NCBI GenBank assembly: GCA_017307865.1
Contig: JAFKGE010000046.1
Location: forward strand, 1 to 64,000
DNA length: 64,000 bases
Reading direction: 5' to 3'
Source of the DNA: Burkholderiales bacterium
GTDB taxonomy: Bacteria; Pseudomonadota; Gammaproteobacteria; Burkholderiales; Burkholderiaceae_C
Made by a program: the position numbers and the translations under genes. The notes under the pieces are model-generated. The model worked only from the letters and a program-made list of their open reading frames with translations. It did not search any database and was not told the origin of the DNA. Shown here in pieces: positions 1-64,000 of the stretch (its first letter is position 1; each line of letters starts with the position of its first letter).

Positions 1-123
1 CACAGACCACCAAGAAGGAGAAGGCGACCAAGAACTTATCCACAACGTGAGCGTGAAGTTCACGAACAAGGGTGGGTCAAGATTAGATGGAAATGGTGGG
101 TCAGCTTTGCGTGGAAATCAACA
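1..123 (+). mobile_element. Right end of an IS21-family-like insertion sequence (partial)
   Basis: A reading frame open from the window edge ends at TGA 48-50 (last residues QTTKKEKATKNLSTT). It is followed by two 24-bp tandem units at 71-94 and 95-118, both starting GGTGGGTCA and ending TGGAAAT. The sequence then runs into ATCAACA, ending at 123. From memory, a lysine-rich helper-gene tail followed by GTGGGTCA...GGAAATCAACA repeats with a terminal CA is the usual layout of an IS21-type end. The rest of the element would lie left of the window. The repeats are seen directly; the family name is recalled, not searched. Confidence 0.5.
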
Positions 124-145
124 AGCATCTGATTGCGGCTTCGAG

Positions 146-805
146 ATGACTGCGATTTCGCATGCGGATGGACTGGAGCTTCGGTCTGCCCGGTTTCCGG
201 AGACGGTGCTGGTGCGGGTGGCTGGCGAGAATGCCTTCGAGGTCTGCGTATTAGGCCCCACTCTCCTTGACCTGAAAGCTGGCGGTCAGACGATGAAGGT
301 CGAGGGGTACGGCGAACTCTACGCCGTGCTGCGCACGACGGCAGCCCACGCCCGAACCAGGCCGAACCGGGTTGCGGACGAGTTCAAGAAAGAGACGGCC
401 GCCATGCCCAAGACGACCGAGGCAGAACGCCTGGTGGTCCAGCGCGTCGGGCAAGGGCTGTTTCGCGGCGCGCTGCTGGACTACTGGCAAGGCCAGTGCT
501 GCGTCACGGGTCTGGACGTGCCGGCGCTGCTGCGGGCGTCGCATATCCGCCCTTGGGCGAAGTGCGACACCGACGAGCAGCGGCTGGATGTGTTCAACGG
601 TCTGCTGCTGGCGCCACAGCTGGATGCGCTGTTTGATGCCGGGTGGATGACCGTCGACACGGCGGGCGTGGTGCAACTCTCGGCAGGGCTGAGCATCGAG
701 CGGCGCGCGGCCCTGGGTTTGACGTCTCCGCTGAAGGTCTCGGGGCTGCGCGGCGAGCATCAGGCCTATCTCGAGTTTCACCGGCAGCAGGTCTGGGCCG
801 GCTGA
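146..805 (+). CDS. HNH endonuclease (HNH_2-type), possibly 5'-truncated
   Basis: The C-terminal half carries an HNH_2-type nuclease signature: a Cys-Cys pair in QCCVTGL, then the ASHIRPW block, then an N-G-L-L-L-A-P-Q-L-D-A-L-F-D block. These supply the conserved His, Asn and metal-site residues of the family. Such proteins are usually annotated as putative restriction endonucleases and are common in mobile regions. I chose ATG 146 because the same frame runs upstream to GTG 47 but that stretch is insertion-sequence end (1-123). The original N-terminus may thus have been removed or replaced by the IS. The protein is 219 residues from ATG 146. No methyltransferase or specificity partner is visible nearby. 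Nuclease fold likely; substrate unknown. Confidence 0.7.
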   Translation: MTAISHADGLELRSARFPETVLVRVAGENAFEVCVLGPTLLDLKAGGQTMKVEGYGELYAVLRTTAAHARTRPNRVADEFKKETAAMPKTTEAERLVVQRVGQGLFRGALLDYWQGQCCVTGLDVPALLRASHIRPWAKCDTDEQRLDVFNGLLLAPQLDALFDAGWMTVDTAGVVQLSAGLSIERRAALGLTSPLKVSGLRGEHQAYLEFHRQQVWAG

Positions 806-913
806 GGTCTGGTCCTGCAAATCCTTTCAATCGAAAGGATTGTTCGCTCAGTCGCAGCGCACCCAAAGAAATCCACGCGCTCGTAAGGATTTCTTGTCAA
901 GCGCCAGTGCCTG

Positions 914-1120
914 ATGACGCACGCCGCCACCAAGCGCATGTTGCTGGCCGGTGCGCAGCACAGGCTGGCCGTCGTCCTGCAGGATGGTGCGTTGCCTGAG
1001 ACGGCGGGTGCCACGCTTTCCACCCACATCCTGAAGCCCGAGCACCCGGATGCGGACCATGCCGATTTCGTCATCAGCGAATGGTTGGTGATGCGCCTGG
1101 TGAAGCCTCAGGGCCATCTT
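914..1120 (+). pseudogene. Fragment of a HipA-type kinase toxin gene
   Basis: The frame from 914 reads AATKRMLLAGAQHRLAVVLQ, then GATLSTHILKPEHPDADHAD, then VISEWLVMRL. This is the start of the HipA catalytic region: the lagaQ-K-l-vvl strand, the STHILKP segment and the N/S-E-W/F-x-M-x-L-A helix. After about residue 65 the similarity stops and the frame becomes Arg/Gly/Pro-rich and ends at 1216. The kinase core with its catalytic Asp and Asn motifs is absent, and no HipB-like antitoxin precedes it. It is best read as a short decayed piece of hipA. Which other HipA subfamily it came from cannot be told. Confidence 0.65.
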
Positions 1121-1194
1121 GCACACCGTTGTCCAGGAGGCGGCCCGGCAGATCGCCGCGTGCTCGCCGACCGCGCAGGCGAGGGCGCACACTC

Positions 1195-1225
1195 TTGCGC
1201 ACAGGTAAGTACATGAGTGCATAAT
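1195..1225 (+). promoter_or_regulatory. Weak candidate promoter for the small-gene cluster
   Basis: TTGCGC (1195-1200) and CATAAT (1220-1225) could serve as -35 and -10 boxes, although the 19-bp spacer is long. They sit just upstream of the first of three co-directional small genes, after a hipA remnant that should not supply transcription. This is a guess from consensus only. Confidence 0.25.
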
Positions 1226-1231
1226 CCGATC

Positions 1232-1453
1232 ATGAAGCGGACGCCAGCAACTCAGCTCGTCTCCCCGGATGGGCCTGCCCGCCGCAGCCCGGGTGGCCTC
1301 AGCCGCTCGGGCCAACTGCCCGAGGGCGACGTGCGCCTGACGGCCAACATCCGCGCCGAGCTGCACCTGGCGCTGAAGATCCGCGCCGCGCGCGAGCGCA
1401 CCACCATCGGCGAGCTGATCGAGGCCTGGGTGGCGACCTGGAAGGAGGACTGA
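1232..1453 (+). CDS. Small hypothetical protein with ribbon-helix-helix-like C-terminus
   Basis: A 73-residue protein (an ATG five codons upstream is also possible; neither has a clear ribosome site). The N-terminal 35 residues are polar and probably disordered. The C-terminal part, with VRLTANIRAELHLALKIRA then ERTTIGELIEAWVATW, has the strand-helix-helix pattern of ribbon-helix-helix DNA-binding proteins: alternating residues in the strand, then two amphipathic helices. Its TGA overlaps the ATG of the next gene (TGATG), so the two are translationally coupled. Such proteins in mobile elements often act as partition or antitoxin-type repressors, but no partner identifies the role here. Confidence 0.5.
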   Translation: MKRTPATQLVSPDGPARRSPGGLSRSGQLPEGDVRLTANIRAELHLALKIRAARERTTIGELIEAWVATWKED

Positions 1454-2079
1454 TGGCCGCCAAGACGCCCAAGACCCAGAAGTCCACGGCGGCGTCCCCG
1501 GCCATCCGCGACCTGCTGGAGGGCGCCGAGACCAAGTCGCAGCAGCTGGCCCGGCTGGTGACCCAGTCCTCGGGAGCGGCTTCGACCGTGAAGCGCTACA
1601 CCGACACCAACAACACCCTCGACTCGCTGGACCTGCTGGTCGAGCTCAGGCAGGCCGGCGACGAGGCAGTGGCCGGCGAGCTGGACCGCTACGAACGCAT
1701 GCTGGCCAGCCAGGCGCTGACGCTCGACTGCATGTTCCACCACCTGGCCGAGCGTGCTGAGCGCCAGCAGACGCTGCCGAGCATGGAGGGGCTGCTGCGC
1801 ATGGCGCTGAAGGCCCAGTCCCAGTCCCGGGCCACCGTCGAAGCACTGGCGGCGATCAAGAACCCGATGCCCTACATCCGGCAGGCCAACATCGCCCAGG
1901 GCCACCAGCAGGTCAACAACGGCCGGGGCAGGGCGCGCGCGGAGAAACTGGAAACCGCGCCAAACAAACTATTGGAGGTGCACGATGGCCAACGGCTGGA
2001 GCATGGAGCGCAGGCAGCGGCAGGCCGAGCTGATCCGGCGCTGGCGGCCGTGGGAGAGATCGACCGGACCCAGGACTGA
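1453..2079 (+). CDS. Conserved hypothetical protein of mobile elements
   Basis: A 208-residue protein preceded by an AAGGAGG ribosome site that ends five bases before ATG 1453. The middle is helical and polar (residues about 50-130). A conserved-looking stretch follows: NPMPYIRQANIAQGHQQVNNG in two adjoining parts, then APNKLLE, then DPALAAVGEIDR at the end. I recall the same ordered blocks in unannotated proteins of Burkholderiales genomic islands, but no function is known to me. The last 95 bases overlap the next gene in another frame, and both proteins look conserved across the overlap. Function unknown. Confidence 0.55.
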   Translation: MAAKTPKTQKSTAASPAIRDLLEGAETKSQQLARLVTQSSGAASTVKRYTDTNNTLDSLDLLVELRQAGDEAVAGELDRYERMLASQALTLDCMFHHLAERAERQQTLPSMEGLLRMALKAQSQSRATVEALAAIKNPMPYIRQANIAQGHQQVNNGRGRARAEKLETAPNKLLEVHDGQRLEHGAQAAAGRADPALAAVGEIDRTQD

Positions 2080-2200
2080 AGAGGGCAGGCAGGCGGTGGC
2101 GCGCAACGCCTGGAAGGGCGGGCAGCGGCAGCGGCTGCGGGAGCTGGCGCGGGCGCTGGAGGCGGAGCTGGTGCAGGTGCGGCGGCTTGTGGGGCCCTAG
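1985..2200 (+). CDS. Small conserved hypothetical protein (W-R-P-W-E-x-S-T-G-P-R family)
   Basis: A 71-residue basic protein starting at ATG 1985 behind a strong GGAGGTG ribosome site. Its core, AELIRRWRPWERSTGPRTEE followed by G-x(7)-R-N-A-W-K-G-G, matches a short protein family I recall from many proteobacterial islands; no member has a known function. The fold looks like one or two basic helices, which would suit nucleic-acid binding, but this is inference. It starts 95 bp inside the end of the preceding gene in a different frame, so the shared DNA is coding twice. The three small genes form one transcription unit that ends before the convergent primase gene. Confidence 0.6.
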   Translation: MANGWSMERRQRQAELIRRWRPWERSTGPRTEEGRQAVARNAWKGGQRQRLRELARALEAELVQVRRLVGP

Positions 2201-2245
2201 ACCGTGAGCTGGGCGCGCCCGGTTTTCGAGAATTTCTTGATGCCC

Positions 2246-4417
2246 TCACGACTGTCCCGCCCATCCATCACCGGCCGATGCGGCGTCTTCGGTGTGCGCG
2301 CTCTTTCCCCCATACCCCCTAGCGGAGTCGCCGCAGTCGCCGCACGGCTCTGCGGCCACTGCGCCCGGTGCGGTGACCTCCAAGTCGCGCGAAGTCGCCG
2401 CAGTCGCCGCAAGCTCGGCAAAGGCTCGCCCTTCTGGCGTGACGTGCCAGCACTCGCGCGGCTTTCGGTCGGCACCCCGGTACACCTGCCGCACCAGTTG
2501 CCCGGCCCGCTCGGCTTTGCGCAGCAGGTTGAACACGTCGACAGGCTTGCGGCCCTTCGGATAGGTGCTTTCGCCGGCCAGCAGCTTTGCGACGTGGGTG
2601 CGGCTGTTCGTTGCCGTGGTGACGTGCTCGCCGCGTTCGGAAAACTCGGCAATCAGCCTGAGCAGGGCTTGGGTGTCCACGCGGTCGCTGATGCCCTGCA
2701 CCGCGGGCGAAAGCGCCTGCACGGCCTCGGGCAAGCCCCCCTCGGGCCATTGCAGCGCCAGCGGTTCGCGCAGCTTCGCCAGGTTGCTTTTCTGGTGCGC
2801 CAGCGTCAGCACGCCATCGTCCCGGCTCATGAAGATGCGGCTGCGGGCGCTGTTGTGCCAGGCGGTAGAGCCCGAATAGCCTTCGGTGTCGCTGCGCTCT
2901 TTCCTGCTGGTGCCTTTGTCCACGTGCGCCAGCAGCAGCACGGCGGCGTCGGCCTCGCGGGCAATCACGGCCAGCGCGCGCATGAAGGCTCGTACCTGCC
3001 GGCGCTGGATTTCGTCGCCCCCGTAGGCGTCGCTGGCGTTGTCCACCACCACCAGCCCGGCCCCGGTTTGCTGCACCAGGGCCAGCAGCTCGCCATAGGC
3101 GGGCGTCACGTCCCCCGGCCCGCGCCCATCGCTGGTGAACAGCTCGGGGTTTGCGGTGCCGTCAACGATGTGCAGGCCGGCCAGCTCGGCAGGCTCGATG
3201 CCCCAGCATTGGCAGATGTGGGCCAGGCGGTGGCGCACGATGTGCGCGCCATCCTCGAAACTGGCGAACACCACCGGCGCGGCGTCGGTGGCAATCCCGA
3301 ACAGCTCGCGGCCCGTCGCCACGGCGGCGGCCAGCATCAGGGCGATGGTGCTTTTGCCCGTGCCCCCATGGGCCCCCAGCAGCGTGACAACACCACGCGG
3401 GCAGTAGCCATCCCACACAAAGCGCGGCGGCGGGCTCGGGTGCGTCAGCACGCCGGCCACGTCAACGGGCGTCAGCAGGGGCTCGGGCTTGAATGACCGG
3501 GCGGCTTCCAGCAGCTCGGCCAGCACGTCGGCCCCGTCGCGTTGCGCCAGGTCGTTGCAGTCGAAGTTGTCCGCCTCGCCCTGGGGCATGGCGGCCACGC
3601 TGCAACCCAGCTCGCGCGCGATGGCTTCGGCCTGGGCCTCCTTGCCCACGTCGGGCACCAGCACCAGGGCGCGGCCTTGCAACTGCTTCGCCACCGTGCC
3701 CACGTTGCCCCAGCCGAAACAGCACACGGCGGCGCGGCCCGTCGCTTGCCAGCAGGCCCATGCTTGCCCGATGCCCTCGACGATGTAGAGCGGCCCGTCG
3801 CCCGGCGTGCCCACGGTGAACGATGCGCCGGCCATGGGCGCGCCGGGCAGGTTCATCTTCTTGCCCTGGGGCGGGATGAGTTGCAGGCTTTGCAAGGTGC
3901 CGTCGGCAGCGTAGGCGGGCACGGCCAGCGCGCCGGCCATGCTGTTTCCACCGCTGCGCAGCGGGTCACCCTGGGGCACCACGCGCAGGGTATCGAGCGG
4001 CACGCCCTGGGCGGCCTTGCGCTCGATATAGGCGTGCGCGTTCGTCGCGGGCTCACAGCGCGCCCACACGTCGGCAGGGGCCATGCCGGGGCGCGGCGCG
4101 GGCGGTGGCGCAGCGGCCCCTTTGGAGGCGTTGGCTGGCATCTTCTGCTGGGGCTTGTCGCCATCGCTCCAACCATGTTCTCGCGCCAGGTAGAACAGGG
4201 TGGCGGCGGTCACGCCACGGCCCGGTTTCATCTTGCGCATGGTGTCGGTGAAGGCGCGCCGTTTGTAGCTTTCGCCTTGCTCGCTCCAGGCACGCAGTTG
4301 GTCATCGGTGAGGCCGGCAGCCTGCCCGGCCATCAACACCTTCACCCATTCTTCACGCGGCAGGTCGGGCGGTATGGCGTGCAGCGCGGAGTGGGCGCGA
4401 TCGATTTCGTTCAGCAC
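2246..4417 (-). CDS. Primase/Toprim/RepA-type ATPase replication protein
   Basis: A multidomain replication protein of about 723 residues. From the N-terminus it has a PriCT-2-like helical domain (residues about 1-85, with LPREEWVKVLMAG and GVTAATLFYLAREHGW). A Toprim-like segment follows (LYIVEGIGQAW, then VLVPDVGKEAQ; the second acidic residue of the DxD motif is Gly). Next comes a RepA/RecA-like ATPase with Walker A GAHGGTGKST, Walker B LVVVDNASDAYGG and VLLLAHVDKG. The C-terminus is winged-helix-like. This composition suits a satellite or integrative element that primes and unwinds its own replication. GTG 4417 was chosen because a GGGGTGAG ribosome site precedes it, it follows the upstream stop by a few bases, and the open frame beyond it is Arg/Pro-rich noise. 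It is third in an operon with the genes at 4422-4902. Confidence 0.8.
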   Translation of the reverse strand: MLNEIDRAHSALHAIPPDLPREEWVKVLMAGQAAGLTDDQLRAWSEQGESYKRRAFTDTMRKMKPGRGVTAATLFYLAREHGWSDGDKPQQKMPANASKGAAAPPPAPRPGMAPADVWARCEPATNAHAYIERKAAQGVPLDTLRVVPQGDPLRSGGNSMAGALAVPAYAADGTLQSLQLIPPQGKKMNLPGAPMAGASFTVGTPGDGPLYIVEGIGQAWACWQATGRAAVCCFGWGNVGTVAKQLQGRALVLVPDVGKEAQAEAIARELGCSVAAMPQGEADNFDCNDLAQRDGADVLAELLEAARSFKPEPLLTPVDVAGVLTHPSPPPRFVWDGYCPRGVVTLLGAHGGTGKSTIALMLAAAVATGRELFGIATDAAPVVFASFEDGAHIVRHRLAHICQCWGIEPAELAGLHIVDGTANPELFTSDGRGPGDVTPAYGELLALVQQTGAGLVVVDNASDAYGGDEIQRRQVRAFMRALAVIAREADAAVLLLAHVDKGTSRKERSDTEGYSGSTAWHNSARSRIFMSRDDGVLTLAHQKSNLAKLREPLALQWPEGGLPEAVQALSPAVQGISDRVDTQALLRLIAEFSERGEHVTTATNSRTHVAKLLAGESTYPKGRKPVDVFNLLRKAERAGQLVRQVYRGADRKPRECWHVTPEGRAFAELAATAATSRDLEVTAPGAVAAEPCGDCGDSARGYGGKSAHTEDAASAGDGWAGQS

Positions 4418-4421
4418 GCGC

Positions 4422-4694
4422 TCACCCCCGGCGCCGTGCGCACGCCAGTGCGGCGACGGCGGGCGGCAGGGCGTAGCGGCCGATGATGCGGCTTGGCTTG
4501 TCGGAGGTCGGCGCGGCCTCGGTCTCAACGGGCCCGCCCCGCGCGCGCAGTTCGACCGCGTTGCGCGCCTCAAGCGCGGGGTGGTCGAAGACATCGCCGG
4601 CCAACAGCCAATTCAAGGCCCGCGCGGTCAAGTGGCCGGGCCTGGGCCAGCGCGGTGAGGACCAGGGCAGGGGCAGGCATGAGAACTGAAGCAT
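4422..4694 (-). CDS. Hypothetical 90-residue protein of the replication operon
   Basis: The gene starts one base after the stop of the upstream HTH gene, and its TGA lies five bases before the GTG of the primase gene, so it is embedded in a tight operon. The protein has a short hydrophobic N-terminus, a stretch AARALNWLLAG-like (residues about 24-32: ARALNWLLAG), then a polar middle and an Ala-rich end (ALPPAVAALACARRRG). I recognise no domain. Position alone suggests a role in element replication or its control. Reality of the gene is supported by the spacing rather than by homology. Confidence 0.5.
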   Translation of the reverse strand: MLQFSCLPLPWSSPRWPRPGHLTARALNWLLAGDVFDHPALEARNAVELRARGGPVETEAAPTSDKPSRIIGRYALPPAVAALACARRRG

Positions 4695-4695
4695 G

Positions 4696-4902
4696 TCACA
4701 CCCCCAGCACGGCCTTGATGCCGGCGACCGGCCAGGCGAGACGGCCGTTGATGCGGATCGGGCGGATGGGTCCGTCTTCGCGGCAGGCCCACAGACGCAG
4801 CGTCTGCTGCGACCGGTTCAGGTGATACGCAGCCTCGCTCGTGGGCAGCGCGGCGCGCTTTTCTTCGATGAGCGAGACCGGTTGAATAGCTTTCGCAACC
4901 AT
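4696..4902 (-). CDS. Small helix-turn-helix DNA-binding protein (AlpA/MerR-like)
   Basis: A 68-residue protein with one HTH_17-type winged helix: LPTSEAAYHLNRSQQTLRLW as the turn and recognition helices, then PIRPIRINGRLAWPVAGIKA as the wing with the typical R-x-G-R-L-x-W strand. Proteins of this size and layout act as excisionase or transcriptional activators in P4-like and other integrative elements. A GAGG ribosome site lies about eight bases before ATG 4902. It is the first gene of the operon that continues with the 90-residue protein and the primase/ATPase. Three 10-bp direct repeats about 80-110 bp upstream (4982-5011) are candidate binding sites. Confidence 0.7.
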   Translation of the reverse strand: MVAKAIQPVSLIEEKRAALPTSEAAYHLNRSQQTLRLWACREDGPIRPIRINGRLAWPVAGIKAVLGV

Positions 4903-4981
4903 CTAGTTGACCTCGTGGTCTGTTTAAGGTGGTTGCTGATCATGCGCATATTCCTTCGATCTTCAACGGTGCCGACCTTAG

Positions 4982-5011
4982 CGGCGCTAATCGGCGCTAA
5001 TCGGCGTCAAT
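4982..5011. repeat. Three 10-bp direct repeats (iteron-like)
   Basis: CGGCGCTAAT occurs at 4982-4991 and 4992-5001 without a spacer, and CGGCGTCAAT follows at 5002-5011. The 10-bp period places the units on one face of the helix. The array overlaps the 3' end of the 310-residue gene and lies upstream of the replication operon. It could be an operator for the small HTH protein or part of a replication origin. Confidence 0.7.
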
Positions 5012-5929
5012 CGGTGCCTGGCGATCCGTAAGCCGCCTCATGCGCTTGCCCAGCGCATCGGTGTTGAGGAACTTGGGCTTGTCATCCGAATTTATAAGCC
5101 CCCATTTGATGTCGCCGTTGTCGTCCACGCCGAGCAGCGGATCCGGCCGCTCAGCCGATCCAGCCATCTTGCGCAACACCTTCATCACTTCGACGGGGCT
5201 GATCGGGTCGCTGGATTCCTTCACGGCACGTTCGATCACGGACGTGAGGGCATCTCTTCTGGTTCGGGCCACCCGCGGGGGCTCAGGAGCATGATCCTCA
5301 TCTCTGTTCGTCGGGTTGACATCCTCGACAAACAGTGTGGCAGGCTGTTGCGTCGTACCCCAGTCGTTCAACCAGGCGATGTGGACGTAGCCGTCGTTCA
5401 GTGCCGAACCGTCACGGCACTCGATTTCGTTGTGGTTGCCGTCGACGACCTGCAGCCGACCCGGAGTGCCCGAAGGCAATTGCACCGCCTGATGCAGTTG
5501 CGTGGCGTACGAATCTTCCTCCATGGCCCAGCTCCAGGCTGGGGCATCGCTCTGCGAGGTGCAGGCCACGTCCACCACCAGCGAACCGTCCGGCCAGAAT
5601 TGCCGCATTGACTCCGGCAACCGCCGCATCACGTTGTACCTGGCGCGCCGCCATGTACGCTTCACCTCAACGGGAGACAGGGGAACTGCAGTCCACTCGT
5701 CGACACGCTCAAAACTCGTAAGCAAGGCCCCAGCGGGTGGGAGGCATTCGTAGTACCGACCAACTCTTCTACCATCTTCGGCTCGCCAGATCACCACCTT
5801 GGTCAGATGGTCGCGAGGGCAATCCTCCTGCGGATGCAGGGCGTCGGCGATCAGTCCTGGCAGCGAGCCAAAGCGGTAGTAGCCATCCGCCGATGGCGGC
5901 AATTGGATTTCTTTGCGAGGTGCTTCCAT
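4997..5929 (-). CDS. Hypothetical protein, 310 residues, element cargo or accessory
   Basis: No known family is recognised. The protein is soluble, rich in Trp and acidic residues, with no signal peptide or membrane segment. The first 25 residues hold a Y-Y-R-F-G-S-L-P-G-L-I-like stretch and a Y-Y-E-C-L-P-P pattern follows near residue 60. A C-terminal region from about residue 225 (RRDALTSVIERAVKESSD, SPVEVMKVLRKMA, then GLINSDDKPKFLNTDALGKR) is helical and ends in a pattern seen in small DNA-associated accessory proteins of islands, though I cannot name it. It is transcribed toward the replication operon, ends 94 bp before it, and its last codons lie in the 10-bp repeat array. Possible roles (cargo defence, replication accessory) are open. 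Confidence 0.55.
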   Translation of the reverse strand: MEAPRKEIQLPPSADGYYRFGSLPGLIADALHPQEDCPRDHLTKVVIWRAEDGRRVGRYYECLPPAGALLTSFERVDEWTAVPLSPVEVKRTWRRARYNVMRRLPESMRQFWPDGSLVVDVACTSQSDAPAWSWAMEEDSYATQLHQAVQLPSGTPGRLQVVDGNHNEIECRDGSALNDGYVHIAWLNDWGTTQQPATLFVEDVNPTNRDEDHAPEPPRVARTRRDALTSVIERAVKESSDPISPVEVMKVLRKMAGSAERPDPLLGVDDNGDIKWGLINSDDKPKFLNTDALGKRMRRLTDRQAPIDAD

Positions 5930-5999
5930 GTGCGTACGTCCTGGGTGTATCGCTCGGCGCCACAGGCTGCTGGGTCGCCTTGTTTATGCGGCCCGACTG

Positions 6000-6079
6000 C
6001 GCTTGATCCGAACCACCGTGCGGGCGCGCACGGCGGGCATTGCCAGCCGCTAGGCTTTCAAGGATTTGAGCGTGTTCAT
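6000..6079 (-). pseudogene. Fossil antitoxin gene with internal deletion
   Basis: Read from ATG 6079 the strand gives MNTLKSLKA, a stop, then RLAMPAVRA joined directly to RTVVRIKR. The first part matches the start of the intact antitoxin at 6434-6748 (MKTLKTLKAELLAKPAVRTA) and the second matches its end (ARAVVRIERPA). The whole HTH core between them is gone. The DNA match to 6698-6748 is also clear by eye. This is a decayed further copy of that antitoxin. Confidence 0.7.
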
Positions 6080-6104
6080 GCTTGTGCGCGCTCAGGTGTC
6101 GCGC

Positions 6105-6437
6105 TCAGGCGCAGGCGGCGGCCTTGGCGCGTCGCGTTGCCTGCCGCTTTGGCGGCTTCGGTTTGCTGACTTTCACCACCGGCCCCATGCCGGCCGTCGC
6201 AGCCATGTCTATCAAGGTGTCCAGCGAAAACAGGTTCACCTTGCCGCGCATCAAGTCGGACACGCGGGGCTGCGTCACGCCGAAAAGCTCGGCGGCTTGC
6301 GCCTGCGTCATACCCTGCTCATGGATGGTTTGGGCAAGGTTCATCATCAGCTCGGAGCGCGCGCGCATGCTCGCTGCCTCCTGCGGCGTGTTCTCGATGG
6401 CGTCCCAGATGCTGGTGAATCGGCGGGTGGCGGTCAT
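6105..6437 (-). CDS. XRE-family HTH antitoxin-like protein
   Basis: A 110-residue protein with an XRE/HigA-type HTH: NLAQTIHEQGMTQAQAAELF, GVTQPRVSDLMRGKVNLFSL, DTLIDMAATAG. The N-terminal 25 residues resemble the leader of antitoxins that pair with HigB/Gp49-like RNases (the 'F-x-S-I-W-D-A-I-E' segment), and the C-terminus is Lys/Arg-rich. Its ATG overlaps the stop of the upstream antitoxin (ATGA), a spacing normally shared by a toxin and its antitoxin. No toxin gene lies on either side, so as found it is an orphan antitoxin or stand-alone repressor. Confidence 0.75.
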   Translation of the reverse strand: MTATRRFTSIWDAIENTPQEAASMRARSELMMNLAQTIHEQGMTQAQAAELFGVTQPRVSDLMRGKVNLFSLDTLIDMAATAGMGPVVKVSKPKPPKRQATRRAKAAACA

Positions 6438-6748
6438 GTGCGCGCCTCAACGGTTTTGGAGCGGCGTGCGGCCGGTCGCTCAATGCGCACCACGGCGCGG
6501 GCGCCCACGGCCTGGGCGTAGCGTTGCAGGCTGCGCAGGGATGGCGCGGTCTTGCCACCTTCCAGGCGGGCGACGGTGCTTTGCGTGGTGCCCATGCGCT
6601 GGGCTACGTCGGCTTGCGTCAGGCCGACGCGGGTGCGCGCTACAATCAGCTCGCGCGCCACGGTGAATTCGTCGGCCTGGGCGTCATAGGCAGTGCGGAC
6701 GGCGGGCTTTGCCAGCAGCTCGGCTTTCAAGGTTTTGAGCGTTTTCAT
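6434..6748 (-). CDS. XRE-family antitoxin (HigA/RelB-operon type), toxin lost
   Basis: A 104-residue protein with a clear XRE HTH: ARTRVGLTQADVAQRMGTTQ, STVARLEGGKTAPSLRSLQR, YAQAVGARAVVRIE. Proteins of this form bind operator DNA and neutralise RelE/HigB-type mRNA interferases encoded just upstream. Here the upstream slot holds only the last 21 codons of such a gene (6745-6808), whose stop overlaps this ATG. The antitoxin is therefore intact while its presumed toxin is deleted. The next antitoxin gene follows with another ATGA overlap. Confidence 0.75.
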   Translation of the reverse strand: MKTLKTLKAELLAKPAVRTAYDAQADEFTVARELIVARTRVGLTQADVAQRMGTTQSTVARLEGGKTAPSLRSLQRYAQAVGARAVVRIERPAARRSKTVEART

Positions 6749-6808
6749 GCCTGGGCTTCCAGTCGTTGAAGGGCAGTTTCCATCGCGCGCCGGGGAATCG
6801 CGGTCTCG
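6745..6808 (-). pseudogene. C-terminal remnant of a RelE/HigB-like toxin gene
   Basis: Directly after the brnA stop the strand reads TETAIPRRAMETALQRLEAQA then TGA, in the frame whose stop forms the GCATGA overlap with the antitoxin ATG at 6748. A 'T-P-R-R-x-I-E-x-A-L-x-R' tail is typical of Gp49/HigB-type toxins. The 5' part is missing and replaced by brnTA. The assignment depends on this short tail and on position, so it is tentative. Confidence 0.45.
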
Positions 6809-6811
6809 GTG

Positions 6812-7093
6812 TCAGGCGTGGCGTTTGACCCAGTTGCGCAACACGTCATTGACGCGGGTTTGCCAGCCTGTCCCGGTCGCGCGCAGGCGCTGCACCGTGT
6901 CAATGTCCAAACGCATGGTCACTTGAATTTTGGTGCCACTGCCCAGCGGGCGGCCCCGGCGTGCCTGTGGCTTGACCGCCTCCCATTCGGCATCGGTGAA
7001 CGGGCGTGCATCGGGGTCGGCCTGGGCGGTGGCGGTAATAGCTGCATCCTCCGCCGATGTGGGCAGGATGGTTCCGGGTTTAAGTTTCGGCAT
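6812..7093 (-). CDS. brnA: BrnA antitoxin, element copy
   Basis: A 93-residue BrnA-family antitoxin. The N-terminal half (ADPDARPFTDAEWEAVKPQA) is the part that in this family wraps the toxin. The C-terminal half is a ribbon-helix-helix domain: strand IQVTMRLDIDTVQRLRATG, then GWQTRVNDVLRNWVKRHA as the second helix. In known BrnTA systems the dimeric antitoxin represses its own promoter together with BrnT. The start lies 14 bp inside brnT, the usual coupling. The copy at 9122-9403 differs at about 13 of 93 residues. A fused-in toxin remnant follows the stop. Confidence 0.88.
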   Translation of the reverse strand: MPKLKPGTILPTSAEDAAITATAQADPDARPFTDAEWEAVKPQARRGRPLGSGTKIQVTMRLDIDTVQRLRATGTGWQTRVNDVLRNWVKRHA

Positions 7094-7358
7094 AGCGTGT
7101 GACCTCGCGGCGGTTGGCTTTCCTCAAGCTGATGATGCGGCGCTCCGTGGGCTTGCCCTCGGGGCGGTCGGTGAACACCACGGCCATGATGCGCGGCCCG
7201 ATGTATCCCAGCGCCGCCATGCGCGGCTCGCCATAGTCCCGGCGGTGGTCAGGCCATATCAAGGCGCTTTCCCACTCGAAGCCCGCAGCATCGGCAAGCG
7301 ACACACCATGTTTTGCCCGGTTGGCTTCGTCCTTGTCCGGGTCAAACGTGATGTTCAT
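7080..7358 (-). CDS. brnT: BrnT ribonuclease toxin, element copy
   Basis: A 92-residue BrnT-family toxin, a RelE-fold ribonuclease that arrests translation. The family pattern is complete: ITFDPDKDEANRAKHGVSLA at the start (F-x-W/D-x-x-K-x-x-x-N-x-x-K-H-G-V), then a R-x-A-x-G/L-Y-type strand and RIISLRKANRREVTRYAE at the end, holding the Arg and Tyr residues of the active surface. No disruption is seen, so toxin activity is plausible. The copy at 9390-9668 differs at 6 of 92 residues. It is transcribed away from the integrase, whose last codon lies in its promoter region. Confidence 0.9.
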   Translation of the reverse strand: MNITFDPDKDEANRAKHGVSLADAAGFEWESALIWPDHRRDYGEPRMAALGYIGPRIMAVVFTDRPEGKPTERRIISLRKANRREVTRYAET

Positions 7359-7368
7359 TGGTTTATTG

Positions 7369-7415
7369 TAGTTGCGTTTATTCGTTTTGCAAGGATTTTT
7401 GTCGTTGCGTTATTG
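7369..7415 (-). promoter_or_regulatory. brnTA promoter region with paired direct repeats
   Basis: TAGTTGCGTTTATT (7369-7382) and TCGTTGCGTTATTG (7402-7415) share GTTGCGTT and lie 33 bp apart, just upstream of the brnT ATG. The second brnTA copy has the same pair at the same spacing, although the DNA between them differs. This conservation suggests a BrnA operator. Confidence 0.55.
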
Positions 7416-8741
7416 GCATGCTACGTTGCCCACGGCCCGCAACTTGCCCGGCTCCTTGGCGGCGTCGAACGTCACGCCGGCCTGCTCCAAAATCCACGCC
7501 TCGAATTTCTCGTGGTGCAGGCGCAGCAAATCCAGCGGGCGCACGGTGTAGTGCTTCTCAGCGGTGGCGCTGGGCTTGTGGCCTTGTATCTGCGCAATCA
7601 CGCCCACCGGCAGTTCGAGCCATTCGCTCAGGCTCTTGAACGAGCGGCGCAGGCCATGCAGCGTCAGGCCCTGCACGCCGGCCACGGCGCAGGCCTTGCC
7701 GTGCTGGCGCTGCGGGTAGCTCAGGGGCTTGTCGGTGTTCGAGAACACGTAGCGACCACGCCCGGGCAGGCCGGCCAGCAGGTGATGCACATAGGGCGTG
7801 AGGGGAATCACGCGCTCGCCCTCCACTTTGTCGCGAATCGTCAGGCCACGCCACTGCACGTTCAAATCTTCCCAGCGCAAGCCCAGCAGCTCGCCGGGGC
7901 GTGCGCCAGTCAGCAGCAGGGTTTGCAGATAGGCGGATATGCCGGCGTTGCCGATGGCGCGCACAGCGGCGAACCAGACCGGCAATTGCTCACGCAGCAG
8001 GGCGTCGGACTTGACGCCGGCCTTGCCCAGTGCCTCGCGGGCGCGGCGGCTCTTGGCGGGGTTTTGCGCGGGCACGATGGCCTTGAAGTCGGGATGCTCC
8101 GCGCACCAGCTGAGGAAAGCGCGCAGCAGGCGCCAGGCCAGCCGGGCGGACGTGGGGCGGTGCTGGCCTTCGCGCTGCGCCCATGCCTCAATGGTGGCGG
8201 TGTCCAAGTCCTTCAGCGGCAGCGCCAGCAGCGGGAACAGCGGCCCGGCCACCGTGACGCCACGGCCACGGGTGCCGCTGAAGGGCTCACCACTGGCGCG
8301 GGCCAATACCGCATGGTCGCGTGCGTGACGCTCGCCCCAGTGCGGGGTGCGGTCGACGATGTAGGCGGCCCATGCTTCGTCCATCCTCAACGCATCGCGC
8401 GCGGCCTGGGCGGCTTGCGCGACGTGTGTCTCGGCTTGCACCAGGGCGGCGGCGATGGCTTCGCGCTTGGGCGTGCGCGGGTCGGTGCCTTCGTCAATCA
8501 GGCGTTGCAGTTCGCGTGCCTTCGTCCGGGCTTGCTCGATAGTCCAGGCGCTGGGGTTGCCGATAGTTGCCCGTACCGTCTTTCCCGCGTGCCGGCCTTG
8601 GAAGATGTAGGCGGGCTTGCCGGCCGGCGTTGACCTCAGTCCCAACCCTGGGACGGCGGTGTCCCACAAAAACGCCTGCTTCTTGTCGGGTGGGCAAACG
8701 AAGTCGCGCACCCTGCCGGCCGTGAATTGAACCTTTGCCAT
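7410..8741 (-). CDS. int: Tyrosine site-specific integrase
   Basis: A 443-residue phage-type integrase. It starts with an Arm-DNA-binding domain (residues about 1-90: FLWDTAVPGLGLRSTPAGKP, RATIGNPSAWTIEQAR). A core-binding domain follows (about 115-225), then the catalytic domain with Arg281 (TGARPGELLGLRW), His362-x-x-Arg365 (LHGLRRSF), His388 (QGHK) and nucleophile Tyr398 (KHYTV). All catalytic residues are present, so it should be active. The ATG at 8741 lies 175 bp from the tRNA-Lys fragment at 8917-8966. That is the normal position for an integrase using the tRNA 3' end as target. Its 3' end overlaps the brnT promoter. Confidence 0.92.
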   Translation of the reverse strand: MAKVQFTAGRVRDFVCPPDKKQAFLWDTAVPGLGLRSTPAGKPAYIFQGRHAGKTVRATIGNPSAWTIEQARTKARELQRLIDEGTDPRTPKREAIAAALVQAETHVAQAAQAARDALRMDEAWAAYIVDRTPHWGERHARDHAVLARASGEPFSGTRGRGVTVAGPLFPLLALPLKDLDTATIEAWAQREGQHRPTSARLAWRLLRAFLSWCAEHPDFKAIVPAQNPAKSRRAREALGKAGVKSDALLREQLPVWFAAVRAIGNAGISAYLQTLLLTGARPGELLGLRWEDLNVQWRGLTIRDKVEGERVIPLTPYVHHLLAGLPGRGRYVFSNTDKPLSYPQRQHGKACAVAGVQGLTLHGLRRSFKSLSEWLELPVGVIAQIQGHKPSATAEKHYTVRPLDLLRLHHEKFEAWILEQAGVTFDAAKEPGKLRAVGNVACQ

Positions 8742-8755
8742 GTTGCCCCGTTTGC

Positions 8756-8897
8756 TTACATCGGGCCGATGTAACGGCGGATGTAAGCACTTTTCCCAAA
8801 TAAAGCGCTGTATAAATCAACAGATCGCCTTGTTTTGTCATCGACTAAACAGGCCTAACATGTTGATTTACATGGATTATAACTGCATCAATCAACA
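8756..8897 (-). promoter_or_regulatory. Integrase control region with palindrome and repeated arm-type sites
   Basis: TTACATCGGGCCGATGTAA (8756-8774) is an inverted repeat, followed by a further half-site GATGTAAGC (8780-8788). The heptamer ATCAACA appears three times: in AAATCAACAGA (8814-8824), inverted in TGTTGATT (8861-8868), and in AATCAACA (8890-8897). The last two form an inverted pair. Sites repeated between an integrase gene and its attachment site are usually arm-type integrase or excisionase sites; the palindrome may be a repressor operator. Confidence 0.5.
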
Positions 8898-8916
8898 GGG
8901 GTGAATACTGACTGAA

Positions 8917-8966
8917 ACGGACTCTTAATCCGTTTGTCGTAGGTTCGACCCCTACAGGGCCCACCA
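8917..8966 (+). other. Attachment-site scar: 3' part of tRNA-Lys(CTT)
   Basis: The segment holds a full anticodon arm (stem ACGGA/TCCGT, loop CTCTTAA with anticodon CTT at 8924-8926), variable loop, T arm (GTAGG/CCTAC around TTCGACC), the 3' acceptor strand AGGGCCC, discriminator A and encoded CCA. The 5' acceptor strand and D arm are missing upstream. It is therefore not a functional tRNA. It is what remains when an element integrates in a tRNA gene and the intact gene is rebuilt at the other element end, here to the left of the window. Confidence 0.85.
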
Positions 8967-8975
8967 AACCACTTG

Positions 8976-9013
8976 AAAAACCGTGCTGCGATGGTTCGCA
9001 GCACGGTTTTTTT
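8976..9013 (+). terminator. Rho-independent terminator of the former tRNA-Lys unit
   Basis: AACCGTGCTGCGA pairs with TCGCAGCACGGTT across a short TGGT loop, followed by seven T residues. It lies 10 bases after the tRNA CCA, so it is the original tRNA terminator and marks host chromosome. Confidence 0.85.
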
Positions 9014-9121
9014 CTTTGCAGGCCGATGTGAGGCGATGGCCCGAATCGGGCCCGCTTCTTGAGCCCGCCCCTCCCGATGCGTCCCGCCCGCCGTCCTATC
9101 GGGCTGGCTGCAGCAAAAAGC

Positions 9122-9403
9122 TCAGGCGTGGCGCTTCACCCAGTTGCGCAGCACCTCATTGGCGCGCGTCTGCCAGCCTGCTCCGGTTGCGCGCAGGCGC
9201 TGCACCGTGTCGATGTCCAGGCGTATGGTCACCTGCACCTTGCTGCCGCTGCCCAGACGGCGGCCTCGGCGTGCCTGCGGCTTGATTTCTTCCCATTGCG
9301 CGTCGGTGAACGGCCGTGCATCGGGGTCTGCCTGAGCGGCGGCGGTAATGGCGGCATCCTCCACGGCGGTCGGCAGGATGGTTCCGGGTTTAAGTTTCGG
9401 CAT
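9122..9403 (-). CDS. brnA: BrnA antitoxin, second copy
   Basis: A 93-residue BrnA protein with the same layout as the element copy: toxin-binding N-terminal half (PDARPFTDAQWEEIKPQA) and C-terminal ribbon-helix-helix (VQVTIRLDIDTVQRLRATG, GWQTRANEVLRNWVKRHA). About 80 of 93 residues match. Most changes lie in the N-terminal half and in the strand of the DNA-binding domain (IQVTM to VQVTI). This could change partner or operator preference; cross-neutralisation is possible but cannot be read from sequence. It lies outside the tRNA scar and overlaps its brnT by 14 bp. Confidence 0.88.
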   Translation of the reverse strand: MPKLKPGTILPTAVEDAAITAAAQADPDARPFTDAQWEEIKPQARRGRRLGSGSKVQVTIRLDIDTVQRLRATGAGWQTRANEVLRNWVKRHA

Positions 9404-9668
9404 AGCGGGTCACCTCGCGGCGGTTGGCCTTCCTCAAGCTGATGATGCGGCGCTCCGTGGGTTTGCCTGCGGGGCGGTCGGTAAACACCACGGCCACGAT
9501 GCGAAGTCCGATGTATCCCAGTGCCGCCATGCGCGGCTCGCCGTAATCGCGGCGCCGGTCGGGCCATATCAACGCGGTTTCCCATTCGAAGGCCGCCGCA
9601 TCGGCAAGCGATACACCGTGTTTGGCCCGGTTGGCTTCATCCTTGTCCGGGTCGAACGTGATGTTCAT
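9390..9668 (-). CDS. brnT: BrnT ribonuclease toxin, second copy
   Basis: A 92-residue BrnT toxin with 86 of 92 residues identical to the copy at 7080-7358. All family motifs are kept: FDPDKDEANRAKHGVSLADA, PRMAALGYIG, RRIISLRKANRREVTRY. The DNA differs at scattered positions, so the two copies are not a recent perfect duplication. It sits between the tRNA terminator and the end of pbpC, in host chromosome. With the element copy it frames the integrase and attachment scar as 2.3-kb-spaced direct repeats. Confidence 0.9.
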   Translation of the reverse strand: MNITFDPDKDEANRAKHGVSLADAAAFEWETALIWPDRRRDYGEPRMAALGYIGLRIVAVVFTDRPAGKPTERRIISLRKANRREVTRYAET

Positions 9669-9679
9669 GGGATTTATTG

Positions 9680-9727
9680 TAGTTGCGTTTATTTTCTTCG
9701 CAATGAATTTTTGTCGTTGCGTTATTG
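9680..9727 (-). promoter_or_regulatory. Second brnTA promoter region with paired repeats
   Basis: TAGTTGCGTTTATT (9680-9693) and TCGTTGCGTTATTG (9714-9727) repeat the arrangement seen before the first brnTA copy, in the short gap between brnT and the end of pbpC. Confidence 0.55.
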
Positions 9728-9747
9728 ATGCGGATCGCCGTCAGCCA

Positions 9748-12033
9748 TCATTCGCTTCCGGCAGCCTGCCTGGCCGCGCGCACCGGCTTGACCGAAGCCC
9801 CGCGCACCTCGATGCGCCGCTCGTCCTGCACCGCGCCGCGGGCGTCGCGCAGCTGCAGCACGTGCCGCCCGGGCCAGGGCAGCCACTGGGCTTGCGGGCC
9901 GCGGCCGACTTCGCGCGCGCCGATCCACCAGCGCAGCGCCTGCGGGTCGGCCGCGCCGGGGTCGGCCTGCAGCAGCAGGCGCTGGTTGGCGGGCGGGATG
10001 TCGGGGTCGAGCGCCAGGATGGCGCCGTCCCGCGGGCGGGTGATGCGCGCCGGCACGCGATCGGCGGCGTCGGCCGGTTTCAAGTCAAATGGGCCTGCAG
10101 CCGGCTCTGGATCTGCGCGAGCAGCTTCTGAATCGATAGTAAACACGGCCTGCTCGGTGCCGGCGATGAACCACTCGGGGCGCGCCGCCTCCAGGCCGTC
10201 GCCGAAGCGCACGCGGGTGTGGACCAGCCCGGGCGGCGGCGCGGGCGGGCGCGAGGGCGTGTGCTGGTGCAGCGCGCGCATCAGGCGGGCCCACACCGGC
10301 GCGGCGCCGCTGGTGCCGCTGACGTCCCACATCGGGCCGCCGGCGGCGTTGCCCACCCACACGCCGACGGTGTAGCGCTGCGAATAGCCCACGGCCCAGT
10401 TGTCGCGCATGTCCTTGCTGGTGCCGGTCTTGACGGCGCTCCAGAAGCGCGTGGCCAGGATGGAGTCGAGCCCGAAGGTGAGGGCGCGGGCGTTGCGGTC
10501 GGCCAGGATGTCGGAGGCGATGAAGGCGGCGCGCGGGTCGAGGGCCTGGTGGCAGCCCTCACCCCGGCCCTCTCCCGCAGGCGGGAGAGGGAGTGAATGG
10601 GCAGCGCCTGTGGCTTGGCCCACATCGCACCAGCGCCCGCCGTTGGCCAGCGCGCGGTAGGCGTTGGTCAGCTGCAGCAGGGTGACTTCGGCGCTGCCCA
10701 GCGCCAGGCTGTCGCCGTAGTAGTCGCCGCCCTGCGGCAGCGCGATGCCCAGCAGCCCCAGTTGCCGGTGAAAGGCGCGCGGCGACACCATGACGATGGT
10801 GCGCACCGCGGGCACGTTGAGCGAGGAGGCCAGCGCGCTGCGCACCGACACCCAACCCTTGAAGCTGAGGTCGTAGTTCTGCGGGATGTACAGGCCGCTG
10901 GCGGTTTGCAAATGCGCGGGCGAGTCGTGCAGCAGCGAGGCGGCCGTCAGGCGCCGCTCGGCGATGGCCTGGGCGTACAGCAGGGGCTTGAGCGTGCTGC
11001 CGGGCTGGCGCGGCGCGGTGACGGCGTCGACCTCGCCCGCGCGGCTGAGTTCGCCCGTGGAGCCGACCCAGGCCAGCACCTCGCCGCTGGCGTTGTCCAG
11101 CACCACAACCGCGCCGTCTTCGACGTGGCGCCCGCGCAGTTCCTTGATGTGCTGCTGCAGGCTTTGCAGCGCGATGCGCTGCAGCCGGGCGTCGAGGGTG
11201 CTGCGCAGGGCGACCGGCGCCGGCTGGCCCGCGGGCAGGGCGGCCAGCAGCCGGCGCGCGTAGTGCGGGGCGATGCCGTCCTGCGCCGGCCAGGCGCGGC
11301 GCGCCAGCGCCAGATCGGCCTGCATGTCCAGCGCCACGCAGTCGGTGGCCTGGCCGGGCCCGCGCATGGCCTTGAGCACACCGCAGGCGCGCTGCGCCAC
11401 GCGCCCGGGGCTGGCGTTGGGCGCGCGCACCAGGGCGGCGGTGAGCGCCGCCTCGCTCTCGGTCAGGCCGTGCGGCGCCTTGGCGAACAGCGTGCGCGCC
11501 AGCGCGTCGATGCCCACCAGCTCGCCGCGCAAGGGCACCAGGTTGAGGTAGGCCTCCAGGATCTGGTCCTTGCGCCAGCTCGCCTCCAGCCGGGTGGCCA
11601 TCAGCGCCTGGCCGATCTTCTGGCGCACGCTGCGCCCGCCCTGGCCCAGGCGCAGGTCTTCGTCCAGCAGACCGGCCAGCTGCATGGTCAGCGTGCTGGC
11701 GCCGCGCGTGCGGGTGTTCCACAAATTGGCCCAGGCGGCGCTGGTCACGGCGCGCCAGTCCACCCCGCTGTGCTCGTAGAAGCGCTGGTCCTCCGATAGC
11801 ACCAGCGCGTGCTGCAGCGCCGGCGAGATGTCGGCCAGCGCCACCCAGGCGCCGCGGCGCACCTGGGCGTCGGTGCGCACGCGCTCGATCGGCTCGCCGT
11901 GGCGGTCCAGGATCAGCGTCTCCGAGAGCCGGTGCTCGGCGCGCACCGCCTCGAAGCTTTGCGCGTGCGCATGGCCCATGAAAGCCAGGACGCAGAGGAC
12001 GCAAAAAAAACGCAGAGAACGCAAAAGAGACAT
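9748..12033 (-). CDS. pbpC: Penicillin-binding protein 1C (bifunctional glycosyltransferase/transpeptidase)
   Basis: PBP1C polymerises glycan strands in the periplasm and carries a transpeptidase domain. Visible in order: a short hydrophobic anchor (residues 7-23), a GT51 domain with Glu81 in VLSEDQRFYEHSGVDW and RGASTLTMQLAGLL, a transpeptidase domain with PGSTLKPLLYA (nucleophile Ser), SSLN and KTGTSKDMRDNWAVGYS, and a C-terminal BiPBP_C-like domain. ATG 12033 is chosen because it gives the anchor; the anchor itself is encoded by a dispersed repeat (11983-12152). Two other repeats lie in frame: one near residue 485 (10556-10594) and one near residue 635 (10113-10146). It follows the alpha-2-macroglobulin gene, the classic yfhM-pbpC pairing for cell-wall defence and repair. 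Confidence 0.92.
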   Translation of the reverse strand: MSLLRSLRFFCVLCVLAFMGHAHAQSFEAVRAEHRLSETLILDRHGEPIERVRTDAQVRRGAWVALADISPALQHALVLSEDQRFYEHSGVDWRAVTSAAWANLWNTRTRGASTLTMQLAGLLDEDLRLGQGGRSVRQKIGQALMATRLEASWRKDQILEAYLNLVPLRGELVGIDALARTLFAKAPHGLTESEAALTAALVRAPNASPGRVAQRACGVLKAMRGPGQATDCVALDMQADLALARRAWPAQDGIAPHYARRLLAALPAGQPAPVALRSTLDARLQRIALQSLQQHIKELRGRHVEDGAVVVLDNASGEVLAWVGSTGELSRAGEVDAVTAPRQPGSTLKPLLYAQAIAERRLTAASLLHDSPAHLQTASGLYIPQNYDLSFKGWVSVRSALASSLNVPAVRTIVMVSPRAFHRQLGLLGIALPQGGDYYGDSLALGSAEVTLLQLTNAYRALANGGRWCDVGQATGAAHSLPLPPAGEGRGEGCHQALDPRAAFIASDILADRNARALTFGLDSILATRFWSAVKTGTSKDMRDNWAVGYSQRYTVGVWVGNAAGGPMWDVSGTSGAAPVWARLMRALHQHTPSRPPAPPPGLVHTRVRFGDGLEAARPEWFIAGTEQAVFTIDSEAARADPEPAAGPFDLKPADAADRVPARITRPRDGAILALDPDIPPANQRLLLQADPGAADPQALRWWIGAREVGRGPQAQWLPWPGRHVLQLRDARGAVQDERRIEVRGASVKPVRAARQAAGSE
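10113..10146 (-). repeat. Dispersed AGCTGCTCGCGCA-type repeat inside pbpC
   Basis: The minus strand reads ATTCAGAAGCTGCTCGCGCA and is translated as DSEAARAD. The same motif, translated the same way (KSEAARAG), lies inside the acyl-CoA dehydrogenase gene at 62041-62070. Confidence 0.65.
10556..10594. repeat. GC-rich CTCTCCCGC palindromic repeat inside pbpC
   Basis: CCCTCACCCCGGCCCTCTCC followed by CGCAGGCGGGAGAGGGAG forms a hairpin. In pbpC it is translated as SLPLPPAGEGRGEG between two parts of the transpeptidase domain, where related proteins have a short loop. Relatives lie at 55464-55495 and 61023-61061. Confidence 0.7.
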
Positions 12034-12152
12034 CAATTCAATTGGGGTAAAACGGGAGTGACTGGGAGCACGGTGCATCAAACGCACGAGCCCCCTTTCA
12101 TGAATTTTTTGCGTCCTTTGCGAGTCCTTTGCGTCCTCTGCGTTCGGCTGTT
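11983..12152. repeat. CGCAGAGG-ended inverted-repeat element overlapping the pbpC start
   Basis: The left end AGCCAGGACGCAGAGGACGC and right end GCGTCCTCTGCGTTCGGCTG are inverted relatives, each followed inward by repeated GCGTCC/GGACGC units. The right 49 bases nearly match the right end of the element at 63808-63980. It begins six bases after the stop of the alpha-2-macroglobulin gene and runs through the first 17 codons of pbpC. Confidence 0.75.
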
Positions 12153-12157
12153 GGCAG

Positions 12158-15100
12158 TTACGGCTGCTTGACCTCGATCGCCGCATTGGGCGCTTCGCCG
12201 AACATCTCCGGCGCGTACAACGCCTCGACGCGGCTGGGCGGCATCTGAAAGTGGCCAGCGTTGTTCAGCCGCAGGGTGTATTCGACCTTGATGGTGCCCT
12301 TGGGCAGGTAGTCGTAATAGCTGCGGAAGGCCTCGAAGCTGCGCTCTTCGAACGCCGGCCAGCCCTGGCCTTCGCGCTTTTCGCCCTGGGTGGCGATGAT
12401 GGAGTCGCGCCCCAGGCCGCTGCCCAGGATGGTGGCGCCGGCCGGGATCGGGTCGGTCACGGCCACCCAGGTCATGGGCGCGGCGGCGGTGACTTCCAGC
12501 GTCACGCGCACGATGTCGCCGCGGGTGTAGGCGCCATCGGTACCCGGACTGGCATTCGGGCCGGTGGCGTCGACCAGCGCCACGCTCTTGCGGATCTGGT
12601 AGCCCGCCGTGCGCGGCGCCAGCAGCGGCACCGCCGCCAGCGACTGCAGCGTCAGCCAGGGCTTGCCCGTGCCCTGGTGCGCCACCGTCAGCTCGCTGGT
12701 GCCGCCGGCAGGCCAGGGCAGGCTCAAGGTGTTGCCCACCAGCTGGCCGGGCAAGGCCGGCGTGCCCAGGCCGCGGCCCTGCTCGATGGTCTGGCCGGCC
12801 TTGAGCGCGTGGACGTTGCGCCAGTCCACTTGCTCGCTGTCGGTGCCCAGGCTGGCGCGGGTGATGCCGGCCACCGGCGTGGCTTCGTGCGTGCGCGAGA
12901 ACTGGCGCAGCGCCAGCGAACCCCACAGGTTGGCGGTGGTGGTGCGCCAGGCGCCGTTGTTCTGCCGGCCGATGAAGCCCGTCACCAGGCGGCCCACGTC
13001 GCCGCGCCAGGCCGCATTGTCCATCACGGTCAGCAGCAGGCGCGCGGCGTTGACGTCGCCGCCGGCCATCAGCCACCACCACGCGTCGTTGGACTCGGTG
13101 CTGAAGACCAGACGCGTGCCCTGCACCGACAGGCGCGCGCGCAGCACCTGCATGGCCTCGGCCAGCTTGCGCGGCTGCTCGGGAATGGCCTTGACGCGGC
13201 GCAGCACGTTCACCCAGTCGATGACGGCGCTGGTGGGCCACTGGTTGGGCGTCAGCGTGACGCTGTCCAGCATGGCGGCGTTGGCCGCGCCGTAGCGCGA
13301 CAGCGCCTCGATGGCGGCCAGCTTGCGCACGTCCAGGTCGGCGCGCGGCGACCAGTGCCTGCGCTCGATGCGGCCGGCCACGAAGTCGGCGAGGCCCTTG
13401 ATCATCGCCTGGCGCGGCGCCTCGGGCAGGCGCCAGGCGGCATCCAGCCGCGCGGCCTCGTCGGTGGCGGCCAGCAGCCAAGCGGTCAGCGTGTCGCTGC
13501 CGCCGTGGGTGTCGCCGGCGCGCGGCGGAAAGTAGCTGGCCAGGCCGTCGCCGTCCAGGTAGGCCGGCAGCTGGGCCACGGTGCGCTGCCAGGCTTGCTC
13601 GTCGCCCATGCCGATGGCCTTGCTGGTCTGCTGCTCCAGGCAGGAATAGGGGTAGCGCGCCAGCCAGTCGCGGATGGCGGGCAGGCCGCCGGCCAGGCTG
13701 GGCTGCAGGGCCAGCTGCAGGCCGCCGCGCTTGGGCCCGCTGGCGGGCAGGGCGTCGGGCGGCGGCGCCACGGGCACGGTGAAGGCGCCGTCCAGCTGCA
13801 CCAGCGTGGCCTGTTGCACGGCGAGCGGCACGGCCGGCACCACGCGCTGGCTGAGCTTGAGCGCGTCGCGCGCGCTGCCGTTCACATCGCGCGCCTGCAC
13901 CACCCACAGCAGGGCCTCGGCGCGGGTGGCGGCCAGCTCGGGCGGGGCAGTGACGTCCCACTGCAGCTCGCGCGCCTCGCCGGCGGGTACGTCCACCGTC
14001 TGGGGCTTGAGCTCCAGCAGGGTGGCGCGCGGCGTCAGCTCGACCTTCATCGGTTGCGCCGTGGTGTTGCGCACGGTGAGCAGGGCGCTGAAGCGGTCGC
14101 CGGCGCGCACCAGCGGCGGCAGGCCGCTGATGATCTGCAGGTCCTGCGTGGTGCGCACGCTGGTCTGGCCGGTGCCGAACAGGCCCAGGCCCAGGTCGGC
14201 CACGGCGACGATCTGGAAGGTGGAGAGCGCGTCGTTCAGCGGCACCTCGATGTGCGCCTGGCCCTGCGCGTCGAGCGCGATGCGCGGCTGCCACAGCAGC
14301 AGGGTGTCGAGCAACTCGCGCGTGGGGTGGGCGCTGCCGCCGTCGCCGCCGGCCGGCACCGCCTTGCGGCCGTAGTGGCGCCGGCCGACGATTTCCATTT
14401 GCGCGGTGGCCGTCTGCACGCCCCAGGCGCGGCGCGTGAGCATGGCGTCCAGCAGGTCCCAGCTGCGGTTGGGCATCAGCTCCAGCAGTGCCTGGTCGAC
14501 CGCGGCCAGCGCCACCTCGGCACCGGCGGCGGGGCTGCCGTCGGGGCGGCGAGCGGTGATCGTCACCTGGGCCTTGCCGCGCACCGGGTAGCTGGCCTGG
14601 TCGGCCTTGACCTCGACGGCCAGCTGGTGCCCGGCCGCGCCCAGCTTGAGCTCGGCCATGCCCAGGCGGAACGCGGGCTTGCTCAAATCGACCAGCGCGG
14701 TGGGCGGCACGTGGTCCTTGCTGTCGACCCAGAAGGCCTGCCACCAGGCGCGCGGCGCCTTGTAGCCCCAGGTGAAGAAGCTGTACCACGGCACCTCGTG
14801 CACGCGCCCGCGCAGCGCCAGCACGCTCACGTACACGTTGGGGCCCCAGTCGGGCTCGATCTTGAGCGCCACCGTGGGGTTCTTGCCCGTCAGCTCCAGC
14901 ACCTCGGTGTGCAGGATGCCTTCGCGCTCGACCGCCACCAGGGCGGTGGCGTGGCGAAAGGGCATGCGCACCTGCAGCGTGGCCGTGTCGCCCGGCCGAT
15001 AGGTCTTGCGCTCGGCCAGCACGTCCATGCGGTCGTCGTTGCGCCCGCCGAACCACAACTCGCCCTGGCCGCTGACCCACACCGAGGCGGCGGCGAGCGC

Positions 15101-18100
15101 GCTGCGGCCGTGCTCGTCGCGCGCGCTGGCCACCAGCTCGATCTCGCCGGGCTGCGTCAACTTGACGTTGCAGGCCAGCACCCCGTGCGGGCCGCTGGTG
15201 CCGGTGCAGACGGTGCCCAGGTCCTTGGTCTCGGTGTGGCTGTCGTAGGTGTAGAAGCCCCCCACCATGCGCTTGCGGCTGGTGAGCGTGGTGCGGGCGA
15301 TGGCGCGCACGTCCAGCGGCACGCCGGCCTTGGGCTTGCCCTGCAGGTCGAGCGCCAGCACCTGTACCGGCGCGTCCTGGCGGGCGGCGGCCCAGCCCTC
15401 GGCCTTGATGCCGACGACGACGGCGGCCGGCCACAGCGTGCGCGTGGCGCGCAGGGTCTGCAACTCGCCGTTGGGGTCGGCATAGGTCGCTTCCAGCACC
15501 AGCTGGCGCGGCGCGGGCGCCGGCGCGATGGGTTCGACCACCACCTGGCCCAGGCCTTCGCGGCCCAGTGTGGCGGGCAGCTTGTCGGCCACCAGGTGGG
15601 TGTCGCTGTCGGGGGCGGCCTGGCCTTCGCCCTCGGCGGGGCGGGGCGGCTCGAAGCTGAAGGCGCCATAGTCGTCATAGGAGGGCGTGAAGCCGCGCGT
15701 CAGCGCCGACACGCGCACCGGCAGGTTGGCGGCCGCGCCGCCGCCCACGTAGCCGACCTGCACCTGCACCGGCACGCGGGTGGCGGCCACCAGCGGCGCG
15801 TCGTCGGCCGGGCCCACGCGGCCCTGCATGAGCGGCAGGCGAAATTCCTCGACGCGAAAACTGCCGCTGTCGAAGGACGGGCCGTCGTCGCCCGCGCCGC
15901 GCAGGCTGATGGCGTAGACGCCCAGCCGCGCCGCCTGCGGAATGGCGAACGTGCTTTCGGCGCTGCGCCCGCCAGTGGCGGTGGTGCGCCAGGCCAGCGG
16001 CTGGGTGTATTCCTGCCCGCTGCCCAGGTGGGTGATGACCAGGCGCGTCGGGTCCTGCTTGGGCAGGCCGAAGCCGGCCTGGGTCTCGGTGCGGATCAGG
16101 TGCTTCATCGACAGCGTTTCGCCCGCGCGCAGCAGGCTGCGGTCCAGCACCGTGTGGGCGCGCGTGTCGGGCGTGGGCTCGGCGCTGGTGGGCACGTTGA
16201 AGCGCCAGGGCTCGATGCCGCGCTGCCACGACGACCAGGTGAAGGCCATGTCGGCCACGCCGTGGTTCTGCGCCCGGGCGCTGACGAAATACGCCTGCTG
16301 GAAGTCGCCCAGCCAGTCGCCCTCGCGCGCGCAGCTGGGCGGGTTGGGCGACACGGCCTTGAAGTGCGCCAGGCCCTGCGCGTCGGTGCTGGCCTGGGCC
16401 ACCGGCTTGCCGTGGCAGTCGCTGACCTGCACCGTGGCGCCGGCCACCGGCCGGCCCTGGTCCAGCGTGGTGACCCAGGCCAGCGCGTTCTCGCGCCCCA
16501 GCTTGAAGTGCACGGCCAGGTTGGTCACCAGCACGGCGGTGCGCACCACCATGGCGCGCTGCGCGCCGTAGGCCGGATCGAGCAGCGACTGGCCCAGCAA
16601 GGCGGAGCTGACTTCGAGCACGTGAAAGCCCGGCGCCAGCGGCACGCCGATGACCTCGAACGGGCGCTCGCCGGCCTTGGGTGCATCGGGCAGCGCGATG
16701 CTCTGCACGCCCGCCTGGCCGGCCAGCAGCGACACGGTGCGCGCCTCCACGCTGTCCTTGGTGTTGTCGCCCACGGGCGGCGGCAGCGGGCCCTTGACGT
16801 CGCGCGCCGCCTGTGCCCGCGGCACGAGGCGCTGCTCGTAGCGCTGCACCCGGGTGAACCAGGCGACGATGTCGGCGTCGGTCCTGGGCTGCAGGTCGTC
16901 CAGCTTCAGGTCCTTGGCCTGCAGAGCGGGCTCGACACGGCGCAGCGTGAGCGGCATCAGCGCCGGGCCGTCGGGGCCTTCGGCAAAGCGCTCGACGATG
17001 CCGAAGGGCGCGGCGGCGAACTTGGCCAGCGGCGGCAGCGGGCCGGTGGCGATCGCGAGCGGAAAGCTGTCGGCGTTGGCCAGCGGCCGGCCGCTGGCGT
17101 CCTTCAGCTCGGCCGGCAGGCTGAGCGTGAGCGTGGCGCGCTCGGGAAAGGGGCCGTCGAAGCGCAGGCGATCGAGCAGATCGTCGCCCGCGCCGCCCTC
17201 TGCCTCCTTGGGCGCGAACTCGGCCTTGTCCGTGCGCAGCCGCACGCCGCCCAGCAGCTTGCGTGCCACCGGCGCGCTGAACGTCAGCTCGATCGGGCGG
17301 ATCGGCATGCAGGCGGCCTGGGCGTTTTCGCGCTCGCAGCTGGTGCTGGCGGTGAAGGGTTCGCGCACCGTGAAGGCAAAGCGGCGCTCCACCCGGTTGG
17401 CGACGCCGCTGGGCGTGGCCACGCCGGCGCCGTAGACCAGCTGCACGCGCGTGGCCGGCGTCAGGCGCCGGTTGCAGGCCAGGGTCAGATAACGCTGCGG
17501 CGCCGCCTGCGCGGCCTTGTCCAGGTCCAGCGCCTTCAGGATGGCGGCGCGCGGCTCGCCCTCGATCAGCCGCACCGGCACGCGCTCGCCCAGGCCGTCG
17601 GCCACGCAGGCGATGTGCGCCTGCGCGCTCGCGGCCGTGGCCGCGCCGTTCAGGCGCAGCACGAAGGTCTGCTCCTCCTCGATCGGCTGGTAGCTCTCGG
17701 GCCAGATGCGCTGCACGAACGGCCCGCCGGTATTGAATCGATAGCTGCTCGCGCCCGTCAATGCTGCGCCGGAAGGCGATTTGAACCCTGGAACGACGCT
17801 CAACTCGCAGCGCACGCCGGGCGGCAGGTCGGCGGCGAAGTCGTACACCCACTGGCGCGCGCCGACCCAGTGGCCCTGGCCGCGCGCCGCGCTGGCGTCG
17901 TCGCAGCGCACGGCGAGCGGCGCGGCGGCCTGCGCATCGCCGAAGCGCATCGCGTCGTGGTCGAACTTGACCGACACCTGGCGCACGCGCGCCACCTCGC
18001 CCTGGGGGCTGAGGGCGCTGATGCCGAGCGCCTGCGCCTGGATGGACGCCAGGCCGAGCAGCAGCGCCAGGGCGGCGCGCAGGTCCGGGCGGGGCGCTCG

Positions 18101-18130
18101 CGCCGTGCGTGCGGGTGAGAGGAAGGACAT
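12158..18130 (-). CDS. Alpha-2-macroglobulin family protease trap with thioester
   Basis: A periplasmic protein of about 1990 residues, matching the length of the bacterial YfhM/MG2-type family that traps foreign proteases. A signal peptide (residues 8-34, ALALLLGLASIQAQALG) lacks a lipobox Cys, unlike E. coli YfhM, so it is probably soluble. The thioester motif CLEQ is intact at Cys1497-Gln1500, inside a terpenoid-toroid-like domain (CLEQQTSKAIGMGDEQAW). Many beta-rich macroglobulin repeats precede it, with an MG2-like segment (LVTNLAVHFKLGRENALAW). ATG 18130 was chosen over the ATG 13 codons upstream because it gives a normal signal peptide. It is followed by pbpC, the usual partner. Confidence 0.9.
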   Translation of the reverse strand: MSFLSPARTARAPRPDLRAALALLLGLASIQAQALGISALSPQGEVARVRQVSVKFDHDAMRFGDAQAAAPLAVRCDDASAARGQGHWVGARQWVYDFAADLPPGVRCELSVVPGFKSPSGAALTGASSYRFNTGGPFVQRIWPESYQPIEEEQTFVLRLNGAATAASAQAHIACVADGLGERVPVRLIEGEPRAAILKALDLDKAAQAAPQRYLTLACNRRLTPATRVQLVYGAGVATPSGVANRVERRFAFTVREPFTASTSCERENAQAACMPIRPIELTFSAPVARKLLGGVRLRTDKAEFAPKEAEGGAGDDLLDRLRFDGPFPERATLTLSLPAELKDASGRPLANADSFPLAIATGPLPPLAKFAAAPFGIVERFAEGPDGPALMPLTLRRVEPALQAKDLKLDDLQPRTDADIVAWFTRVQRYEQRLVPRAQAARDVKGPLPPPVGDNTKDSVEARTVSLLAGQAGVQSIALPDAPKAGERPFEVIGVPLAPGFHVLEVSSALLGQSLLDPAYGAQRAMVVRTAVLVTNLAVHFKLGRENALAWVTTLDQGRPVAGATVQVSDCHGKPVAQASTDAQGLAHFKAVSPNPPSCAREGDWLGDFQQAYFVSARAQNHGVADMAFTWSSWQRGIEPWRFNVPTSAEPTPDTRAHTVLDRSLLRAGETLSMKHLIRTETQAGFGLPKQDPTRLVITHLGSGQEYTQPLAWRTTATGGRSAESTFAIPQAARLGVYAISLRGAGDDGPSFDSGSFRVEEFRLPLMQGRVGPADDAPLVAATRVPVQVQVGYVGGGAAANLPVRVSALTRGFTPSYDDYGAFSFEPPRPAEGEGQAAPDSDTHLVADKLPATLGREGLGQVVVEPIAPAPAPRQLVLEATYADPNGELQTLRATRTLWPAAVVVGIKAEGWAAARQDAPVQVLALDLQGKPKAGVPLDVRAIARTTLTSRKRMVGGFYTYDSHTETKDLGTVCTGTSGPHGVLACNVKLTQPGEIELVASARDEHGRSALAAASVWVSGQGELWFGGRNDDRMDVLAERKTYRPGDTATLQVRMPFRHATALVAVEREGILHTEVLELTGKNPTVALKIEPDWGPNVYVSVLALRGRVHEVPWYSFFTWGYKAPRAWWQAFWVDSKDHVPPTALVDLSKPAFRLGMAELKLGAAGHQLAVEVKADQASYPVRGKAQVTITARRPDGSPAAGAEVALAAVDQALLELMPNRSWDLLDAMLTRRAWGVQTATAQMEIVGRRHYGRKAVPAGGDGGSAHPTRELLDTLLLWQPRIALDAQGQAHIEVPLNDALSTFQIVAVADLGLGLFGTGQTSVRTTQDLQIISGLPPLVRAGDRFSALLTVRNTTAQPMKVELTPRATLLELKPQTVDVPAGEARELQWDVTAPPELAATRAEALLWVVQARDVNGSARDALKLSQRVVPAVPLAVQQATLVQLDGAFTVPVAPPPDALPASGPKRGGLQLALQPSLAGGLPAIRDWLARYPYSCLEQQTSKAIGMGDEQAWQRTVAQLPAYLDGDGLASYFPPRAGDTHGGSDTLTAWLLAATDEAARLDAAWRLPEAPRQAMIKGLADFVAGRIERRHWSPRADLDVRKLAAIEALSRYGAANAAMLDSVTLTPNQWPTSAVIDWVNVLRRVKAIPEQPRKLAEAMQVLRARLSVQGTRLVFSTESNDAWWWLMAGGDVNAARLLLTVMDNAAWRGDVGRLVTGFIGRQNNGAWRTTTANLWGSLALRQFSRTHEATPVAGITRASLGTDSEQVDWRNVHALKAGQTIEQGRGLGTPALPGQLVGNTLSLPWPAGGTSELTVAHQGTGKPWLTLQSLAAVPLLAPRTAGYQIRKSVALVDATGPNASPGTDGAYTRGDIVRVTLEVTAAAPMTWVAVTDPIPAGATILGSGLGRDSIIATQGEKREGQGWPAFEERSFEAFRSYYDYLPKGTIKVEYTLRLNNAGHFQMPPSRVEALYAPEMFGEAPNAAIEVKQP

Positions 18131-18205
18131 GCGGGGTTCCCGGGCCGGTTGAGCGCCCGAGGGTAGCAAACCCCGCAGGGTGGCCGATGCCGCCGGCCGG
18201 CCGCG

Positions 18206-19198
18206 TCAGTTGACGGTGACGTGCGCGTCCTTGACCAGCTTGGCGAACTTGTCGGTCTCGCTGCGGATTTCGCCGGCCATGTCCTCGCTGCTGTTGCCGA
18301 TGGGGATGGCGCCGATGTCGGCCATGCGCTGGCCGAACTCGGGCGAGCGGATGATCTTGACCATCTCGGTGTTCAGACGCGCCACGATGTCCTTGGGCGT
18401 GGCGGCCGGCGCCAGCACGCCGAACCAGGTGCCGATGTTGAAGCCCTTGAGGCCGGCCTGGTCCAGCGTGGGCACGTCGGGCAGGGCGGCCGAACGGGTG
18501 GCGGTGGTGACGGCCAGCGGGCGCAGCTTGCCGGCCTTGATGTGCGGCAGCACCGGCGTGATGGTGTCGAAGGACATCAGGATCTGGCCGCCCAGCAGGT
18601 CGCTGGCCAGCGGGCCGCTGCCCTTGTAGGCCACGTGCGTCAGTGTGGTGCCGGTCTGCTGCTGGAACTGCATGCCGATCAGGTGCTGGGCCGTGCCGTT
18701 GCCGTTGGAGCCGAAGTTGGCGTGCTCGGGGTGGGCCTTGATGTAGCTCACCAGCTCGGTCAGGTTCTTCACCGGCGTGGCGGCGTTGACCACCAGCACG
18801 TTGGGCACCATGGCGATCATGGTGATGGGCGCCAGGTCGCGCTGAAAGTCGTAGGGCAGCTTGCTGTAGACGCTGGTGGCGATGGTGTGGTGCACGGCGC
18901 CGATCAGCAGGGTGTAGCCGTCGGGTTTGGCCTTGCTGACATAGTCGGCGCCGATGGTGGCGCCGGCGCCCGGCTTGCTCTCGACGATCACCGGCTGGCC
19001 CAGTGCGGCCGTCAGGCGCTCGCCCAGGGCGCGTGCCAGCACGTCGGTGGTGCCGCCGGCGGCAAAGGGCACGACCAGGGTGATCGGCCGGTTCGGCCAG
19101 GACTGGGCCCAGGCGCCGCCGGTGGCGGCAAGCGCCAGGGTGGCGGCGGCAGCGCGCGCCAGGGTGCGGCGCGACAGGCGAGTGGGGGTGACGGGCAT
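18206..19198 (-). CDS. Bug/TctC-family periplasmic solute receptor (tartrate module)
   Basis: A 330-residue tripartite tricarboxylate transporter receptor. A twin-arginine-like signal (SRRTLARAAAATLALAAT) is followed by the family start WPNRPITLVVPFAAGGTTDVLAR and the conserved GAGATIGADYVSKAKPDGYTLL segment. The C-terminal end has the usual G-x-x-P helix. Such proteins bind carboxylates; its position after the tartrate dehydrogenase gene suggests tartrate or a related diacid. No tctA or tctB membrane genes are adjacent, so it must share a permease or act otherwise. A GGAG ribosome site precedes the ATG. It is the second gene of a two-gene operon divergent from the LysR gene. Confidence 0.88.
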   Translation of the reverse strand: MPVTPTRLSRRTLARAAAATLALAATGGAWAQSWPNRPITLVVPFAAGGTTDVLARALGERLTAALGQPVIVESKPGAGATIGADYVSKAKPDGYTLLIGAVHHTIATSVYSKLPYDFQRDLAPITMIAMVPNVLVVNAATPVKNLTELVSYIKAHPEHANFGSNGNGTAQHLIGMQFQQQTGTTLTHVAYKGSGPLASDLLGGQILMSFDTITPVLPHIKAGKLRPLAVTTATRSAALPDVPTLDQAGLKGFNIGTWFGVLAPAATPKDIVARLNTEMVKIIRSPEFGQRMADIGAIPIGNSSEDMAGEIRSETDKFAKLVKDAHVTVN

Positions 19199-19240
19199 GC
19201 TGGGGTCTCCGGGGTTGGAATGCTTGGCTGTGGTGGTGGG

Positions 19241-20329
19241 TCAGGCGACCTGGCGCTGCGGCACGTGGGCGAGCAGCTCGCACACGGCGGCCGTCACCTG
19301 CGCCGTGCTGGCCGTGCCGCCCAGGTCGCGCGTGTGCAGGCGGGGGGTGGCGGTGACTTGTTCGATGGCGTGCATCAGGCGCTGCGCGGCGGTGGCTTCG
19401 CCCAGGTGCTCCAGCAGCATCACGCAGCTCCAGAAGGTGCCGACCGGGTTGGCCACGCCCTGGCCCATGATGTCGAAGGCCGAGCCGTGGATGGGCTCGA
19501 ACATGCTGGGGTAGCGGCGTTCGGGGTCGATGTTGCCGGTGGGCGCGATCCCCAGGCTGCCGGCCAGCGCGGCGGCCAGGTCGCTCAGGATGTCGGCGTG
19601 CAGGTTGGTGGCGACGATGGTGTCCAGCGTGGCCGGGCGGTTGACCATGCGCGCGGTCATGGCGTCCACCAGTTCCTTGTCCCAGCGCACGTCGGGGAAC
19701 TCGCGCGCCACCTCGGCGGCGATTTCGTCCCACATCACCATGGCGTGGCGCTGGGCATTGCTCTTGGTGATGACGGTGAGCAGCTTGCGCGGGCGCGACT
19801 GCGCCAGCCTGAAGGCAAAGCGCATGATGCGTTCCACGCCCGCGCGGGTCATCATGCTCACGTCGGTGGCGGCCTCCAGCGGATGGCCCTGGTGCACGCG
19901 CCCGCCCACGCCGGCGTACTCGCCCTCGGAGTTCTCGCGCACGATCACCCAGTCCAGATCCTGCGGCCCGCAGCGCTTGAGCGGCGCGTCGATGCCGGGC
20001 AGGATGCGCGTGGGCCGCACGTTGGCGTACTGGTCGAAGCCCTGGCAGATCTTCAGGCGCAGGCCCCACAGCGTGACGTGGTCGGGAATGTGCGGATCGC
20101 CCGCCGAGCCGAACAGGATGGCGTCCTTGTCGCGCAGGGCGTCCAGGCCGTCCGCGGGCATCATCACGCCGTGGCGGCGGAAATGATCGCCCCCCCAGTC
20201 GAAGGATTCGAACTCGAAGCGAAAGCCGGCGCCGCCGTCGGCCAGCGCCTGCAACACCTGTTGGCCGGCGGGGATCACTTCCTGGCCGATGCCGTCGCCG
20301 GGGATGGCGGCGATGCGGTAAGTCTTCAT
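19241..20329 (-). CDS. ttuC: Tartrate dehydrogenase/decarboxylase-type enzyme
   Basis: A 362-residue member of the isocitrate/isopropylmalate dehydrogenase family in its tartrate dehydrogenase branch. Typical segments are IAAIPGDGIGQEVIPAG, WGLRLKICQGFDQYANVRPT, VIVRENSEGEYAGVGG and the NLHADILSDLAAALAGSLG metal-site region, plus GSAFDIMGQGVANPVGTF near the end. These give the NAD-dependent oxidation and decarboxylation of 2-hydroxy diacids with Mn or Mg. The WGLRL and C-QGFDQYAN segments favour tartrate dehydrogenase over leuB, and leuB-type neighbours are absent. It is first in an operon with a TctC receptor and is likely controlled by the divergent LysR protein. Confidence 0.87.
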   Translation of the reverse strand: MKTYRIAAIPGDGIGQEVIPAGQQVLQALADGGAGFRFEFESFDWGGDHFRRHGVMMPADGLDALRDKDAILFGSAGDPHIPDHVTLWGLRLKICQGFDQYANVRPTRILPGIDAPLKRCGPQDLDWVIVRENSEGEYAGVGGRVHQGHPLEAATDVSMMTRAGVERIMRFAFRLAQSRPRKLLTVITKSNAQRHAMVMWDEIAAEVAREFPDVRWDKELVDAMTARMVNRPATLDTIVATNLHADILSDLAAALAGSLGIAPTGNIDPERRYPSMFEPIHGSAFDIMGQGVANPVGTFWSCVMLLEHLGEATAAQRLMHAIEQVTATPRLHTRDLGGTASTAQVTAAVCELLAHVPQRQVA

Positions 20330-20420
20330 GGGGGTTCCTGTCGGGATGGCTGGCGACGCAGCGATGGGCCGAGTCTAGGCAGCGCAGGCCGGGCTGGCGC
20401 GCGCCTGTGGTGAAATCATT

Positions 20421-20444
20421 GTTCACTTCAAGTTAACAGTGAAC
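20421..20444. promoter_or_regulatory. Inverted repeat between ttuC and its LysR regulator
   Basis: GTTCACT (20421-20427) and AGTGAAC (20438-20444) form a perfect inverted repeat around TCAAGTTAAC. The site overlaps the upstream GTG start candidate of the LysR gene. It contains the T-N11-A form expected for a LysR site and probably gives autoregulation and control of the divergent operon. Confidence 0.6.
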
Positions 20445-20447
20445 GCC

Positions 20448-21371
20448 ATGAACCAAGCCATCCAGCCGGCCGACCTGGGCTTTTTTTCGACCCTGGCCAG
20501 CGCCGGCAGCCTGAGCGCCGCCGCGCGCGAGCTGGGCGTCAGCACGCCGGCCGTGAGCAAGCACCTGGCGGCGATGGAAGCGCGCCTGGGCGTGCCGCTG
20601 GTGCGCCGCACCACGCGGCGCATGAGCCTGACGGCCGAGGGCGAGCGCTACCTGGTGCAGGCGCGCCGCATCCTGGCCGACATCGACGCCCTGCACCACA
20701 GCCTGGGCGCGGCGCGCGAGACGCCCAGCGGCCTGCTGCGCGTGAACGCCACGCTGGGCTTCGGGCGCAGCCACGTGGCGCCGCTGGTGTCGCGCTTCGC
20801 GCGCCGCTATCCGCAGGTACAGGTGCAATTGCAGCTGTCGGTCAGCCCGCCGCCGCTGTCGGACAACGCGTTCGACGTCTGCGTGCGCTTCGGCAGCCCG
20901 CCCGACGCCCGCGTGCTGGCGCGCCGGTTGGCGCCCAACCGGCGCCTGCTGTGCGCGGCGCCCGCCTATTTGGCGCGGCGCGGCACGCCGGCCAGCGTGG
21001 AAGAGCTGGTGCGCCACGACTGCATCGGCATTCGCCAGGGCGACGAAGCCTATGGCCTGTGGCGCCTGGCCACGGCGCGCGGGCGGCCGCAGGCCGTCAA
21101 GATCGGCGGGCCGCTGACCACCAACGATGGCGGCGTGGCGGTGAACTGGGCGCTAGAAGGCCACGGCATCCTGCTGCGCGCCGAGTGGGACATCCAGGCC
21201 TATCTGCGCAGCGGCCGGCTGGTGGCCGTGCTGCCGCAGTACCGCTCGCCCGATGCCGACATCTACGCGGTCTATCCGCCCGGCCAGCAGCTGACGGCGC
21301 GGGTGCGGGTCTTCGTCGATTTTCTGGCGGCGGCGTTCGCGCGCCACGGCGTGCCGGCGCGCGGCGAGTGA
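20448..21371 (+). CDS. LysR-family transcriptional regulator of the tartrate operon
   Basis: A LysR protein of about 307 residues. The winged HTH is at the N-terminus (GFFSTLASAGSLSAAARELG, VSTPAVSKHLAAMEARLGVP, LVRRTTRRMSLTAEGERYL). The effector domain follows from about residue 90, with the family pattern of two alpha/beta lobes. ATG 20448 is preferred to GTG 20439 because the inverted repeat at 20421-20444 covers the latter. It is divergent from the ttuC-tctC operon, the usual arrangement for a LysR regulator of neighbouring catabolic genes. The effector is presumably a tartrate isomer, by context only. Confidence 0.88.
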   Translation: MNQAIQPADLGFFSTLASAGSLSAAARELGVSTPAVSKHLAAMEARLGVPLVRRTTRRMSLTAEGERYLVQARRILADIDALHHSLGAARETPSGLLRVNATLGFGRSHVAPLVSRFARRYPQVQVQLQLSVSPPPLSDNAFDVCVRFGSPPDARVLARRLAPNRRLLCAAPAYLARRGTPASVEELVRHDCIGIRQGDEAYGLWRLATARGRPQAVKIGGPLTTNDGGVAVNWALEGHGILLRAEWDIQAYLRSGRLVAVLPQYRSPDADIYAVYPPGQQLTARVRVFVDFLAAAFARHGVPARGE

Positions 21372-21384
21372 TTGGGCGAGCCGC

Positions 21385-22833
<1,449 letters not shown>

Positions 22834-22931
22834 GGCGGGTGGGAAAGAGTTGCGGCCACGCATCGGCGCGGCATGAACGGCGGCGGGCGCCCGATGAAAG
22901 GCACTTCGAGGGCCCTACACTGGGCGAGCCC

Positions 22932-23987
22932 ATGAAGGATTCGCAAATTCTATCGACCCTGACCGAGCGCTGGCTGCCGCCGGCGCCGCCGCCGCCCGCG
23001 CCGGTGCTGGTGTTCGACGCCTGCGAGGTGGGCGTGATCCTGCGCGCCGTGCTGTACGTGGAGGCGGTGCTGGCGGTGGCGCTGATGTATGGCGCCGCCT
23101 CGCTGGCCGACTGGCTGGGCAGCGTGGCGGTGCTGACGGGCGCGGCGCTGCCGGCCACCTTGCTGTGGCTGGTGATCGGCTGCGCGCTCAAGCGCCCGCT
23201 GGCGCGCCTGAAGCCCGCCGCGCAACTGAGCGCCGGCGTGGCGCTGGGCGCGCTGGGCGGGGTGTATGCGGCCGGCACCATGGCGCTGACGGGCTTGGTC
23301 GCGCAGCCGGCCTGGCTGGCCGCCGCCTGCACCGGCGCGCTGCTGGCCGCGGGCCTGGTGGCGGGGCTGATGTGGCGTGCGCGCGGGCGCATGCCGGCGG
23401 CCACCACGGCGCGCCTGGCGGAGCTGCAGGCGCGCATCCGCCCGCACTTTCTGTTCAACGCGCTCAACTCGGCCATGGCCCTGGTGCGCGAGGAGCCGGC
23501 CCAGGCCGAGGAGGTGCTGGCCGACTTGGCGGATTTGTTTCGCCACGCGCTGGCCGACCAGCACGGCGCCTCCAGCGTGGCGCAGGAGATCGAGCTGGCG
23601 CGCCGCTACCTGGCGATCGAGCAGGTGCGCTTCGGCGAGCGCCTGAAGGTGGAGTGGGCGCTGGACCCGCGCGTGGGCGCCGCGCAGCTGCCGCCGCTGA
23701 TCCTGCAGCCGCTGGTGGAAAACGCCGTCATCCACGGCGTGGAGCCCAGCGCGCAGGGCGCGCGCCTGCGCATCTCCACCCAGCTGCGCGGCGCCATGGC
23801 GCTGATCAAGATCACCAACACCGTGCCGGCCGGGCAGGGTGAGAGCGGCCACGGCATGGCGCTGACCAATGTGCGCGACCGGCTGCGCCTGCTGCACGAC
23901 CTGCAGGGCAGCTTTCGTACCGCGCTGGTCGACGGGGTGTACCAGGCGCGCATCGAGATCCCGATGCCGCGCGGGGGCAACGCATGA
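22932..23987 (+). CDS. LytS/AlgZ-type membrane sensor histidine kinase
   Basis: A 351-residue kinase with four hydrophobic segments between about residues 35 and 147, and no large periplasmic domain. A His_kinase domain follows, with the phospho-acceptor His172 in LQARIRPHFLFNALNSAMAL, an N box in PPLILQPLVENAVIHG and a G box GHGMALTNVRDRL. The order and spacing match the AlgZ/FimS group of Pseudomonas and beta-proteobacteria. ATG 22932 was chosen because it precedes the first hydrophilic leader typical of the group. Its stop overlaps the start of the LytTR response regulator, so they form a two-component pair. The signal is unknown. Confidence 0.9.
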   Translation: MKDSQILSTLTERWLPPAPPPPAPVLVFDACEVGVILRAVLYVEAVLAVALMYGAASLADWLGSVAVLTGAALPATLLWLVIGCALKRPLARLKPAAQLSAGVALGALGGVYAAGTMALTGLVAQPAWLAAACTGALLAAGLVAGLMWRARGRMPAATTARLAELQARIRPHFLFNALNSAMALVREEPAQAEEVLADLADLFRHALADQHGASSVAQEIELARRYLAIEQVRFGERLKVEWALDPRVGAAQLPPLILQPLVENAVIHGVEPSAQGARLRISTQLRGAMALIKITNTVPAGQGESGHGMALTNVRDRLRLLHDLQGSFRTALVDGVYQARIEIPMPRGGNA

Positions 23988-24724
23988 CGCTGCGCGTGCT
24001 GATCGTCGACGACGAGCCGCTGGCGCGCTCGCGCCTGCGCACGCTGCTGGGCGACTGCCGCGCGCCGGCCGCGCTGGTGGCGGGCGAGGCGGCCAACGCG
24101 GCCGACGCCATGGCGCTGCTGGCGCACCAGCGCTTCGACCTCGCGCTGCTGGACATCCACCTGCCCGGCGCCGACGGCATGCAGCTGGCGCAGGCGCTGC
24201 GCGCGCTGGAGCAGCCGCCGGCGGTGGTGTTCGTCACCGCGCACAGCGAATACGCGGTGCACGCCTTCGAGATCGAGGCGCTGGACTACCTGACCAAGCC
24301 GGTGCGACTGGAGCGCCTGCAGGTCGCGCTTCAAAAAGCGGAGCGCTTTGCGCAGAATGAACGGGCGCCAGAGGCCGATTTGGCTTCAGACGCGCTGCTG
24401 ATCACCGAGCGCGGCCGAACCCTGCGCGTGCCGCTGGCCGAGGTGCTGTACCTGCGCGCCGAGCTCAAGTACGTCACGGTGCGCACGGCCGCCGCCAGCC
24501 ATCTGCTGGACGGCAGCCTGAGCCAGCTGGAAGAGCGCTGGGGCGAGCGCTTCGTGCGCATCCACCGCAACGCGCTGGTGGCGCGCGCGGCCATGCGCGC
24601 GCTGGTGCGCCACGTGGATGCCGACGAGGGCGAGGGCTGGGCCGTGCAGCTGGCCGGGGTGGGCGAGGCGCTGGCCGTGTCGCGCCGCCAGCTGGCGGCG
24701 GTGCGCGCGGCACTGGGGCAGTGA
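23984..24724 (+). CDS. LytTR-family response regulator (AlgR-like)
   Basis: A 246-residue regulator. The receiver domain has acidic Asp9-Asp10, the phosphorylated Asp57 ([14 protein letters not shown]), Thr85 region ([20 protein letters not shown]) and Lys105 (DYLTKPV). The C-terminal LytTR DNA-binding domain starts near residue 135 ([20 protein letters not shown]), with [15 protein letters not shown] near residue 190. It overlaps the kinase gene by four bases. AlgR homologues control surface functions such as pili and exopolysaccharide. In this family the pair sits next to argH and hemC, as here, which is a conserved arrangement in Pseudomonas as well. Confidence 0.92.
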
Positions 24725-24761
24725 GCGCGGCGCCGGGGGCGTTCTTGTAGCATCCCCATCC

Positions 24762-25667
24762 ATGTCCCTGAAGATCACCATCGCCACCCGAGAAAGCCGC
24801 CTGGCCCTGTGGCAGGCCGAGCACGTCAAGGCGCTGCTGCAGCAGCGCGGCCACCAAGTCACCCTGCTGGGCATGACCACGCGTGGCGACCAGATCCTGG
24901 ATCGCAGCCTGTCCAAGGTGGGCGGCAAGGGCCTGTTCGTGAAGGAGCTTGAAACCGCGCTGGAAGAAGGCCGCGCCGACATCGCCGTGCATTCGCTGAA
25001 AGACGTGCCGATGGATTTGCCGCCCGGCTTCGCGCTGGCCGGCGTGATGGCGCGCGAAGACCCGCGCGACGCCTGGGTGTCCCCGCACTACGGCCGGCTG
25101 GAGGATCTGCCCACGGGCGCGGTGGTCGGCACCTCCAGCCTGCGCCGCACCGTGTTGCTGCGCGCGCTGCGCCCCGATCTGCGCATCGAGCCGCTGCGCG
25201 GCAACCTGGACACGCGCCTGCGCAAGCTGGACGAGGGCCTGTACGCCGGCATCGTGCTGGCGGCGGCGGGCCTGAAGCGCCTGGGCCTGGCCGCGCGCAT
25301 CCGCCATGTGTTCGACACCGAGCAGATGCTGCCGGCCGCGGGGCAGGGCGCGCTGGGCATCGAGACGCGCGCCGGCCGCGCCGAGCTGGCGCAGGCGCTG
25401 GCGCCGCTGGCCGACGCCGCCACCACCTTGTGCACCGCCGCCGAGCGCGCCGTCAGCCGCGCCATGGGCGGCAGCTGCTCGATGCCGCTGGCCGCGCACG
25501 CCACGCTGGAGGGCACACAGATGCTGTTGCGCGCCGCCTGGGGCGACCCCGAGGGCGCGCCCGGCCTGGTGCGCGCCAGCGAGCGCGCCGACGTGCGCAC
25601 GCCCGAGCAGGCCGAGGCCCTGGGCCAGCGCGTGGCCGCTGCGCTGCGCGCCGGCGGCGCGCACTGA
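24762..25667 (+). CDS. hemC: Hydroxymethylbilane synthase (porphobilinogen deaminase)
   Basis: HemC joins four porphobilinogen units to hydroxymethylbilane in tetrapyrrole synthesis. The 301-residue protein has [19 protein letters not shown], the catalytic-Asp region [20 protein letters not shown], the Arg cluster [32 protein letters not shown] and the dipyrromethane cofactor Cys239 in [11 protein letters not shown]. All key residues are present. It is first in a hemC-hemD-hemX-hemY cluster on one strand. Only 16 bases separate it from hemD. Confidence 0.96.
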
Positions 25668-25683
25668 GTCGGACGTTTCCCGC

Positions 25684-26526
25684 ATGCCCGCCCCGCGCGT
25701 GCTCGTCACCCGCCCGGCCGCCGCCGCCGCGGCCTGGGTGGCGCAACTGGCGCGCCACGGCATCGCCGCCGAGGCGCTGCCGCTGATCGAGATCCTGCCC
25801 GAACCGCTCACGGGCAGCCTGGCGCAGGCGCGCCGGCAGCTGTCCCGCTACGCCGCCGTCATGTTCGTCAGCGGCAACGCCGTCACCAGCTTATTGGGGT
25901 CAGATCACATTTATTTTGATAAATCGGGGTCAGATCACGATTATTTTGAACAAAACTCGGCTGCAGTGCCGACGGATCAAGCGCAAGCAGCTATTGAAAC
26001 CAGAGCGTGGTCGCCCGGCCCGGGCACCACGCAGGCGCTGCTGGCCGCCGGCTGGCCGCGGGCGCGCATCGACGAGCCGGCGGCGGATGCCGCCCAGTTC
26101 GACTCCGAAGCTCTGTGGGCGCAGGTGGCGCCGCAGGTGCGCGCCGGCCTGCGCGTGCTGATCGTGCGCGGGGGCGACGCCGCCGGCCGCCTGGCCGGGC
26201 GCGACTGGCTAGCCCAACGGCTGCAGCAGGCCGGGGCGCAGGTCGATCAGCTGCTGGCCTATCGCCGCGCCGCGCCGGTGCTGGCGGCGGCCGCGCGCTC
26301 GCGCGCGCTGGCAGCCGCCGCCGACGGCACGCTGTGGCTGTTCAGCAGCTCGGAGGCGGTGGCCAATTTGCGCCAATGCCTGCCCGCCGCCGACTGGCGC
26401 GGCGCGCGCGCGCTGGCCACGCACCCGCGCATCGCGCAGGCCGCGCGCGAGGCTGGCTTCGGCGCGGTGGCGGACACGCGTCCGGCGCTGGCCGACGTGG
26501 TGGCGTCGATAGAATCGCTGGCATGA
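25684..26526 (+). CDS. hemD: Uroporphyrinogen-III synthase with in-frame repeat insertion
   Basis: HemD cyclises hydroxymethylbilane to uroporphyrinogen III. The 280-residue protein has the poorly conserved but recognisable pattern: RVLVTRPAAAAAAWVAQL at the start, YAAVMFVSGNAV, RAWSPGPGTTQALLAAG, RVLIVRGGDAAGRLAGRDWL and TLWLFSSSEAVANL. Between SGNAVTSL and the AWSPGPGT motif lies an insertion of about 30 residues encoded by repeat DNA (25896-26007). It consists of a 30-bp tandem pair followed by the dispersed CAGCTAT motif, in frame and without a stop. The position is a surface loop in this family, so the enzyme may still work. It overlaps hemX by four bases. Confidence 0.88.
   Translation: MPAPRVLVTRPAAAAAAWVAQLARHGIAAEALPLIEILPEPLTGSLAQARRQLSRYAAVMFVSGNAVTSLLGSDHIYFDKSGSDHDYFEQNSAAVPTDQAQAAIETRAWSPGPGTTQALLAAGWPRARIDEPAADAAQFDSEALWAQVAPQVRAGLRVLIVRGGDAAGRLAGRDWLAQRLQQAGAQVDQLLAYRRAAPVLAAAARSRALAAAADGTLWLFSSSEAVANLRQCLPAADWRGARALATHPRIAQAAREAGFGAVADTRPALADVVASIESLA
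25896..25955 (+). repeat. 30-bp tandem repeat pair inside hemD
   Basis: Two 30-bp units (25896-25925 and 25926-25955) start GGGGTCAGATCAC and share TATTTTGA. They are AT-rich in a very GC-rich gene. I associate GGGGTCAGA-type ends with REP sequences mobilised by REP-associated tyrosine transposases. Translation is GSDHIYFDKS then GSDHDYFEQN. Confidence 0.75.
25979..26007 (+). repeat. Dispersed GCGCAAGCAGCTATTGAAAC repeat inside hemD
   Basis: The sequence is a member of the same motif family as the copies at 31691, 42569, 55555, 56831, 45021, 62041 and 10113. Here it is translated as QAQAAIETRA, directly in front of the conserved AWSPGPGT motif. Confidence 0.6.
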
Positions 26527-27629
26527 ATCCCGAGCCGCCGCCCGCCGCGCCCGCCGTCGAAGCCGCGCCGCCGGCGCTGCCGCCCGCGGCGCCCGCTGCG
26601 GTCCCGGCTCAGGGGGCGACGGCCGGCCCGGCCGCGCGACCGGGCGCGCCCGGCCCTGGCCTGATCGTGGCCTGGGTGGTGGCCGTGCTGGCCCTGGCGG
26701 CGGTGCTGCTGCTGTGGCAAAAGGTCTCGTCCATGCAGGAGCAGCTGGCGCGCCAGAGCGCCGACGCCAACAGCAAGTCGGTTGAGGCGCGCACCCTGGC
26801 GCGGCAGGCCGACACCGAAGTGCGCGATGCGCTGGGCCGGCTGGCCGCGCTGGACGGCCGCGTGGGCGACCTGACTGCCTACCGCAGCCAGATGGAAGAG
26901 CTGGTGCAAAGCGTGGCGCGCAACCGCGACGCCAACCTGGCCGCCGAACTCGAATCCGCCCTGCGCGTGGCGCAGGACCAGGCGCAGCTGACCGGCAGCG
27001 TGCAACCGCTGCTGGCCGCGCTGCGCAGCGCCGAGCGGCGCGTGGCCGCCAGCAGCGATCCGCGCCTGGCGCCGGTGGCGCGTGCCGTGGCGCACGACCT
27101 GGAGCGCGTCAAGAACGCCAGCATCACCGACACCGCCGGCGTGCTGGCGCGCATCGACCAGGTGCTGCGCCAGGTGGACGAACTGCCGGTGGCCAACGCC
27201 GTCGGCCGCGAGCGCAGCGGCACCACGCTGCGCGAGCGTGCCCAGCCGGCGCCTGTCACCTGGTGGCAGCGCTGGAGCCGCAGCGTGCTGGACGAGGCGC
27301 GCGACCTGCTGCGCGTCAGCCGCATCGAGCGGCCCGAGGCCAGCATGCTCAGCCCCGACCAGGCCTTCTTCGTGCGCGAAAACCTCAAGTTGCGCCTGCA
27401 GGGCGCGCGCCTGGCGCTGCTGGCGCGCCAGTACGAGGCCGCGCGCGCCGACCTGGCGGCCGCCGCGGCCTCGCTGGGCACCTGGTTCGACCCCGCCTCG
27501 CGCCGCACGCAGGCGGCCGCCACGCTGCTGCAGCGCATTCGCGGCGAAACCCACGACGCCGCGCTGCCCAGCGTCGACGACACCCTGGTGGCGCTCAGCC
27601 AGGCCGCCGCCGCCGCTCAGGCCCGCTGA
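26523..27629 (+). CDS. hemX: HemX-family membrane protein of the heme cluster
   Basis: A 368-residue protein: an Ala/Pro-rich cytoplasmic leader (residues 1-45), one membrane helix (LIVAWVVAVLALAAVLLLWQ, about 48-67), then a long helical and probably coiled-coil periplasmic region. This layout, with the WWQRWSRSVLDEARDLLRVSR segment near residue 245, matches the HemX family. HemX is often labelled uroporphyrinogen-III methyltransferase but contains no methyltransferase fold; its role is unclear, perhaps scaffolding or regulation of heme synthesis enzymes. It overlaps hemD (ATGA) and is followed 14 bp later by hemY. Confidence 0.88.
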   Translation: MNPEPPPAAPAVEAAPPALPPAAPAAVPAQGATAGPAARPGAPGPGLIVAWVVAVLALAAVLLLWQKVSSMQEQLARQSADANSKSVEARTLARQADTEVRDALGRLAALDGRVGDLTAYRSQMEELVQSVARNRDANLAAELESALRVAQDQAQLTGSVQPLLAALRSAERRVAASSDPRLAPVARAVAHDLERVKNASITDTAGVLARIDQVLRQVDELPVANAVGRERSGTTLRERAQPAPVTWWQRWSRSVLDEARDLLRVSRIERPEASMLSPDQAFFVRENLKLRLQGARLALLARQYEAARADLAAAAASLGTWFDPASRRTQAAATLLQRIRGETHDAALPSVDDTLVALSQAAAAAQAR

Positions 27630-27643
27630 TCGCCGCCCCGACC

Positions 27644-28824
27644 ATGCGCGCCGCCCTCTGGTTGATTGGCCTGTTTGCAGCCGCCGTGGCGCTGGCCCTG
27701 TTTGCCGGCGACAACGACGGCACCGTCACGGTGTTCTGGCCGCCGTACCGGGTCGATTTGTCCGTCAATTTGGTGCTGCTGCTGCTGGCGCTGCTGTTTG
27801 CCCTGCTGTACGGCGCGCTGCGCACCGTCGCCGCCGTGCTGGAGCTGCCGCGCCAGGCGCGGCGCTGGCGCACCCAGCAGCGCGAGCGCGCCACCAACGG
27901 CCTGCTGATGGATGCGCGCGTGCAGTTCACTGCCGGGCGCTTTTTGCGCGCCCGCAAGGCGGCCGAGGCGGTGCTGGCGCGCGTGCATGCCAGCGACCCC
28001 GACAAGCAGGGCGCGCCGGGGGTGCTGGGCCTGCGCACGCTGGCCCACCTGACGGCCGCCGAAAGCGCGCACGCGCTGCAGGACGAAGCCACGCGCACGC
28101 GCCACCTCGACGCCGCCCTGGCCGTGGCCAGCAGCCACGGCGCCGCCGCCGAACTGCGCGAGGCCGTGCTGCTGCGCGCCGCGCACTGGGCGCTCAACGG
28201 GCAGGACCCGGCCGCCGCGCTGGCGCGCCTGGGCGAGCTGCCCACCGGCGCGCAGCGGCGCACTGCCGCGCTGCGCCTGAAGCTCAAGGCCGCGCGCCAG
28301 GCCGGCCACATGGCCGACGCCATGGAGACCGCGCGCCTGCTGGCCAAGCACCGCGCGTTCTCGCCGCAGGCGGCCGCCAGCCTGCTGCGCGGCCTGGCCG
28401 CCGAGCAGATCGCCGGCGCCTACGACGGCGAGCAGCTGCGCCCGATCTGGGCCGCTGGCTGGCCCCCGTGTGGGACGACATGCTGGCCCAGCCCGAGGTC
28501 TTCACCGACGCCCAGCGCGTGCGCCTGGCCCAGGTGCTGGAGCAGGCCCTGAGCGAGCAGGGCGCCGATGCCGAATGGCTGGCGCGCATCGAGTCGGCCC
28601 AGCAGGCCCATCCGCGCGACGCCACGCTGCAGTACCTGGCCGGCATGGCTTGCCTGCGGCGCGGCCTGTGGGGCCGCGCGCAGCTGCTGCTGGCCCAGGC
28701 CGCCCGCACGCTGGACGATGCCCCGTTGCGCCGCAATGCTTGGCGTGCGCAGGCGCGCCTGGCCGAGGAGCGCGGCGACGAGCAGGCCGCGGCGCAGGCC
28801 TGGCGGCAGGCCGCGCAGACCTGA
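27644..28824 (+). pseudogene. hemY: hemY, disrupted by an internal frameshifting deletion
   Basis: The first 270 codons give a normal HemY start: two membrane helices (ALWLIGLFAAAVALALFAGD; VNLVLLLLALLFALLYGAL) followed by TPR-like helices. At about 28446 the frame changes. The first frame reads YDGEQLRPIWAAGWPPCGTT and stops at 28552. From about 28450 the next frame supplies RWLAPVWDDMLAQPEVFTDA, then ESAQQAHPRDATLQYLAGMA, the normal HemY end, to 28824. Compared with the family as I recall it, about 35 residues between the 'QL-IW' and 'WL-PVW' helices are missing too. That makes a deletion more likely than a single-base error. The protein would lose its last TPR repeats. Confidence 0.75.
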
Positions 28825-28847
28825 TCGCCTGCATCCCACCGGCGCCG

Positions 28848-28865
28848 TGATACGACGTCATAAAT
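28848..28865. promoter_or_regulatory. Candidate operator upstream of the GntR regulator gene
   Basis: TGATACGACGTCATAAAT agrees at about 12 of 18 positions with the inverted form of the site at 29670-29687 upstream of kdgD. It lies 27 bp before the regulator ATG and fits autorepression. Confidence 0.55.
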
Positions 28866-28891
28866 CGGCTTTTCTTGACTATGATGCGAAC

Positions 28892-29620
28892 ATGATGATC
28901 GCGCATCGCCCCCCCCGCAGCCGCCCGCGTTCCCTCACGGTCGAGGTGGTCGAGGCGGTGGGCGACCGCATCCGCGACGGCAGCCTGGCGGCCGGCGCCA
29001 AGCTGCCGCGCGAGGCCGACCTGATGGCCGACTTCGGTGTCAGCCGCACGGTGGTGCGCGAGGCGATTTCGCGCCTGCAGGCCGCAGGCATGGTGGCCAC
29101 GCGCCACGGCGTGGGCACCTTCGTGGTCGGCGCGGGCGACACGGTGGCGTTTCGCATCGACCCCGAGCAGATGGCCACGCTGCAGGACGTGATCGACGTG
29201 CTGGAGCTGCGCATCGCGCTGGAGACCGAATGCGCCGGCCTGGCGGCGGCGCGCCGCACCGAAGACCAGTTGCAGGCCATCCGCGAGGCCCTGGCGGCCT
29301 TCGTGGCGGCGCGCGAATCGGGGCAGGATGCGGTGGGGGCGGACTTCCAGTTTCACCTGGAGATCGCGCGCGCCACCCACAACCGGCACTTCGTCGAACT
29401 GATGAACACCCTGGGCCTGAGCATGATTCCGCGCGTGCGCCTGGCGACCGGTCAGGCGCCGACGGGCGAGGAGTGGGCCTATCTGGGGCGCGTCAGCGCC
29501 GAGCATCAGAGCGTGCTGGACGCCATTGCGCGCCAGGACGTGGAGGGCGCGCGCGCGGCCATGCGCACGCATCTGGCCAACAGCCGGCAGCGGCGCCAGC
29601 TGGCGGCGCACGGCCATTGA
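28892..29620 (+). CDS. GntR/FadR-subfamily regulator of the sugar-diacid genes
   Basis: A 242-residue regulator. The N-terminal winged HTH is clear (TVEVVEAVGDRIRDGSLAAG, KLPREADLMADFGVSRTVVR, EAISRLQAAGMVATRHGVGT). An all-helical FCD effector domain follows from about residue 95, with the metal-binding His/Asp pattern (D-x-x-F-H in ADFQFHLEIA, later SAEHQSVLDAI). Members of this subfamily bind sugar acids. It is directly upstream of kdgD in the same direction, and related palindromes precede both genes, so it probably represses itself and the kdgD operon, relieved by glucarate, galactarate or an intermediate. Confidence 0.88.
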   Translation: MMIAHRPPRSRPRSLTVEVVEAVGDRIRDGSLAAGAKLPREADLMADFGVSRTVVREAISRLQAAGMVATRHGVGTFVVGAGDTVAFRIDPEQMATLQDVIDVLELRIALETECAGLAAARRTEDQLQAIREALAAFVAARESGQDAVGADFQFHLEIARATHNRHFVELMNTLGLSMIPRVRLATGQAPTGEEWAYLGRVSAEHQSVLDAIARQDVEGARAAMRTHLANSRQRRQLAAHGH

Positions 29621-29669
29621 GCCGAATGGCGAATCAGGGTTTGCACCAAGAAAGACCCTCGACTTTTAG

Positions 29670-29687
29670 TTGTACGATGTCGTATCA
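29670..29687. promoter_or_regulatory. Candidate GntR operator upstream of kdgD
   Basis: TTGTACGATGTCGTATCA contains the perfect inverted repeat TACGA-TG-TCGTA and lies 19 bp before the kdgD ATG. It resembles the site at 28848-28865. Confidence 0.6.
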
Positions 29688-29705
29688 GTAAGTCGTGGAG
29701 ATGCA

Positions 29706-30617
29706 ATGACCCCCAACGAGCTCAAGACGGCCCTGTCGACCGGCCTCTTGTCCTTTCCCCTGACCGATTTCGACGCCGAGCTGCGCTTTGCGCCCAAGCC
29801 CTATGCCGCGCGCCTGGAGTGGCTGATGCCCTACGGCGCCAGCGTGCTGTTTGCCGCCGGCGGCATGGGCGAGTTCTTTTCGCTCGAGCCGGGCGAATAC
29901 GCCGACGTGGTGAAGGTCGCGGCCGCCACCTGCGGCCAGCGCACGCCCATCGTCGGCGCCAGCGGCGGCGGCACCACGCTGGCCATCCAGTACGCGCAGG
30001 CCACCGAGCGCAGCGGCGCCGCCGGCATCCTGCTGATGCCGCACTACCTGACCGAGGCTGGGCAGGAGGGCCTGGTGGCGCACATCGAGGCGGTGTGCAA
30101 GAGCGTGCGGATCGGCGTCATCGTCTACAACCGCGGCGCCTGCAAGCTGACGGCCGAATCGGTCGAGCAGTTGGCCGAGCGCTGTCCCAACCTGATCGGC
30201 TTCAAGGACGGGCTGGGCGACATCGAGCGCATCGTGCAGATCCGCCGCCGCGTGGGCGATCGGCTGGTCTACATCGGCGGCATGCCGACGCACGAAATCT
30301 ACGCGCAGGCCTACCAGGCGCTGGGCGTGCCCACCTATTCGTCGGCGGTGTTCAACTTCATCCCGCGCACCGCCATCGACTTCTACAAGGCCTACGCCCG
30401 GGGCGATTCGGCCACCGTCAACCGCCTGCTCGACGAGTTTTTCTTGCCCTACATCGCCATCCGCAACCAGGGCGCGGGCTATGCTGTCAGCATCGTCAAG
30501 GCCGGTGCGGCGCTGGTCGGCCATGGCGCCGGCTCGGTGCGCCCGCCGCTGTCCGACCTCAAGCCGCAGCAGCGCGAACAGCTCAAGCTGCTGATCGACC
30601 GCCTGGGCGCGCAGTAA
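29706..30617 (+). CDS. kdgD: 5-dehydro-4-deoxyglucarate dehydratase (decarboxylating)
   Basis: A 303-residue DHDPS-superfamily barrel enzyme that turns 5-dehydro-4-deoxyglucarate into 2,5-dioxopentanoate, water and CO2. The Schiff-base Lys167 lies in [12 protein letters not shown] and Tyr141 in VIVYNRG. The start [16 protein letters not shown] and the [12 protein letters not shown] motif are typical of KdgD rather than DapA. It takes the product of both gudD and garD in this cluster and supplies the substrate of the semialdehyde dehydrogenase. ATG 29706 is closest to the family start; an out-of-frame ATG lies five bases upstream. Confidence 0.93.
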
Positions 30618-30662
30618 GTGCCATCCGTTTCCCAACCCGTCCCCCAACCGAGGAGATCAACC

Positions 30663-31613
30663 ATGAAAAAAACTCTTGCCGGCATCGTCCTGGGCCTGGC
30701 CAGCGTGGCCGCCTTTGCCTGGCCCACCAAGACCGTCACCATCGTGGTGCCGTTCCCGCCCGGCGGCTCCACCGACATGATCGCGCGCACCATCTCGGCC
30801 AAGCTGGGCGAGAAGATCGGCGGCACCGTGGTGGTCGACAACAAGGCGGGCGCCACCGGCACCATCGGCGCCGCCCAGGTGGCGCGCAGCGAGCCGGACG
30901 GCTACACCCTGCTGGTGGCCTCGCTGGGGCCCTACGTGATCGCGCCGCACCTGATGAAGGTGCAGTACGACGCGCTCAAGGACCTGGACCCGATCACCGT
31001 CGCGGTGCGCGCGCCCAATGTGCTGGTGGTGCCCGCCGCCTCCAAGTTCAAGACGCTGAGCGACGTGCTGGCCTACCTGATGGCCAACCCGGGCAAGATG
31101 AGCTTTGCCACCTCGGGTGCCGGCAGCAGCGACCACCTGACGTCCGAGCTGTTCTGGCAGCAGACCGGCACCAGCGGCCTGCACGTGCCCTACAAGGGGG
31201 GCGGTCCGGTGATGACCGACCTGCTGGGCAACCAGGTGGATTCGTCCTTCATGAACATCAACACCGCGCTGCCGCAGATCCAGGCGGGCAAGCTGCGCCC
31301 GCTGGTCATCACCAGCGCCAAGCGCTCGCCTCTGCTGCCCGACGTGCCCACGCTGGAGGAAAGCGGCATCAAGGACGCCAACGTCTACTCCTGGCAGGCC
31401 GTTGCCGGCCCGCACGGCATGTCGGCCGAGCTCAAGAACCGCTTGCAGCGCGACATCGCCGCCATTCTGAGCGAGCCGGCCACCAAGGCCAAGCTGGAGG
31501 GACTGGGTTTCGAGCTGGTGCTGAACACGCCCGAGGAGTTCGCCAAGTACGAGGCAACGGAGTACGCTCGCTGGCAAAAGCTGATCCACGATCGCCACAT
31601 CACGGCCAACTGA
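30663..31613 (+). CDS. Bug/TctC-family receptor of the glucarate cluster
   Basis: A 316-residue periplasmic receptor with signal peptide MKKTLAGIVLGLASVAAFA, then WPTKTVTIVVPFPPGGSTDM and KAGATGTIGAAQVARSEPDG, the standard TctC family pattern. A GAGGAG ribosome site precedes ATG 30663. Lying between kdgD and gudD, it probably binds glucarate or galactarate. No tctA or tctB gene is nearby. A strong terminator (31626-31658) closes the unit behind it, so the receptor and kdgD form one transcript. Confidence 0.9.
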   Translation: MKKTLAGIVLGLASVAAFAWPTKTVTIVVPFPPGGSTDMIARTISAKLGEKIGGTVVVDNKAGATGTIGAAQVARSEPDGYTLLVASLGPYVIAPHLMKVQYDALKDLDPITVAVRAPNVLVVPAASKFKTLSDVLAYLMANPGKMSFATSGAGSSDHLTSELFWQQTGTSGLHVPYKGGGPVMTDLLGNQVDSSFMNINTALPQIQAGKLRPLVITSAKRSPLLPDVPTLEESGIKDANVYSWQAVAGPHGMSAELKNRLQRDIAAILSEPATKAKLEGLGFELVLNTPEEFAKYEATEYARWQKLIHDRHITAN

Positions 31614-31625
31614 TCGAGCCCTGAG

Positions 31626-31658
31626 CCAGGCGGACACGCGCCGTGTCCGCCTGGTTTT
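31626..31658 (+). terminator. Rho-independent terminator after the kdgD-tctC unit
   Basis: CCAGGCGGACACG (31626-31638) pairs with CGTGTCCGCCTGG (31642-31654) and is followed by TTTT. It separates the kdgD transcript from gudD. Confidence 0.85.
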
Positions 31659-31690
31659 ACAAGCAGAATAGGCCCCCAGCGCTTGCCAGT

Positions 31691-31716
31691 CAAGCGCGAT
31701 CAGCTATCGATACAAT
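31691..31716 (+). repeat. Dispersed CAGCTATCGATACAAT repeat next to the gudD promoter
   Basis: AAGCGCGATCAGCTATCGAT belongs to the same dispersed motif family as the copies in hemD and elsewhere. Its right end contains TACAAT (31711-31716), a possible -10 box for gudD. Confidence 0.5.
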
Positions 31717-31720
31717 AGTA

Positions 31721-31736
31721 ATCGACGTTTGTCGAT
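31721..31736. promoter_or_regulatory. Candidate operator upstream of gudD
   Basis: ATCGACGTTTGTCGAT is a perfect inverted repeat (ATCGAC/GTCGAT) just downstream of the possible -10 box TACAAT and 16 bp before the gudD ATG. It does not resemble the GntR sites, so a different regulator may act here. Confidence 0.55.
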
Positions 31737-31752
31737 CAAGCCTGCCCATCCC

Positions 31753-33081
31753 ATGACTGCTCCCGTCGTCCAGCGCATGCAGGTTGTTCCCGTTGCCGGG
31801 CGCGACAGCATGCTGCTCAATCTGTCCGGCGCGCACGCGCCGTTTTTCACCCGCAACCTGGTCATCGTGACCGACAGCGCCGGCCACACCGGCCTGGGCG
31901 AGGTGCCGGGTGGCGAGAAGATCCGCCAGACGCTGGAAGACGCCCGCGCCCTGGTCGAGGGCCGCGCCATCGGCGCCATGCACGCCATCCTGAACGACAT
32001 GCGCAGCCGCTTTGCCGACCGCGACGCCGGCGGGCGCGGCCTGCAGACCTTTGATCTGCGCACCACCATCCACGCCGTGGCCGCCGTCGAATCGGCCCTG
32101 CTCGACCTGCAGGGCCAGCACCTGGGCGTGCCGGTGGCGGCCCTGCTGGGCGAGGGCCAGCAGCGCGACGCCGTGCAGATGTTGGGCTACCTGTTTTTCG
32201 TCGGCGACCGCGGCAAGACCGATCTGCCCTACGCCAGCGAGCCCGACGCCGAGGACGACTGGCTGCGCCTGCGCCACGAACCGGCCCTGACGCCGGCGGC
32301 CGTGGTGCGCCTGGCCGAGGCCGCGCAGCAGCGCTATGGCTTTCAGGACTTCAAGCTCAAGGGCGGGGTGCTGCGCGGCGACGAAGAGGTCGAGGCCGTC
32401 AGCGCCCTGCACGAGCGCTTTCCGCAGGCGCGCGTCACGCTGGATCCCAATGGGGGCTGGCTGCTCAAGGATGCGATCCGTCTGGGCCAGAAGATGCGCG
32501 GCGTGGTGGCCTACGCCGAAGACCCCTGCGGCGCGGAGGAGGGCTTCTCGGGCCGCGAGGTGATGGCCGAGTTTCGCCGTGCCACCGGTCTGCCCACGGC
32601 CACCAACATGATCGCCACCGACTGGCGCCAGCTGGCGCACGCGCTGTCGCTGCAGGCGGTCGACATCCCGCTGGCCGACCCGCATTTCTGGACCCTGGCC
32701 GGCAGCGTGCGCGTGGCGCAGACCTGCCGCGACTGGGGCCTGACCTGGGGCAGCCACTCCAACAACCATTTCGATGTCTCGCTGGCCATGTTCACCCACG
32801 TCGGCGCCGCCGCTCCCGGCAAGGTGACCGCCATCGACACGCACTGGATCTGGCAGGACGGCCAGCGCCTGACCAAGGAACCGCTCATGATCGAGGGCGG
32901 CTACGTACAAGTGCCCAGGAAGCCCGGCCTGGGCATCGACATCGACATGGTCGAGGTCGAGAAGGCCCACCAGCTTTATCTGCAGCACGGCCTGGGCGCG
33001 CGCGACGACGCCGTGGCCATGCAATACCTGATCTCCAACTGGCGCTTCGATCCCAAGCGGCCTTGCCTGGTGCGCGATTGA
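31753..33081 (+). CDS. gudD: D-glucarate dehydratase
   Basis: A 442-residue enolase-superfamily enzyme that dehydrates D-glucarate to 5-dehydro-4-deoxyglucarate. The active-site residues are in place: Lys201 and Lys203 ([13 protein letters not shown]), Asp231 and Asn233 (VTLDPNGGW), Glu256 ([16 protein letters not shown]), Asn285 and His335 (GSHSNNHFD). These align with the E. coli enzyme at an offset of four. ATG 31753 is preferred to TTG 31729 because the operator-like repeat overlaps the latter. It begins a second transcription unit of the sugar-diacid cluster. Confidence 0.95.
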
Positions 33082-33270
33082 CAGGACTCCCCCCGTTGCT
33101 CCACTCGCTGCGCGATGTTGCGCCTCCCCCCTCGGGGGGCATCGCCAGTGGCCGGGGGAACCCCGGCCACGGCGATCGCTGGCTTGGCCTGCTCCGCGGC
33201 CATTCGATGCCAGACACGCGGAATCGATAACCGAGCGGCCGATTGGACGCACCACCAACCACTTTGCTCC
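33082..33270. repeat. Intergenic GC-rich dispersed repeat between gudD and the semialdehyde dehydrogenase
   Basis: ACTCCCCCCGTTGCTCCACT followed by CGCTGCGCGATGTTGCGCC and CCCCCTCGGGGGGC, then CGGGGGAACCCCGG, forms several GC hairpins. I recall very similar intergenic sequence in many Comamonadaceae genomes. No coding sequence is seen. Confidence 0.55.
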
Positions 33271-34758
33271 ATGACCACACTGAAATCCTTCGACGCCCGC
33301 ACGGGCCAGCCCATCGATCCGCCGGTCGGCCACCCGCTGCTGGCCACCACGCCCGAACAACTCGACGCCATCGCGCAGGCCGCTGCCGCTGCCGCACCGA
33401 TCTGGGCTGCCAGCGACGGCGCGGTGCGCGCCAGGCTGCTTGACGCACTGGCCACGGCGCTCGAGGCGCAGCGCGAAGAGCTGGTCGCCCTGGCTGACGC
33501 CGAGACCGGCCTGGGCCCGGCGCGCCTGCAGGGCGAGCTGGACCGCACCGCGTTTCAGCTGCGGCGCTTTGGCCGCATGGCGCAGGACGGCGTGCCGTTT
33601 CGCCACGTTGACGACCCGGCGGTGGCGGGCGCCGCGCCGGTCGGCCACCCGGCCATGCTGCGCGTGCGCGTGCCGTTGGGGCCGGTGGCGATGTTCGCGG
33701 CCAGCAACTTCCCGTTTGCCTTCTCGGTGCTGGGCGGTGACACCGCGGCGGCATTGGCCGCCGGCTGCCCGGTGGTGGTCAAGGCGCACAACGGCCATCT
33801 GCTGCTGGCGGGCCGCGTGTTCGCGCTGATCCAGGCCGTGCTCAAGGCGCAGGGCCTGCCGGCGGGGCTGATCGGCCTGGTGCAGGGCGAGGGCAATGCC
33901 ATCGGCACCCAGCTCATCCGCCATCCGGCCATTGCCGCCGGCGCCTTCACAGGCTCGACGCGCGGTGGCGCCGCGCTGCAGGCCGAGGCCAGCGCTCGCC
34001 CGCGGCCGATTCCGTTCTACGGCGAGCTGGGTTCGGTCAATCCGGTCATCGCGCTGCCGCACGCCCTGCGCGCCAAGGGCGCCGAGCTGGCGGCCACGCT
34101 GGCCGGCTCGATCACGTTGGGCAGCGGGCAGTTCTGCACCAGCCCGGGGGTGATCGTGCTGCTCGACGATCCGGCCAGCGATGCCTTTGTGCAGCAGCTC
34201 ACTACAGCCCTGGTCGCGCAGCAGCCGCACGCCATGCTCACGCCCGGTCTGCGCCAGGCCTTTGACGCGGGGGTGGGGCGCTGGACGCAAGCCGGCGTGC
34301 AGCCGCTGCTGCTGGAGGCTGCCGACGCCGCCGAGCCGCCGCGCCCGGTGCTGGCCCAGGTCGACGCCGCCCGCTTCATCGGCACGCCGCAATTGCACGA
34401 CGAGGTGTTCGGCCCCGCCAGCCTGATCGTGCGCGCGCACTCGGTGGCCGAGGTGGTGCAGGTGCTGCAGGCCCTGGGCGGCAGCCTGACCGTGACGCTG
34501 TGGGGCGCCGGTGAGGAAAGTGCCGATACCCAGGCGCTGGTGCGCGCGGCCATGCAGATGGCCGGCCGCGTGCTGTTTGCCGGCGTACCCACCGGCGTGG
34601 CGGTGACCGCCGCGCAGCAGCATGGCGGCCCTTGGCCTTCATCCACTCAACCGCTGTCCACCTCGGTCGGTGACGCTGCGCTCGACCGTTTTCTGCGACC
34701 AGTGGCGCTGCAGGACATGCCGGCATGGCTGGCGGCCCGTGCTGGCCGGCCGGTCTAA
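33271..34758 (+). CDS. 2,5-dioxovalerate (alpha-ketoglutarate semialdehyde) dehydrogenase
   Basis: A 495-residue aldehyde dehydrogenase that oxidises 2,5-dioxopentanoate to 2-oxoglutarate, the last step of the glucarate/galactarate route. Catalytic Cys289 lies in [14 protein letters not shown] and Glu252 in [35 protein letters not shown] gives the NADP-site region. The ELGSVNP and [20 protein letters not shown] motifs are those of the KGSADH type III group rather than general ALDH. The context (gudD upstream, garD downstream, kdgD in the same cluster) agrees. The start at 33271 follows repeat DNA. Confidence 0.92.
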
Positions 34759-34796
34759 GGCGGCGGCAGCGGTATCACTCAACAGGAGTTCTCGTC

Positions 34797-36386
34797 ATGA
34801 CCGCAACCGACGTCCGCCCGCCGCACATCATCCGCATGCATGCGGCGGACAACGTGGCCATCGTCGCCAACGTCGGCGGCCTGGAGGCCGGCACCGTGCT
34901 GGAGGGCGGGCTGACCCTGCTCGAGCGCGTGCCGCAGGCGCACAAGGTGGCGCTCGTCGATCTGCCCGAGGGCGCGCCCGTGCTGCGCTACGGCATTGCC
35001 ATCGGCTACGCGCTCAGACCCATCCGGGCCGGCAGCTGGGTGCACGAGCGCCTGCTGCGCATGCCCGAGGCGCACACGCTCGAGGGCCTGCCCAAGGCCA
35101 GCGTGCGGCCCCAGCCGCTGCCGCCGCTGGAGGGCTATACCTTCGAGGGCTATCGCAATCCCGACGGCTCGGTCGGCACGCGCAACCTGCTGGCCATCAC
35201 CGAGACCGTGCAGTGCGTGGCCGGCGTGACCCAGTTCGCGATCGAGCGCATCAAGGCCGAGCTGCTGCCCAAGTACCCCAACGTCGACGGCGTGGTGGCG
35301 CTGGAGCACAGCTATGGCTGCGGCGTGGCCATCGACGCACCCGACGCGCTGGTGCCGATCCGCACCGTGCGCAACCTCAGCCTCAACCCCAACTTCGGCG
35401 GCGAGCTGATGGTGGTCAGCCTGGGCTGCGAGAAGCTGCAGCCGGCGCGCCTGATGCCGCCCGGCAGCATGCCCCTGGTCGACGAGCGGGTGATTGCCGA
35501 CGTCGGCGCCAATGCCGAGCCCCTGCTGGACGTCGTCGTGCTGCAGGACGAGGCGCACGTGGGCTTCATGTCCATGGTTGAGTCCATCATGCGCCAGGCC
35601 CAGGTGCACCTGGAGCGCCTGAACGCACGTCGGCGCGAGACCGTGCCGGCCAGCGAGCTGGTGGTGGGCGTGCAGTGCGGCGGCAGCGACGCCTTCAGCG
35701 GCGTCACCGCCAATCCGGCGGTGGGCTTTTGCACCGACCTGCTGGTGCGCGCCGGAGCCAGCGTGATGTTCTCCGAAGTGACCGAGGTGCGCGACGGCAT
35801 CGACCAGCTCACCGCCCGCGCCGCCAGCCCCGAGGTGGCCGACGCCATGATCCGCGAGATGGCCTGGTACGACGCCTACCTGCAGCGCGGCGGCGCCGAC
35901 CGCAGCGCCAACACCACGCCCGGCAACAAGAAGGGCGGCCTGTCGAACATCGTCGAGAAGGCCATGGGCTCGATCGTCAAGTCGGGCAGCTCGACGATTT
36001 CCAACGTGCTGGCGCCCGGCGAAAAGCTGCGCGCCAAGGGCCTGACCTATGCCGCCACGCCTGCCAGCGACTTCATCTGCGGCACGCTGCAGATGGCCGC
36101 CGGCATGAACCTGCACGTGTTCACCACCGGCCGCGGCACGCCCTATGGCCTGGCGGCCGTGCCGGTTATCAAGGTGGCCACGCGCAGCGCGCTGGCGCAG
36201 CGCTGGCACGACCTGATGGACATCAATGCCGGCCAGATCGCCGACGGCGACGCCACCATCGAGCAGGTGGGTTGGGAGCTGTTCCAGCTGATGCTCGACG
36301 TCGCCAGCGGCCGCAAGAAGACCTGGGCCGAGCACTGGAAGCTGCACAACGCGCTGGTGCTGTTCAACCCGGCGCCTGTCACCTGA
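34797..36386 (+). CDS. garD: Galactarate dehydratase
   Basis: A 529-residue UxaA/GarD-family enzyme that dehydrates galactarate (meso-galactaric acid), giving the same product as gudD. The N-terminal SAF-type domain (residues 1-100: [20 protein letters not shown]) is followed by the catalytic region with [56 protein letters not shown] and [20 protein letters not shown]. His and Cys residues for metal binding are present. A GGAG site precedes ATG 34797. Its stop overlaps the stop of the convergent anti-sigma gene by eight bases. Confidence 0.93.
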
Positions 36387-37209
36387 TCTGCCGCGTGCCG
36401 GCCGGCTGGGCGGTTCCACGCTGCAGCTGCTCATACACCGCCGTCGCCAACGTCTGCAACGCCGGCCGCGGCAACTCGCCCGTGAGGGCGTAACCGAAGC
36501 CGCGCTCGACCCAGTAAAAGCTGGCGACCGGGCCCTGCTGGTCGAAGCGGAAGGCTTCGAGCGGTGTGCCGTCGAGCGCGCCCAGGTACAGGGTGATGCG
36601 CTGGCCCGTGGCGCTCTGGTACATGAACTGCGCGCGCGCGCCTGCGTCGCCCGGCAGCAGGCGCCCGCCGACCAGATCGAAGCCCTGGGCCTGCAGCCGC
36701 GGCACCGTCAGCGGGCGCGCCAGGCGTTTGGACAGCCACTGCACCAGGTGCTCCTGTTGGTCGGCGGCCACCTCGACCGGGTGGCGCTGCTCGGGTTGGT
36801 AGACGGCGTAGGCCACCGCCGCCTGGCGCGCGAACTGCGCCGGCGGCGTGCTCGCGGCGACGGCCTGCGCCGCGTCGCCGGCCTGCCGCCCGTGCAGGCC
36901 CCAGCCCAGGCCGAAGGCCAACACCCAGCCTGCCGCCATGCCGGCCCAGGCCATGCGGCGCCACTGGTTGGCCTGCGTGTCGTGCCAGCGGCCGGCGGCA
37001 CCCAGCACGGCCTCGGGCAGCGGGCGGTCCAGCCAGTCGTGGTGCAGCGTGCGCAGCGCCTCGCGTTGCCGGCGCCAGGCCTCGGCCTGCGCGTGCGCCG
37101 AAGGATCGAGCGCGGCGTCCAGCGCCTCGGCCCGGGCCGCGGGCAGGCGGCCGTCGACCAGGGCGTGCAGCTCGTCGGGGTGCAGGGGGGCGGGGCGGCT
37201 GGCGGTCAT
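36379..37209 (-). CDS. Anti-sigma factor (transmembrane)
   Basis: A 276-residue protein with a cytoplasmic zinc-less anti-sigma N-terminus ([20 protein letters not shown], typical 'L-x-A-Y-V/D-G-x-L' pattern). One membrane helix follows near residues 88-106 ([20 protein letters not shown]), then a periplasmic domain with [18 protein letters not shown]-like text ([17 protein letters not shown]) and [20 protein letters not shown]. This layout is that of the ChrR/FecR-like anti-sigma proteins that follow an ECF sigma gene. It is the third gene of an operon with sigma factor and a COG4315-type protein. Confidence 0.85.
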
Positions 37210-37216
37210 GGGGGCA

Positions 37217-37741
37217 TCACTTCAGGCGGCGCAAGGCGGTGTTCGGGTGGGTGGGACGCTGCGGCGCGCGCGTGGGCGTTTGCTCCATCAGGGCCCGCAT
37301 GCGTTCGCGCGCGCGGGACAGGCGCGACATCACCGTGCCCAGGGGCACGCCCAGCACGCGCGCCACGTCGGCATAGGCCATGTCTTCCAGCGTCACCAGC
37401 AGCAGCACGGCGCGCTGCTCGGCCGGCAGGCGCTGCAGGCAGCGGTCGAGGTCGAGCCCGGTGTCAGCGGCCACGTCCGCCGCGCCGGCGACGGAGGCCA
37501 GCGCCTCGTCGTCCAGCGCCTGCACCGGCAGCAGGGCGCGGCGCTGGTTCAGGTACAGGTTGTGCATCAGGGTGAACAGCCAGGCGCGCAGATTGCTGCC
37601 GTGGCGCCACAGCGGCCACTTGCGGCAGGCGCGCTCCAGCGTGTCCTGCACCAGGTCGTCGGCGGCCCAGGCGTCGCCCGTCAGCGCGCGCGCATAGCGG
37701 CGCAGTCCGGGCAGGTGCTCGACGATCTGCGCGTGGTTCAT
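37217..37741 (-). CDS. ECF-family RNA polymerase sigma factor
   Basis: A 174-residue ECF sigma factor. Region 2 is at residues about 8-72 (GLRRYARALTGDAWAADDLV, QDTLERACRKWPLWRHGSN, RAWLFTLMHNLYLNQRR). Region 4 runs from about 100 (DLDRCLQRLPAEQRAVLLLV, TLEDMAYADVARVLGVPLGT, VMSRLSRARERMRAL). It overlaps nothing but lies seven bases before the anti-sigma gene, the usual arrangement for a membrane-held sigma. The trigger is unknown. A promoter-like GGAATAAA...GGTGTTC site upstream of the operon may be its own target. Confidence 0.92.
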   Translation of the reverse strand: MNHAQIVEHLPGLRRYARALTGDAWAADDLVQDTLERACRKWPLWRHGSNLRAWLFTLMHNLYLNQRRALLPVQALDDEALASVAGAADVAADTGLDLDRCLQRLPAEQRAVLLLVTLEDMAYADVARVLGVPLGTVMSRLSRARERMRALMEQTPTRAPQRPTHPNTALRRLK

Positions 37742-37756
37742 GCGGCTGCGGAGGGT

Positions 37757-38122
37757 TCAGGGCATGGCGGTGTGCCACAGGTTGATCTTGCCGTCGCCGC
37801 CCTTGTCGCCGGGCTTGCTGTCCTTGCTCCAGTAGTACAGCGGCTTGCCCTTGTAGGCCACCTGCTGGGTGCCGTCCTCGCGCTGGATCAGGCTGTAGCC
37901 CTCGCCGCTGGGTGCCATGGTGGCGGTCAGCGGCGGCCAGTTGGTGGCGCAGCCGTCGTTGCAGGCCGACTTGCCGCTGCCCGCCGCATCCTTGTCGAAG
38001 GTGTAGAGCGTCATGCCGCTGGGGCCGACGAGTGCGCCATCGTGGACGCTCACCTGGGCCTGGACGAACGTGGGGCCGCCGGCCACGGCGAGGGCGACGA
38101 GCAGGGTTTTGAAGGGGATCAT
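37757..38122 (-). CDS. COG4315-type secreted lipoprotein-like protein
   Basis: A 121-residue protein with signal peptide (MIPFKTLLVALAVAGGPTFV, cleavage near AQA) and two copies of the family pattern: MTLYTFDKDAAGSGKSACND-GCATNWPPL, then KPLYYWSKDSKPGDKGGD. Two Cys residues (53 and 57) are conserved. These small periplasmic proteins are often encoded beside an ECF sigma/anti-sigma pair, as here (it is the first gene of the operon), and have no settled function; a stress or envelope role is likely. ATG 38122 follows a GGAG site. Confidence 0.85.
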   Translation of the reverse strand: MIPFKTLLVALAVAGGPTFVQAQVSVHDGALVGPSGMTLYTFDKDAAGSGKSACNDGCATNWPPLTATMAPSGEGYSLIQREDGTQQVAYKGKPLYYWSKDSKPGDKGGDGKINLWHTAMP

Positions 38123-38170
38123 GGTGTTCTCCGTGCAGGTGTCGGCGTGCGTGATTGCGGCCTGACGAGG

Positions 38171-38200
38171 GATGAACACCGCGGGCGGGGCTTTTATTCC
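38171..38200 (-). promoter_or_regulatory. Candidate ECF-sigma promoter of the COG4315-sigma-antisigma operon
   Basis: On the minus strand GGAATAAAAG (38200-38191) and GGTGTTCATC (38180-38171) lie at a spacing usual for ECF -35 and -10 elements, about 50 bp upstream of the first gene. Autoregulation by the encoded sigma is plausible but unproven. Confidence 0.4.
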
Positions 38201-38217
38201 ACGGCCCAGGCAAAAAA

Positions 38218-38700
38218 TCAGCGATGGCGGCTCTTGAGCGCCCGCTCCACCTCGCGCTTGCCCTCGCGCTCGCGGATGGTGTCGCGCTTGTCGTGCGTGG
38301 CCTTGCCCTTGGCCAGCGCGATCTCGCACTTCACGCGGCCGTTCTTCCAGTGCAGGTTGATGGGCACCAGGGTGTAGCCCTTTTGCTCGACCTTGCCGAT
38401 CAGCCGCTGGATCTCGTCCTTTTTCATCAGCAGCTTCTTGGTGCGCACGGCGTCGGGGCGCACATGGGTGCTGGCGGTGCCCAGCGGGTTGATCTGGCAG
38501 CCGATGACGAACAGCTCGCCGCCGCGGATCACCACATAGCCGTCGGTCAGCTGCGCCTTGCCGGCGCGCAGGGCTTTTACCTCCCAGCCTTCCAGCACCA
38601 TGCCGGCCTCGAAGCGTTCCTCGAAGAAATAATTGAACGCGGCCTTCTTGTTCTGGGCAATGACCGGGTTGGTGGAAGCGGGCTTTTTCTGGGTCGCCAT
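38218..38700 (-). CDS. smpB: SsrA-binding protein
   Basis: SmpB escorts tmRNA to stalled ribosomes for trans-translation. The 160-residue protein has the usual pattern: [61 protein letters not shown] and the basic C-terminal tail [23 protein letters not shown] 38700 gives the common start [20 protein letters not shown]. It is divergent from ratA, a conserved arrangement. Confidence 0.96.
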
Positions 38701-38786
38701 CGGGGCTATATATGGGGCAGGCGGCCGCTTGCAAGCGGCACCGGCGCGCGCGGGGCACCTTAAAATCAGGAGCAATCGCGCATTCT

Positions 38787-39236
38787 ATGAAATCCGTCCA
38801 CAAGTCCGTCCTGATCTGGTACTCGCCGGCCGAGATGTACGCGCTGGTCACCGACGTGGCGCGCTACCCGGAGTTTTTGCCCTGGTGCGACCACGCGCGC
38901 GTGCTGTCCGAGACCGAGACGGGCATGACCGCCGAGGTCGGCATCGCCTTCAAGGGCGTGAAGCAGAGCTTTACCACCCGCAACGAGCACGTGCCCGAGC
39001 GCGAGGTGCGCATGCACCTGGTCGATGGCCCGTTTTCGCGGCTGGAGGGCGACTGGCGCTTCATGCCGGTGGGCGACGGCACGCAGCGCGCCTGCCGCAT
39101 CGACCTGAAGCTGGACTACGGCTTTTCCAACTCGGTGCTGGCGGCCGTGGTGGGCCCCGTGTTCGACCGCATCGCCACCAGCATGGTGGATGCCTTCGTC
39201 AAGCGCGCCGAGCAGGTGTACGGCGCGGCGATGTGA
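38787..39236 (+). CDS. ratA: RatA/Coq10-type START-domain protein
   Basis: A 149-residue START-fold protein (SVLIWYSPAEMYALVTDVAR, YPEFLPWCDHARVLSETE, FTTRNEHVPEREVRMHLVDG, FSRLEGDWRF, SNSVLAAVVGPVFDRIATSM). In E. coli RatA was described as a ribosome-associating toxin. The family is also the bacterial counterpart of Coq10, which helps ubiquinone function, and is nearly universal in proteobacteria. The rnfH start overlaps its stop by one base. The housekeeping position between smpB and guaB argues for the Coq10-like role rather than a toxin. Confidence 0.92.
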   Translation: MKSVHKSVLIWYSPAEMYALVTDVARYPEFLPWCDHARVLSETETGMTAEVGIAFKGVKQSFTTRNEHVPEREVRMHLVDGPFSRLEGDWRFMPVGDGTQRACRIDLKLDYGFSNSVLAAVVGPVFDRIATSMVDAFVKRAEQVYGAAM

Positions 39237-39559
39237 TGGACGGTCTGATTGCGGTGCTGCTGGTGCGCTCGCCCGGTCCGCGGCGGATCGAGCAGCGCGA
39301 GCTGCGCCTGCCCGCGGGCAGCACGCTGGGCCAGGCGCTGGATGCGGCCGGCTGGCCGGTCGAAGAGGGTCTCGACGTCGGCATCTGGGGCCGCAAGGCG
39401 CCGCTGGACCGAGTGCTGCGCGATGGCGACCGGGTGGAGCTGTACCGGCCGTTGACGGTGGACCCGAAAATCGCGCGGCGCGAGCGCTTCGGCCGGCAGG
39501 GGGCGCGCACGGCAGGTCTGTTTGCCCGCCGGCGCCCCGGCGCCAAGCCCGGCTACTGA
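39236..39559 (+). CDS. rnfH: RnfH family ubiquitin-like protein
   Basis: A 107-residue ThiS/ubiquitin-like fold protein of the UPF0125 group: IAVLLVRSPGPRRIEQREL, LPAGSTLGQALDAAGWPV, GIWGRKAPLDRVLRDGDRVE, LYRPLTVDPKIARRERFGRQ. The C-terminal Lys/Arg-rich tail lacks the GlyGly end used in sulfur transfer. It is coupled to ratA (TGATG overlap). Function unknown; despite its name this copy is not near rnf genes. Confidence 0.9.
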   Translation: MDGLIAVLLVRSPGPRRIEQRELRLPAGSTLGQALDAAGWPVEEGLDVGIWGRKAPLDRVLRDGDRVELYRPLTVDPKIARRERFGRQGARTAGLFARRRPGAKPGY

Positions 39560-39563
39560 CCAC

Positions 39564-39586
39564 GAAAAACGGCCCGCGCGGGCCGT
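39564..39586 (-). terminator. Rho-independent terminator behind the DUF4124 gene
   Basis: The palindrome ACGGCCCGCGCGGGCCGT (39569-39586) is followed on the minus strand by TTTTT. It lies between convergent rnfH and the DUF4124 gene; the T run favours the minus strand. Confidence 0.75.
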
Positions 39587-39612
39587 CGGCCGGTGCGCGC
39601 GGGCCGCGGGCG

Positions 39613-40122
39613 CTACTTGCAGCTGGCGGCGATGATCTCGTTGACCCGCTTGAGCTCGGCCGCGCGCTGCGTGTCGTCCAGCACCTCGCGCTCGCCCTGG
39701 GCGTTGACGCGCGCCATGCGCATGCCCGAATCCAGCGTGGCCTTGGCGCCCTGGGCGCGCTTGCAGTTGTCGGCGCGCGCGGCAACCTGGCGGGCCTCGT
39801 CGGCCTTTTGCTTGGCCGCTTCGGCGGCCTCGGCCTGCTTTTTCTTGTCTTCCAGCGCCTTGTCGACGCCCGGCGCCGGGGCCTTGGCGGCGGTCACCGC
39901 GGCCGATGCCGCAGGGGCGGCAGCCTCGGCCGCAGCGGGCGCGGCCGCCGGCGCGGCGCCGCCACGCGGTTGCGTCACGATGTTCTTGGCCGGCACGTCG
40001 GCCGGCGGCGCGCGGTCGCTGAACACGCGGCGGCCGTCCTTGTCGATCCACTGGTACTGCGCCATGGCCGACAGGCTGGCCAGCAGCAGGCCGGCGAGGA
40101 GGAGGGGGCGATGCAGGGTCAT
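39613..40122 (-). CDS. DUF4124 domain-containing periplasmic protein
   Basis: A 169-residue protein with a signal peptide (PLLLAGLLLASLSAMAQ), the DUF4124 motif YQWIDKDGRRVFSDRAPPAD, an Ala/Pro-rich linker (residues 50-85), a charged helix of EAAKQKADEARQ type and a C-terminal part with two Cys (NCKRAQGA, IIAASCK). Function unknown. The position between rnfH and guaB is common in beta-proteobacteria. The gene ends at a terminator and faces away from guaB. Confidence 0.88.
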   Translation of the reverse strand: MTLHRPLLLAGLLLASLSAMAQYQWIDKDGRRVFSDRAPPADVPAKNIVTQPRGGAAPAAAPAAAEAAAPAASAAVTAAKAPAPGVDKALEDKKKQAEAAEAAKQKADEARQVAARADNCKRAQGAKATLDSGMRMARVNAQGEREVLDDTQRAAELKRVNEIIAASCK

Positions 40123-40138
40123 GGGACGCCCAGTGTAG

Positions 40139-41734
<1,596 letters not shown>

Positions 41735-41785
41735 GGCCTGTTCACGCTATGTTCGTACAGGCAAAAACAACGTGATCAAGCCCTA

Positions 41786-42538
41786 ATGCCCAGCGCCCGC
41801 CAGCCGCGCGTGGACGCCCTGCGCGGGCTGGCGCTGGTGTGGATGACGGCCTATCACTTCGCGTTCGACCTGAACCACTTCGGGGTCATCCGGCAGAACT
41901 TCTACGACGACCCGCTGTGGACGCTGCAGCGCACGGCCATCGTCAGCCTGTTTCTGTTCACCGCCGGCCTGGGGCAGGTGCTGGCGCTGCAGGCGGGGCA
42001 GGGCTGGCGGCGCTTTGGGCGGCGCTGGGCGCAGATCGCGGGCTGCGCGGCGCTGGTGTCGCTGGGCTCGTGGTGGATGTTTCCGCGCAGCTGGATCAGC
42101 TTTGGCGTGCTGCATGGCATGGCGGTGATGCTGCTGTTGGTGCGCGCCGGACTGCAGGGGCGCGCGCTGCGCGGCGCGGCGCCCTGGCTGCTGGGCCTGG
42201 CGCTGATCGTCGCCGCGCCGCTGCTGGGCCAGTGGGCGGCCACGCAGGCCCCGCCGGCGCTGGCGGCGGCGCTGGACAGCCGCTGGCTCAACGGCCTGGG
42301 CGTGGTCACGCACAAGCCCGTCACCGAGGACTACGTGCCGCTGCTGCCCTGGCTGGGCGTGATGCTGCTGGGCGTGGGCGCGGCGCGGGCGTTGCCGCCG
42401 GCGTGGCTGGGTGGGCCGGTGGGCCCGCTTGGCCGCGGTTTGGCCTGGCTGGGGCGGCACAGCCTCGCGTACTACATGCTGCACCAGCCGGTGCTGATCG
42501 GCGTGCTGATGGGCTGGGGCGCGCTGCGCAGTTTTTAA
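41786..42538 (+). CDS. DUF1624/heparan-alpha-glucosaminide N-acetyltransferase-like membrane protein
   Basis: A 250-residue integral membrane protein with about six hydrophobic helices. The N-terminal motif RVDALRGLALVWMTAYHFAFDLNHF is the acyltransferase family signature, with the conserved Asp, Arg and His; QNFYDDPLWTLQRT follows in the first loop. A C-terminal LGRHSLAYYMLHQPVLIGVL pattern is also typical. Members move an acyl group across the membrane. No substrate is suggested by context. It follows guaB by 51 bp and ends at a bidirectional terminator. Confidence 0.85.
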   Translation: MPSARQPRVDALRGLALVWMTAYHFAFDLNHFGVIRQNFYDDPLWTLQRTAIVSLFLFTAGLGQVLALQAGQGWRRFGRRWAQIAGCAALVSLGSWWMFPRSWISFGVLHGMAVMLLLVRAGLQGRALRGAAPWLLGLALIVAAPLLGQWAATQAPPALAAALDSRWLNGLGVVTHKPVTEDYVPLLPWLGVMLLGVGAARALPPAWLGGPVGPLGRGLAWLGRHSLAYYMLHQPVLIGVLMGWGALRSF

Positions 42539-42568
42539 ACCAAATCGGGTTCTGACCGGCGTCCCGAC

Positions 42569-42593
42569 TGCGCGAGCAGCTATCAAAACAAAA
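42569..42593 (+). repeat. Dispersed CGCGAGCAGCTATCAAAACA repeat
   Basis: A close match to the dispersed motif family (copies at 55555, 56831, 31691 and in four coding sequences). It lies in the gap between the DUF1624 gene and the terminator. Confidence 0.65.
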
Positions 42594-42614
42594 GCGGGCG
42601 ACAGGCCCGCTTTT
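42590..42614. terminator. Bidirectional terminator between convergent genes
   Basis: AAAAGCGGGC (42590-42599) and GCCCGCTTTT (42605-42614) form a hairpin with A and T runs on the two sides, so it can stop transcription from the DUF1624 gene and the PPIase gene. Confidence 0.8.
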
Positions 42615-42634
42615 GGCTGTGAGGCTTGAAGGTC

Positions 42635-43453
42635 TTACTCGACCTTGGCCTTCTCGCGCAGCTCCTGCTGGTACTTGGCCAGCTGCTGCTGCTCCATCTG
42701 CTGCTTGAGCTGGGCCTTGACGGCGTCGAAGGGCGGGGGCTCGGGCGCCTTGGCGTCGCGCTCGTCCTCGAGCTGGATCACGTGGTAGCCGAACTGGGTC
42801 TTGACCGGCGTGTCCGTGGTCTGGCCCTTCTTCAGTTTGGTCAGCGCGGCGCCGAACTCGGGCACGTAGGTGCTGGCCGGGGCCCAGCCCAGCTCGCCGC
42901 CGTTGGCGCCCGAGCCGGTGTCCTTGGACTGCTTCTTGGCGATGTCCTCGAACTTGCCGCCCTTCTTGAGCTGGGCAATGATGGACTTGGCGTCGTCTTC
43001 CTTCTCGACCAGGATGTGGCGCGCCTTGTATTCCTTGGTGCCGGCGGCCGGCGCCTGGGCCTTGATCAGCTTGTCGTACTCGGCCTTGGCCTCCGCGTCG
43101 GTCACCGGATGCTTCTTGGCGTAGTCGGCGAACAGCTCGCCGATCAGCACGCTCTGGCGCGCCAGGTCCATCTTGGCCTTGAAGTCGGGCGTGGACTGCA
43201 GGCCCAGCTTTTCGGCCTCCTGCATGAACACCTCGCGCGCGATGACTTCGTCGCGCAGCTGGCCTTGCACCTCGGGCGGCACCGGCTGGCCGGTGCGTGC
43301 GGCCTGGGCCTTGATTTGCGTCTCCAGCGCGTCCAGGCGCGCCTTGGGCACCGGCTTGCCGTTGACGATGGCGACGTTTTGGGCCATGGCCGGCAGCGCG
43401 ACGGCGCCCGCCAGCAGGCCGGCCGCGCAGGCGGCCAGAAGCTGTTTTTTCAT
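42635..43453 (-). CDS. Periplasmic parvulin-type peptidyl-prolyl isomerase
   Basis: A 272-residue chaperone/foldase. A signal peptide (MKKQLLAACAAGLLAGAVAL) is followed by a SurA_N-like helical region (residues 25-125). The parvulin domain follows: KARHILVEKEDDAKSIIAQL, KKGGKFEDIAKKQSKDTGSG, ELGWAPASTYVPEFGAALTK, QFGYHVIQLEDER. A Gln/Lys-rich C-terminal helix ends the protein. It probably helps outer-membrane or periplasmic proteins fold. Smaller than SurA, with only one parvulin domain. It is followed upstream by bolA and yciB on the same strand. Confidence 0.93.
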   Translation of the reverse strand: MKKQLLAACAAGLLAGAVALPAMAQNVAIVNGKPVPKARLDALETQIKAQAARTGQPVPPEVQGQLRDEVIAREVFMQEAEKLGLQSTPDFKAKMDLARQSVLIGELFADYAKKHPVTDAEAKAEYDKLIKAQAPAAGTKEYKARHILVEKEDDAKSIIAQLKKGGKFEDIAKKQSKDTGSGANGGELGWAPASTYVPEFGAALTKLKKGQTTDTPVKTQFGYHVIQLEDERDAKAPEPPPFDAVKAQLKQQMEQQQLAKYQQELREKAKVE

Positions 43454-43514
43454 GGTTGCAGTGAGAACAAGAAAATCCCGGACGGGACGAGAGGAAAGGA
43501 TAAGGACGGGGGCC

Positions 43515-43814
43515 TCAGCCCGTGGCCTCAATGGCCAGGGCATGCACCCCCTGGTGGTCGATGAAGTCCTGCAGGGCATCATACACAAGGCGATGGCGCG
43601 CCACGCGCCCCAGCCCGGCAAAGGCCGGCGCCGTGATGCGTACCCGGAAATGGGTGCCGAAACCGGTGCCGTTGGCGCCCGCATGGCCTTCGTGCTGCCA
43701 GCTTTCATCCAGCACTTCGAGCGCGCTGGGCGCAAAGCGTTGCTGCAGCAGGGCCTGCATCTGCCCGGCCAGGGCGGACGAGGGGGCGATGTCGGACGTC
43801 GCCGCGGGGTTCAT
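43515..43814 (-). CDS. bolA: BolA family protein
   Basis: A 99-residue BolA protein, a class II KH-like fold that partners monothiol glutaredoxins in iron-sulfur trafficking or acts as a regulator. Typical segments are [20 protein letters not shown] and [31 protein letters not shown] and the Val-His-Ala-Leu-x-I end. The His in RLVYDAL-preceding VARHR is the usual ligand. It overlaps yciB by four bases and precedes the PPIase gene, an arrangement common in beta-proteobacteria. Confidence 0.93.
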
Positions 43815-44374
43815 TCGGGTGCTCCGGGATGGGCCTGGGTGGACTCGGCCGGCTCGATCAGGTGGCGCGCCACGTAAAAGCCCTGGGCCACGATGAAGAC
43901 CACCGGAAACACGTAGCCCCACAGCTTGAAGTCGGCCCAGGCATCGGTCGAATAGTAGGCCGCCACGTAGCCATTGAGCGCGGCCATGAACAGGCAGTAG
44001 ACGATCCAGGCCACGGACAGGCGCAGCCAGGCGAAGTCGGGCAGGGCGATCTGCGCGCCCAGCATGGCCTTGAGCACGTTCTTGCGATAGCCCCACTGCG
44101 CCACCGCCAGCGCCAGCGCCATGGCGGCGTACAGCACGGTGGGCTTCCACTTGATGAAGCGCTCGTCCTGCAGCGCCAGCGTCAGCGCGCCGAAGATCAG
44201 GATCAAGGCCAGCGTGGCCTTGTGCATGGTGCTGAGTTTCTTGTCGACGAGGTAGATGACGGCCATCTGCACGCAGGTGGCGGCCATCAGCACCGCCGTG
44301 CCGGCGTAGATGCCCCACAGCTTGTAGGCGCCGAAGAACAGCAGGATGGGGAGGAAGTCGAGCAGCAGCTTCAT
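43811..44374 (-). CDS. yciB: Inner-membrane septation/envelope protein YciB
   Basis: A 187-residue protein with five or six hydrophobic helices ([58 protein letters not shown], then [20 protein letters not shown]). The F-I-K-W-K-P-T motif is characteristic of the YciB/IspZ group, which affects septation and envelope synthesis. It is followed by bolA with an ATGA overlap, forming a unit with bolA and the PPIase gene. Confidence 0.94.
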
Positions 44375-44384
44375 GAGGCGGTGA

Positions 44385-44788
44385 TTATCGCGGCTCGAAG
44401 TCGAGCGAGGCCGAGTTCATGCAGTAGCGCAGGCCGGTGGGCGCCGGCCCGTCCTCGAACACGTGGCCCAAGTGCGCGCCGCAGTTGGCGCACAGGGTTT
44501 CGACGCGCACCATGCCGTGGCTGGTGTCGCGCCGCTCCTCGATGGTGCCGGCGATGGCCTGCGAGAAGCTGGGCCAGCCGCAGCCGGCGTCGAACTTGGT
44601 GCCGGACTCGAACAGCTTGGCGCCGCAGCAGATGCAGTGGTAGCTGCCGTCGGCCCAGTGGCGCTCGTACTTGCCGCTGAAGGGCCGCTCGGTGGCGGCG
44701 TGGCGCGTGACCTGGAACGCGCCCGGCTCGGCGCCCTTGGCGGCCAGCAGGGCCTGCCATTCGGCCTCGGTCTTGTGCAGGGGATGGG

Positions 44789-44792
<4 letters not shown>
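44385..44792 (-). CDS. msrB: Peptide-methionine (R)-S-oxide reductase
   Basis: MsrB repairs methionine-R-sulfoxide in proteins. The 135-residue protein has the zinc pairs CICCG (Cys53-Cys56 region) and [12 protein letters not shown], and the catalytic Cys124 in [12 protein letters not shown]. The [30 protein letters not shown] and [18 protein letters not shown] motifs are complete. It overlaps selO by four bases (ATGA), so both redox/AMPylation genes are co-translated, with yciB ten bases downstream. Confidence 0.95.
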
Positions 44793-46249
<1,457 letters not shown>

Positions 46250-46392
46250 GCCGCCATTGTCGGCCCCGGCGGCGAATGGCGTGCGGGCAAGGGTAAATAC
46301 CAGTCCCCCACGTGCCCGCCGGCGACTTGCCCGCCTGCGCGGCGAATGTAGGATGGCATTCGACCCATTCATCGACAACACGAGGAGTACCC

Positions 46393-48033
46393 ATGCTGGG
46401 ACTGATGCAGAACCAACCGCTCTTGACGTCCATGCTGCTGGACTTTGCGGCGCGCCACCACGGCGACACCCCGATCGTCTCGCGCCGGGTGGAAGGCGAC
46501 ATCCACCGCTACACCTACCGCGACCTGGCCGCGCGCTCCAAGCAACTGGCCAACGCCCTCGACGGCATGGGCCTGGCCGCGGGCGATCGCGTGGCCTCGC
46601 TGGCCTGGAACGGCTATCGCCACATGGAGCTGTACTACGGCGTGTCCGGCTCGGGCCGCGTGATGCACACGCTCAACCCCCGCCTGGCCCCCGAGCAGAT
46701 GGCGTGGATCATCAACCATGCCGAGGACCAGGTGCTGTGCTTCGACATGACGTTTTTGCCGCTGATCAAGGCCATCCACGCCAAGTGCCCTACGGTCAAG
46801 CAATGGGTGGCGCTGTGCGACGCCGACAAGTTGCCGGCCGACAGCGGCATTCCGGGCCTGGTCAGCTACGAGGCCTGGATCGGCGGGCAGAAGACGGACT
46901 ACACCTGGCCGCAGTTCGACGAGAACACCGCCGCCGGCCTGTGCTACACCAGCGGCACCACGGGCAACCCCAAGGGCGCGCTGTACAGCCATCGCTCGAC
47001 CGTGCTGCACGCCTACGGCGGCGCGCTGCCCGACGCGCTGAACGTGTCGGCACGCGACTCGATGATGCCGGTGGTGCCGATGTTCCACGTCAACGCCTGG
47101 GGTTTGCCTTACGTCGCGGCGCTGGTCGGCTGCAAGGTGGTGTTTCCCGGACCGGCCATGGACGGCAAGTCGCTCTACGAACTGATGGAAGCCGAGCAGG
47201 TGACCATGGCCGCCGGCGTGCCGACCATCTGGCAGATGCTGCTGACGCATGTCCAGAGCAACGGCCTGAAGTTCTCCAGCATGAACCGCACCGTGATCGG
47301 CGGCTCGGCCTGCCCGCCGGCCATGATCGACACCTTCCGCGAGGAGTTCGGCATCGACGTGCTGCACGCCTGGGGCATGACCGAGACCAGCCCGCTGGGC
47401 ACGCTGTGCACGCTCAAGAACAAGCAGCTGTCGCTGCCGCCCGCGCAGCAAATGGCCATTCGCGTCAAGCAGGGCCGCGCCATCTGCGGGGTGGACATGA
47501 AGATCGTCGGCGACGACGGCCAGGACCAGCCCTGGGACGGCAAGGCCTATGGCGACCTGCTGGTGCGCGGGCCGTGGATCATGGACACCTACTTCAAGGG
47601 CGCCAGCCCGCTGGTCAAGGACGCACAGGGCCGCGGCTGGTTCCCCACCGGCGACGTCGCCACCATCGACGCCGACGGCTTCATGCAGATCACCGACCGC
47701 AGCAAGGACGTCATCAAGTCGGGCGGCGAATGGATCAGCTCGATCGACATCGAGAACATCGCCATGGGCCACCCGGCGGTGGCGATGGCGGCCTGCATCG
47801 GCATGCCGCACCCGAAGTGGGACGAGCGCCCCATCGTCGCGGTGGTCAAGAAGCCCGGCGCCCAGCTCACGCGCGAGGAACTGCTGAAGTTCTACGAAGG
47901 CAAGGGCCAGGCCAAGTGGCAGATCCCGGACGACGTGGTGTTCGTCGAGGCCATCCCACTGGGCGCCACCGGCAAGATGCTCAAGACCAAGCTGCGCGAG
48001 GACCTGAAGGACTACAAGCTGCCGGGCCTGTGA
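46393..48033 (+). CDS. Long- or medium-chain fatty-acid--CoA ligase (AMP-binding)
   Basis: A 546-residue ANL-superfamily ligase forming acyl-CoA from acid, ATP and CoA. The P-loop [18 protein letters not shown], the [15 protein letters not shown] region, and the [20 protein letters not shown] and [20 protein letters not shown] hinge motifs are complete, with the C-terminal Lys in [13 protein letters not shown]. The sequence resembles the medium/long-chain group. It is followed by a Liv-type transporter, FadB and thiolase genes, which suggests uptake and beta-oxidation of a fatty or aromatic acid. ATG 46393 follows a GAGGA site. Confidence 0.93.
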
Positions 48034-48144
48034 GCCGGCGGCGCAGTCACATGGGTGATAGCGACTAGGGCAAATCCGGGTTCGGCCGCGGCGGCATAGC
48101 CGGTACGCTGCGGCCCGTTGATTCACTACTCGGAGACCCGACCC

Positions 48145-49386
48145 ATGCGCTTTGCCATCCAGTTCGTCGCGGCCTGTGCCATCGTGGCCTGCGCCGGTGG
48201 GGCCTATGCCCAGAAGGGACAGACCGTCAAGATCGCCATGATCGAAGGCCTGTCGGGCCCCATGGGCAACGTCGGCACCAACCAGCTCAAGAGCTGGCAA
48301 TACGTGGCCGAGCACCTGAACGCCACCGAGAACCCCGCCGGCGTCAAGTTCGAGATCGTGCCCATGGACAGCAAGAGCTCGCCGCAGGAGGCGCTCAACC
48401 TGCTGAAGTCCGCGGTCGACCAGGGCATCCGCTACGTCACGCAGGGCAACGGCTCCAACGTGGCGCTGCCGCTGGCCGACGCGGTGGGCAAGAACAACGA
48501 GCGCAATCCCGGCAAGGAGGTGATCTACATCAACTACGCCGCGGTCGATCCGGCCTCCACCAACGAGAAGTGCAACTACTGGCACTTCCGCTTCGACGCC
48601 GACACCACCATGAAGATGGCGGCGCTCACCAGCTTCATGAAGGACCAGAAGGACATCCACAAGGTGTACATGGTCAACCAGAACTACTCGCACGGCCACC
48701 AGGTCAGCAAGTACTTCAAGGAAGGCATCGAGCGCAACCGGCCCGACGTCAAGATCGTCGGCGACGACTTCGTGGCACTGGGCCAGGTCAAGGACTTCGC
48801 CCCCTACGTGGCCAAGATCAAGGCCGCGGGCGCCGACACGCTGGTCACCGGCAACTGGGGCCAGGACTTCACGCTGCTGGTCAAGGCCATGAACGACGCC
48901 GGCCTGCACATCCCGATCTACGCCTATTACCCGGCGGTGTCGGGCACGCCCACGGCGCTGGCCCAGGGCAAGGACCAGCAGGTCTACCAGATCGCCTACG
49001 GCCACTCCAACATGACGGGCCGCCTGGGCGAACTGGCCCTGGGCTTCAAGGCCAAGTACAACGACGACTTCTACACCTTCTCGGTCTACAACGCGATGAT
49101 GGCGCTGTCCGACGCCATGGCCAAGGCCAAGTCGACCGACCCGGTGAAGGTGGCGGCGGCGCTGGAAGGCCTGCGCTTCAAGGGCTTCAACGGCGAGGAC
49201 GCGCAGATGCGCTCCACCGACCACCAGCTGCAGATGGGCATGTGGATTTCCAAGTGGCAGAAGGTCGACGCCAAGAACAGCTACAGCGTGGAAAACACCG
49301 GCTACACCTTCGCGCCGGTCAAATACCTGGAGCCCTTTGTCGCCAGCACACCCACCACCTGCCAGATGAAGCGCCCGGGCAAGTAA
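48145..49386 (+). CDS. Branched-chain amino acid-type ABC transporter substrate-binding protein
   Basis: A 413-residue periplasmic binding protein of the Leu/Ile/Val group: signal peptide (FAIQFVAACAIVACAGGAYA), then VKIAMIEGLSGPMGNVGTNQ, KFEIVPMDSKSSPQEALNLL, and HVYMVNQNYSHGHQVSKY-like segment (KVYMVNQNYSHGHQVSKYF). The two lobes of the type I fold follow. The substrate is probably not an amino acid: the setting with an acyl-CoA ligase and beta-oxidation genes points to an organic acid. First gene of a livKHMGF cluster. Confidence 0.9.
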   Translation: MRFAIQFVAACAIVACAGGAYAQKGQTVKIAMIEGLSGPMGNVGTNQLKSWQYVAEHLNATENPAGVKFEIVPMDSKSSPQEALNLLKSAVDQGIRYVTQGNGSNVALPLADAVGKNNERNPGKEVIYINYAAVDPASTNEKCNYWHFRFDADTTMKMAALTSFMKDQKDIHKVYMVNQNYSHGHQVSKYFKEGIERNRPDVKIVGDDFVALGQVKDFAPYVAKIKAAGADTLVTGNWGQDFTLLVKAMNDAGLHIPIYAYYPAVSGTPTALAQGKDQQVYQIAYGHSNMTGRLGELALGFKAKYNDDFYTFSVYNAMMALSDAMAKAKSTDPVKVAAALEGLRFKGFNGEDAQMRSTDHQLQMGMWISKWQKVDAKNSYSVENTGYTFAPVKYLEPFVASTPTTCQMKRPGK

Positions 49387-49458
49387 GCTCATGACCCCTC
49401 ACGCCGGCGGCGGACGCAAGTCACCAGCCGGCGTTGTTTTTGTCCCGGAAAGGCCCGC

Positions 49459-50406
49459 ATGGAGTTTTTCACCATATCGCTGCTCAACGGGCTGAGCTAC
49501 GGCCTGCTGCTGTTCATGCTCAGCTCGGGGCTGACCCTGATCTTCAGCATGATGGGCGTGCTCAACTTCGCCCACGCCAGCTTCTACATGGCGGGGGCCT
49601 ACCTGGCCTACCTGATCTCGGGCCTCGTCGGCTACTGGCCCGCGCTCGTCATCGCGCCCATCGCCGTGGGCCTGCTGGGCGCGCTGTTCGAGCAGGTCTG
49701 CCTGCGCCGGGTGCACCGCTTCGGCCACGTGGCCGAGCTGCTGGTCACCTTCGGCCTGTCCTACCTGGTGCTGGAGGTGGTGCAGCTGATCTGGGGGCGC
49801 TCGGTCGTGCCCTATGGCCTGCCCGAGCAATTGCAGGGGCCGCTGTTTTCGGTCTATGGCACCCAGTTTCCCAAGTCGCGCGCCTTCATCATGCTGGTGG
49901 CGGTGCTGATGCTGCTGTCGATCTGGCTGGTGCTCACGCGCACGCGCATCGGCTTGGTCATCCAGGCGGCGCTCACGCACCCCGACACGGTGGAGGCGCT
50001 GGGCCACAACGTGCCGCGCGTGTTCATGCTGGTGTTCGGCGGCGGCGCGGCGCTGGCCGGGCTGGCCGGCGTGGTGGCCGGCAACACCTACGTCACCGAG
50101 CCCGCCATGGCCTACGCGGTGGGGCCGATCATCTTCGTGGTGGTGGTGGTGGGCGGCATGGGTTCGCTGGCCGGCGCCTTTCTGGCGTCCATCCTGATCG
50201 GGGTGATCCAGACCTTTGCCGTCGCCATCGACAAGTCGCTGGGCGACCTGCTGGCCGGCCTGGGCATGACCGTGTCGGCCAGCGGCGGGCTGGAGCAGGT
50301 GCTGCGCCTGACGGTGGCGCAGGTGGCGCCGATCTTGCCCTACCTGTTCATGGTGCTGATCCTGATCTTCCGGCCCAAGGGCCTGCTGGGCACGCGGGAG
50401 ACTTGA
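49459..50406 (+). CDS. livH: LivH-type ABC transporter permease
   Basis: A 315-residue inner-membrane permease with about eight helices: LLNGLSYGLLLFMLSSGLTL, IFSMMGVLNFAHASFYMAGA (the conserved LivH N-terminal motif), ALTHPDTVEALGHNVPRVF and GVIQTFAVAI near the end. The cytoplasmic loop that contacts the ATPases follows the ALTHPDTVEALG segment. It pairs with the LivM-type permease, whose ATG starts two bases after this stop. Confidence 0.92.
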   Translation: MEFFTISLLNGLSYGLLLFMLSSGLTLIFSMMGVLNFAHASFYMAGAYLAYLISGLVGYWPALVIAPIAVGLLGALFEQVCLRRVHRFGHVAELLVTFGLSYLVLEVVQLIWGRSVVPYGLPEQLQGPLFSVYGTQFPKSRAFIMLVAVLMLLSIWLVLTRTRIGLVIQAALTHPDTVEALGHNVPRVFMLVFGGGAALAGLAGVVAGNTYVTEPAMAYAVGPIIFVVVVVGGMGSLAGAFLASILIGVIQTFAVAIDKSLGDLLAGLGMTVSASGGLEQVLRLTVAQVAPILPYLFMVLILIFRPKGLLGTRET

Positions 50407-50408
50407 CC

Positions 50409-51701
50409 ATGGGCACCACCTCGCAACGCAAGGGCCTGAGCGGCCGCGTGCTGACCTGGGGCGGCTTTGCCCTGGCGCTGGTGCTGGCGCCGCTGCTGCT
50501 GTCCAGCAGCCTGTGGCTCAACATCCTGTCGCAGATGGGTTACCTGATCATCATCTGCCTGTCCTACAACATGAAGCTGGGGCAGGGCGGCATGCTCAGC
50601 TTCGGCCACGCCGTCTACACGGGGCTGGGCAGCTTTGCCGCCGTGATCGCCATCACCTACTTCAGCCGGCACGGCATCGGCGTGCCGCTGGTGTTGGTGC
50701 CGCTGGTGGGCGGACTGGTGGGGGCGCTGGTGGCGGTGCCGCTGGGCTACGTGTCGACCAAGAAGGCGGGCACGACGTTTGCCATGATCTCGCTGGGCAT
50801 CGGCGAGCTGGTGGTGGCCATCGCCATCATGCTGCCCGACGTGTTCGGCGGCGACGGCGGCATCTCCATCAACCGCACCGATGGCCCGCCGCTGCTGGGC
50901 GTCACGTTCGGGCCGCAGATTCAGGTGTACTACCTGATCGCGGCCTACTGCTTCGTGTGCACGGCGCTGATGTTCGCATTTACCGGCACGCCGCTGGGGC
51001 GCATGCTCAACGCCGTGCGCGACAACCCCGAGCGCGTGGCCTTCATCGGCTTCAACACCCAGCTGGTGCGCTGGTACGCGTTCATCATCTCGGGCTTTTT
51101 CGCCGGCATCGGCGGCGCGCTGGCGGCGATCAATTTCGAGATCTTCAACTCGGCCGACGCGCTCAGCGGGCTCAAGTCCGGCGCCTACCTGCTGTTCACC
51201 TTCCTGGGCGGCGTGACCTTCTTCTTCGGCCCCATCATCGGCGCGGTGCTGATGGTGCTGGCCTCGGTGCTGCTGTCGGAGCTGACCTCGGCCTGGCTGC
51301 TGTACCTGGGCCTTGTCTTCCTGCTGATGGTGATGTATGCGCCCGGCGGCGTGGCCAGCCTGGTGATGATCAACGTGCGCATGGCGCGCTTCGGCAAGCT
51401 GCGGCGCTTCTGGGGCCTGTACGGCGGCCTGCTGCTGACCGGCCTGGTGATGATGCTGGGCGTGGCGGCGCTGGTCGAGATGATCTACCACCGTCAGCTC
51501 AACGCCGGTGCCGGGCCCGTGACACACTACCTGGGGCTGGCGCTGGACACCCGCGCGGCACTGCCCTGGCTGGGCGCGGCCGCGCTGGCCCTGGTGGGCT
51601 GGGGGCTGCTGGAGGGCGTTCGCCGGCGCTTCGCGCGCGCCTGGGGCGCGGCGCAGGAAGAAATCGAAACCGAAATGCACGCCCGGGGGCAGCAGGCATG
51701 A
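50409..51701 (+). CDS. livM: LivM-type ABC transporter permease
   Basis: A 430-residue permease, longer than many LivM proteins because of a C-terminal extension from about residue 340 with two more helices ([40 protein letters not shown]). The core has YNMKLGQGGMLSFGHAVYTG, the LivM signature, and RMLNAVRDNPERVAFIGFNT for the ATPase contact. It overlaps livG by four bases. The extension is seen in transporters of this cluster type. Confidence 0.92.
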   Translation: MGTTSQRKGLSGRVLTWGGFALALVLAPLLLSSSLWLNILSQMGYLIIICLSYNMKLGQGGMLSFGHAVYTGLGSFAAVIAITYFSRHGIGVPLVLVPLVGGLVGALVAVPLGYVSTKKAGTTFAMISLGIGELVVAIAIMLPDVFGGDGGISINRTDGPPLLGVTFGPQIQVYYLIAAYCFVCTALMFAFTGTPLGRMLNAVRDNPERVAFIGFNTQLVRWYAFIISGFFAGIGGALAAINFEIFNSADALSGLKSGAYLLFTFLGGVTFFFGPIIGAVLMVLASVLLSELTSAWLLYLGLVFLLMVMYAPGGVASLVMINVRMARFGKLRRFWGLYGGLLLTGLVMMLGVAALVEMIYHRQLNAGAGPVTHYLGLALDTRAALPWLGAAALALVGWGLLEGVRRRFARAWGAAQEEIETEMHARGQQA

Positions 51702-52468
51702 CCCACGCCATCGAACTGAAGGATTTGCGCAAGAGCTTCGGCAAGACCGAGATCATCCGCGGCGCCAAGCTGGCGGTGCAGCCGGGCGAGCGCGTGGCCA
51801 TCATCGGGCCCAACGGCGCCGGCAAGTCGACCCTGTTCAACCTGATCAGCGGGCGCCTGGCGCCCAGCGGCGGCGAGGTGTGGCTGAACGGCCAGCGCAT
51901 CGACGGCAAGACGCCCTACGAGATCAACCGCCTGGGCCTGGCGCGCAGCTTCCAGATCACCAACGTGTTTCCGCGCCTGAGCGTGTTCGAGAACCTGCGC
52001 TGCGGCGTGCTGTGGAGCCTGGGGCACCGCTACACCTTCCTGCGCTTTCTCTCCGGCCTGACGGACGCCAACGAGCGCGCCGAGACCCTGCTGCGCCAGG
52101 TCGGGCTGGCGGCCAAGCGCGACGTGCTGGCCGTCAACCTGACCTACGCCGAGCAGCGCGCGCTGGAGATCGGCGTGACCATTGCCGGCGGCGCCGACGT
52201 GATCCTGCTGGACGAGCCGACCTCGGGCATGAGCACCACCGAGACCGCGCACTTCATCCAGTTGATCCGCGAGGTGACCGAGGGCAAGACCCTGCTGACG
52301 GTGGAGCACGACATGGGCGTGGTGTTCGGCCTGGCCGACAAGATCGCCGTGGTGGTGTACGGCGAGGTGATCGCCTTCGATACGCCCGAGCGCGTGCGCG
52401 CCGACCCCCGCGTGCAGGAGGCCTATCTGGGCTCGCCGGTGGCCGAGGCGCAGGAGGGCTTGCATTGA
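51698..52468 (+). CDS. livG: LivG-type ABC transporter ATPase
   Basis: A 256-residue ATPase: Walker A GPNGAGKSTLFNLISGRL, Q-loop SFQITNVFPRLSVFENLRCG, Walker B VILLDEPTSGMSTTE and His in TVEHDMGVVFGLADKI. The signature is LTYAEQRALEIGVTIA, a variant of LSYGEQ that is common in this group. The start overlaps livM by four bases and the stop overlaps livF by one. It works with livF as the asymmetric pair that drives the LivH/LivM permease. Confidence 0.93.
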   Translation: MTHAIELKDLRKSFGKTEIIRGAKLAVQPGERVAIIGPNGAGKSTLFNLISGRLAPSGGEVWLNGQRIDGKTPYEINRLGLARSFQITNVFPRLSVFENLRCGVLWSLGHRYTFLRFLSGLTDANERAETLLRQVGLAAKRDVLAVNLTYAEQRALEIGVTIAGGADVILLDEPTSGMSTTETAHFIQLIREVTEGKTLLTVEHDMGVVFGLADKIAVVVYGEVIAFDTPERVRADPRVQEAYLGSPVAEAQEGLH

Positions 52469-53163
52469 TGCTGAAAGTTCGTGACCTGCATGCCTTCTAC
52501 GGCAAGAGCCATGTGCTGCATGGCGTGCATTTCGACGTGCAGCCGGGCGAGATCGTGGCCCTGCTGGGGCGCAACGGCTCGGGGCGCTCGACCACCGCCA
52601 AGGCCATCATGGGCCTGGTGCACTGGCAGGGCCTGATCGAATGGAAAGGCCAGAGCCTGGCCGGCAAGAAGGCCTTCGAGATCGCCCACCTGGGCCTGGG
52701 CTACGTGCCCGAAAGCCGCGACATCTTTCCGGGCCTGACGGTGCACCAGAACCTGCTGCTGGGGCAAAAGGGCGCCGGCAAGGGCAGCCGCTGGAGCTTC
52801 GACGACATGTACGCCATGTTCCCGCGCCTGAAGGAGCGCCAGCACACGTCGGCCGGCGTGATGTCGGGCGGCGAGCAGCAGATGCTGACCCTGTGCCGCA
52901 CGCTGATGGGCGACCCCGAGCTCATCATCATCGACGAGCCCACCGAGGGCCTGGCGCCCAAGATCGTCGAACTGGTGGGCGAGTACCTGCAGCGCCTGAA
53001 GGAGCGCGGCATCTCGGTGCTGCTGATCGAGCAGAAGCTGACCATCGCCATGCACATCTCGGACCGCGCCCTCGTCATGGGCCACGGCAACATCGTGTTC
53101 GACGGCACCCCCGACGGCCTGCGCGCCGACGCGGGCGTGCGCAAGGAATGGCTGGAAGTCTGA
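52468..53163 (+). CDS. livF: LivF-type ABC transporter ATPase with Arg in Walker A
   Basis: A 231-residue ATPase of the LivF group. Signature MSGGEQQMLTLCRTLMGDPE, Walker B LIIIDEPTEGLAPKIVELVG and His-loop LLIEQKLTIAMHISDRALVM-like text (SVLLIEQKLTIAMHI) are present; the H-loop position reads Gln-Lys instead of His. The Walker A reads GRNGSGRSTTAKAIMG, so the usual Lys is Arg. I recall 'GRSTT' in other LivF-like proteins, so it may be a lineage feature rather than a defect. Last gene of the liv cluster. Confidence 0.9.
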   Translation: MLKVRDLHAFYGKSHVLHGVHFDVQPGEIVALLGRNGSGRSTTAKAIMGLVHWQGLIEWKGQSLAGKKAFEIAHLGLGYVPESRDIFPGLTVHQNLLLGQKGAGKGSRWSFDDMYAMFPRLKERQHTSAGVMSGGEQQMLTLCRTLMGDPELIIIDEPTEGLAPKIVELVGEYLQRLKERGISVLLIEQKLTIAMHISDRALVMGHGNIVFDGTPDGLRADAGVRKEWLEV

Positions 53164-53322
53164 ACGCCCGCACGCCGCTCGCCTGAACGGCCCGGCGTCT
53201 CACCAGCGACAGCGCGGGCCTTCCGCGCGCGGCCAAACTCACTAAACTGGCCCTTTCGGTGGCTGCCGCCGGCATGCCGGCAGTCCGCGTCCGTTTTCTT
53301 CCTTCCCCTTGCAGGAGTGCCC

Positions 53323-55434
<2,112 letters not shown>

Positions 55435-55463
55435 GGCACCATGGATGCCCGGCCCCGGCATTT

Positions 55464-55495
55464 CTCCCTCTCCCTCTGGGCGAGGGCAAGGGTGA
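55464..55495. repeat. Intergenic copy of the CTCCCTCTGGGCGAGGG palindromic repeat
   Basis: CTCCCTCTCCCTCTGGGCGA followed by GGGCAAGGGTGAGAG resembles the GC-rich repeats inside pbpC (10556-10594) and the acyl-CoA dehydrogenase gene (61023-61061). Confidence 0.6.
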
Positions 55496-55554
55496 GAGCT
55501 GCGGCCCCCGATCAAAGAATTTAAATCATTTCAGCCCTTGGCGCCCGTCCACAA

Positions 55555-55575
55555 AGCGCCATCAGCTATCAAACA
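55555..55575 (+). repeat. Dispersed repeat copy directly upstream of the thiolase ribosome site
   Basis: AGCGCCATCAGCTATCAAAC runs directly into AAGGAGTAAACCATG, so it abuts the Shine-Dalgarno sequence of the thiolase gene. Confidence 0.55.
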
Positions 55576-55586
55576 AGGAGTAAACC

Positions 55587-56762
55587 ATGACATCCGCCCT
55601 CATCGTCTCCACCGCCCGCACGCCGCTCGCCAAGAGCTGGAAGGGTGCCTTCAACATGACGCACGGCGCCACGCTGGGCGGCCACGCGGTGCAGCACGCC
55701 ATCCAGCGCGCCGGCATCGAGGCCGCCGCGGTCGACGACGTCATCATGGGCTGCGCCAACCCCGAGGGCGCCACCGGCATGAACATCGCGCGCCAGATCG
55801 CGCTGCTGGCCGGCTGCCCCGTCACCACCTCGGGCACCACAGTCAACCGCTTTTGCTCGTCGGGCCTGCAGACCATTGCGCTGGCCTCGCAGCGCGTGAT
55901 TGCCGGCGAGGCCGAGGTGTTCGTGGCCGGCGGCGTGGAAAGCATCTCGTGCGTGCAAAACGAGATGAACAAGCACATGATGTTCGCCCCCGCCCTGCAG
56001 GCGAAAAAGCCCGAGATCTACTGGAGCATGCTGCAGACCGCCGAGCAGGTGGCCCAGCGCTACAAGATCGGCCGCGACGCCATGGACGAGTACGGCGCCG
56101 CCAGCCAGCAAAAGGCCTGCGCCGCTCAGGCCGCCGGCCTGTTCGACGCCGAGATCGCCCCCATCAACGTCACCATGGGCGTGGCCGACAAGCAGCTGGG
56201 CCTGGTCGCCAGGCAGGTCACCTGCGCCAAGGACGAGGGCACCCGCGAAGGCACCACCAAGGAAGGCATCGCCGGCATCAAGCCCGCGTTGCCCGGCGGC
56301 CTGATCAGCGCCGGCAACGCCAGCCAGTTCAGCGACGGCGCCGGCGCCTGCGTGGTGGTCAGCGAGCAATACGCCAGCCAGAAGAACCTCAAGCCGATCG
56401 GGCGCTTCCTCGGCTTTGCCGTGGCCGGCTGCGAGCCCGACGAAATGGGCATCGGCCCGGTGTTCGCCGTGCCCAAGGTGCTGAAAAAGCTGGGCCTGAC
56501 AGTGGCCGACATCGACCTGTGGGAGCTGAACGAAGCCTTTGCCGTGCAGGTGCTGTATTGCCGCGACAAGCTGGGCATCCCGGCCGACAAACTCAACGTC
56601 AACGGCGGCGCCATTGCCCTGGGCCACCCCTATGGCGTGAGCGGCCAGCGCCTCACCGGCCACGCCCTGATCGAGGGCAAGCGCCGCGGCGCCAAGCGCG
56701 TGTGCGTCACCATGTGCATTGGCGGCGGCATGGGTGCCGCGGGGGTGTTCGAGGTGCTGTAA
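55587..56762 (+). CDS. Acetyl-CoA C-acyltransferase (thiolase)
   Basis: A 391-residue thiolase that cleaves 3-ketoacyl-CoA. The nucleophile is Cys90 ([17 protein letters not shown]), and His347 ([14 protein letters not shown]) and Cys377 ([16 protein letters not shown]) complete the site. Length and motifs fit the degradative FadA/FadI group. An AAGGAG site precedes ATG 55587. Downstream of the FadB-like gene, so the two encode the hydration, oxidation and thiolysis steps for the acyl-CoA produced by the ligase at 46393. Confidence 0.95.
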
Positions 56763-56830
56763 GCACTGGCGATGGGAGGAACCCGACCACGCCCCGCGCA
56801 GACCGAAGGGTGTGCATCGGGGCGTTTCCT

Positions 56831-56853
56831 CTTTTGATAGCTGCCAGCGCAGG
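56831..56853 (-). repeat. Dispersed repeat copy after the thiolase gene
   Basis: CTTTTGATAGCTGCCAGCGC is the inverted form of the CAGCTATCAAAA motif. It lies in the gap between the thiolase gene and the convergent TctC gene. Confidence 0.6.
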
Positions 56854-56891
56854 ACAGACGGGTGCTGGAGGCCAAAAACATGGCCAGCAGT

Positions 56892-57875
56892 TCAATCGGC
56901 GGTTGCCCCTGCGTCCTGGATGATCTTGGACCAGCGATTCATTTCGCTCTCCACGTACTTCTTGTGCTCGGCCGGCTCCAGGCGTGAATCCGTGACAACG
57001 CGGATGCCCAGCGCTTCTTCGCGCTTGATGAGTTCCGGGTCCTTGAGCGCCGTCCGTATGGCGGCATTCAGTTTGGCCAGCACCGCGGGCGGCGTACCCT
57101 TGGGCGCGTACACGCCGTGCCACACCGTCATCTCGAACCCCTTCAGCCCCGACTCGGCCAGCGTCGGGACCTGGGCCAGCACCGGCAGGCTCATCCGCTG
57201 CTTGCTGGTGACGCCGTACACCTTGACCTTTTTGGCCTCGATCTGCGGCACCGCGTTGGTGGCCTGCTCGCACATCAGGTCGACCTGCCCGCCCATCAGG
57301 TCGGTCATGGCTGGCGCTGTTCCCTTGTAGGGCACGAAGGTCATTTGCGATTGCAGGGCAGCCTGCAGGACCAGGCCGCACAGGTGGGATGCCGAGCCCA
57401 CGCCGGCATTGGCGAGATTGACCTTTCCCTCGTTGGCGCCGATCCATTTGCGCAGGTCAGCGAAGTTGCTGGCAGCCAGGCCGGGCTTGCCAATCAGGGT
57501 CGATGGCGCCTCGTTGATGAGGCCCAGGTACTCGAAATCTTCCAAGGTGTTGTAAGGCAGCTTTTTGTACAGCGCCGGCGCGGTGGACAGGCCGATGTGG
57601 TGCACCAGCAGGGTGTATCCGTCCGGCGTGGCGCGTGCGACCCGCGCCGCGCCGATGGTTCCGCCGGCGCCGGCCGTGTTTTCCACGACCACGGTCTGGC
57701 CCAGGGGTTTGCGCAGCGCCTCCGCCAGGTCGCGCGCAATTTTGTCGCTGGGGCCGCCGGCGGAGAACGGGACCACCAGGGAGACCGACTTGTCCGGAAA
57801 CTCCGCCCATGCCGCGGCGCTTGCGGCCATGAGACCGATGACTGCGATGGCAGCCCGTTGCTTGAGAATGTTCAT
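56892..57875 (-). CDS. Bug/TctC-family receptor (D-tartrate module)
   Basis: A 327-residue periplasmic receptor. Signal peptide (QRAAIAVIGLMAASAAAWA), then FPDKSVSLVVPFSAGGPSDK and ENTAGAGGTIGAARVARATP, the standard family pattern. ATG 57875 is preferred to GTG 57878 because a GGAG site lies eight bases upstream. It is the second gene of an operon after the D-tartrate dehydratase gene and probably binds D-tartrate or a related acid. No tctA/tctB is adjacent. Confidence 0.9.
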   Translation of the reverse strand: MNILKQRAAIAVIGLMAASAAAWAEFPDKSVSLVVPFSAGGPSDKIARDLAEALRKPLGQTVVVENTAGAGGTIGAARVARATPDGYTLLVHHIGLSTAPALYKKLPYNTLEDFEYLGLINEAPSTLIGKPGLAASNFADLRKWIGANEGKVNLANAGVGSASHLCGLVLQAALQSQMTFVPYKGTAPAMTDLMGGQVDLMCEQATNAVPQIEAKKVKVYGVTSKQRMSLPVLAQVPTLAESGLKGFEMTVWHGVYAPKGTPPAVLAKLNAAIRTALKDPELIKREEALGIRVVTDSRLEPAEHKKYVESEMNRWSKIIQDAGATAD

Positions 57876-57912
57876 CACTTCGTCTCCTTCAAGGGTTGAT
57901 GCTTTGCTCGGG

Positions 57913-59091
57913 TCAGGCGGACAGCGCCTGCATGTGCGCGTACAGGTCGGCCTTGCCTTCGAAGCCGATGCCGGGCAGATCGGGCAGGGTCACATGGCCG
58001 TCGATCACCTTCACGCCGTCCGGGAAGCCGCCAAAAGGCTGGAACAGGTCCGGGTACGACTCGTTGCCGCCCAGGCCCAGGCCGGCGGCGATGTTCAGCG
58101 ACATCTGGTGCCCACCGTGCGGGATGCAGCGGCTGGCCGACCAGCCGTGCTCCTTGAGCATGTCCAGCGTACGCAGGTACTCGACCAGGCCGTAGCTCAG
58201 CGCGCAATCGAACTGCAGCCAGTCGCGGTCGGGGCGCATGCCGCCATAGCGGATCAGGTTGCGCGCGTCCTGCATGGAGAACAGGTCCTCACCGGTGGCC
58301 ATGGGGTTCTGGTAGTAGTTGCGCAAGGTGGCCTGCAGCTCGAAGTCGAGCGGGTCGCCGGGCTCCTCGTACCAGAACAGGTCGTACTGCGAGAGCGCCT
58401 TGGCGTACTGGATGGCCGTGTCCAGGTCGAAGCGGCCATTCGCATCCACGCACAGCTTCTGGCCGTCCTGCAGCACGCTCAGAGTCGAGTCGATGCGGCG
58501 CAGGTCTTCGTCGAGCGAGGCGCCGCCGATCTTCTTCTTGACCACGGTGTAGCCGCGATCGATGTAGCTGCGCATCTCGTCTTTCAGCTTGCCGTGGTCC
58601 TGGCCTGGGTAGTAATAGCCGCCGGCGGCGTACACGAAGATCTTGCGGTTCGGCATGCCGTTGCCGTAGCGCTCGGCCAGCAGTTGGAACAGCGGCTTGC
58701 CTTCGATCTTGGCCACGGCGTCCCACACGGCCATGTCGATGGTGCCGATGGCCACGGAGCGCTCGCCGTGGCCACCCGGCTTCTCGTTGGTGAACATCGC
58801 GTTCCAGATCTTGTGCGGGTCGAGGTTTCTGCCGCTGTCGTCGATCAGCGAATCCGGATTGGCTTCGAGCACGCGCGGGATGAAGCGCTCGCGCATCAGC
58901 TTGCCCTGGCCATAGCGCCCATTGGAATTGAAGCCATAGCCCACCACCGGCTTGCCATCGCGGATCACGTCGGTGATCACCGCCACCAGGCTCAGCGTCA
59001 TCTTGCTGAAGTCGATGTACGCATTGCGGATGGGCGAACTGATGGGGATGGTTTTTTCTCTGATCTCAACGATTTTCAAGTCGGGCTCCAT
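57913..59091 (-). CDS. tarD: D(-)-tartrate dehydratase (enolase superfamily)
   Basis: A 392-residue enolase-superfamily dehydratase. It matches the Bradyrhizobium D-tartrate dehydratase closely as I recall it: ISSPIRNAYIDFSKMTLSLV, GYGFNSNGRYGQGKLMRERF, NEKPGGHGERSVAIGTIDMA, then Lys184-x-Lys186-type pair in TVVKKKIGG, Asp216/Asn218 in LCVDANGRF, Glu242-Glu243 in FWYEEPGDPLD and His325 in RCIPHGGHQMSLN. Product would be oxaloacetate. ATG 59091 fits the family start. It is divergent from a LysR gene and leads an operon with a TctC receptor. Confidence 0.9.
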   Translation of the reverse strand: MEPDLKIVEIREKTIPISSPIRNAYIDFSKMTLSLVAVITDVIRDGKPVVGYGFNSNGRYGQGKLMRERFIPRVLEANPDSLIDDSGRNLDPHKIWNAMFTNEKPGGHGERSVAIGTIDMAVWDAVAKIEGKPLFQLLAERYGNGMPNRKIFVYAAGGYYYPGQDHGKLKDEMRSYIDRGYTVVKKKIGGASLDEDLRRIDSTLSVLQDGQKLCVDANGRFDLDTAIQYAKALSQYDLFWYEEPGDPLDFELQATLRNYYQNPMATGEDLFSMQDARNLIRYGGMRPDRDWLQFDCALSYGLVEYLRTLDMLKEHGWSASRCIPHGGHQMSLNIAAGLGLGGNESYPDLFQPFGGFPDGVKVIDGHVTLPDLPGIGFEGKADLYAHMQALSA

Positions 59092-59187
59092 GCAGCGAAA
59101 CAAGTGGCTGGGTCGGTATGATCCGCAACCGCGCAGCGTTTGGCCAATGCCGTTTTTCTTCTCTTCCATGCTTTCAAGGCACCGGCC

Positions 59188-60129
59188 ATGAACATCTCCT
59201 GGCTCGAAGACTTCCAGGTCTTGGCCGCCGTCGGAAACTTCTCCCGGGCTGCGGAAGATCGCCACATGACGCAGCCTGCTTTCGGTCGCCGCGTGCGGGC
59301 GCTGGAGGAGTGGCTGGGGGCCGAGCTTTTTGACCGGAGCACGCAGCCGGTCAAGCTCACGGAGGCAGGGCAGTGGTTCCAGGGTGTCGCGCCGGAGTTG
59401 CTCGCAGAGATCGCGCGGCTGCCCGGCGCTGCGCGCGCGGTGGCCGAAGCGAATTCGAGAAGCCTGCGATTCGCCGCGACACACGCCTTGTCGCTGACCT
59501 TCGTGCCGGGTTGGTTGCGCCGCTTTGAAGCGCACGCGATGGCGGGGACCCTGCAATTGGAGTCCGACATGCTTCATCGGTGCGAGGCTCTCCTGGCTCA
59601 GAGCAAGGTGCAGTTCGTCTTGTGCCACGCCCACGCCCAGGCACCCAGTCAACTGCAGGTGCAGGGCTACCCGTCCATCTGCGTGGGCACCGATGTCTTG
59701 CGCCCCGTTTCCGCCATGGGGCCAGAGGGCCAGGCCCTTCACCCATTGGAGTGCCCCGGGACGACAGCCCCGCTTCTGGCCTACAGCGCGGAATCGGGGT
59801 TGGGCAGCATCCTTCACCAAACCATCGACCGTGCGCTGGGAGCGCTGCCAACACAAACGGCCTTCACCGCCCACCTGGCATCCGTGTTGCGGACGATGGC
59901 GCTCGAAGGTCGAGGCATCGCTTGGCTGCCGCAAAGCCTCATCGGTGACGACCTGGCAGCGGGCACCTTGATTGCTGCGGGCACCGAAGCATGGAACGTC
60001 GATCTTGAGATACGGCTCTATCGGCCGCACGCGCCGTTGGGGCGCGTGGCAGAAGCGCTATGGGATGCGGCCGTGCAGTCGGTGGCAGGTCAAGCAATGG
60101 AACGGTCAGCCAAGCCGTCGGGCGCTTGA
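59188..60129 (+). CDS. LysR-family regulator of the D-tartrate module
   Basis: A 313-residue LysR protein. The N-terminal HTH reads WLEDFQVLAAVGNFSRAAED, RHMTQPAFGRRVRALEEWLG, AELFDRSTQPVKLTEAGQWF. The effector domain shows two lobes with LRFAATHALSLTFVPGWLRR and VLRTMALEGRGIAWLPQSLI. ATG 59188 is preferred to TTG 59140. It is divergent from tarD across 97 bp, so it probably controls tarD and the receptor in response to a tartrate isomer. The sequence is only distantly like the other LysR protein of the window. Confidence 0.87.
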   Translation: MNISWLEDFQVLAAVGNFSRAAEDRHMTQPAFGRRVRALEEWLGAELFDRSTQPVKLTEAGQWFQGVAPELLAEIARLPGAARAVAEANSRSLRFAATHALSLTFVPGWLRRFEAHAMAGTLQLESDMLHRCEALLAQSKVQFVLCHAHAQAPSQLQVQGYPSICVGTDVLRPVSAMGPEGQALHPLECPGTTAPLLAYSAESGLGSILHQTIDRALGALPTQTAFTAHLASVLRTMALEGRGIAWLPQSLIGDDLAAGTLIAAGTEAWNVDLEIRLYRPHAPLGRVAEALWDAAVQSVAGQAMERSAKPSGA

Positions 60130-60274
60130 CGCATGGGGATCGCACTGCCCGCGTACCGTTGCTTGAGGTCGGCTTCAGCTCCTTGCGGCAGGCGTTCCGC
60201 CTTGTGCGGCGGTCCCGCCACCGCGTCGCGCACCAGACAGCCCTTGCCGGGCAAGCCCGCTCATAATTTGCCGC

Positions 60275-62188
60275 ATGACGACCCTGCGCGCGACCCTCGA
60301 CTTTCTGCTGTACGACTGGTTGAATGCCCAAACGTTGACCACCCGCCCGCGCTTTGCCGAGCACTCGCGCGACACCTTCGACGCGGTGCTGGACACCTGC
60401 GAGCGCATCGCGCGCGAGAAGTACGCGCCCTTCAACCGCCTGGTGGACACCGAGGAGCCGTGTGCCGAGCCCGCCGCCGACGGCAGCCTGCGCGTGGTGC
60501 TGCCGCGCGCCACGCACGAGGCGCGCGCCGCCTACGCCGAGTCGGGCATGCTGGCGGCGGCGCAGGACTACGCGCACGGCGGCATGCAGCTGCCGTATCT
60601 GGTCGAGGCGGCGGCCAACGCCTTTTTCAGCAAGGCCTCGGTCAGCATCGGCTCCAGCCTGCTCACCGTCGGCAACGCCAACCTCTTGATGGCGCACGGT
60701 ACGCTGCTGCAGCAGCGGGTGTTCGCCACCAACGAATTCAATGGCCGCTGGGCCGGCACCATGTGCCTGAGCGAGCCTCAGGCTGGCTCGTCCCTGAGCG
60801 ACGTGGCCACGCGCGCGGTGCTGGAGGACGGCAGCGACCCGCTCGGCGCGCGCTATCGCCTCAAGGGCAACAAGATGTGGATCTCGTCCGGCGAGCACGA
60901 GATGACGGAGAACATCGTGCACCTGGTGCTGGCCAAGATTCCGGGGCCGGACGGCAAGCTGGCGCCGGGGGTCAAGGGCATTTCGCTGTTCATCGTGCCG
61001 AAGTTTCTGGTGGACGTGGCCGGCCCTCACCCCGGCCCTCTCCCGCAAGCGGGCGAGGGTGGTGACGGCAGCGCGCCGCTGCGCGTCACGCTGGGGCCAA
61101 GGAACGACGTGGCGCTGGCGGGGCTGAACCACAAGCTGGGCTGGCGCGGCACCACCAACACGCTGCTGAACTTTGGCGAGGGCAAGTTTCCGGTCGACGG
61201 CCAGGCGGGCGCCGTGGGTTACCTGGTGGGCCAGCCCGGCGACGGCCTGCGCTGCATGTTCCACATGATGAACGAGGCGCGCATCGCCGTCGGCATGGCC
61301 GCCGTCATGCTGGGGCTGGCGGGCTACGAGGCGTCGCTGGACTACGCCAGGACGCGCGTGCAGGGCCGGCCGATACGCAGCAGCGCCAGCGCCGCGGGCG
61401 CGGCCGGCAAGGACGCGTCGCAGCCCCCGGTGCGCCTGATCGAGCATGCCGACATCCGCCGCATGCTGCTGGCGCAAAAGGCGACTTGCGAGGGCGCGCT
61501 GGCGCTGCTGCTGTACTGCGCGCGCCTGGTCGACGAGCAGCACACCGGCACGCCCGAGGCCGCCGACGAGGCGCGCCTGCTGCTGGAGGTGCTGACGCCC
61601 GTGGCCAAGAGCTGGCCCAGCGAGAACGCGCTGGAGGCCAACAGCCTGGCGATCCAGATCCACGGCGGCTACGGCTACACGCGCGACTTTCCGGTGGAGC
61701 AATATTGGCGCGACAACCGCCTGAACATGATCCACGAGGGCACGCACGGCATCCAGGCCATCGACCTGCTGGGCCGCAAGGTGCGCATCGAGGGCGGCCG
61801 GGGCCTGACCCTGCTGGCCGCGCGCATGCAGGCCACGATCGAAAAGGCGCAGGCGCACGAGGGCCTGCATCACGACGCCGCCGCGCTGGCCGCGGCGCTG
61901 GAGCGCATCGGCCAGGTCACGCACGCCGCCTGGGCCGGCGGCGACGCCAGCGAGGCGCTGGCCAACGCCGTACCCTACATGCAGGCCTTCGGCCACGTGG
62001 TGATCGCGTGGATCTGGCTGGACTTGGCGCTGGCCGCCGGTGCTACAAAATCAGAAGCTGCTCGCGCAGGACTGGTGGGCGCCAAGACCTATTTTTATCA
62101 TTATGAATTGCCCAAGATCGGCGCCTGGCTGCGCGTGGTGGAAAACCGCGACACGACCTGCGCCGCATTGCCCGAGGAGGCGTTTTGA
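60275..62188 (+). CDS. Acyl-CoA dehydrogenase with C-terminal Acdh extension
   Basis: A 637-residue flavoprotein of the long acyl-CoA dehydrogenase group. Motifs: TMCLSEPQAGSSLSDVATRA, RLKGNKMWISSGEHEMTENI, LGWRGTTNTLLNFGEGKF and the catalytic Glu488 in NMIHEGTHGIQAIDLLGRKV. A C-terminal domain of about 130 residues follows. Two repeats lie in frame: a GC-rich one (61023-61061, about residues 250-262) inside the middle domain and the dispersed motif (62041-62070, translated TKSEAARAGL) near the end. The reading frame is intact. Ends one base before the next gene. Substrate unknown. Confidence 0.9.
   Translation: MTTLRATLDFLLYDWLNAQTLTTRPRFAEHSRDTFDAVLDTCERIAREKYAPFNRLVDTEEPCAEPAADGSLRVVLPRATHEARAAYAESGMLAAAQDYAHGGMQLPYLVEAAANAFFSKASVSIGSSLLTVGNANLLMAHGTLLQQRVFATNEFNGRWAGTMCLSEPQAGSSLSDVATRAVLEDGSDPLGARYRLKGNKMWISSGEHEMTENIVHLVLAKIPGPDGKLAPGVKGISLFIVPKFLVDVAGPHPGPLPQAGEGGDGSAPLRVTLGPRNDVALAGLNHKLGWRGTTNTLLNFGEGKFPVDGQAGAVGYLVGQPGDGLRCMFHMMNEARIAVGMAAVMLGLAGYEASLDYARTRVQGRPIRSSASAAGAAGKDASQPPVRLIEHADIRRMLLAQKATCEGALALLLYCARLVDEQHTGTPEAADEARLLLEVLTPVAKSWPSENALEANSLAIQIHGGYGYTRDFPVEQYWRDNRLNMIHEGTHGIQAIDLLGRKVRIEGGRGLTLLAARMQATIEKAQAHEGLHHDAAALAAALERIGQVTHAAWAGGDASEALANAVPYMQAFGHVVIAWIWLDLALAAGATKSEAARAGLVGAKTYFYHYELPKIGAWLRVVENRDTTCAALPEEAF
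61023..61061. repeat. GC-rich palindromic repeat inside the acyl-CoA dehydrogenase gene
   Basis: GCCCTCACCCCGGCCCTCTC continues CCGCAAGCGGGCGAGGGTGG. It is a close relative of the pbpC copy at 10556-10594 and here is translated as GPHPGPLPQAGEGG. Confidence 0.7.
62041..62070 (+). repeat. Dispersed repeat copy inside the acyl-CoA dehydrogenase gene
   Basis: TGCTACAAAATCAGAAGCTG continues CTCGCGCAGG. Translated as ATKSEAARAG, it matches the pbpC copy (DSEAARAD) in frame. Confidence 0.65.
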
Positions 62189-62189
62189 C

Positions 62190-62492
62190 ATGTTGAAGCA
62201 CATCGTGATGTGGACCTTGGCCGACCAGGCCGAAGGCAAAAACAAGGCCGCCAATCTGGCGCAGGCCAAGACCCTGCTGGAAGGCTGCGCCGACCTGGTG
62301 CCCGGCATGGGCCGGCTCGAAGTGGCCGGTGCCACGCCGGGACTGGACTGCACCTGTGACCTGGTGCTGTACAGCGAGTTCGACGACCGCGCCGCGCTCG
62401 ACGCCTACCAGGTGCATCCCAAGCATGCGCCGGTCAAGGCCTTCCTGCGCTCGGTGGTCGTTGCGCGCCAGTGCATGGATTACGAAACCTGA
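62190..62492 (+). CDS. Dabb-family (stress-responsive A/B barrel) protein
   Basis: A 100-residue ferredoxin-like barrel protein: LKHIVMWTLADQAEGKNKAA, LEGCADLVPGMGRLEVAGAT, DLVLYSEFDDRAALDAYQVH, PKHAPVKAFLRSVVVARQCM. The His-Pro-x-His-x-x-Val pattern is typical of the Dabb domain. Members are dimers of unclear role, sometimes polyketide cyclases or stress proteins. Coupled to the acyl-CoA dehydrogenase (one-base gap) and followed by an SDR gene. Confidence 0.88.
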   Translation: MLKHIVMWTLADQAEGKNKAANLAQAKTLLEGCADLVPGMGRLEVAGATPGLDCTCDLVLYSEFDDRAALDAYQVHPKHAPVKAFLRSVVVARQCMDYET

Positions 62493-62508
62493 AACCGGAG
62501 GACTTGCG

Positions 62509-63303
62509 ATGGCACGTACCGTTCAACAACTGTTCGACCTGAAGGGCCAGACCGCCCTGATCACCGGCGGCTCGCGCGGTCTGGGCCTGTACATGGCGCA
62601 TGCGCTGGGCGAGGCCGGCGCGCGCATCATGCTCAGCTCGCGCAAGGCCGACGACCTGGAGCAGGCCACGGCCGAGCTGCAGGCCGCCGGCATCGACGCG
62701 CGCTGGATCGCCGCCGACTGCGCCAAGGAGGACGACACGCGCCGGCTGGCCGACGAAACCCTGCAGCGCATGGGCGCCATCGACATCCTGGTCAACAACG
62801 CCGGCGCCACCTGGGGCGCACCGGCCGAGGAGCACCCCGTCGCCGCCTGGGACAAGGTGATGAACCTCAACGTGCGCGGCTACTTCATCCTCAGCCAGCA
62901 GGTGGCCAACGGTTGCATGATCGCCCGGCGGCGCGGGCGCATCATCAACGTCTCGTCCATCGCCGGGCTCAACGGCAACCCGCTGGGCATGAAGACCATT
63001 GCCTACAACACCTCCAAGACGGCGGTCATCGGCTTCACCCGCGCGCTGGCGGCCGAATGGGGGCGCTTCGGCATCACCGTCAACGCCATCTGCCCGGGCT
63101 TTTTCCGCACCAAGATGGCCACCTACCTGATCGACGAGCTGGGCGAGGACAACATGACCGCCGGTGCGCCGCTGGGCCGCCTGGGCGACGACGAGGACCT
63201 GAAGGGCATCACCCTGCTGTACGCCAGCGAGGCCGGCAAGCACATCACCGGCCAGTGGCTGGCGGTGGACGGCGGCGTGAGCGTGGTGCTGGGGGCCGCA
63301 TGA
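62509..63303 (+). CDS. Short-chain dehydrogenase/reductase
   Basis: A 264-residue classical SDR. The cofactor loop is LITGGSRGLGLYMA, followed by NNAG (DILVNNAGATWG), the catalytic Ser149/Ser150 in IINVSSIAG, and Tyr166-x-x-x-Lys170 (YNTSK). The C-terminal GQWLAVDGGVSVVLG is typical of NAD(P)H-dependent reductases of acyl or alicyclic substrates. A GGAG site precedes ATG 62509. It follows the Dabb gene by 16 bp and precedes a thioesterase, so the group could handle a CoA thioester. Confidence 0.92.
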   Translation: MARTVQQLFDLKGQTALITGGSRGLGLYMAHALGEAGARIMLSSRKADDLEQATAELQAAGIDARWIAADCAKEDDTRRLADETLQRMGAIDILVNNAGATWGAPAEEHPVAAWDKVMNLNVRGYFILSQQVANGCMIARRRGRIINVSSIAGLNGNPLGMKTIAYNTSKTAVIGFTRALAAEWGRFGITVNAICPGFFRTKMATYLIDELGEDNMTAGAPLGRLGDDEDLKGITLLYASEAGKHITGQWLAVDGGVSVVLGAA

Positions 63304-63378
63304 TCGCGGAACGTGCATGAGCGCGCCGGGCCGCTCCCAAGCGCGCGTCCCGCAGCGCGCAGCGCGGAGGGTCGTGCC

Positions 63379-63798
63379 GTGAGCCTCGGGTTTCACGCCA
63401 GCATCCCGTTTGCCGATCACCTGGGCTTCACGCTCGAGCGCTTCGAGGGTGGCGAGTCCACCTTGCACTTTCTGCCCCGGCCCGAGCACTGCAACTCGTT
63501 CGGCGTGGCGCACGGCGGCGCGCTGATGAGCTTCCTGGACGTCATCATGGCCACCGCCGCGCGCAGCCTGCAGCCCGAATCCGGCGCCATCACCATCGAG
63601 ATGAAGACCAGCTTCATGCGGCCCGCGCCGGTGGCGCCCGGCGCCGCCCTGGTCGGGCGCGGGCGCCTGCTGCACCGCACGCGCAGCCTGGCCTTTGTCG
63701 AAGGCTCGGTGTTCGCACCGACCGGCGAGCTGTGCGCGCACGCCACCGGCACCTTCAAGTACGTGGCGGCCCGGGCCGACACCATTTCGACCGACTGA
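63379..63798 (+). CDS. PaaI-type hotdog-fold thioesterase
   Basis: A 139-residue hotdog-fold acyl-CoA thioesterase: EHCNSFGVAHGGALMSFLDV (the conserved G-x-x-H-G-G-x-x-x-x-x-x-D motif) and TIEMKTSFMRPAPVAPGAAL. GTG 63379 was chosen because a GGAGG site precedes it and the open frame upstream (from 63313) is Arg-rich noise. It follows the SDR gene by 75 bp. It may release free acids from CoA intermediates of the same pathway. Confidence 0.88.
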   Translation: MSLGFHASIPFADHLGFTLERFEGGESTLHFLPRPEHCNSFGVAHGGALMSFLDVIMATAARSLQPESGAITIEMKTSFMRPAPVAPGAALVGRGRLLHRTRSLAFVEGSVFAPTGELCAHATGTFKYVAARADTISTD

Positions 63799-63807
63799 GC
63801 ATCAAAA

Positions 63808-63980
63808 AACAGCCGAACGCAGAGGGCGCAAAGATTGCGCAGAGGACGCAAAAAAACAAAACTTCAAGTAAATCGATTGGTGACCCTTGCAAGACAAGTG
63901 CAACGTGATATCGATTTGATAATTTTTTGGTATTTTTTGCGTCCTTTGCGAGTCTTTCGCGTCCTCTGCGTTCGGCTGTT
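63808..63980. repeat. 173-bp inverted-repeat element with AACAGCCGAACGCAGAGG ends
   Basis: The ends AACAGCCGAACGCAGAGG (63808-63825) and CCTCTGCGTTCGGCTGTT (63963-63980) are perfect inverted repeats of 18 bp. Inside each lie further GGACGC/GCGTCC units. The centre (63854-63920) is AT-rich without coding sequence. It resembles a small non-autonomous element and shares its ends with the one at 11983-12152. Confidence 0.8.
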
Positions 63981-64000
63981 CAAAGCCTCTCGCAACCCCC

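Follow-up and report, generated by a model that had tools for sequence, protein, structure and literature searches.

A dispersed inverted repeat at the start of pbpC codes for the hydrophobic core of a predicted signal peptide in two sister species

Export signals built from repeat DNA have been proposed before. The case that appears closest to the one described here is the Yersinia RU-2 / YPAL element, which, in the passages devoted to it by Delihas 2007 (PMC2759123) and in a review (PMC2229807), is described as making part of the predicted signal peptide of YPO1552. Palindromic elements of 100-150 bp found in Rickettsia provide a second point of reference, being described, in secondary accounts of Ogata et al. 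2000 (PMC10969869, PMC2229807), as lying in frame in conserved protein genes. Bacterial MITEs, as outlined in part of the same review (PMC2229807), provide a third; they are small, have inverted termini and stable predicted hairpins, and are found mostly beside genes.

Here, a stretch of 64,000 nucleotides from a Burkholderiales bacterium (contig JAFKGE010000046.1; "the window") illustrates how a member of a dispersed repeat family has come to lie across the start of pbpC, the gene for penicillin-binding protein 1C (PBP1C). The genome of the window (G000) and a sister genome that carries the same arrangement (G018) both belong to the Ottowia group and fall in one genus by tool placement. In all likelihood, an ancestral repeat insertion replaced the start of the PBP1C signal peptide together with its hydrophobic core, with predicted export via Sec and cleavage near AHA-Q. 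The signal looks like a clean, fresh example of a known phenomenon, and no description of this repeat family or of this pbpC was found in the open-licence literature among the matches listed. What the locus provides is a phylogenetically placed, comparative case in which a conserved cell-wall enzyme owes its predicted targeting sequence to repeat DNA, and in which the donor family remains common in the G000 genome. In this gene, whose orthologs show the usual sequence at this place, the older idea of repeats as possible donors of signal peptides can be tested.

As with YPO1552, the repeat in pbpC codes for an N-terminal hydrophobic segment, that segment belongs to a dispersed family (47 elements, and 162 unit matches versus 12 for a control), and the signals of homologs are unrelated to the repeat, which is missing from 99 of 101 pbpC loci. 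The two cases differ in repeat family and host. They differ too in that pbpC is a conserved enzyme gene compared over 101 loci, and in that its c-region looks native and its two-unit arm gives both the n- and h-regions; moreover, the YPO1552 signal was predicted by SignalP, whereas that of pbpC is predicted by hydropathy and the AxA rule only. The likeness to the Rickettsia elements, which is one of published description, lies in a palindromic repeat in frame in a conserved gene, but the pbpC insert is N-terminal and would replace a targeting signal. Terminal inverted repeats, small size, a stable predicted hairpin and a position mostly beside genes are common to MITEs and the present family, but the cores of this family are unique to each copy, and the arms show no coevolution; the hairpin z is -8.0 for the pbpC copy.

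The features of the locus on which the argument turns are the following.

9748..12033, minus strand: pbpC, penicillin-binding protein 1C (TIGR02073, 604.5 bits against a cut-off of 494.2), with Transgly, Transpeptidase and BiPBP_C domains
12158..18169, minus strand: bacterial alpha-2-macroglobulin gene, upstream of pbpC, with the start codon as given by the ORF tool
11979..12152, minus strand: whole inverted-repeat element, two arms and a unique core, agreeing in its units, its inverted arms and its terminus AACAGCCGAA with the other copies detected
12104..12152, minus strand: distal arm, adjoining the alpha-2-macroglobulin stop codon, recognized by element anatomy
11979..12030, minus strand: pbpC-proximal arm, two units 20 nt apart, coding for about codons 2-19
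11977..12009, minus strand: hydrophobic core FFCVLCVLAFM, codons 9-19, from hydropathy and translation
11959..12033, minus strand: predicted signal peptide, codons 1-25, MSLLRSLRFFCVLCVLAFMGHAHAQ, if the start is ATG 12033, by motif rule only

The stop codon of the alpha-2-macroglobulin gene (12160-12158) is followed by pbpC, whose codon 1 is an ATG at 12033-12031 and whose codon 19 is a further ATG at 11979-11977. Counted from ATG 12033, the product has 761 amino acids, and its match to the transglycosylase domain (Transgly) begins at residue 47. Between and across these two genes sits the element, 174 bp long at about 11979-12152. A first-pass annotation of this DNA had placed it at 11983-12152; the element is indeed there, with its extent now corrected and with an inner core of about 70 nt that has no match to other copies. 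The boundary on the pbpC side would fall at 11979, judging from a variant terminus. In this family each arm consists of two CGCAGAGGACGCAAA-type units whose starts are 20 nt apart, and arms typically end AACAGCCGAA / TTCGGCTGTT. At pbpC, four units (11991-12005, 12011-12025, 12108-12122 and 12128-12142) form two inverted arms.

Translated on the minus strand, the repeat at the pbpC start gives SLLRSLRFFCVLCVLAFMG, and its pbpC-proximal end codes for MSLLRSLRFFCVLCVLAFM, with no other hydrophobic stretch ahead of the transglycosylase domain. Both statements had been made in the first-pass annotation and both hold. The repeat across the start is borne out by coordinates, units and abundance relative to a control, and all 11-residue windows with a mean Kyte-Doolittle value above 1.0 between codons -16 and 60 lie within codons 0-24. 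The abundance of the unit in the G000 genome is beyond chance: the 15-mer unit with up to two mismatches has 162 matches versus 12 for the reversed control, and the 35-nt double unit with up to three mismatches has 82 versus 0. Cleavage of the window PBP1C is predicted just before or after Q25.

Comparison with orthologs shows how restricted this arrangement is. The 111 rows compared represent 101 distinct loci, 10 rows being the same contigs under two ids; L025 and L027, which have no pbpC start, were dropped. In a search region that begins 300 nt before mature residue 26 and ends 60 nt past it, the window and G018 are the sole loci with the repeat at the pbpC N-terminus. The other 99 loci lack it and have different N-termini, and no relative with the same segment and no repeat, the case that the first-pass annotation had named as telling against it, was seen among them. 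Eight genus-mates with at least 19 double-unit matches elsewhere (G003, G008, G010, G014, G017, G019, G021 and G024) have no repeat at pbpC; in G017, a weak unit with three mismatches close to this position was judged a chance match, in which Leu and Arg codons mimic the unit. The PBP1C proteins of the window and G018 are 81% identical, and in a pbpC tree of 24 rows the two genomes pair with support 99/99 (the place of G003 in that tree, on an extreme branch and with its frame disturbed, is meaningless). As they form one supported clade, a single event would be the simplest reading of the repeat at both loci.

The peptide itself reads MSLLRSLRFFCVLCVLAFM in the window and MFFSRPLRFFCVLCVLFFI in G018, with the stretch LRFFCVLCVL the same in both and GHAHAQ next in both. 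Ahead of the mature part, maximal hydropathy over 12 residues reaches 2.73 in G000 and 3.03 in G018; across the 111 rows it averages 2.35 (sd 0.32). From the upstream stop to mature residue 26 there are only 175-199 nt in both carriers, and short gaps are found in other genera too; L122 and L093, the two relatives inspected, have a convergent ORF (222 or 209 aa) separating pbpC from the alpha-2-macroglobulin gene.

In the scheme that we favor, a copy from an old, by now mostly immobile family would have settled between pbpC and the alpha-2-macroglobulin gene before the window species and G018 diverged, its DNA taking the place of the start and hydrophobic core of the signal peptide of PBP1C. 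In the outward reading, the inner unit would provide the basic n-region LRSLR and the outer unit, which falls in another frame because the next unit starts 20 nt on, the hydrophobic h-region FFCVLCVLAF. These would join a native-looking c-region, GHAHAQ, in a hybrid predicted to route PBP1C via Sec and to be cleaved near AHA-Q. That c-region is probably the surviving native part, since AxA-Q occurs at the same residue in four relatives (G007, G011, G016 and G020). The anatomy of the element, the lack of the repeat in the other orthologs compared, its presence in two sister species and purifying selection on pbpC are shown directly, whereas export, cleavage, the precise start codon and which came first, insertion or loss, are inferred.

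Whether such a segment is cleaved or retained bears directly on how it should be named. PBP1C elsewhere in bacteria is usually described as membrane-anchored, and the strong hydrophobicity of the repeat-derived segment would also fit an uncleaved signal anchor that stays as the transmembrane anchor of the protein. This is nevertheless unlikely, as AHA-Q directly follows the core and an AxA-like motif, by a loose motif rule only, is present in 110 of the 111 ortholog rows (101 distinct loci). Because of these motifs, "cleavable signal peptide with repeat-derived n- and h-regions" is probably the better term; the first-pass annotation was right that the repeat supplies a hydrophobic N-terminal segment, and it is the word "anchor" that fits poorly. 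At the other extreme, an ordinary signal peptide whose DNA merely resembles the repeat is scarcely credible. The single-unit chance match of G017, with its three mismatches, does lie at nearly the same place, but coincidence is already contradicted by a pair of inverted arms holding four units, with the spacing and terminus of the family, in two species.

A different concern is that another start is used, or that the gene is decaying, so that the repeat-encoded peptide has no role; we regard this as very unlikely. No Shine-Dalgarno match accompanies ATG 12033 (-0.1 kcal/mol), and a better site in G000 favors starts further upstream.

12076..12081, minus strand: alternative upstream start codons TTG -15 and ATG -14, in the element core, sharing a Shine-Dalgarno-like site (-10.7 kcal/mol); not conserved in G018

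The best Shine-Dalgarno match in G018 (-5.7 kcal/mol) serves ATGs at codons 0 and 1. An upstream start keeps the repeat-derived core, however, and the hydrophobic region would be repeat-derived whichever of the candidates is used (ATG 12033, TTG -15, ATG -14, or codons 0 and 1 of G018). With a start below the arm, the protein would lose its hydrophobic segment altogether, and a common start just below the arm is excluded because G018 has ATA at the position of the codon-19 ATG of the window. A second repeat in frame within pbpC could be taken as a sign of decay, but the domains are intact and dN/dS between the window and G018 is about 0.39 (dN 0.136, dS 0.351); the gene is under purifying selection.

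Such selection on the gene is distinct from selection on the arm that codes for the proposed signal peptide. Between the window and G018, identity is 0.89 for the coding arm, 0.93 for the non-coding arm of the pbpC element and 0.85 for the mean of all arms (26 pairs). As the coding arm lies within the non-coding range, these values show no selection specific to it, and its conservation was rejected as proof of selection, non-coding arms being kept equally well. A core length difference divisible by three is likewise uninformative as a sign of translation through the core, 11 of 26 pairs having one. The predicted transcript hairpin of the element (-83.4 kcal/mol, z -8.0) takes in the signal-peptide codons and may affect pbpC expression.

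The wider family can be followed across the genus and beyond. In G000, 47 elements were detected, a count that takes in single arms and remnants; most copies are about 90-190 bp with inverted arms, and a few are single arms or have arms far apart. Among the matches listed for G018, 67 elements were found by script in 62 stretches drawn from 100 of 122 pattern matches, at least one of them, at L284, being a chance match. The double unit (up to three mismatches) is present in 16 of 149 genomes searched, the control pattern giving 0 in every genome. Twelve of the 29 genomes of the genus have it, ten of these with at least 19 matches, as do four genomes beyond the genus, including G086 with 115. 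At least 33 of the 47 G000 elements have a G018 counterpart with both flanks matching (43 candidate pairs checked), so that the family appears to be mostly old and inherited in place. From the flank-matched pairs, 27 were hand-listed and 26 passed a length filter, one of them, the remnant L236, lowering the mean; the six left out are partial elements or mostly show large length differences. Mean identity over the 26 pairs is 0.85 for arms versus 0.71 for cores.

Arm-arm coevolution, sought as a sign of a selected hairpin, was not found, the arms of an element matching each other slightly less well than shuffled ones. In G000 (36 elements) the values are 0.805 for own arms and 0.822 for shuffled arms, with 4963 of 5000 shuffles reaching the own-arm value or more; in G018 (50 elements) they are 0.792 and 0.802, with 4745 of 5000. 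An Rfam scan of 9000-15000 gave a single irrelevant match, below the gathering score. At the same sites in G000 and G018 arms outdo cores in conservation, and the unit period of 20 nt is about two turns of DNA; conserved arms with this period would suit a candidate protein-binding site.

Read outward, the 211 arms of G000 and G018 among the matches listed share a consensus in which LLRPLR leads, by way of two variable hydrophobic residues, to CVLCV, the two motifs following each other because the units are 20 nt apart. The charge ahead of the core is net +2 in 179 of these arms, and 73% contain at least one 10-residue stretch with a hydropathy of at least 2.0, versus 34% of base-shuffled arms. 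The strand itself accounts for part of the hydrophobicity, as its next frame reaches 2.0 in 52% of arms versus 73% in the signal-peptide frame. The residue after CVLCV is Arg in 190 of 211 arms and Leu in six, two of which are the pbpC copies of the window and G018. It is conceivable, if quite improbable, that the family as a whole serves as a reserve of latent export signals, in which a change from Arg to Leu beside a native AxA makes an arm a working signal peptide; repeats would then be recruited repeatedly and in a predictable way, and not just once. No other recruited genes were seen among 212 arms of G000 and G018 (codon-GC filter, then by eye) or in a partial inspection by eye of 30 of 94 matches from nine further genomes; the gene-like candidates examined had their own Met below the arm or were chance matches such as L284.

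In four genomes, repeat arms about 430-440 nt apart lie just upstream of one type of gene, which from its start resembles trpG, with position and frame recurring.

L240:983-1460, L269:1700-2180, near L334:1525-1970, near L340:1528-1975: arms upstream of the trpG-like gene

Other repeats are found in the window as well. At 10556-10603 a second, unrelated palindromic repeat, CCCTCTCCCGCAGGCGGGAGAGGG, lies in frame in pbpC of both carriers, where it codes for ...SLPLPPAGEGRGEG... ahead of the KTGTS box; it is absent from ten other aligned orthologs. Two BrnT/BrnA toxin-antitoxin pairs (6812-7358 and 9122-9668), with an identity of 87% over 547 bp, lie on either side of a phage-type integrase gene at 7410-8741, and this placement suggests an island whose insertion duplicated or targeted a BrnT/BrnA pair.
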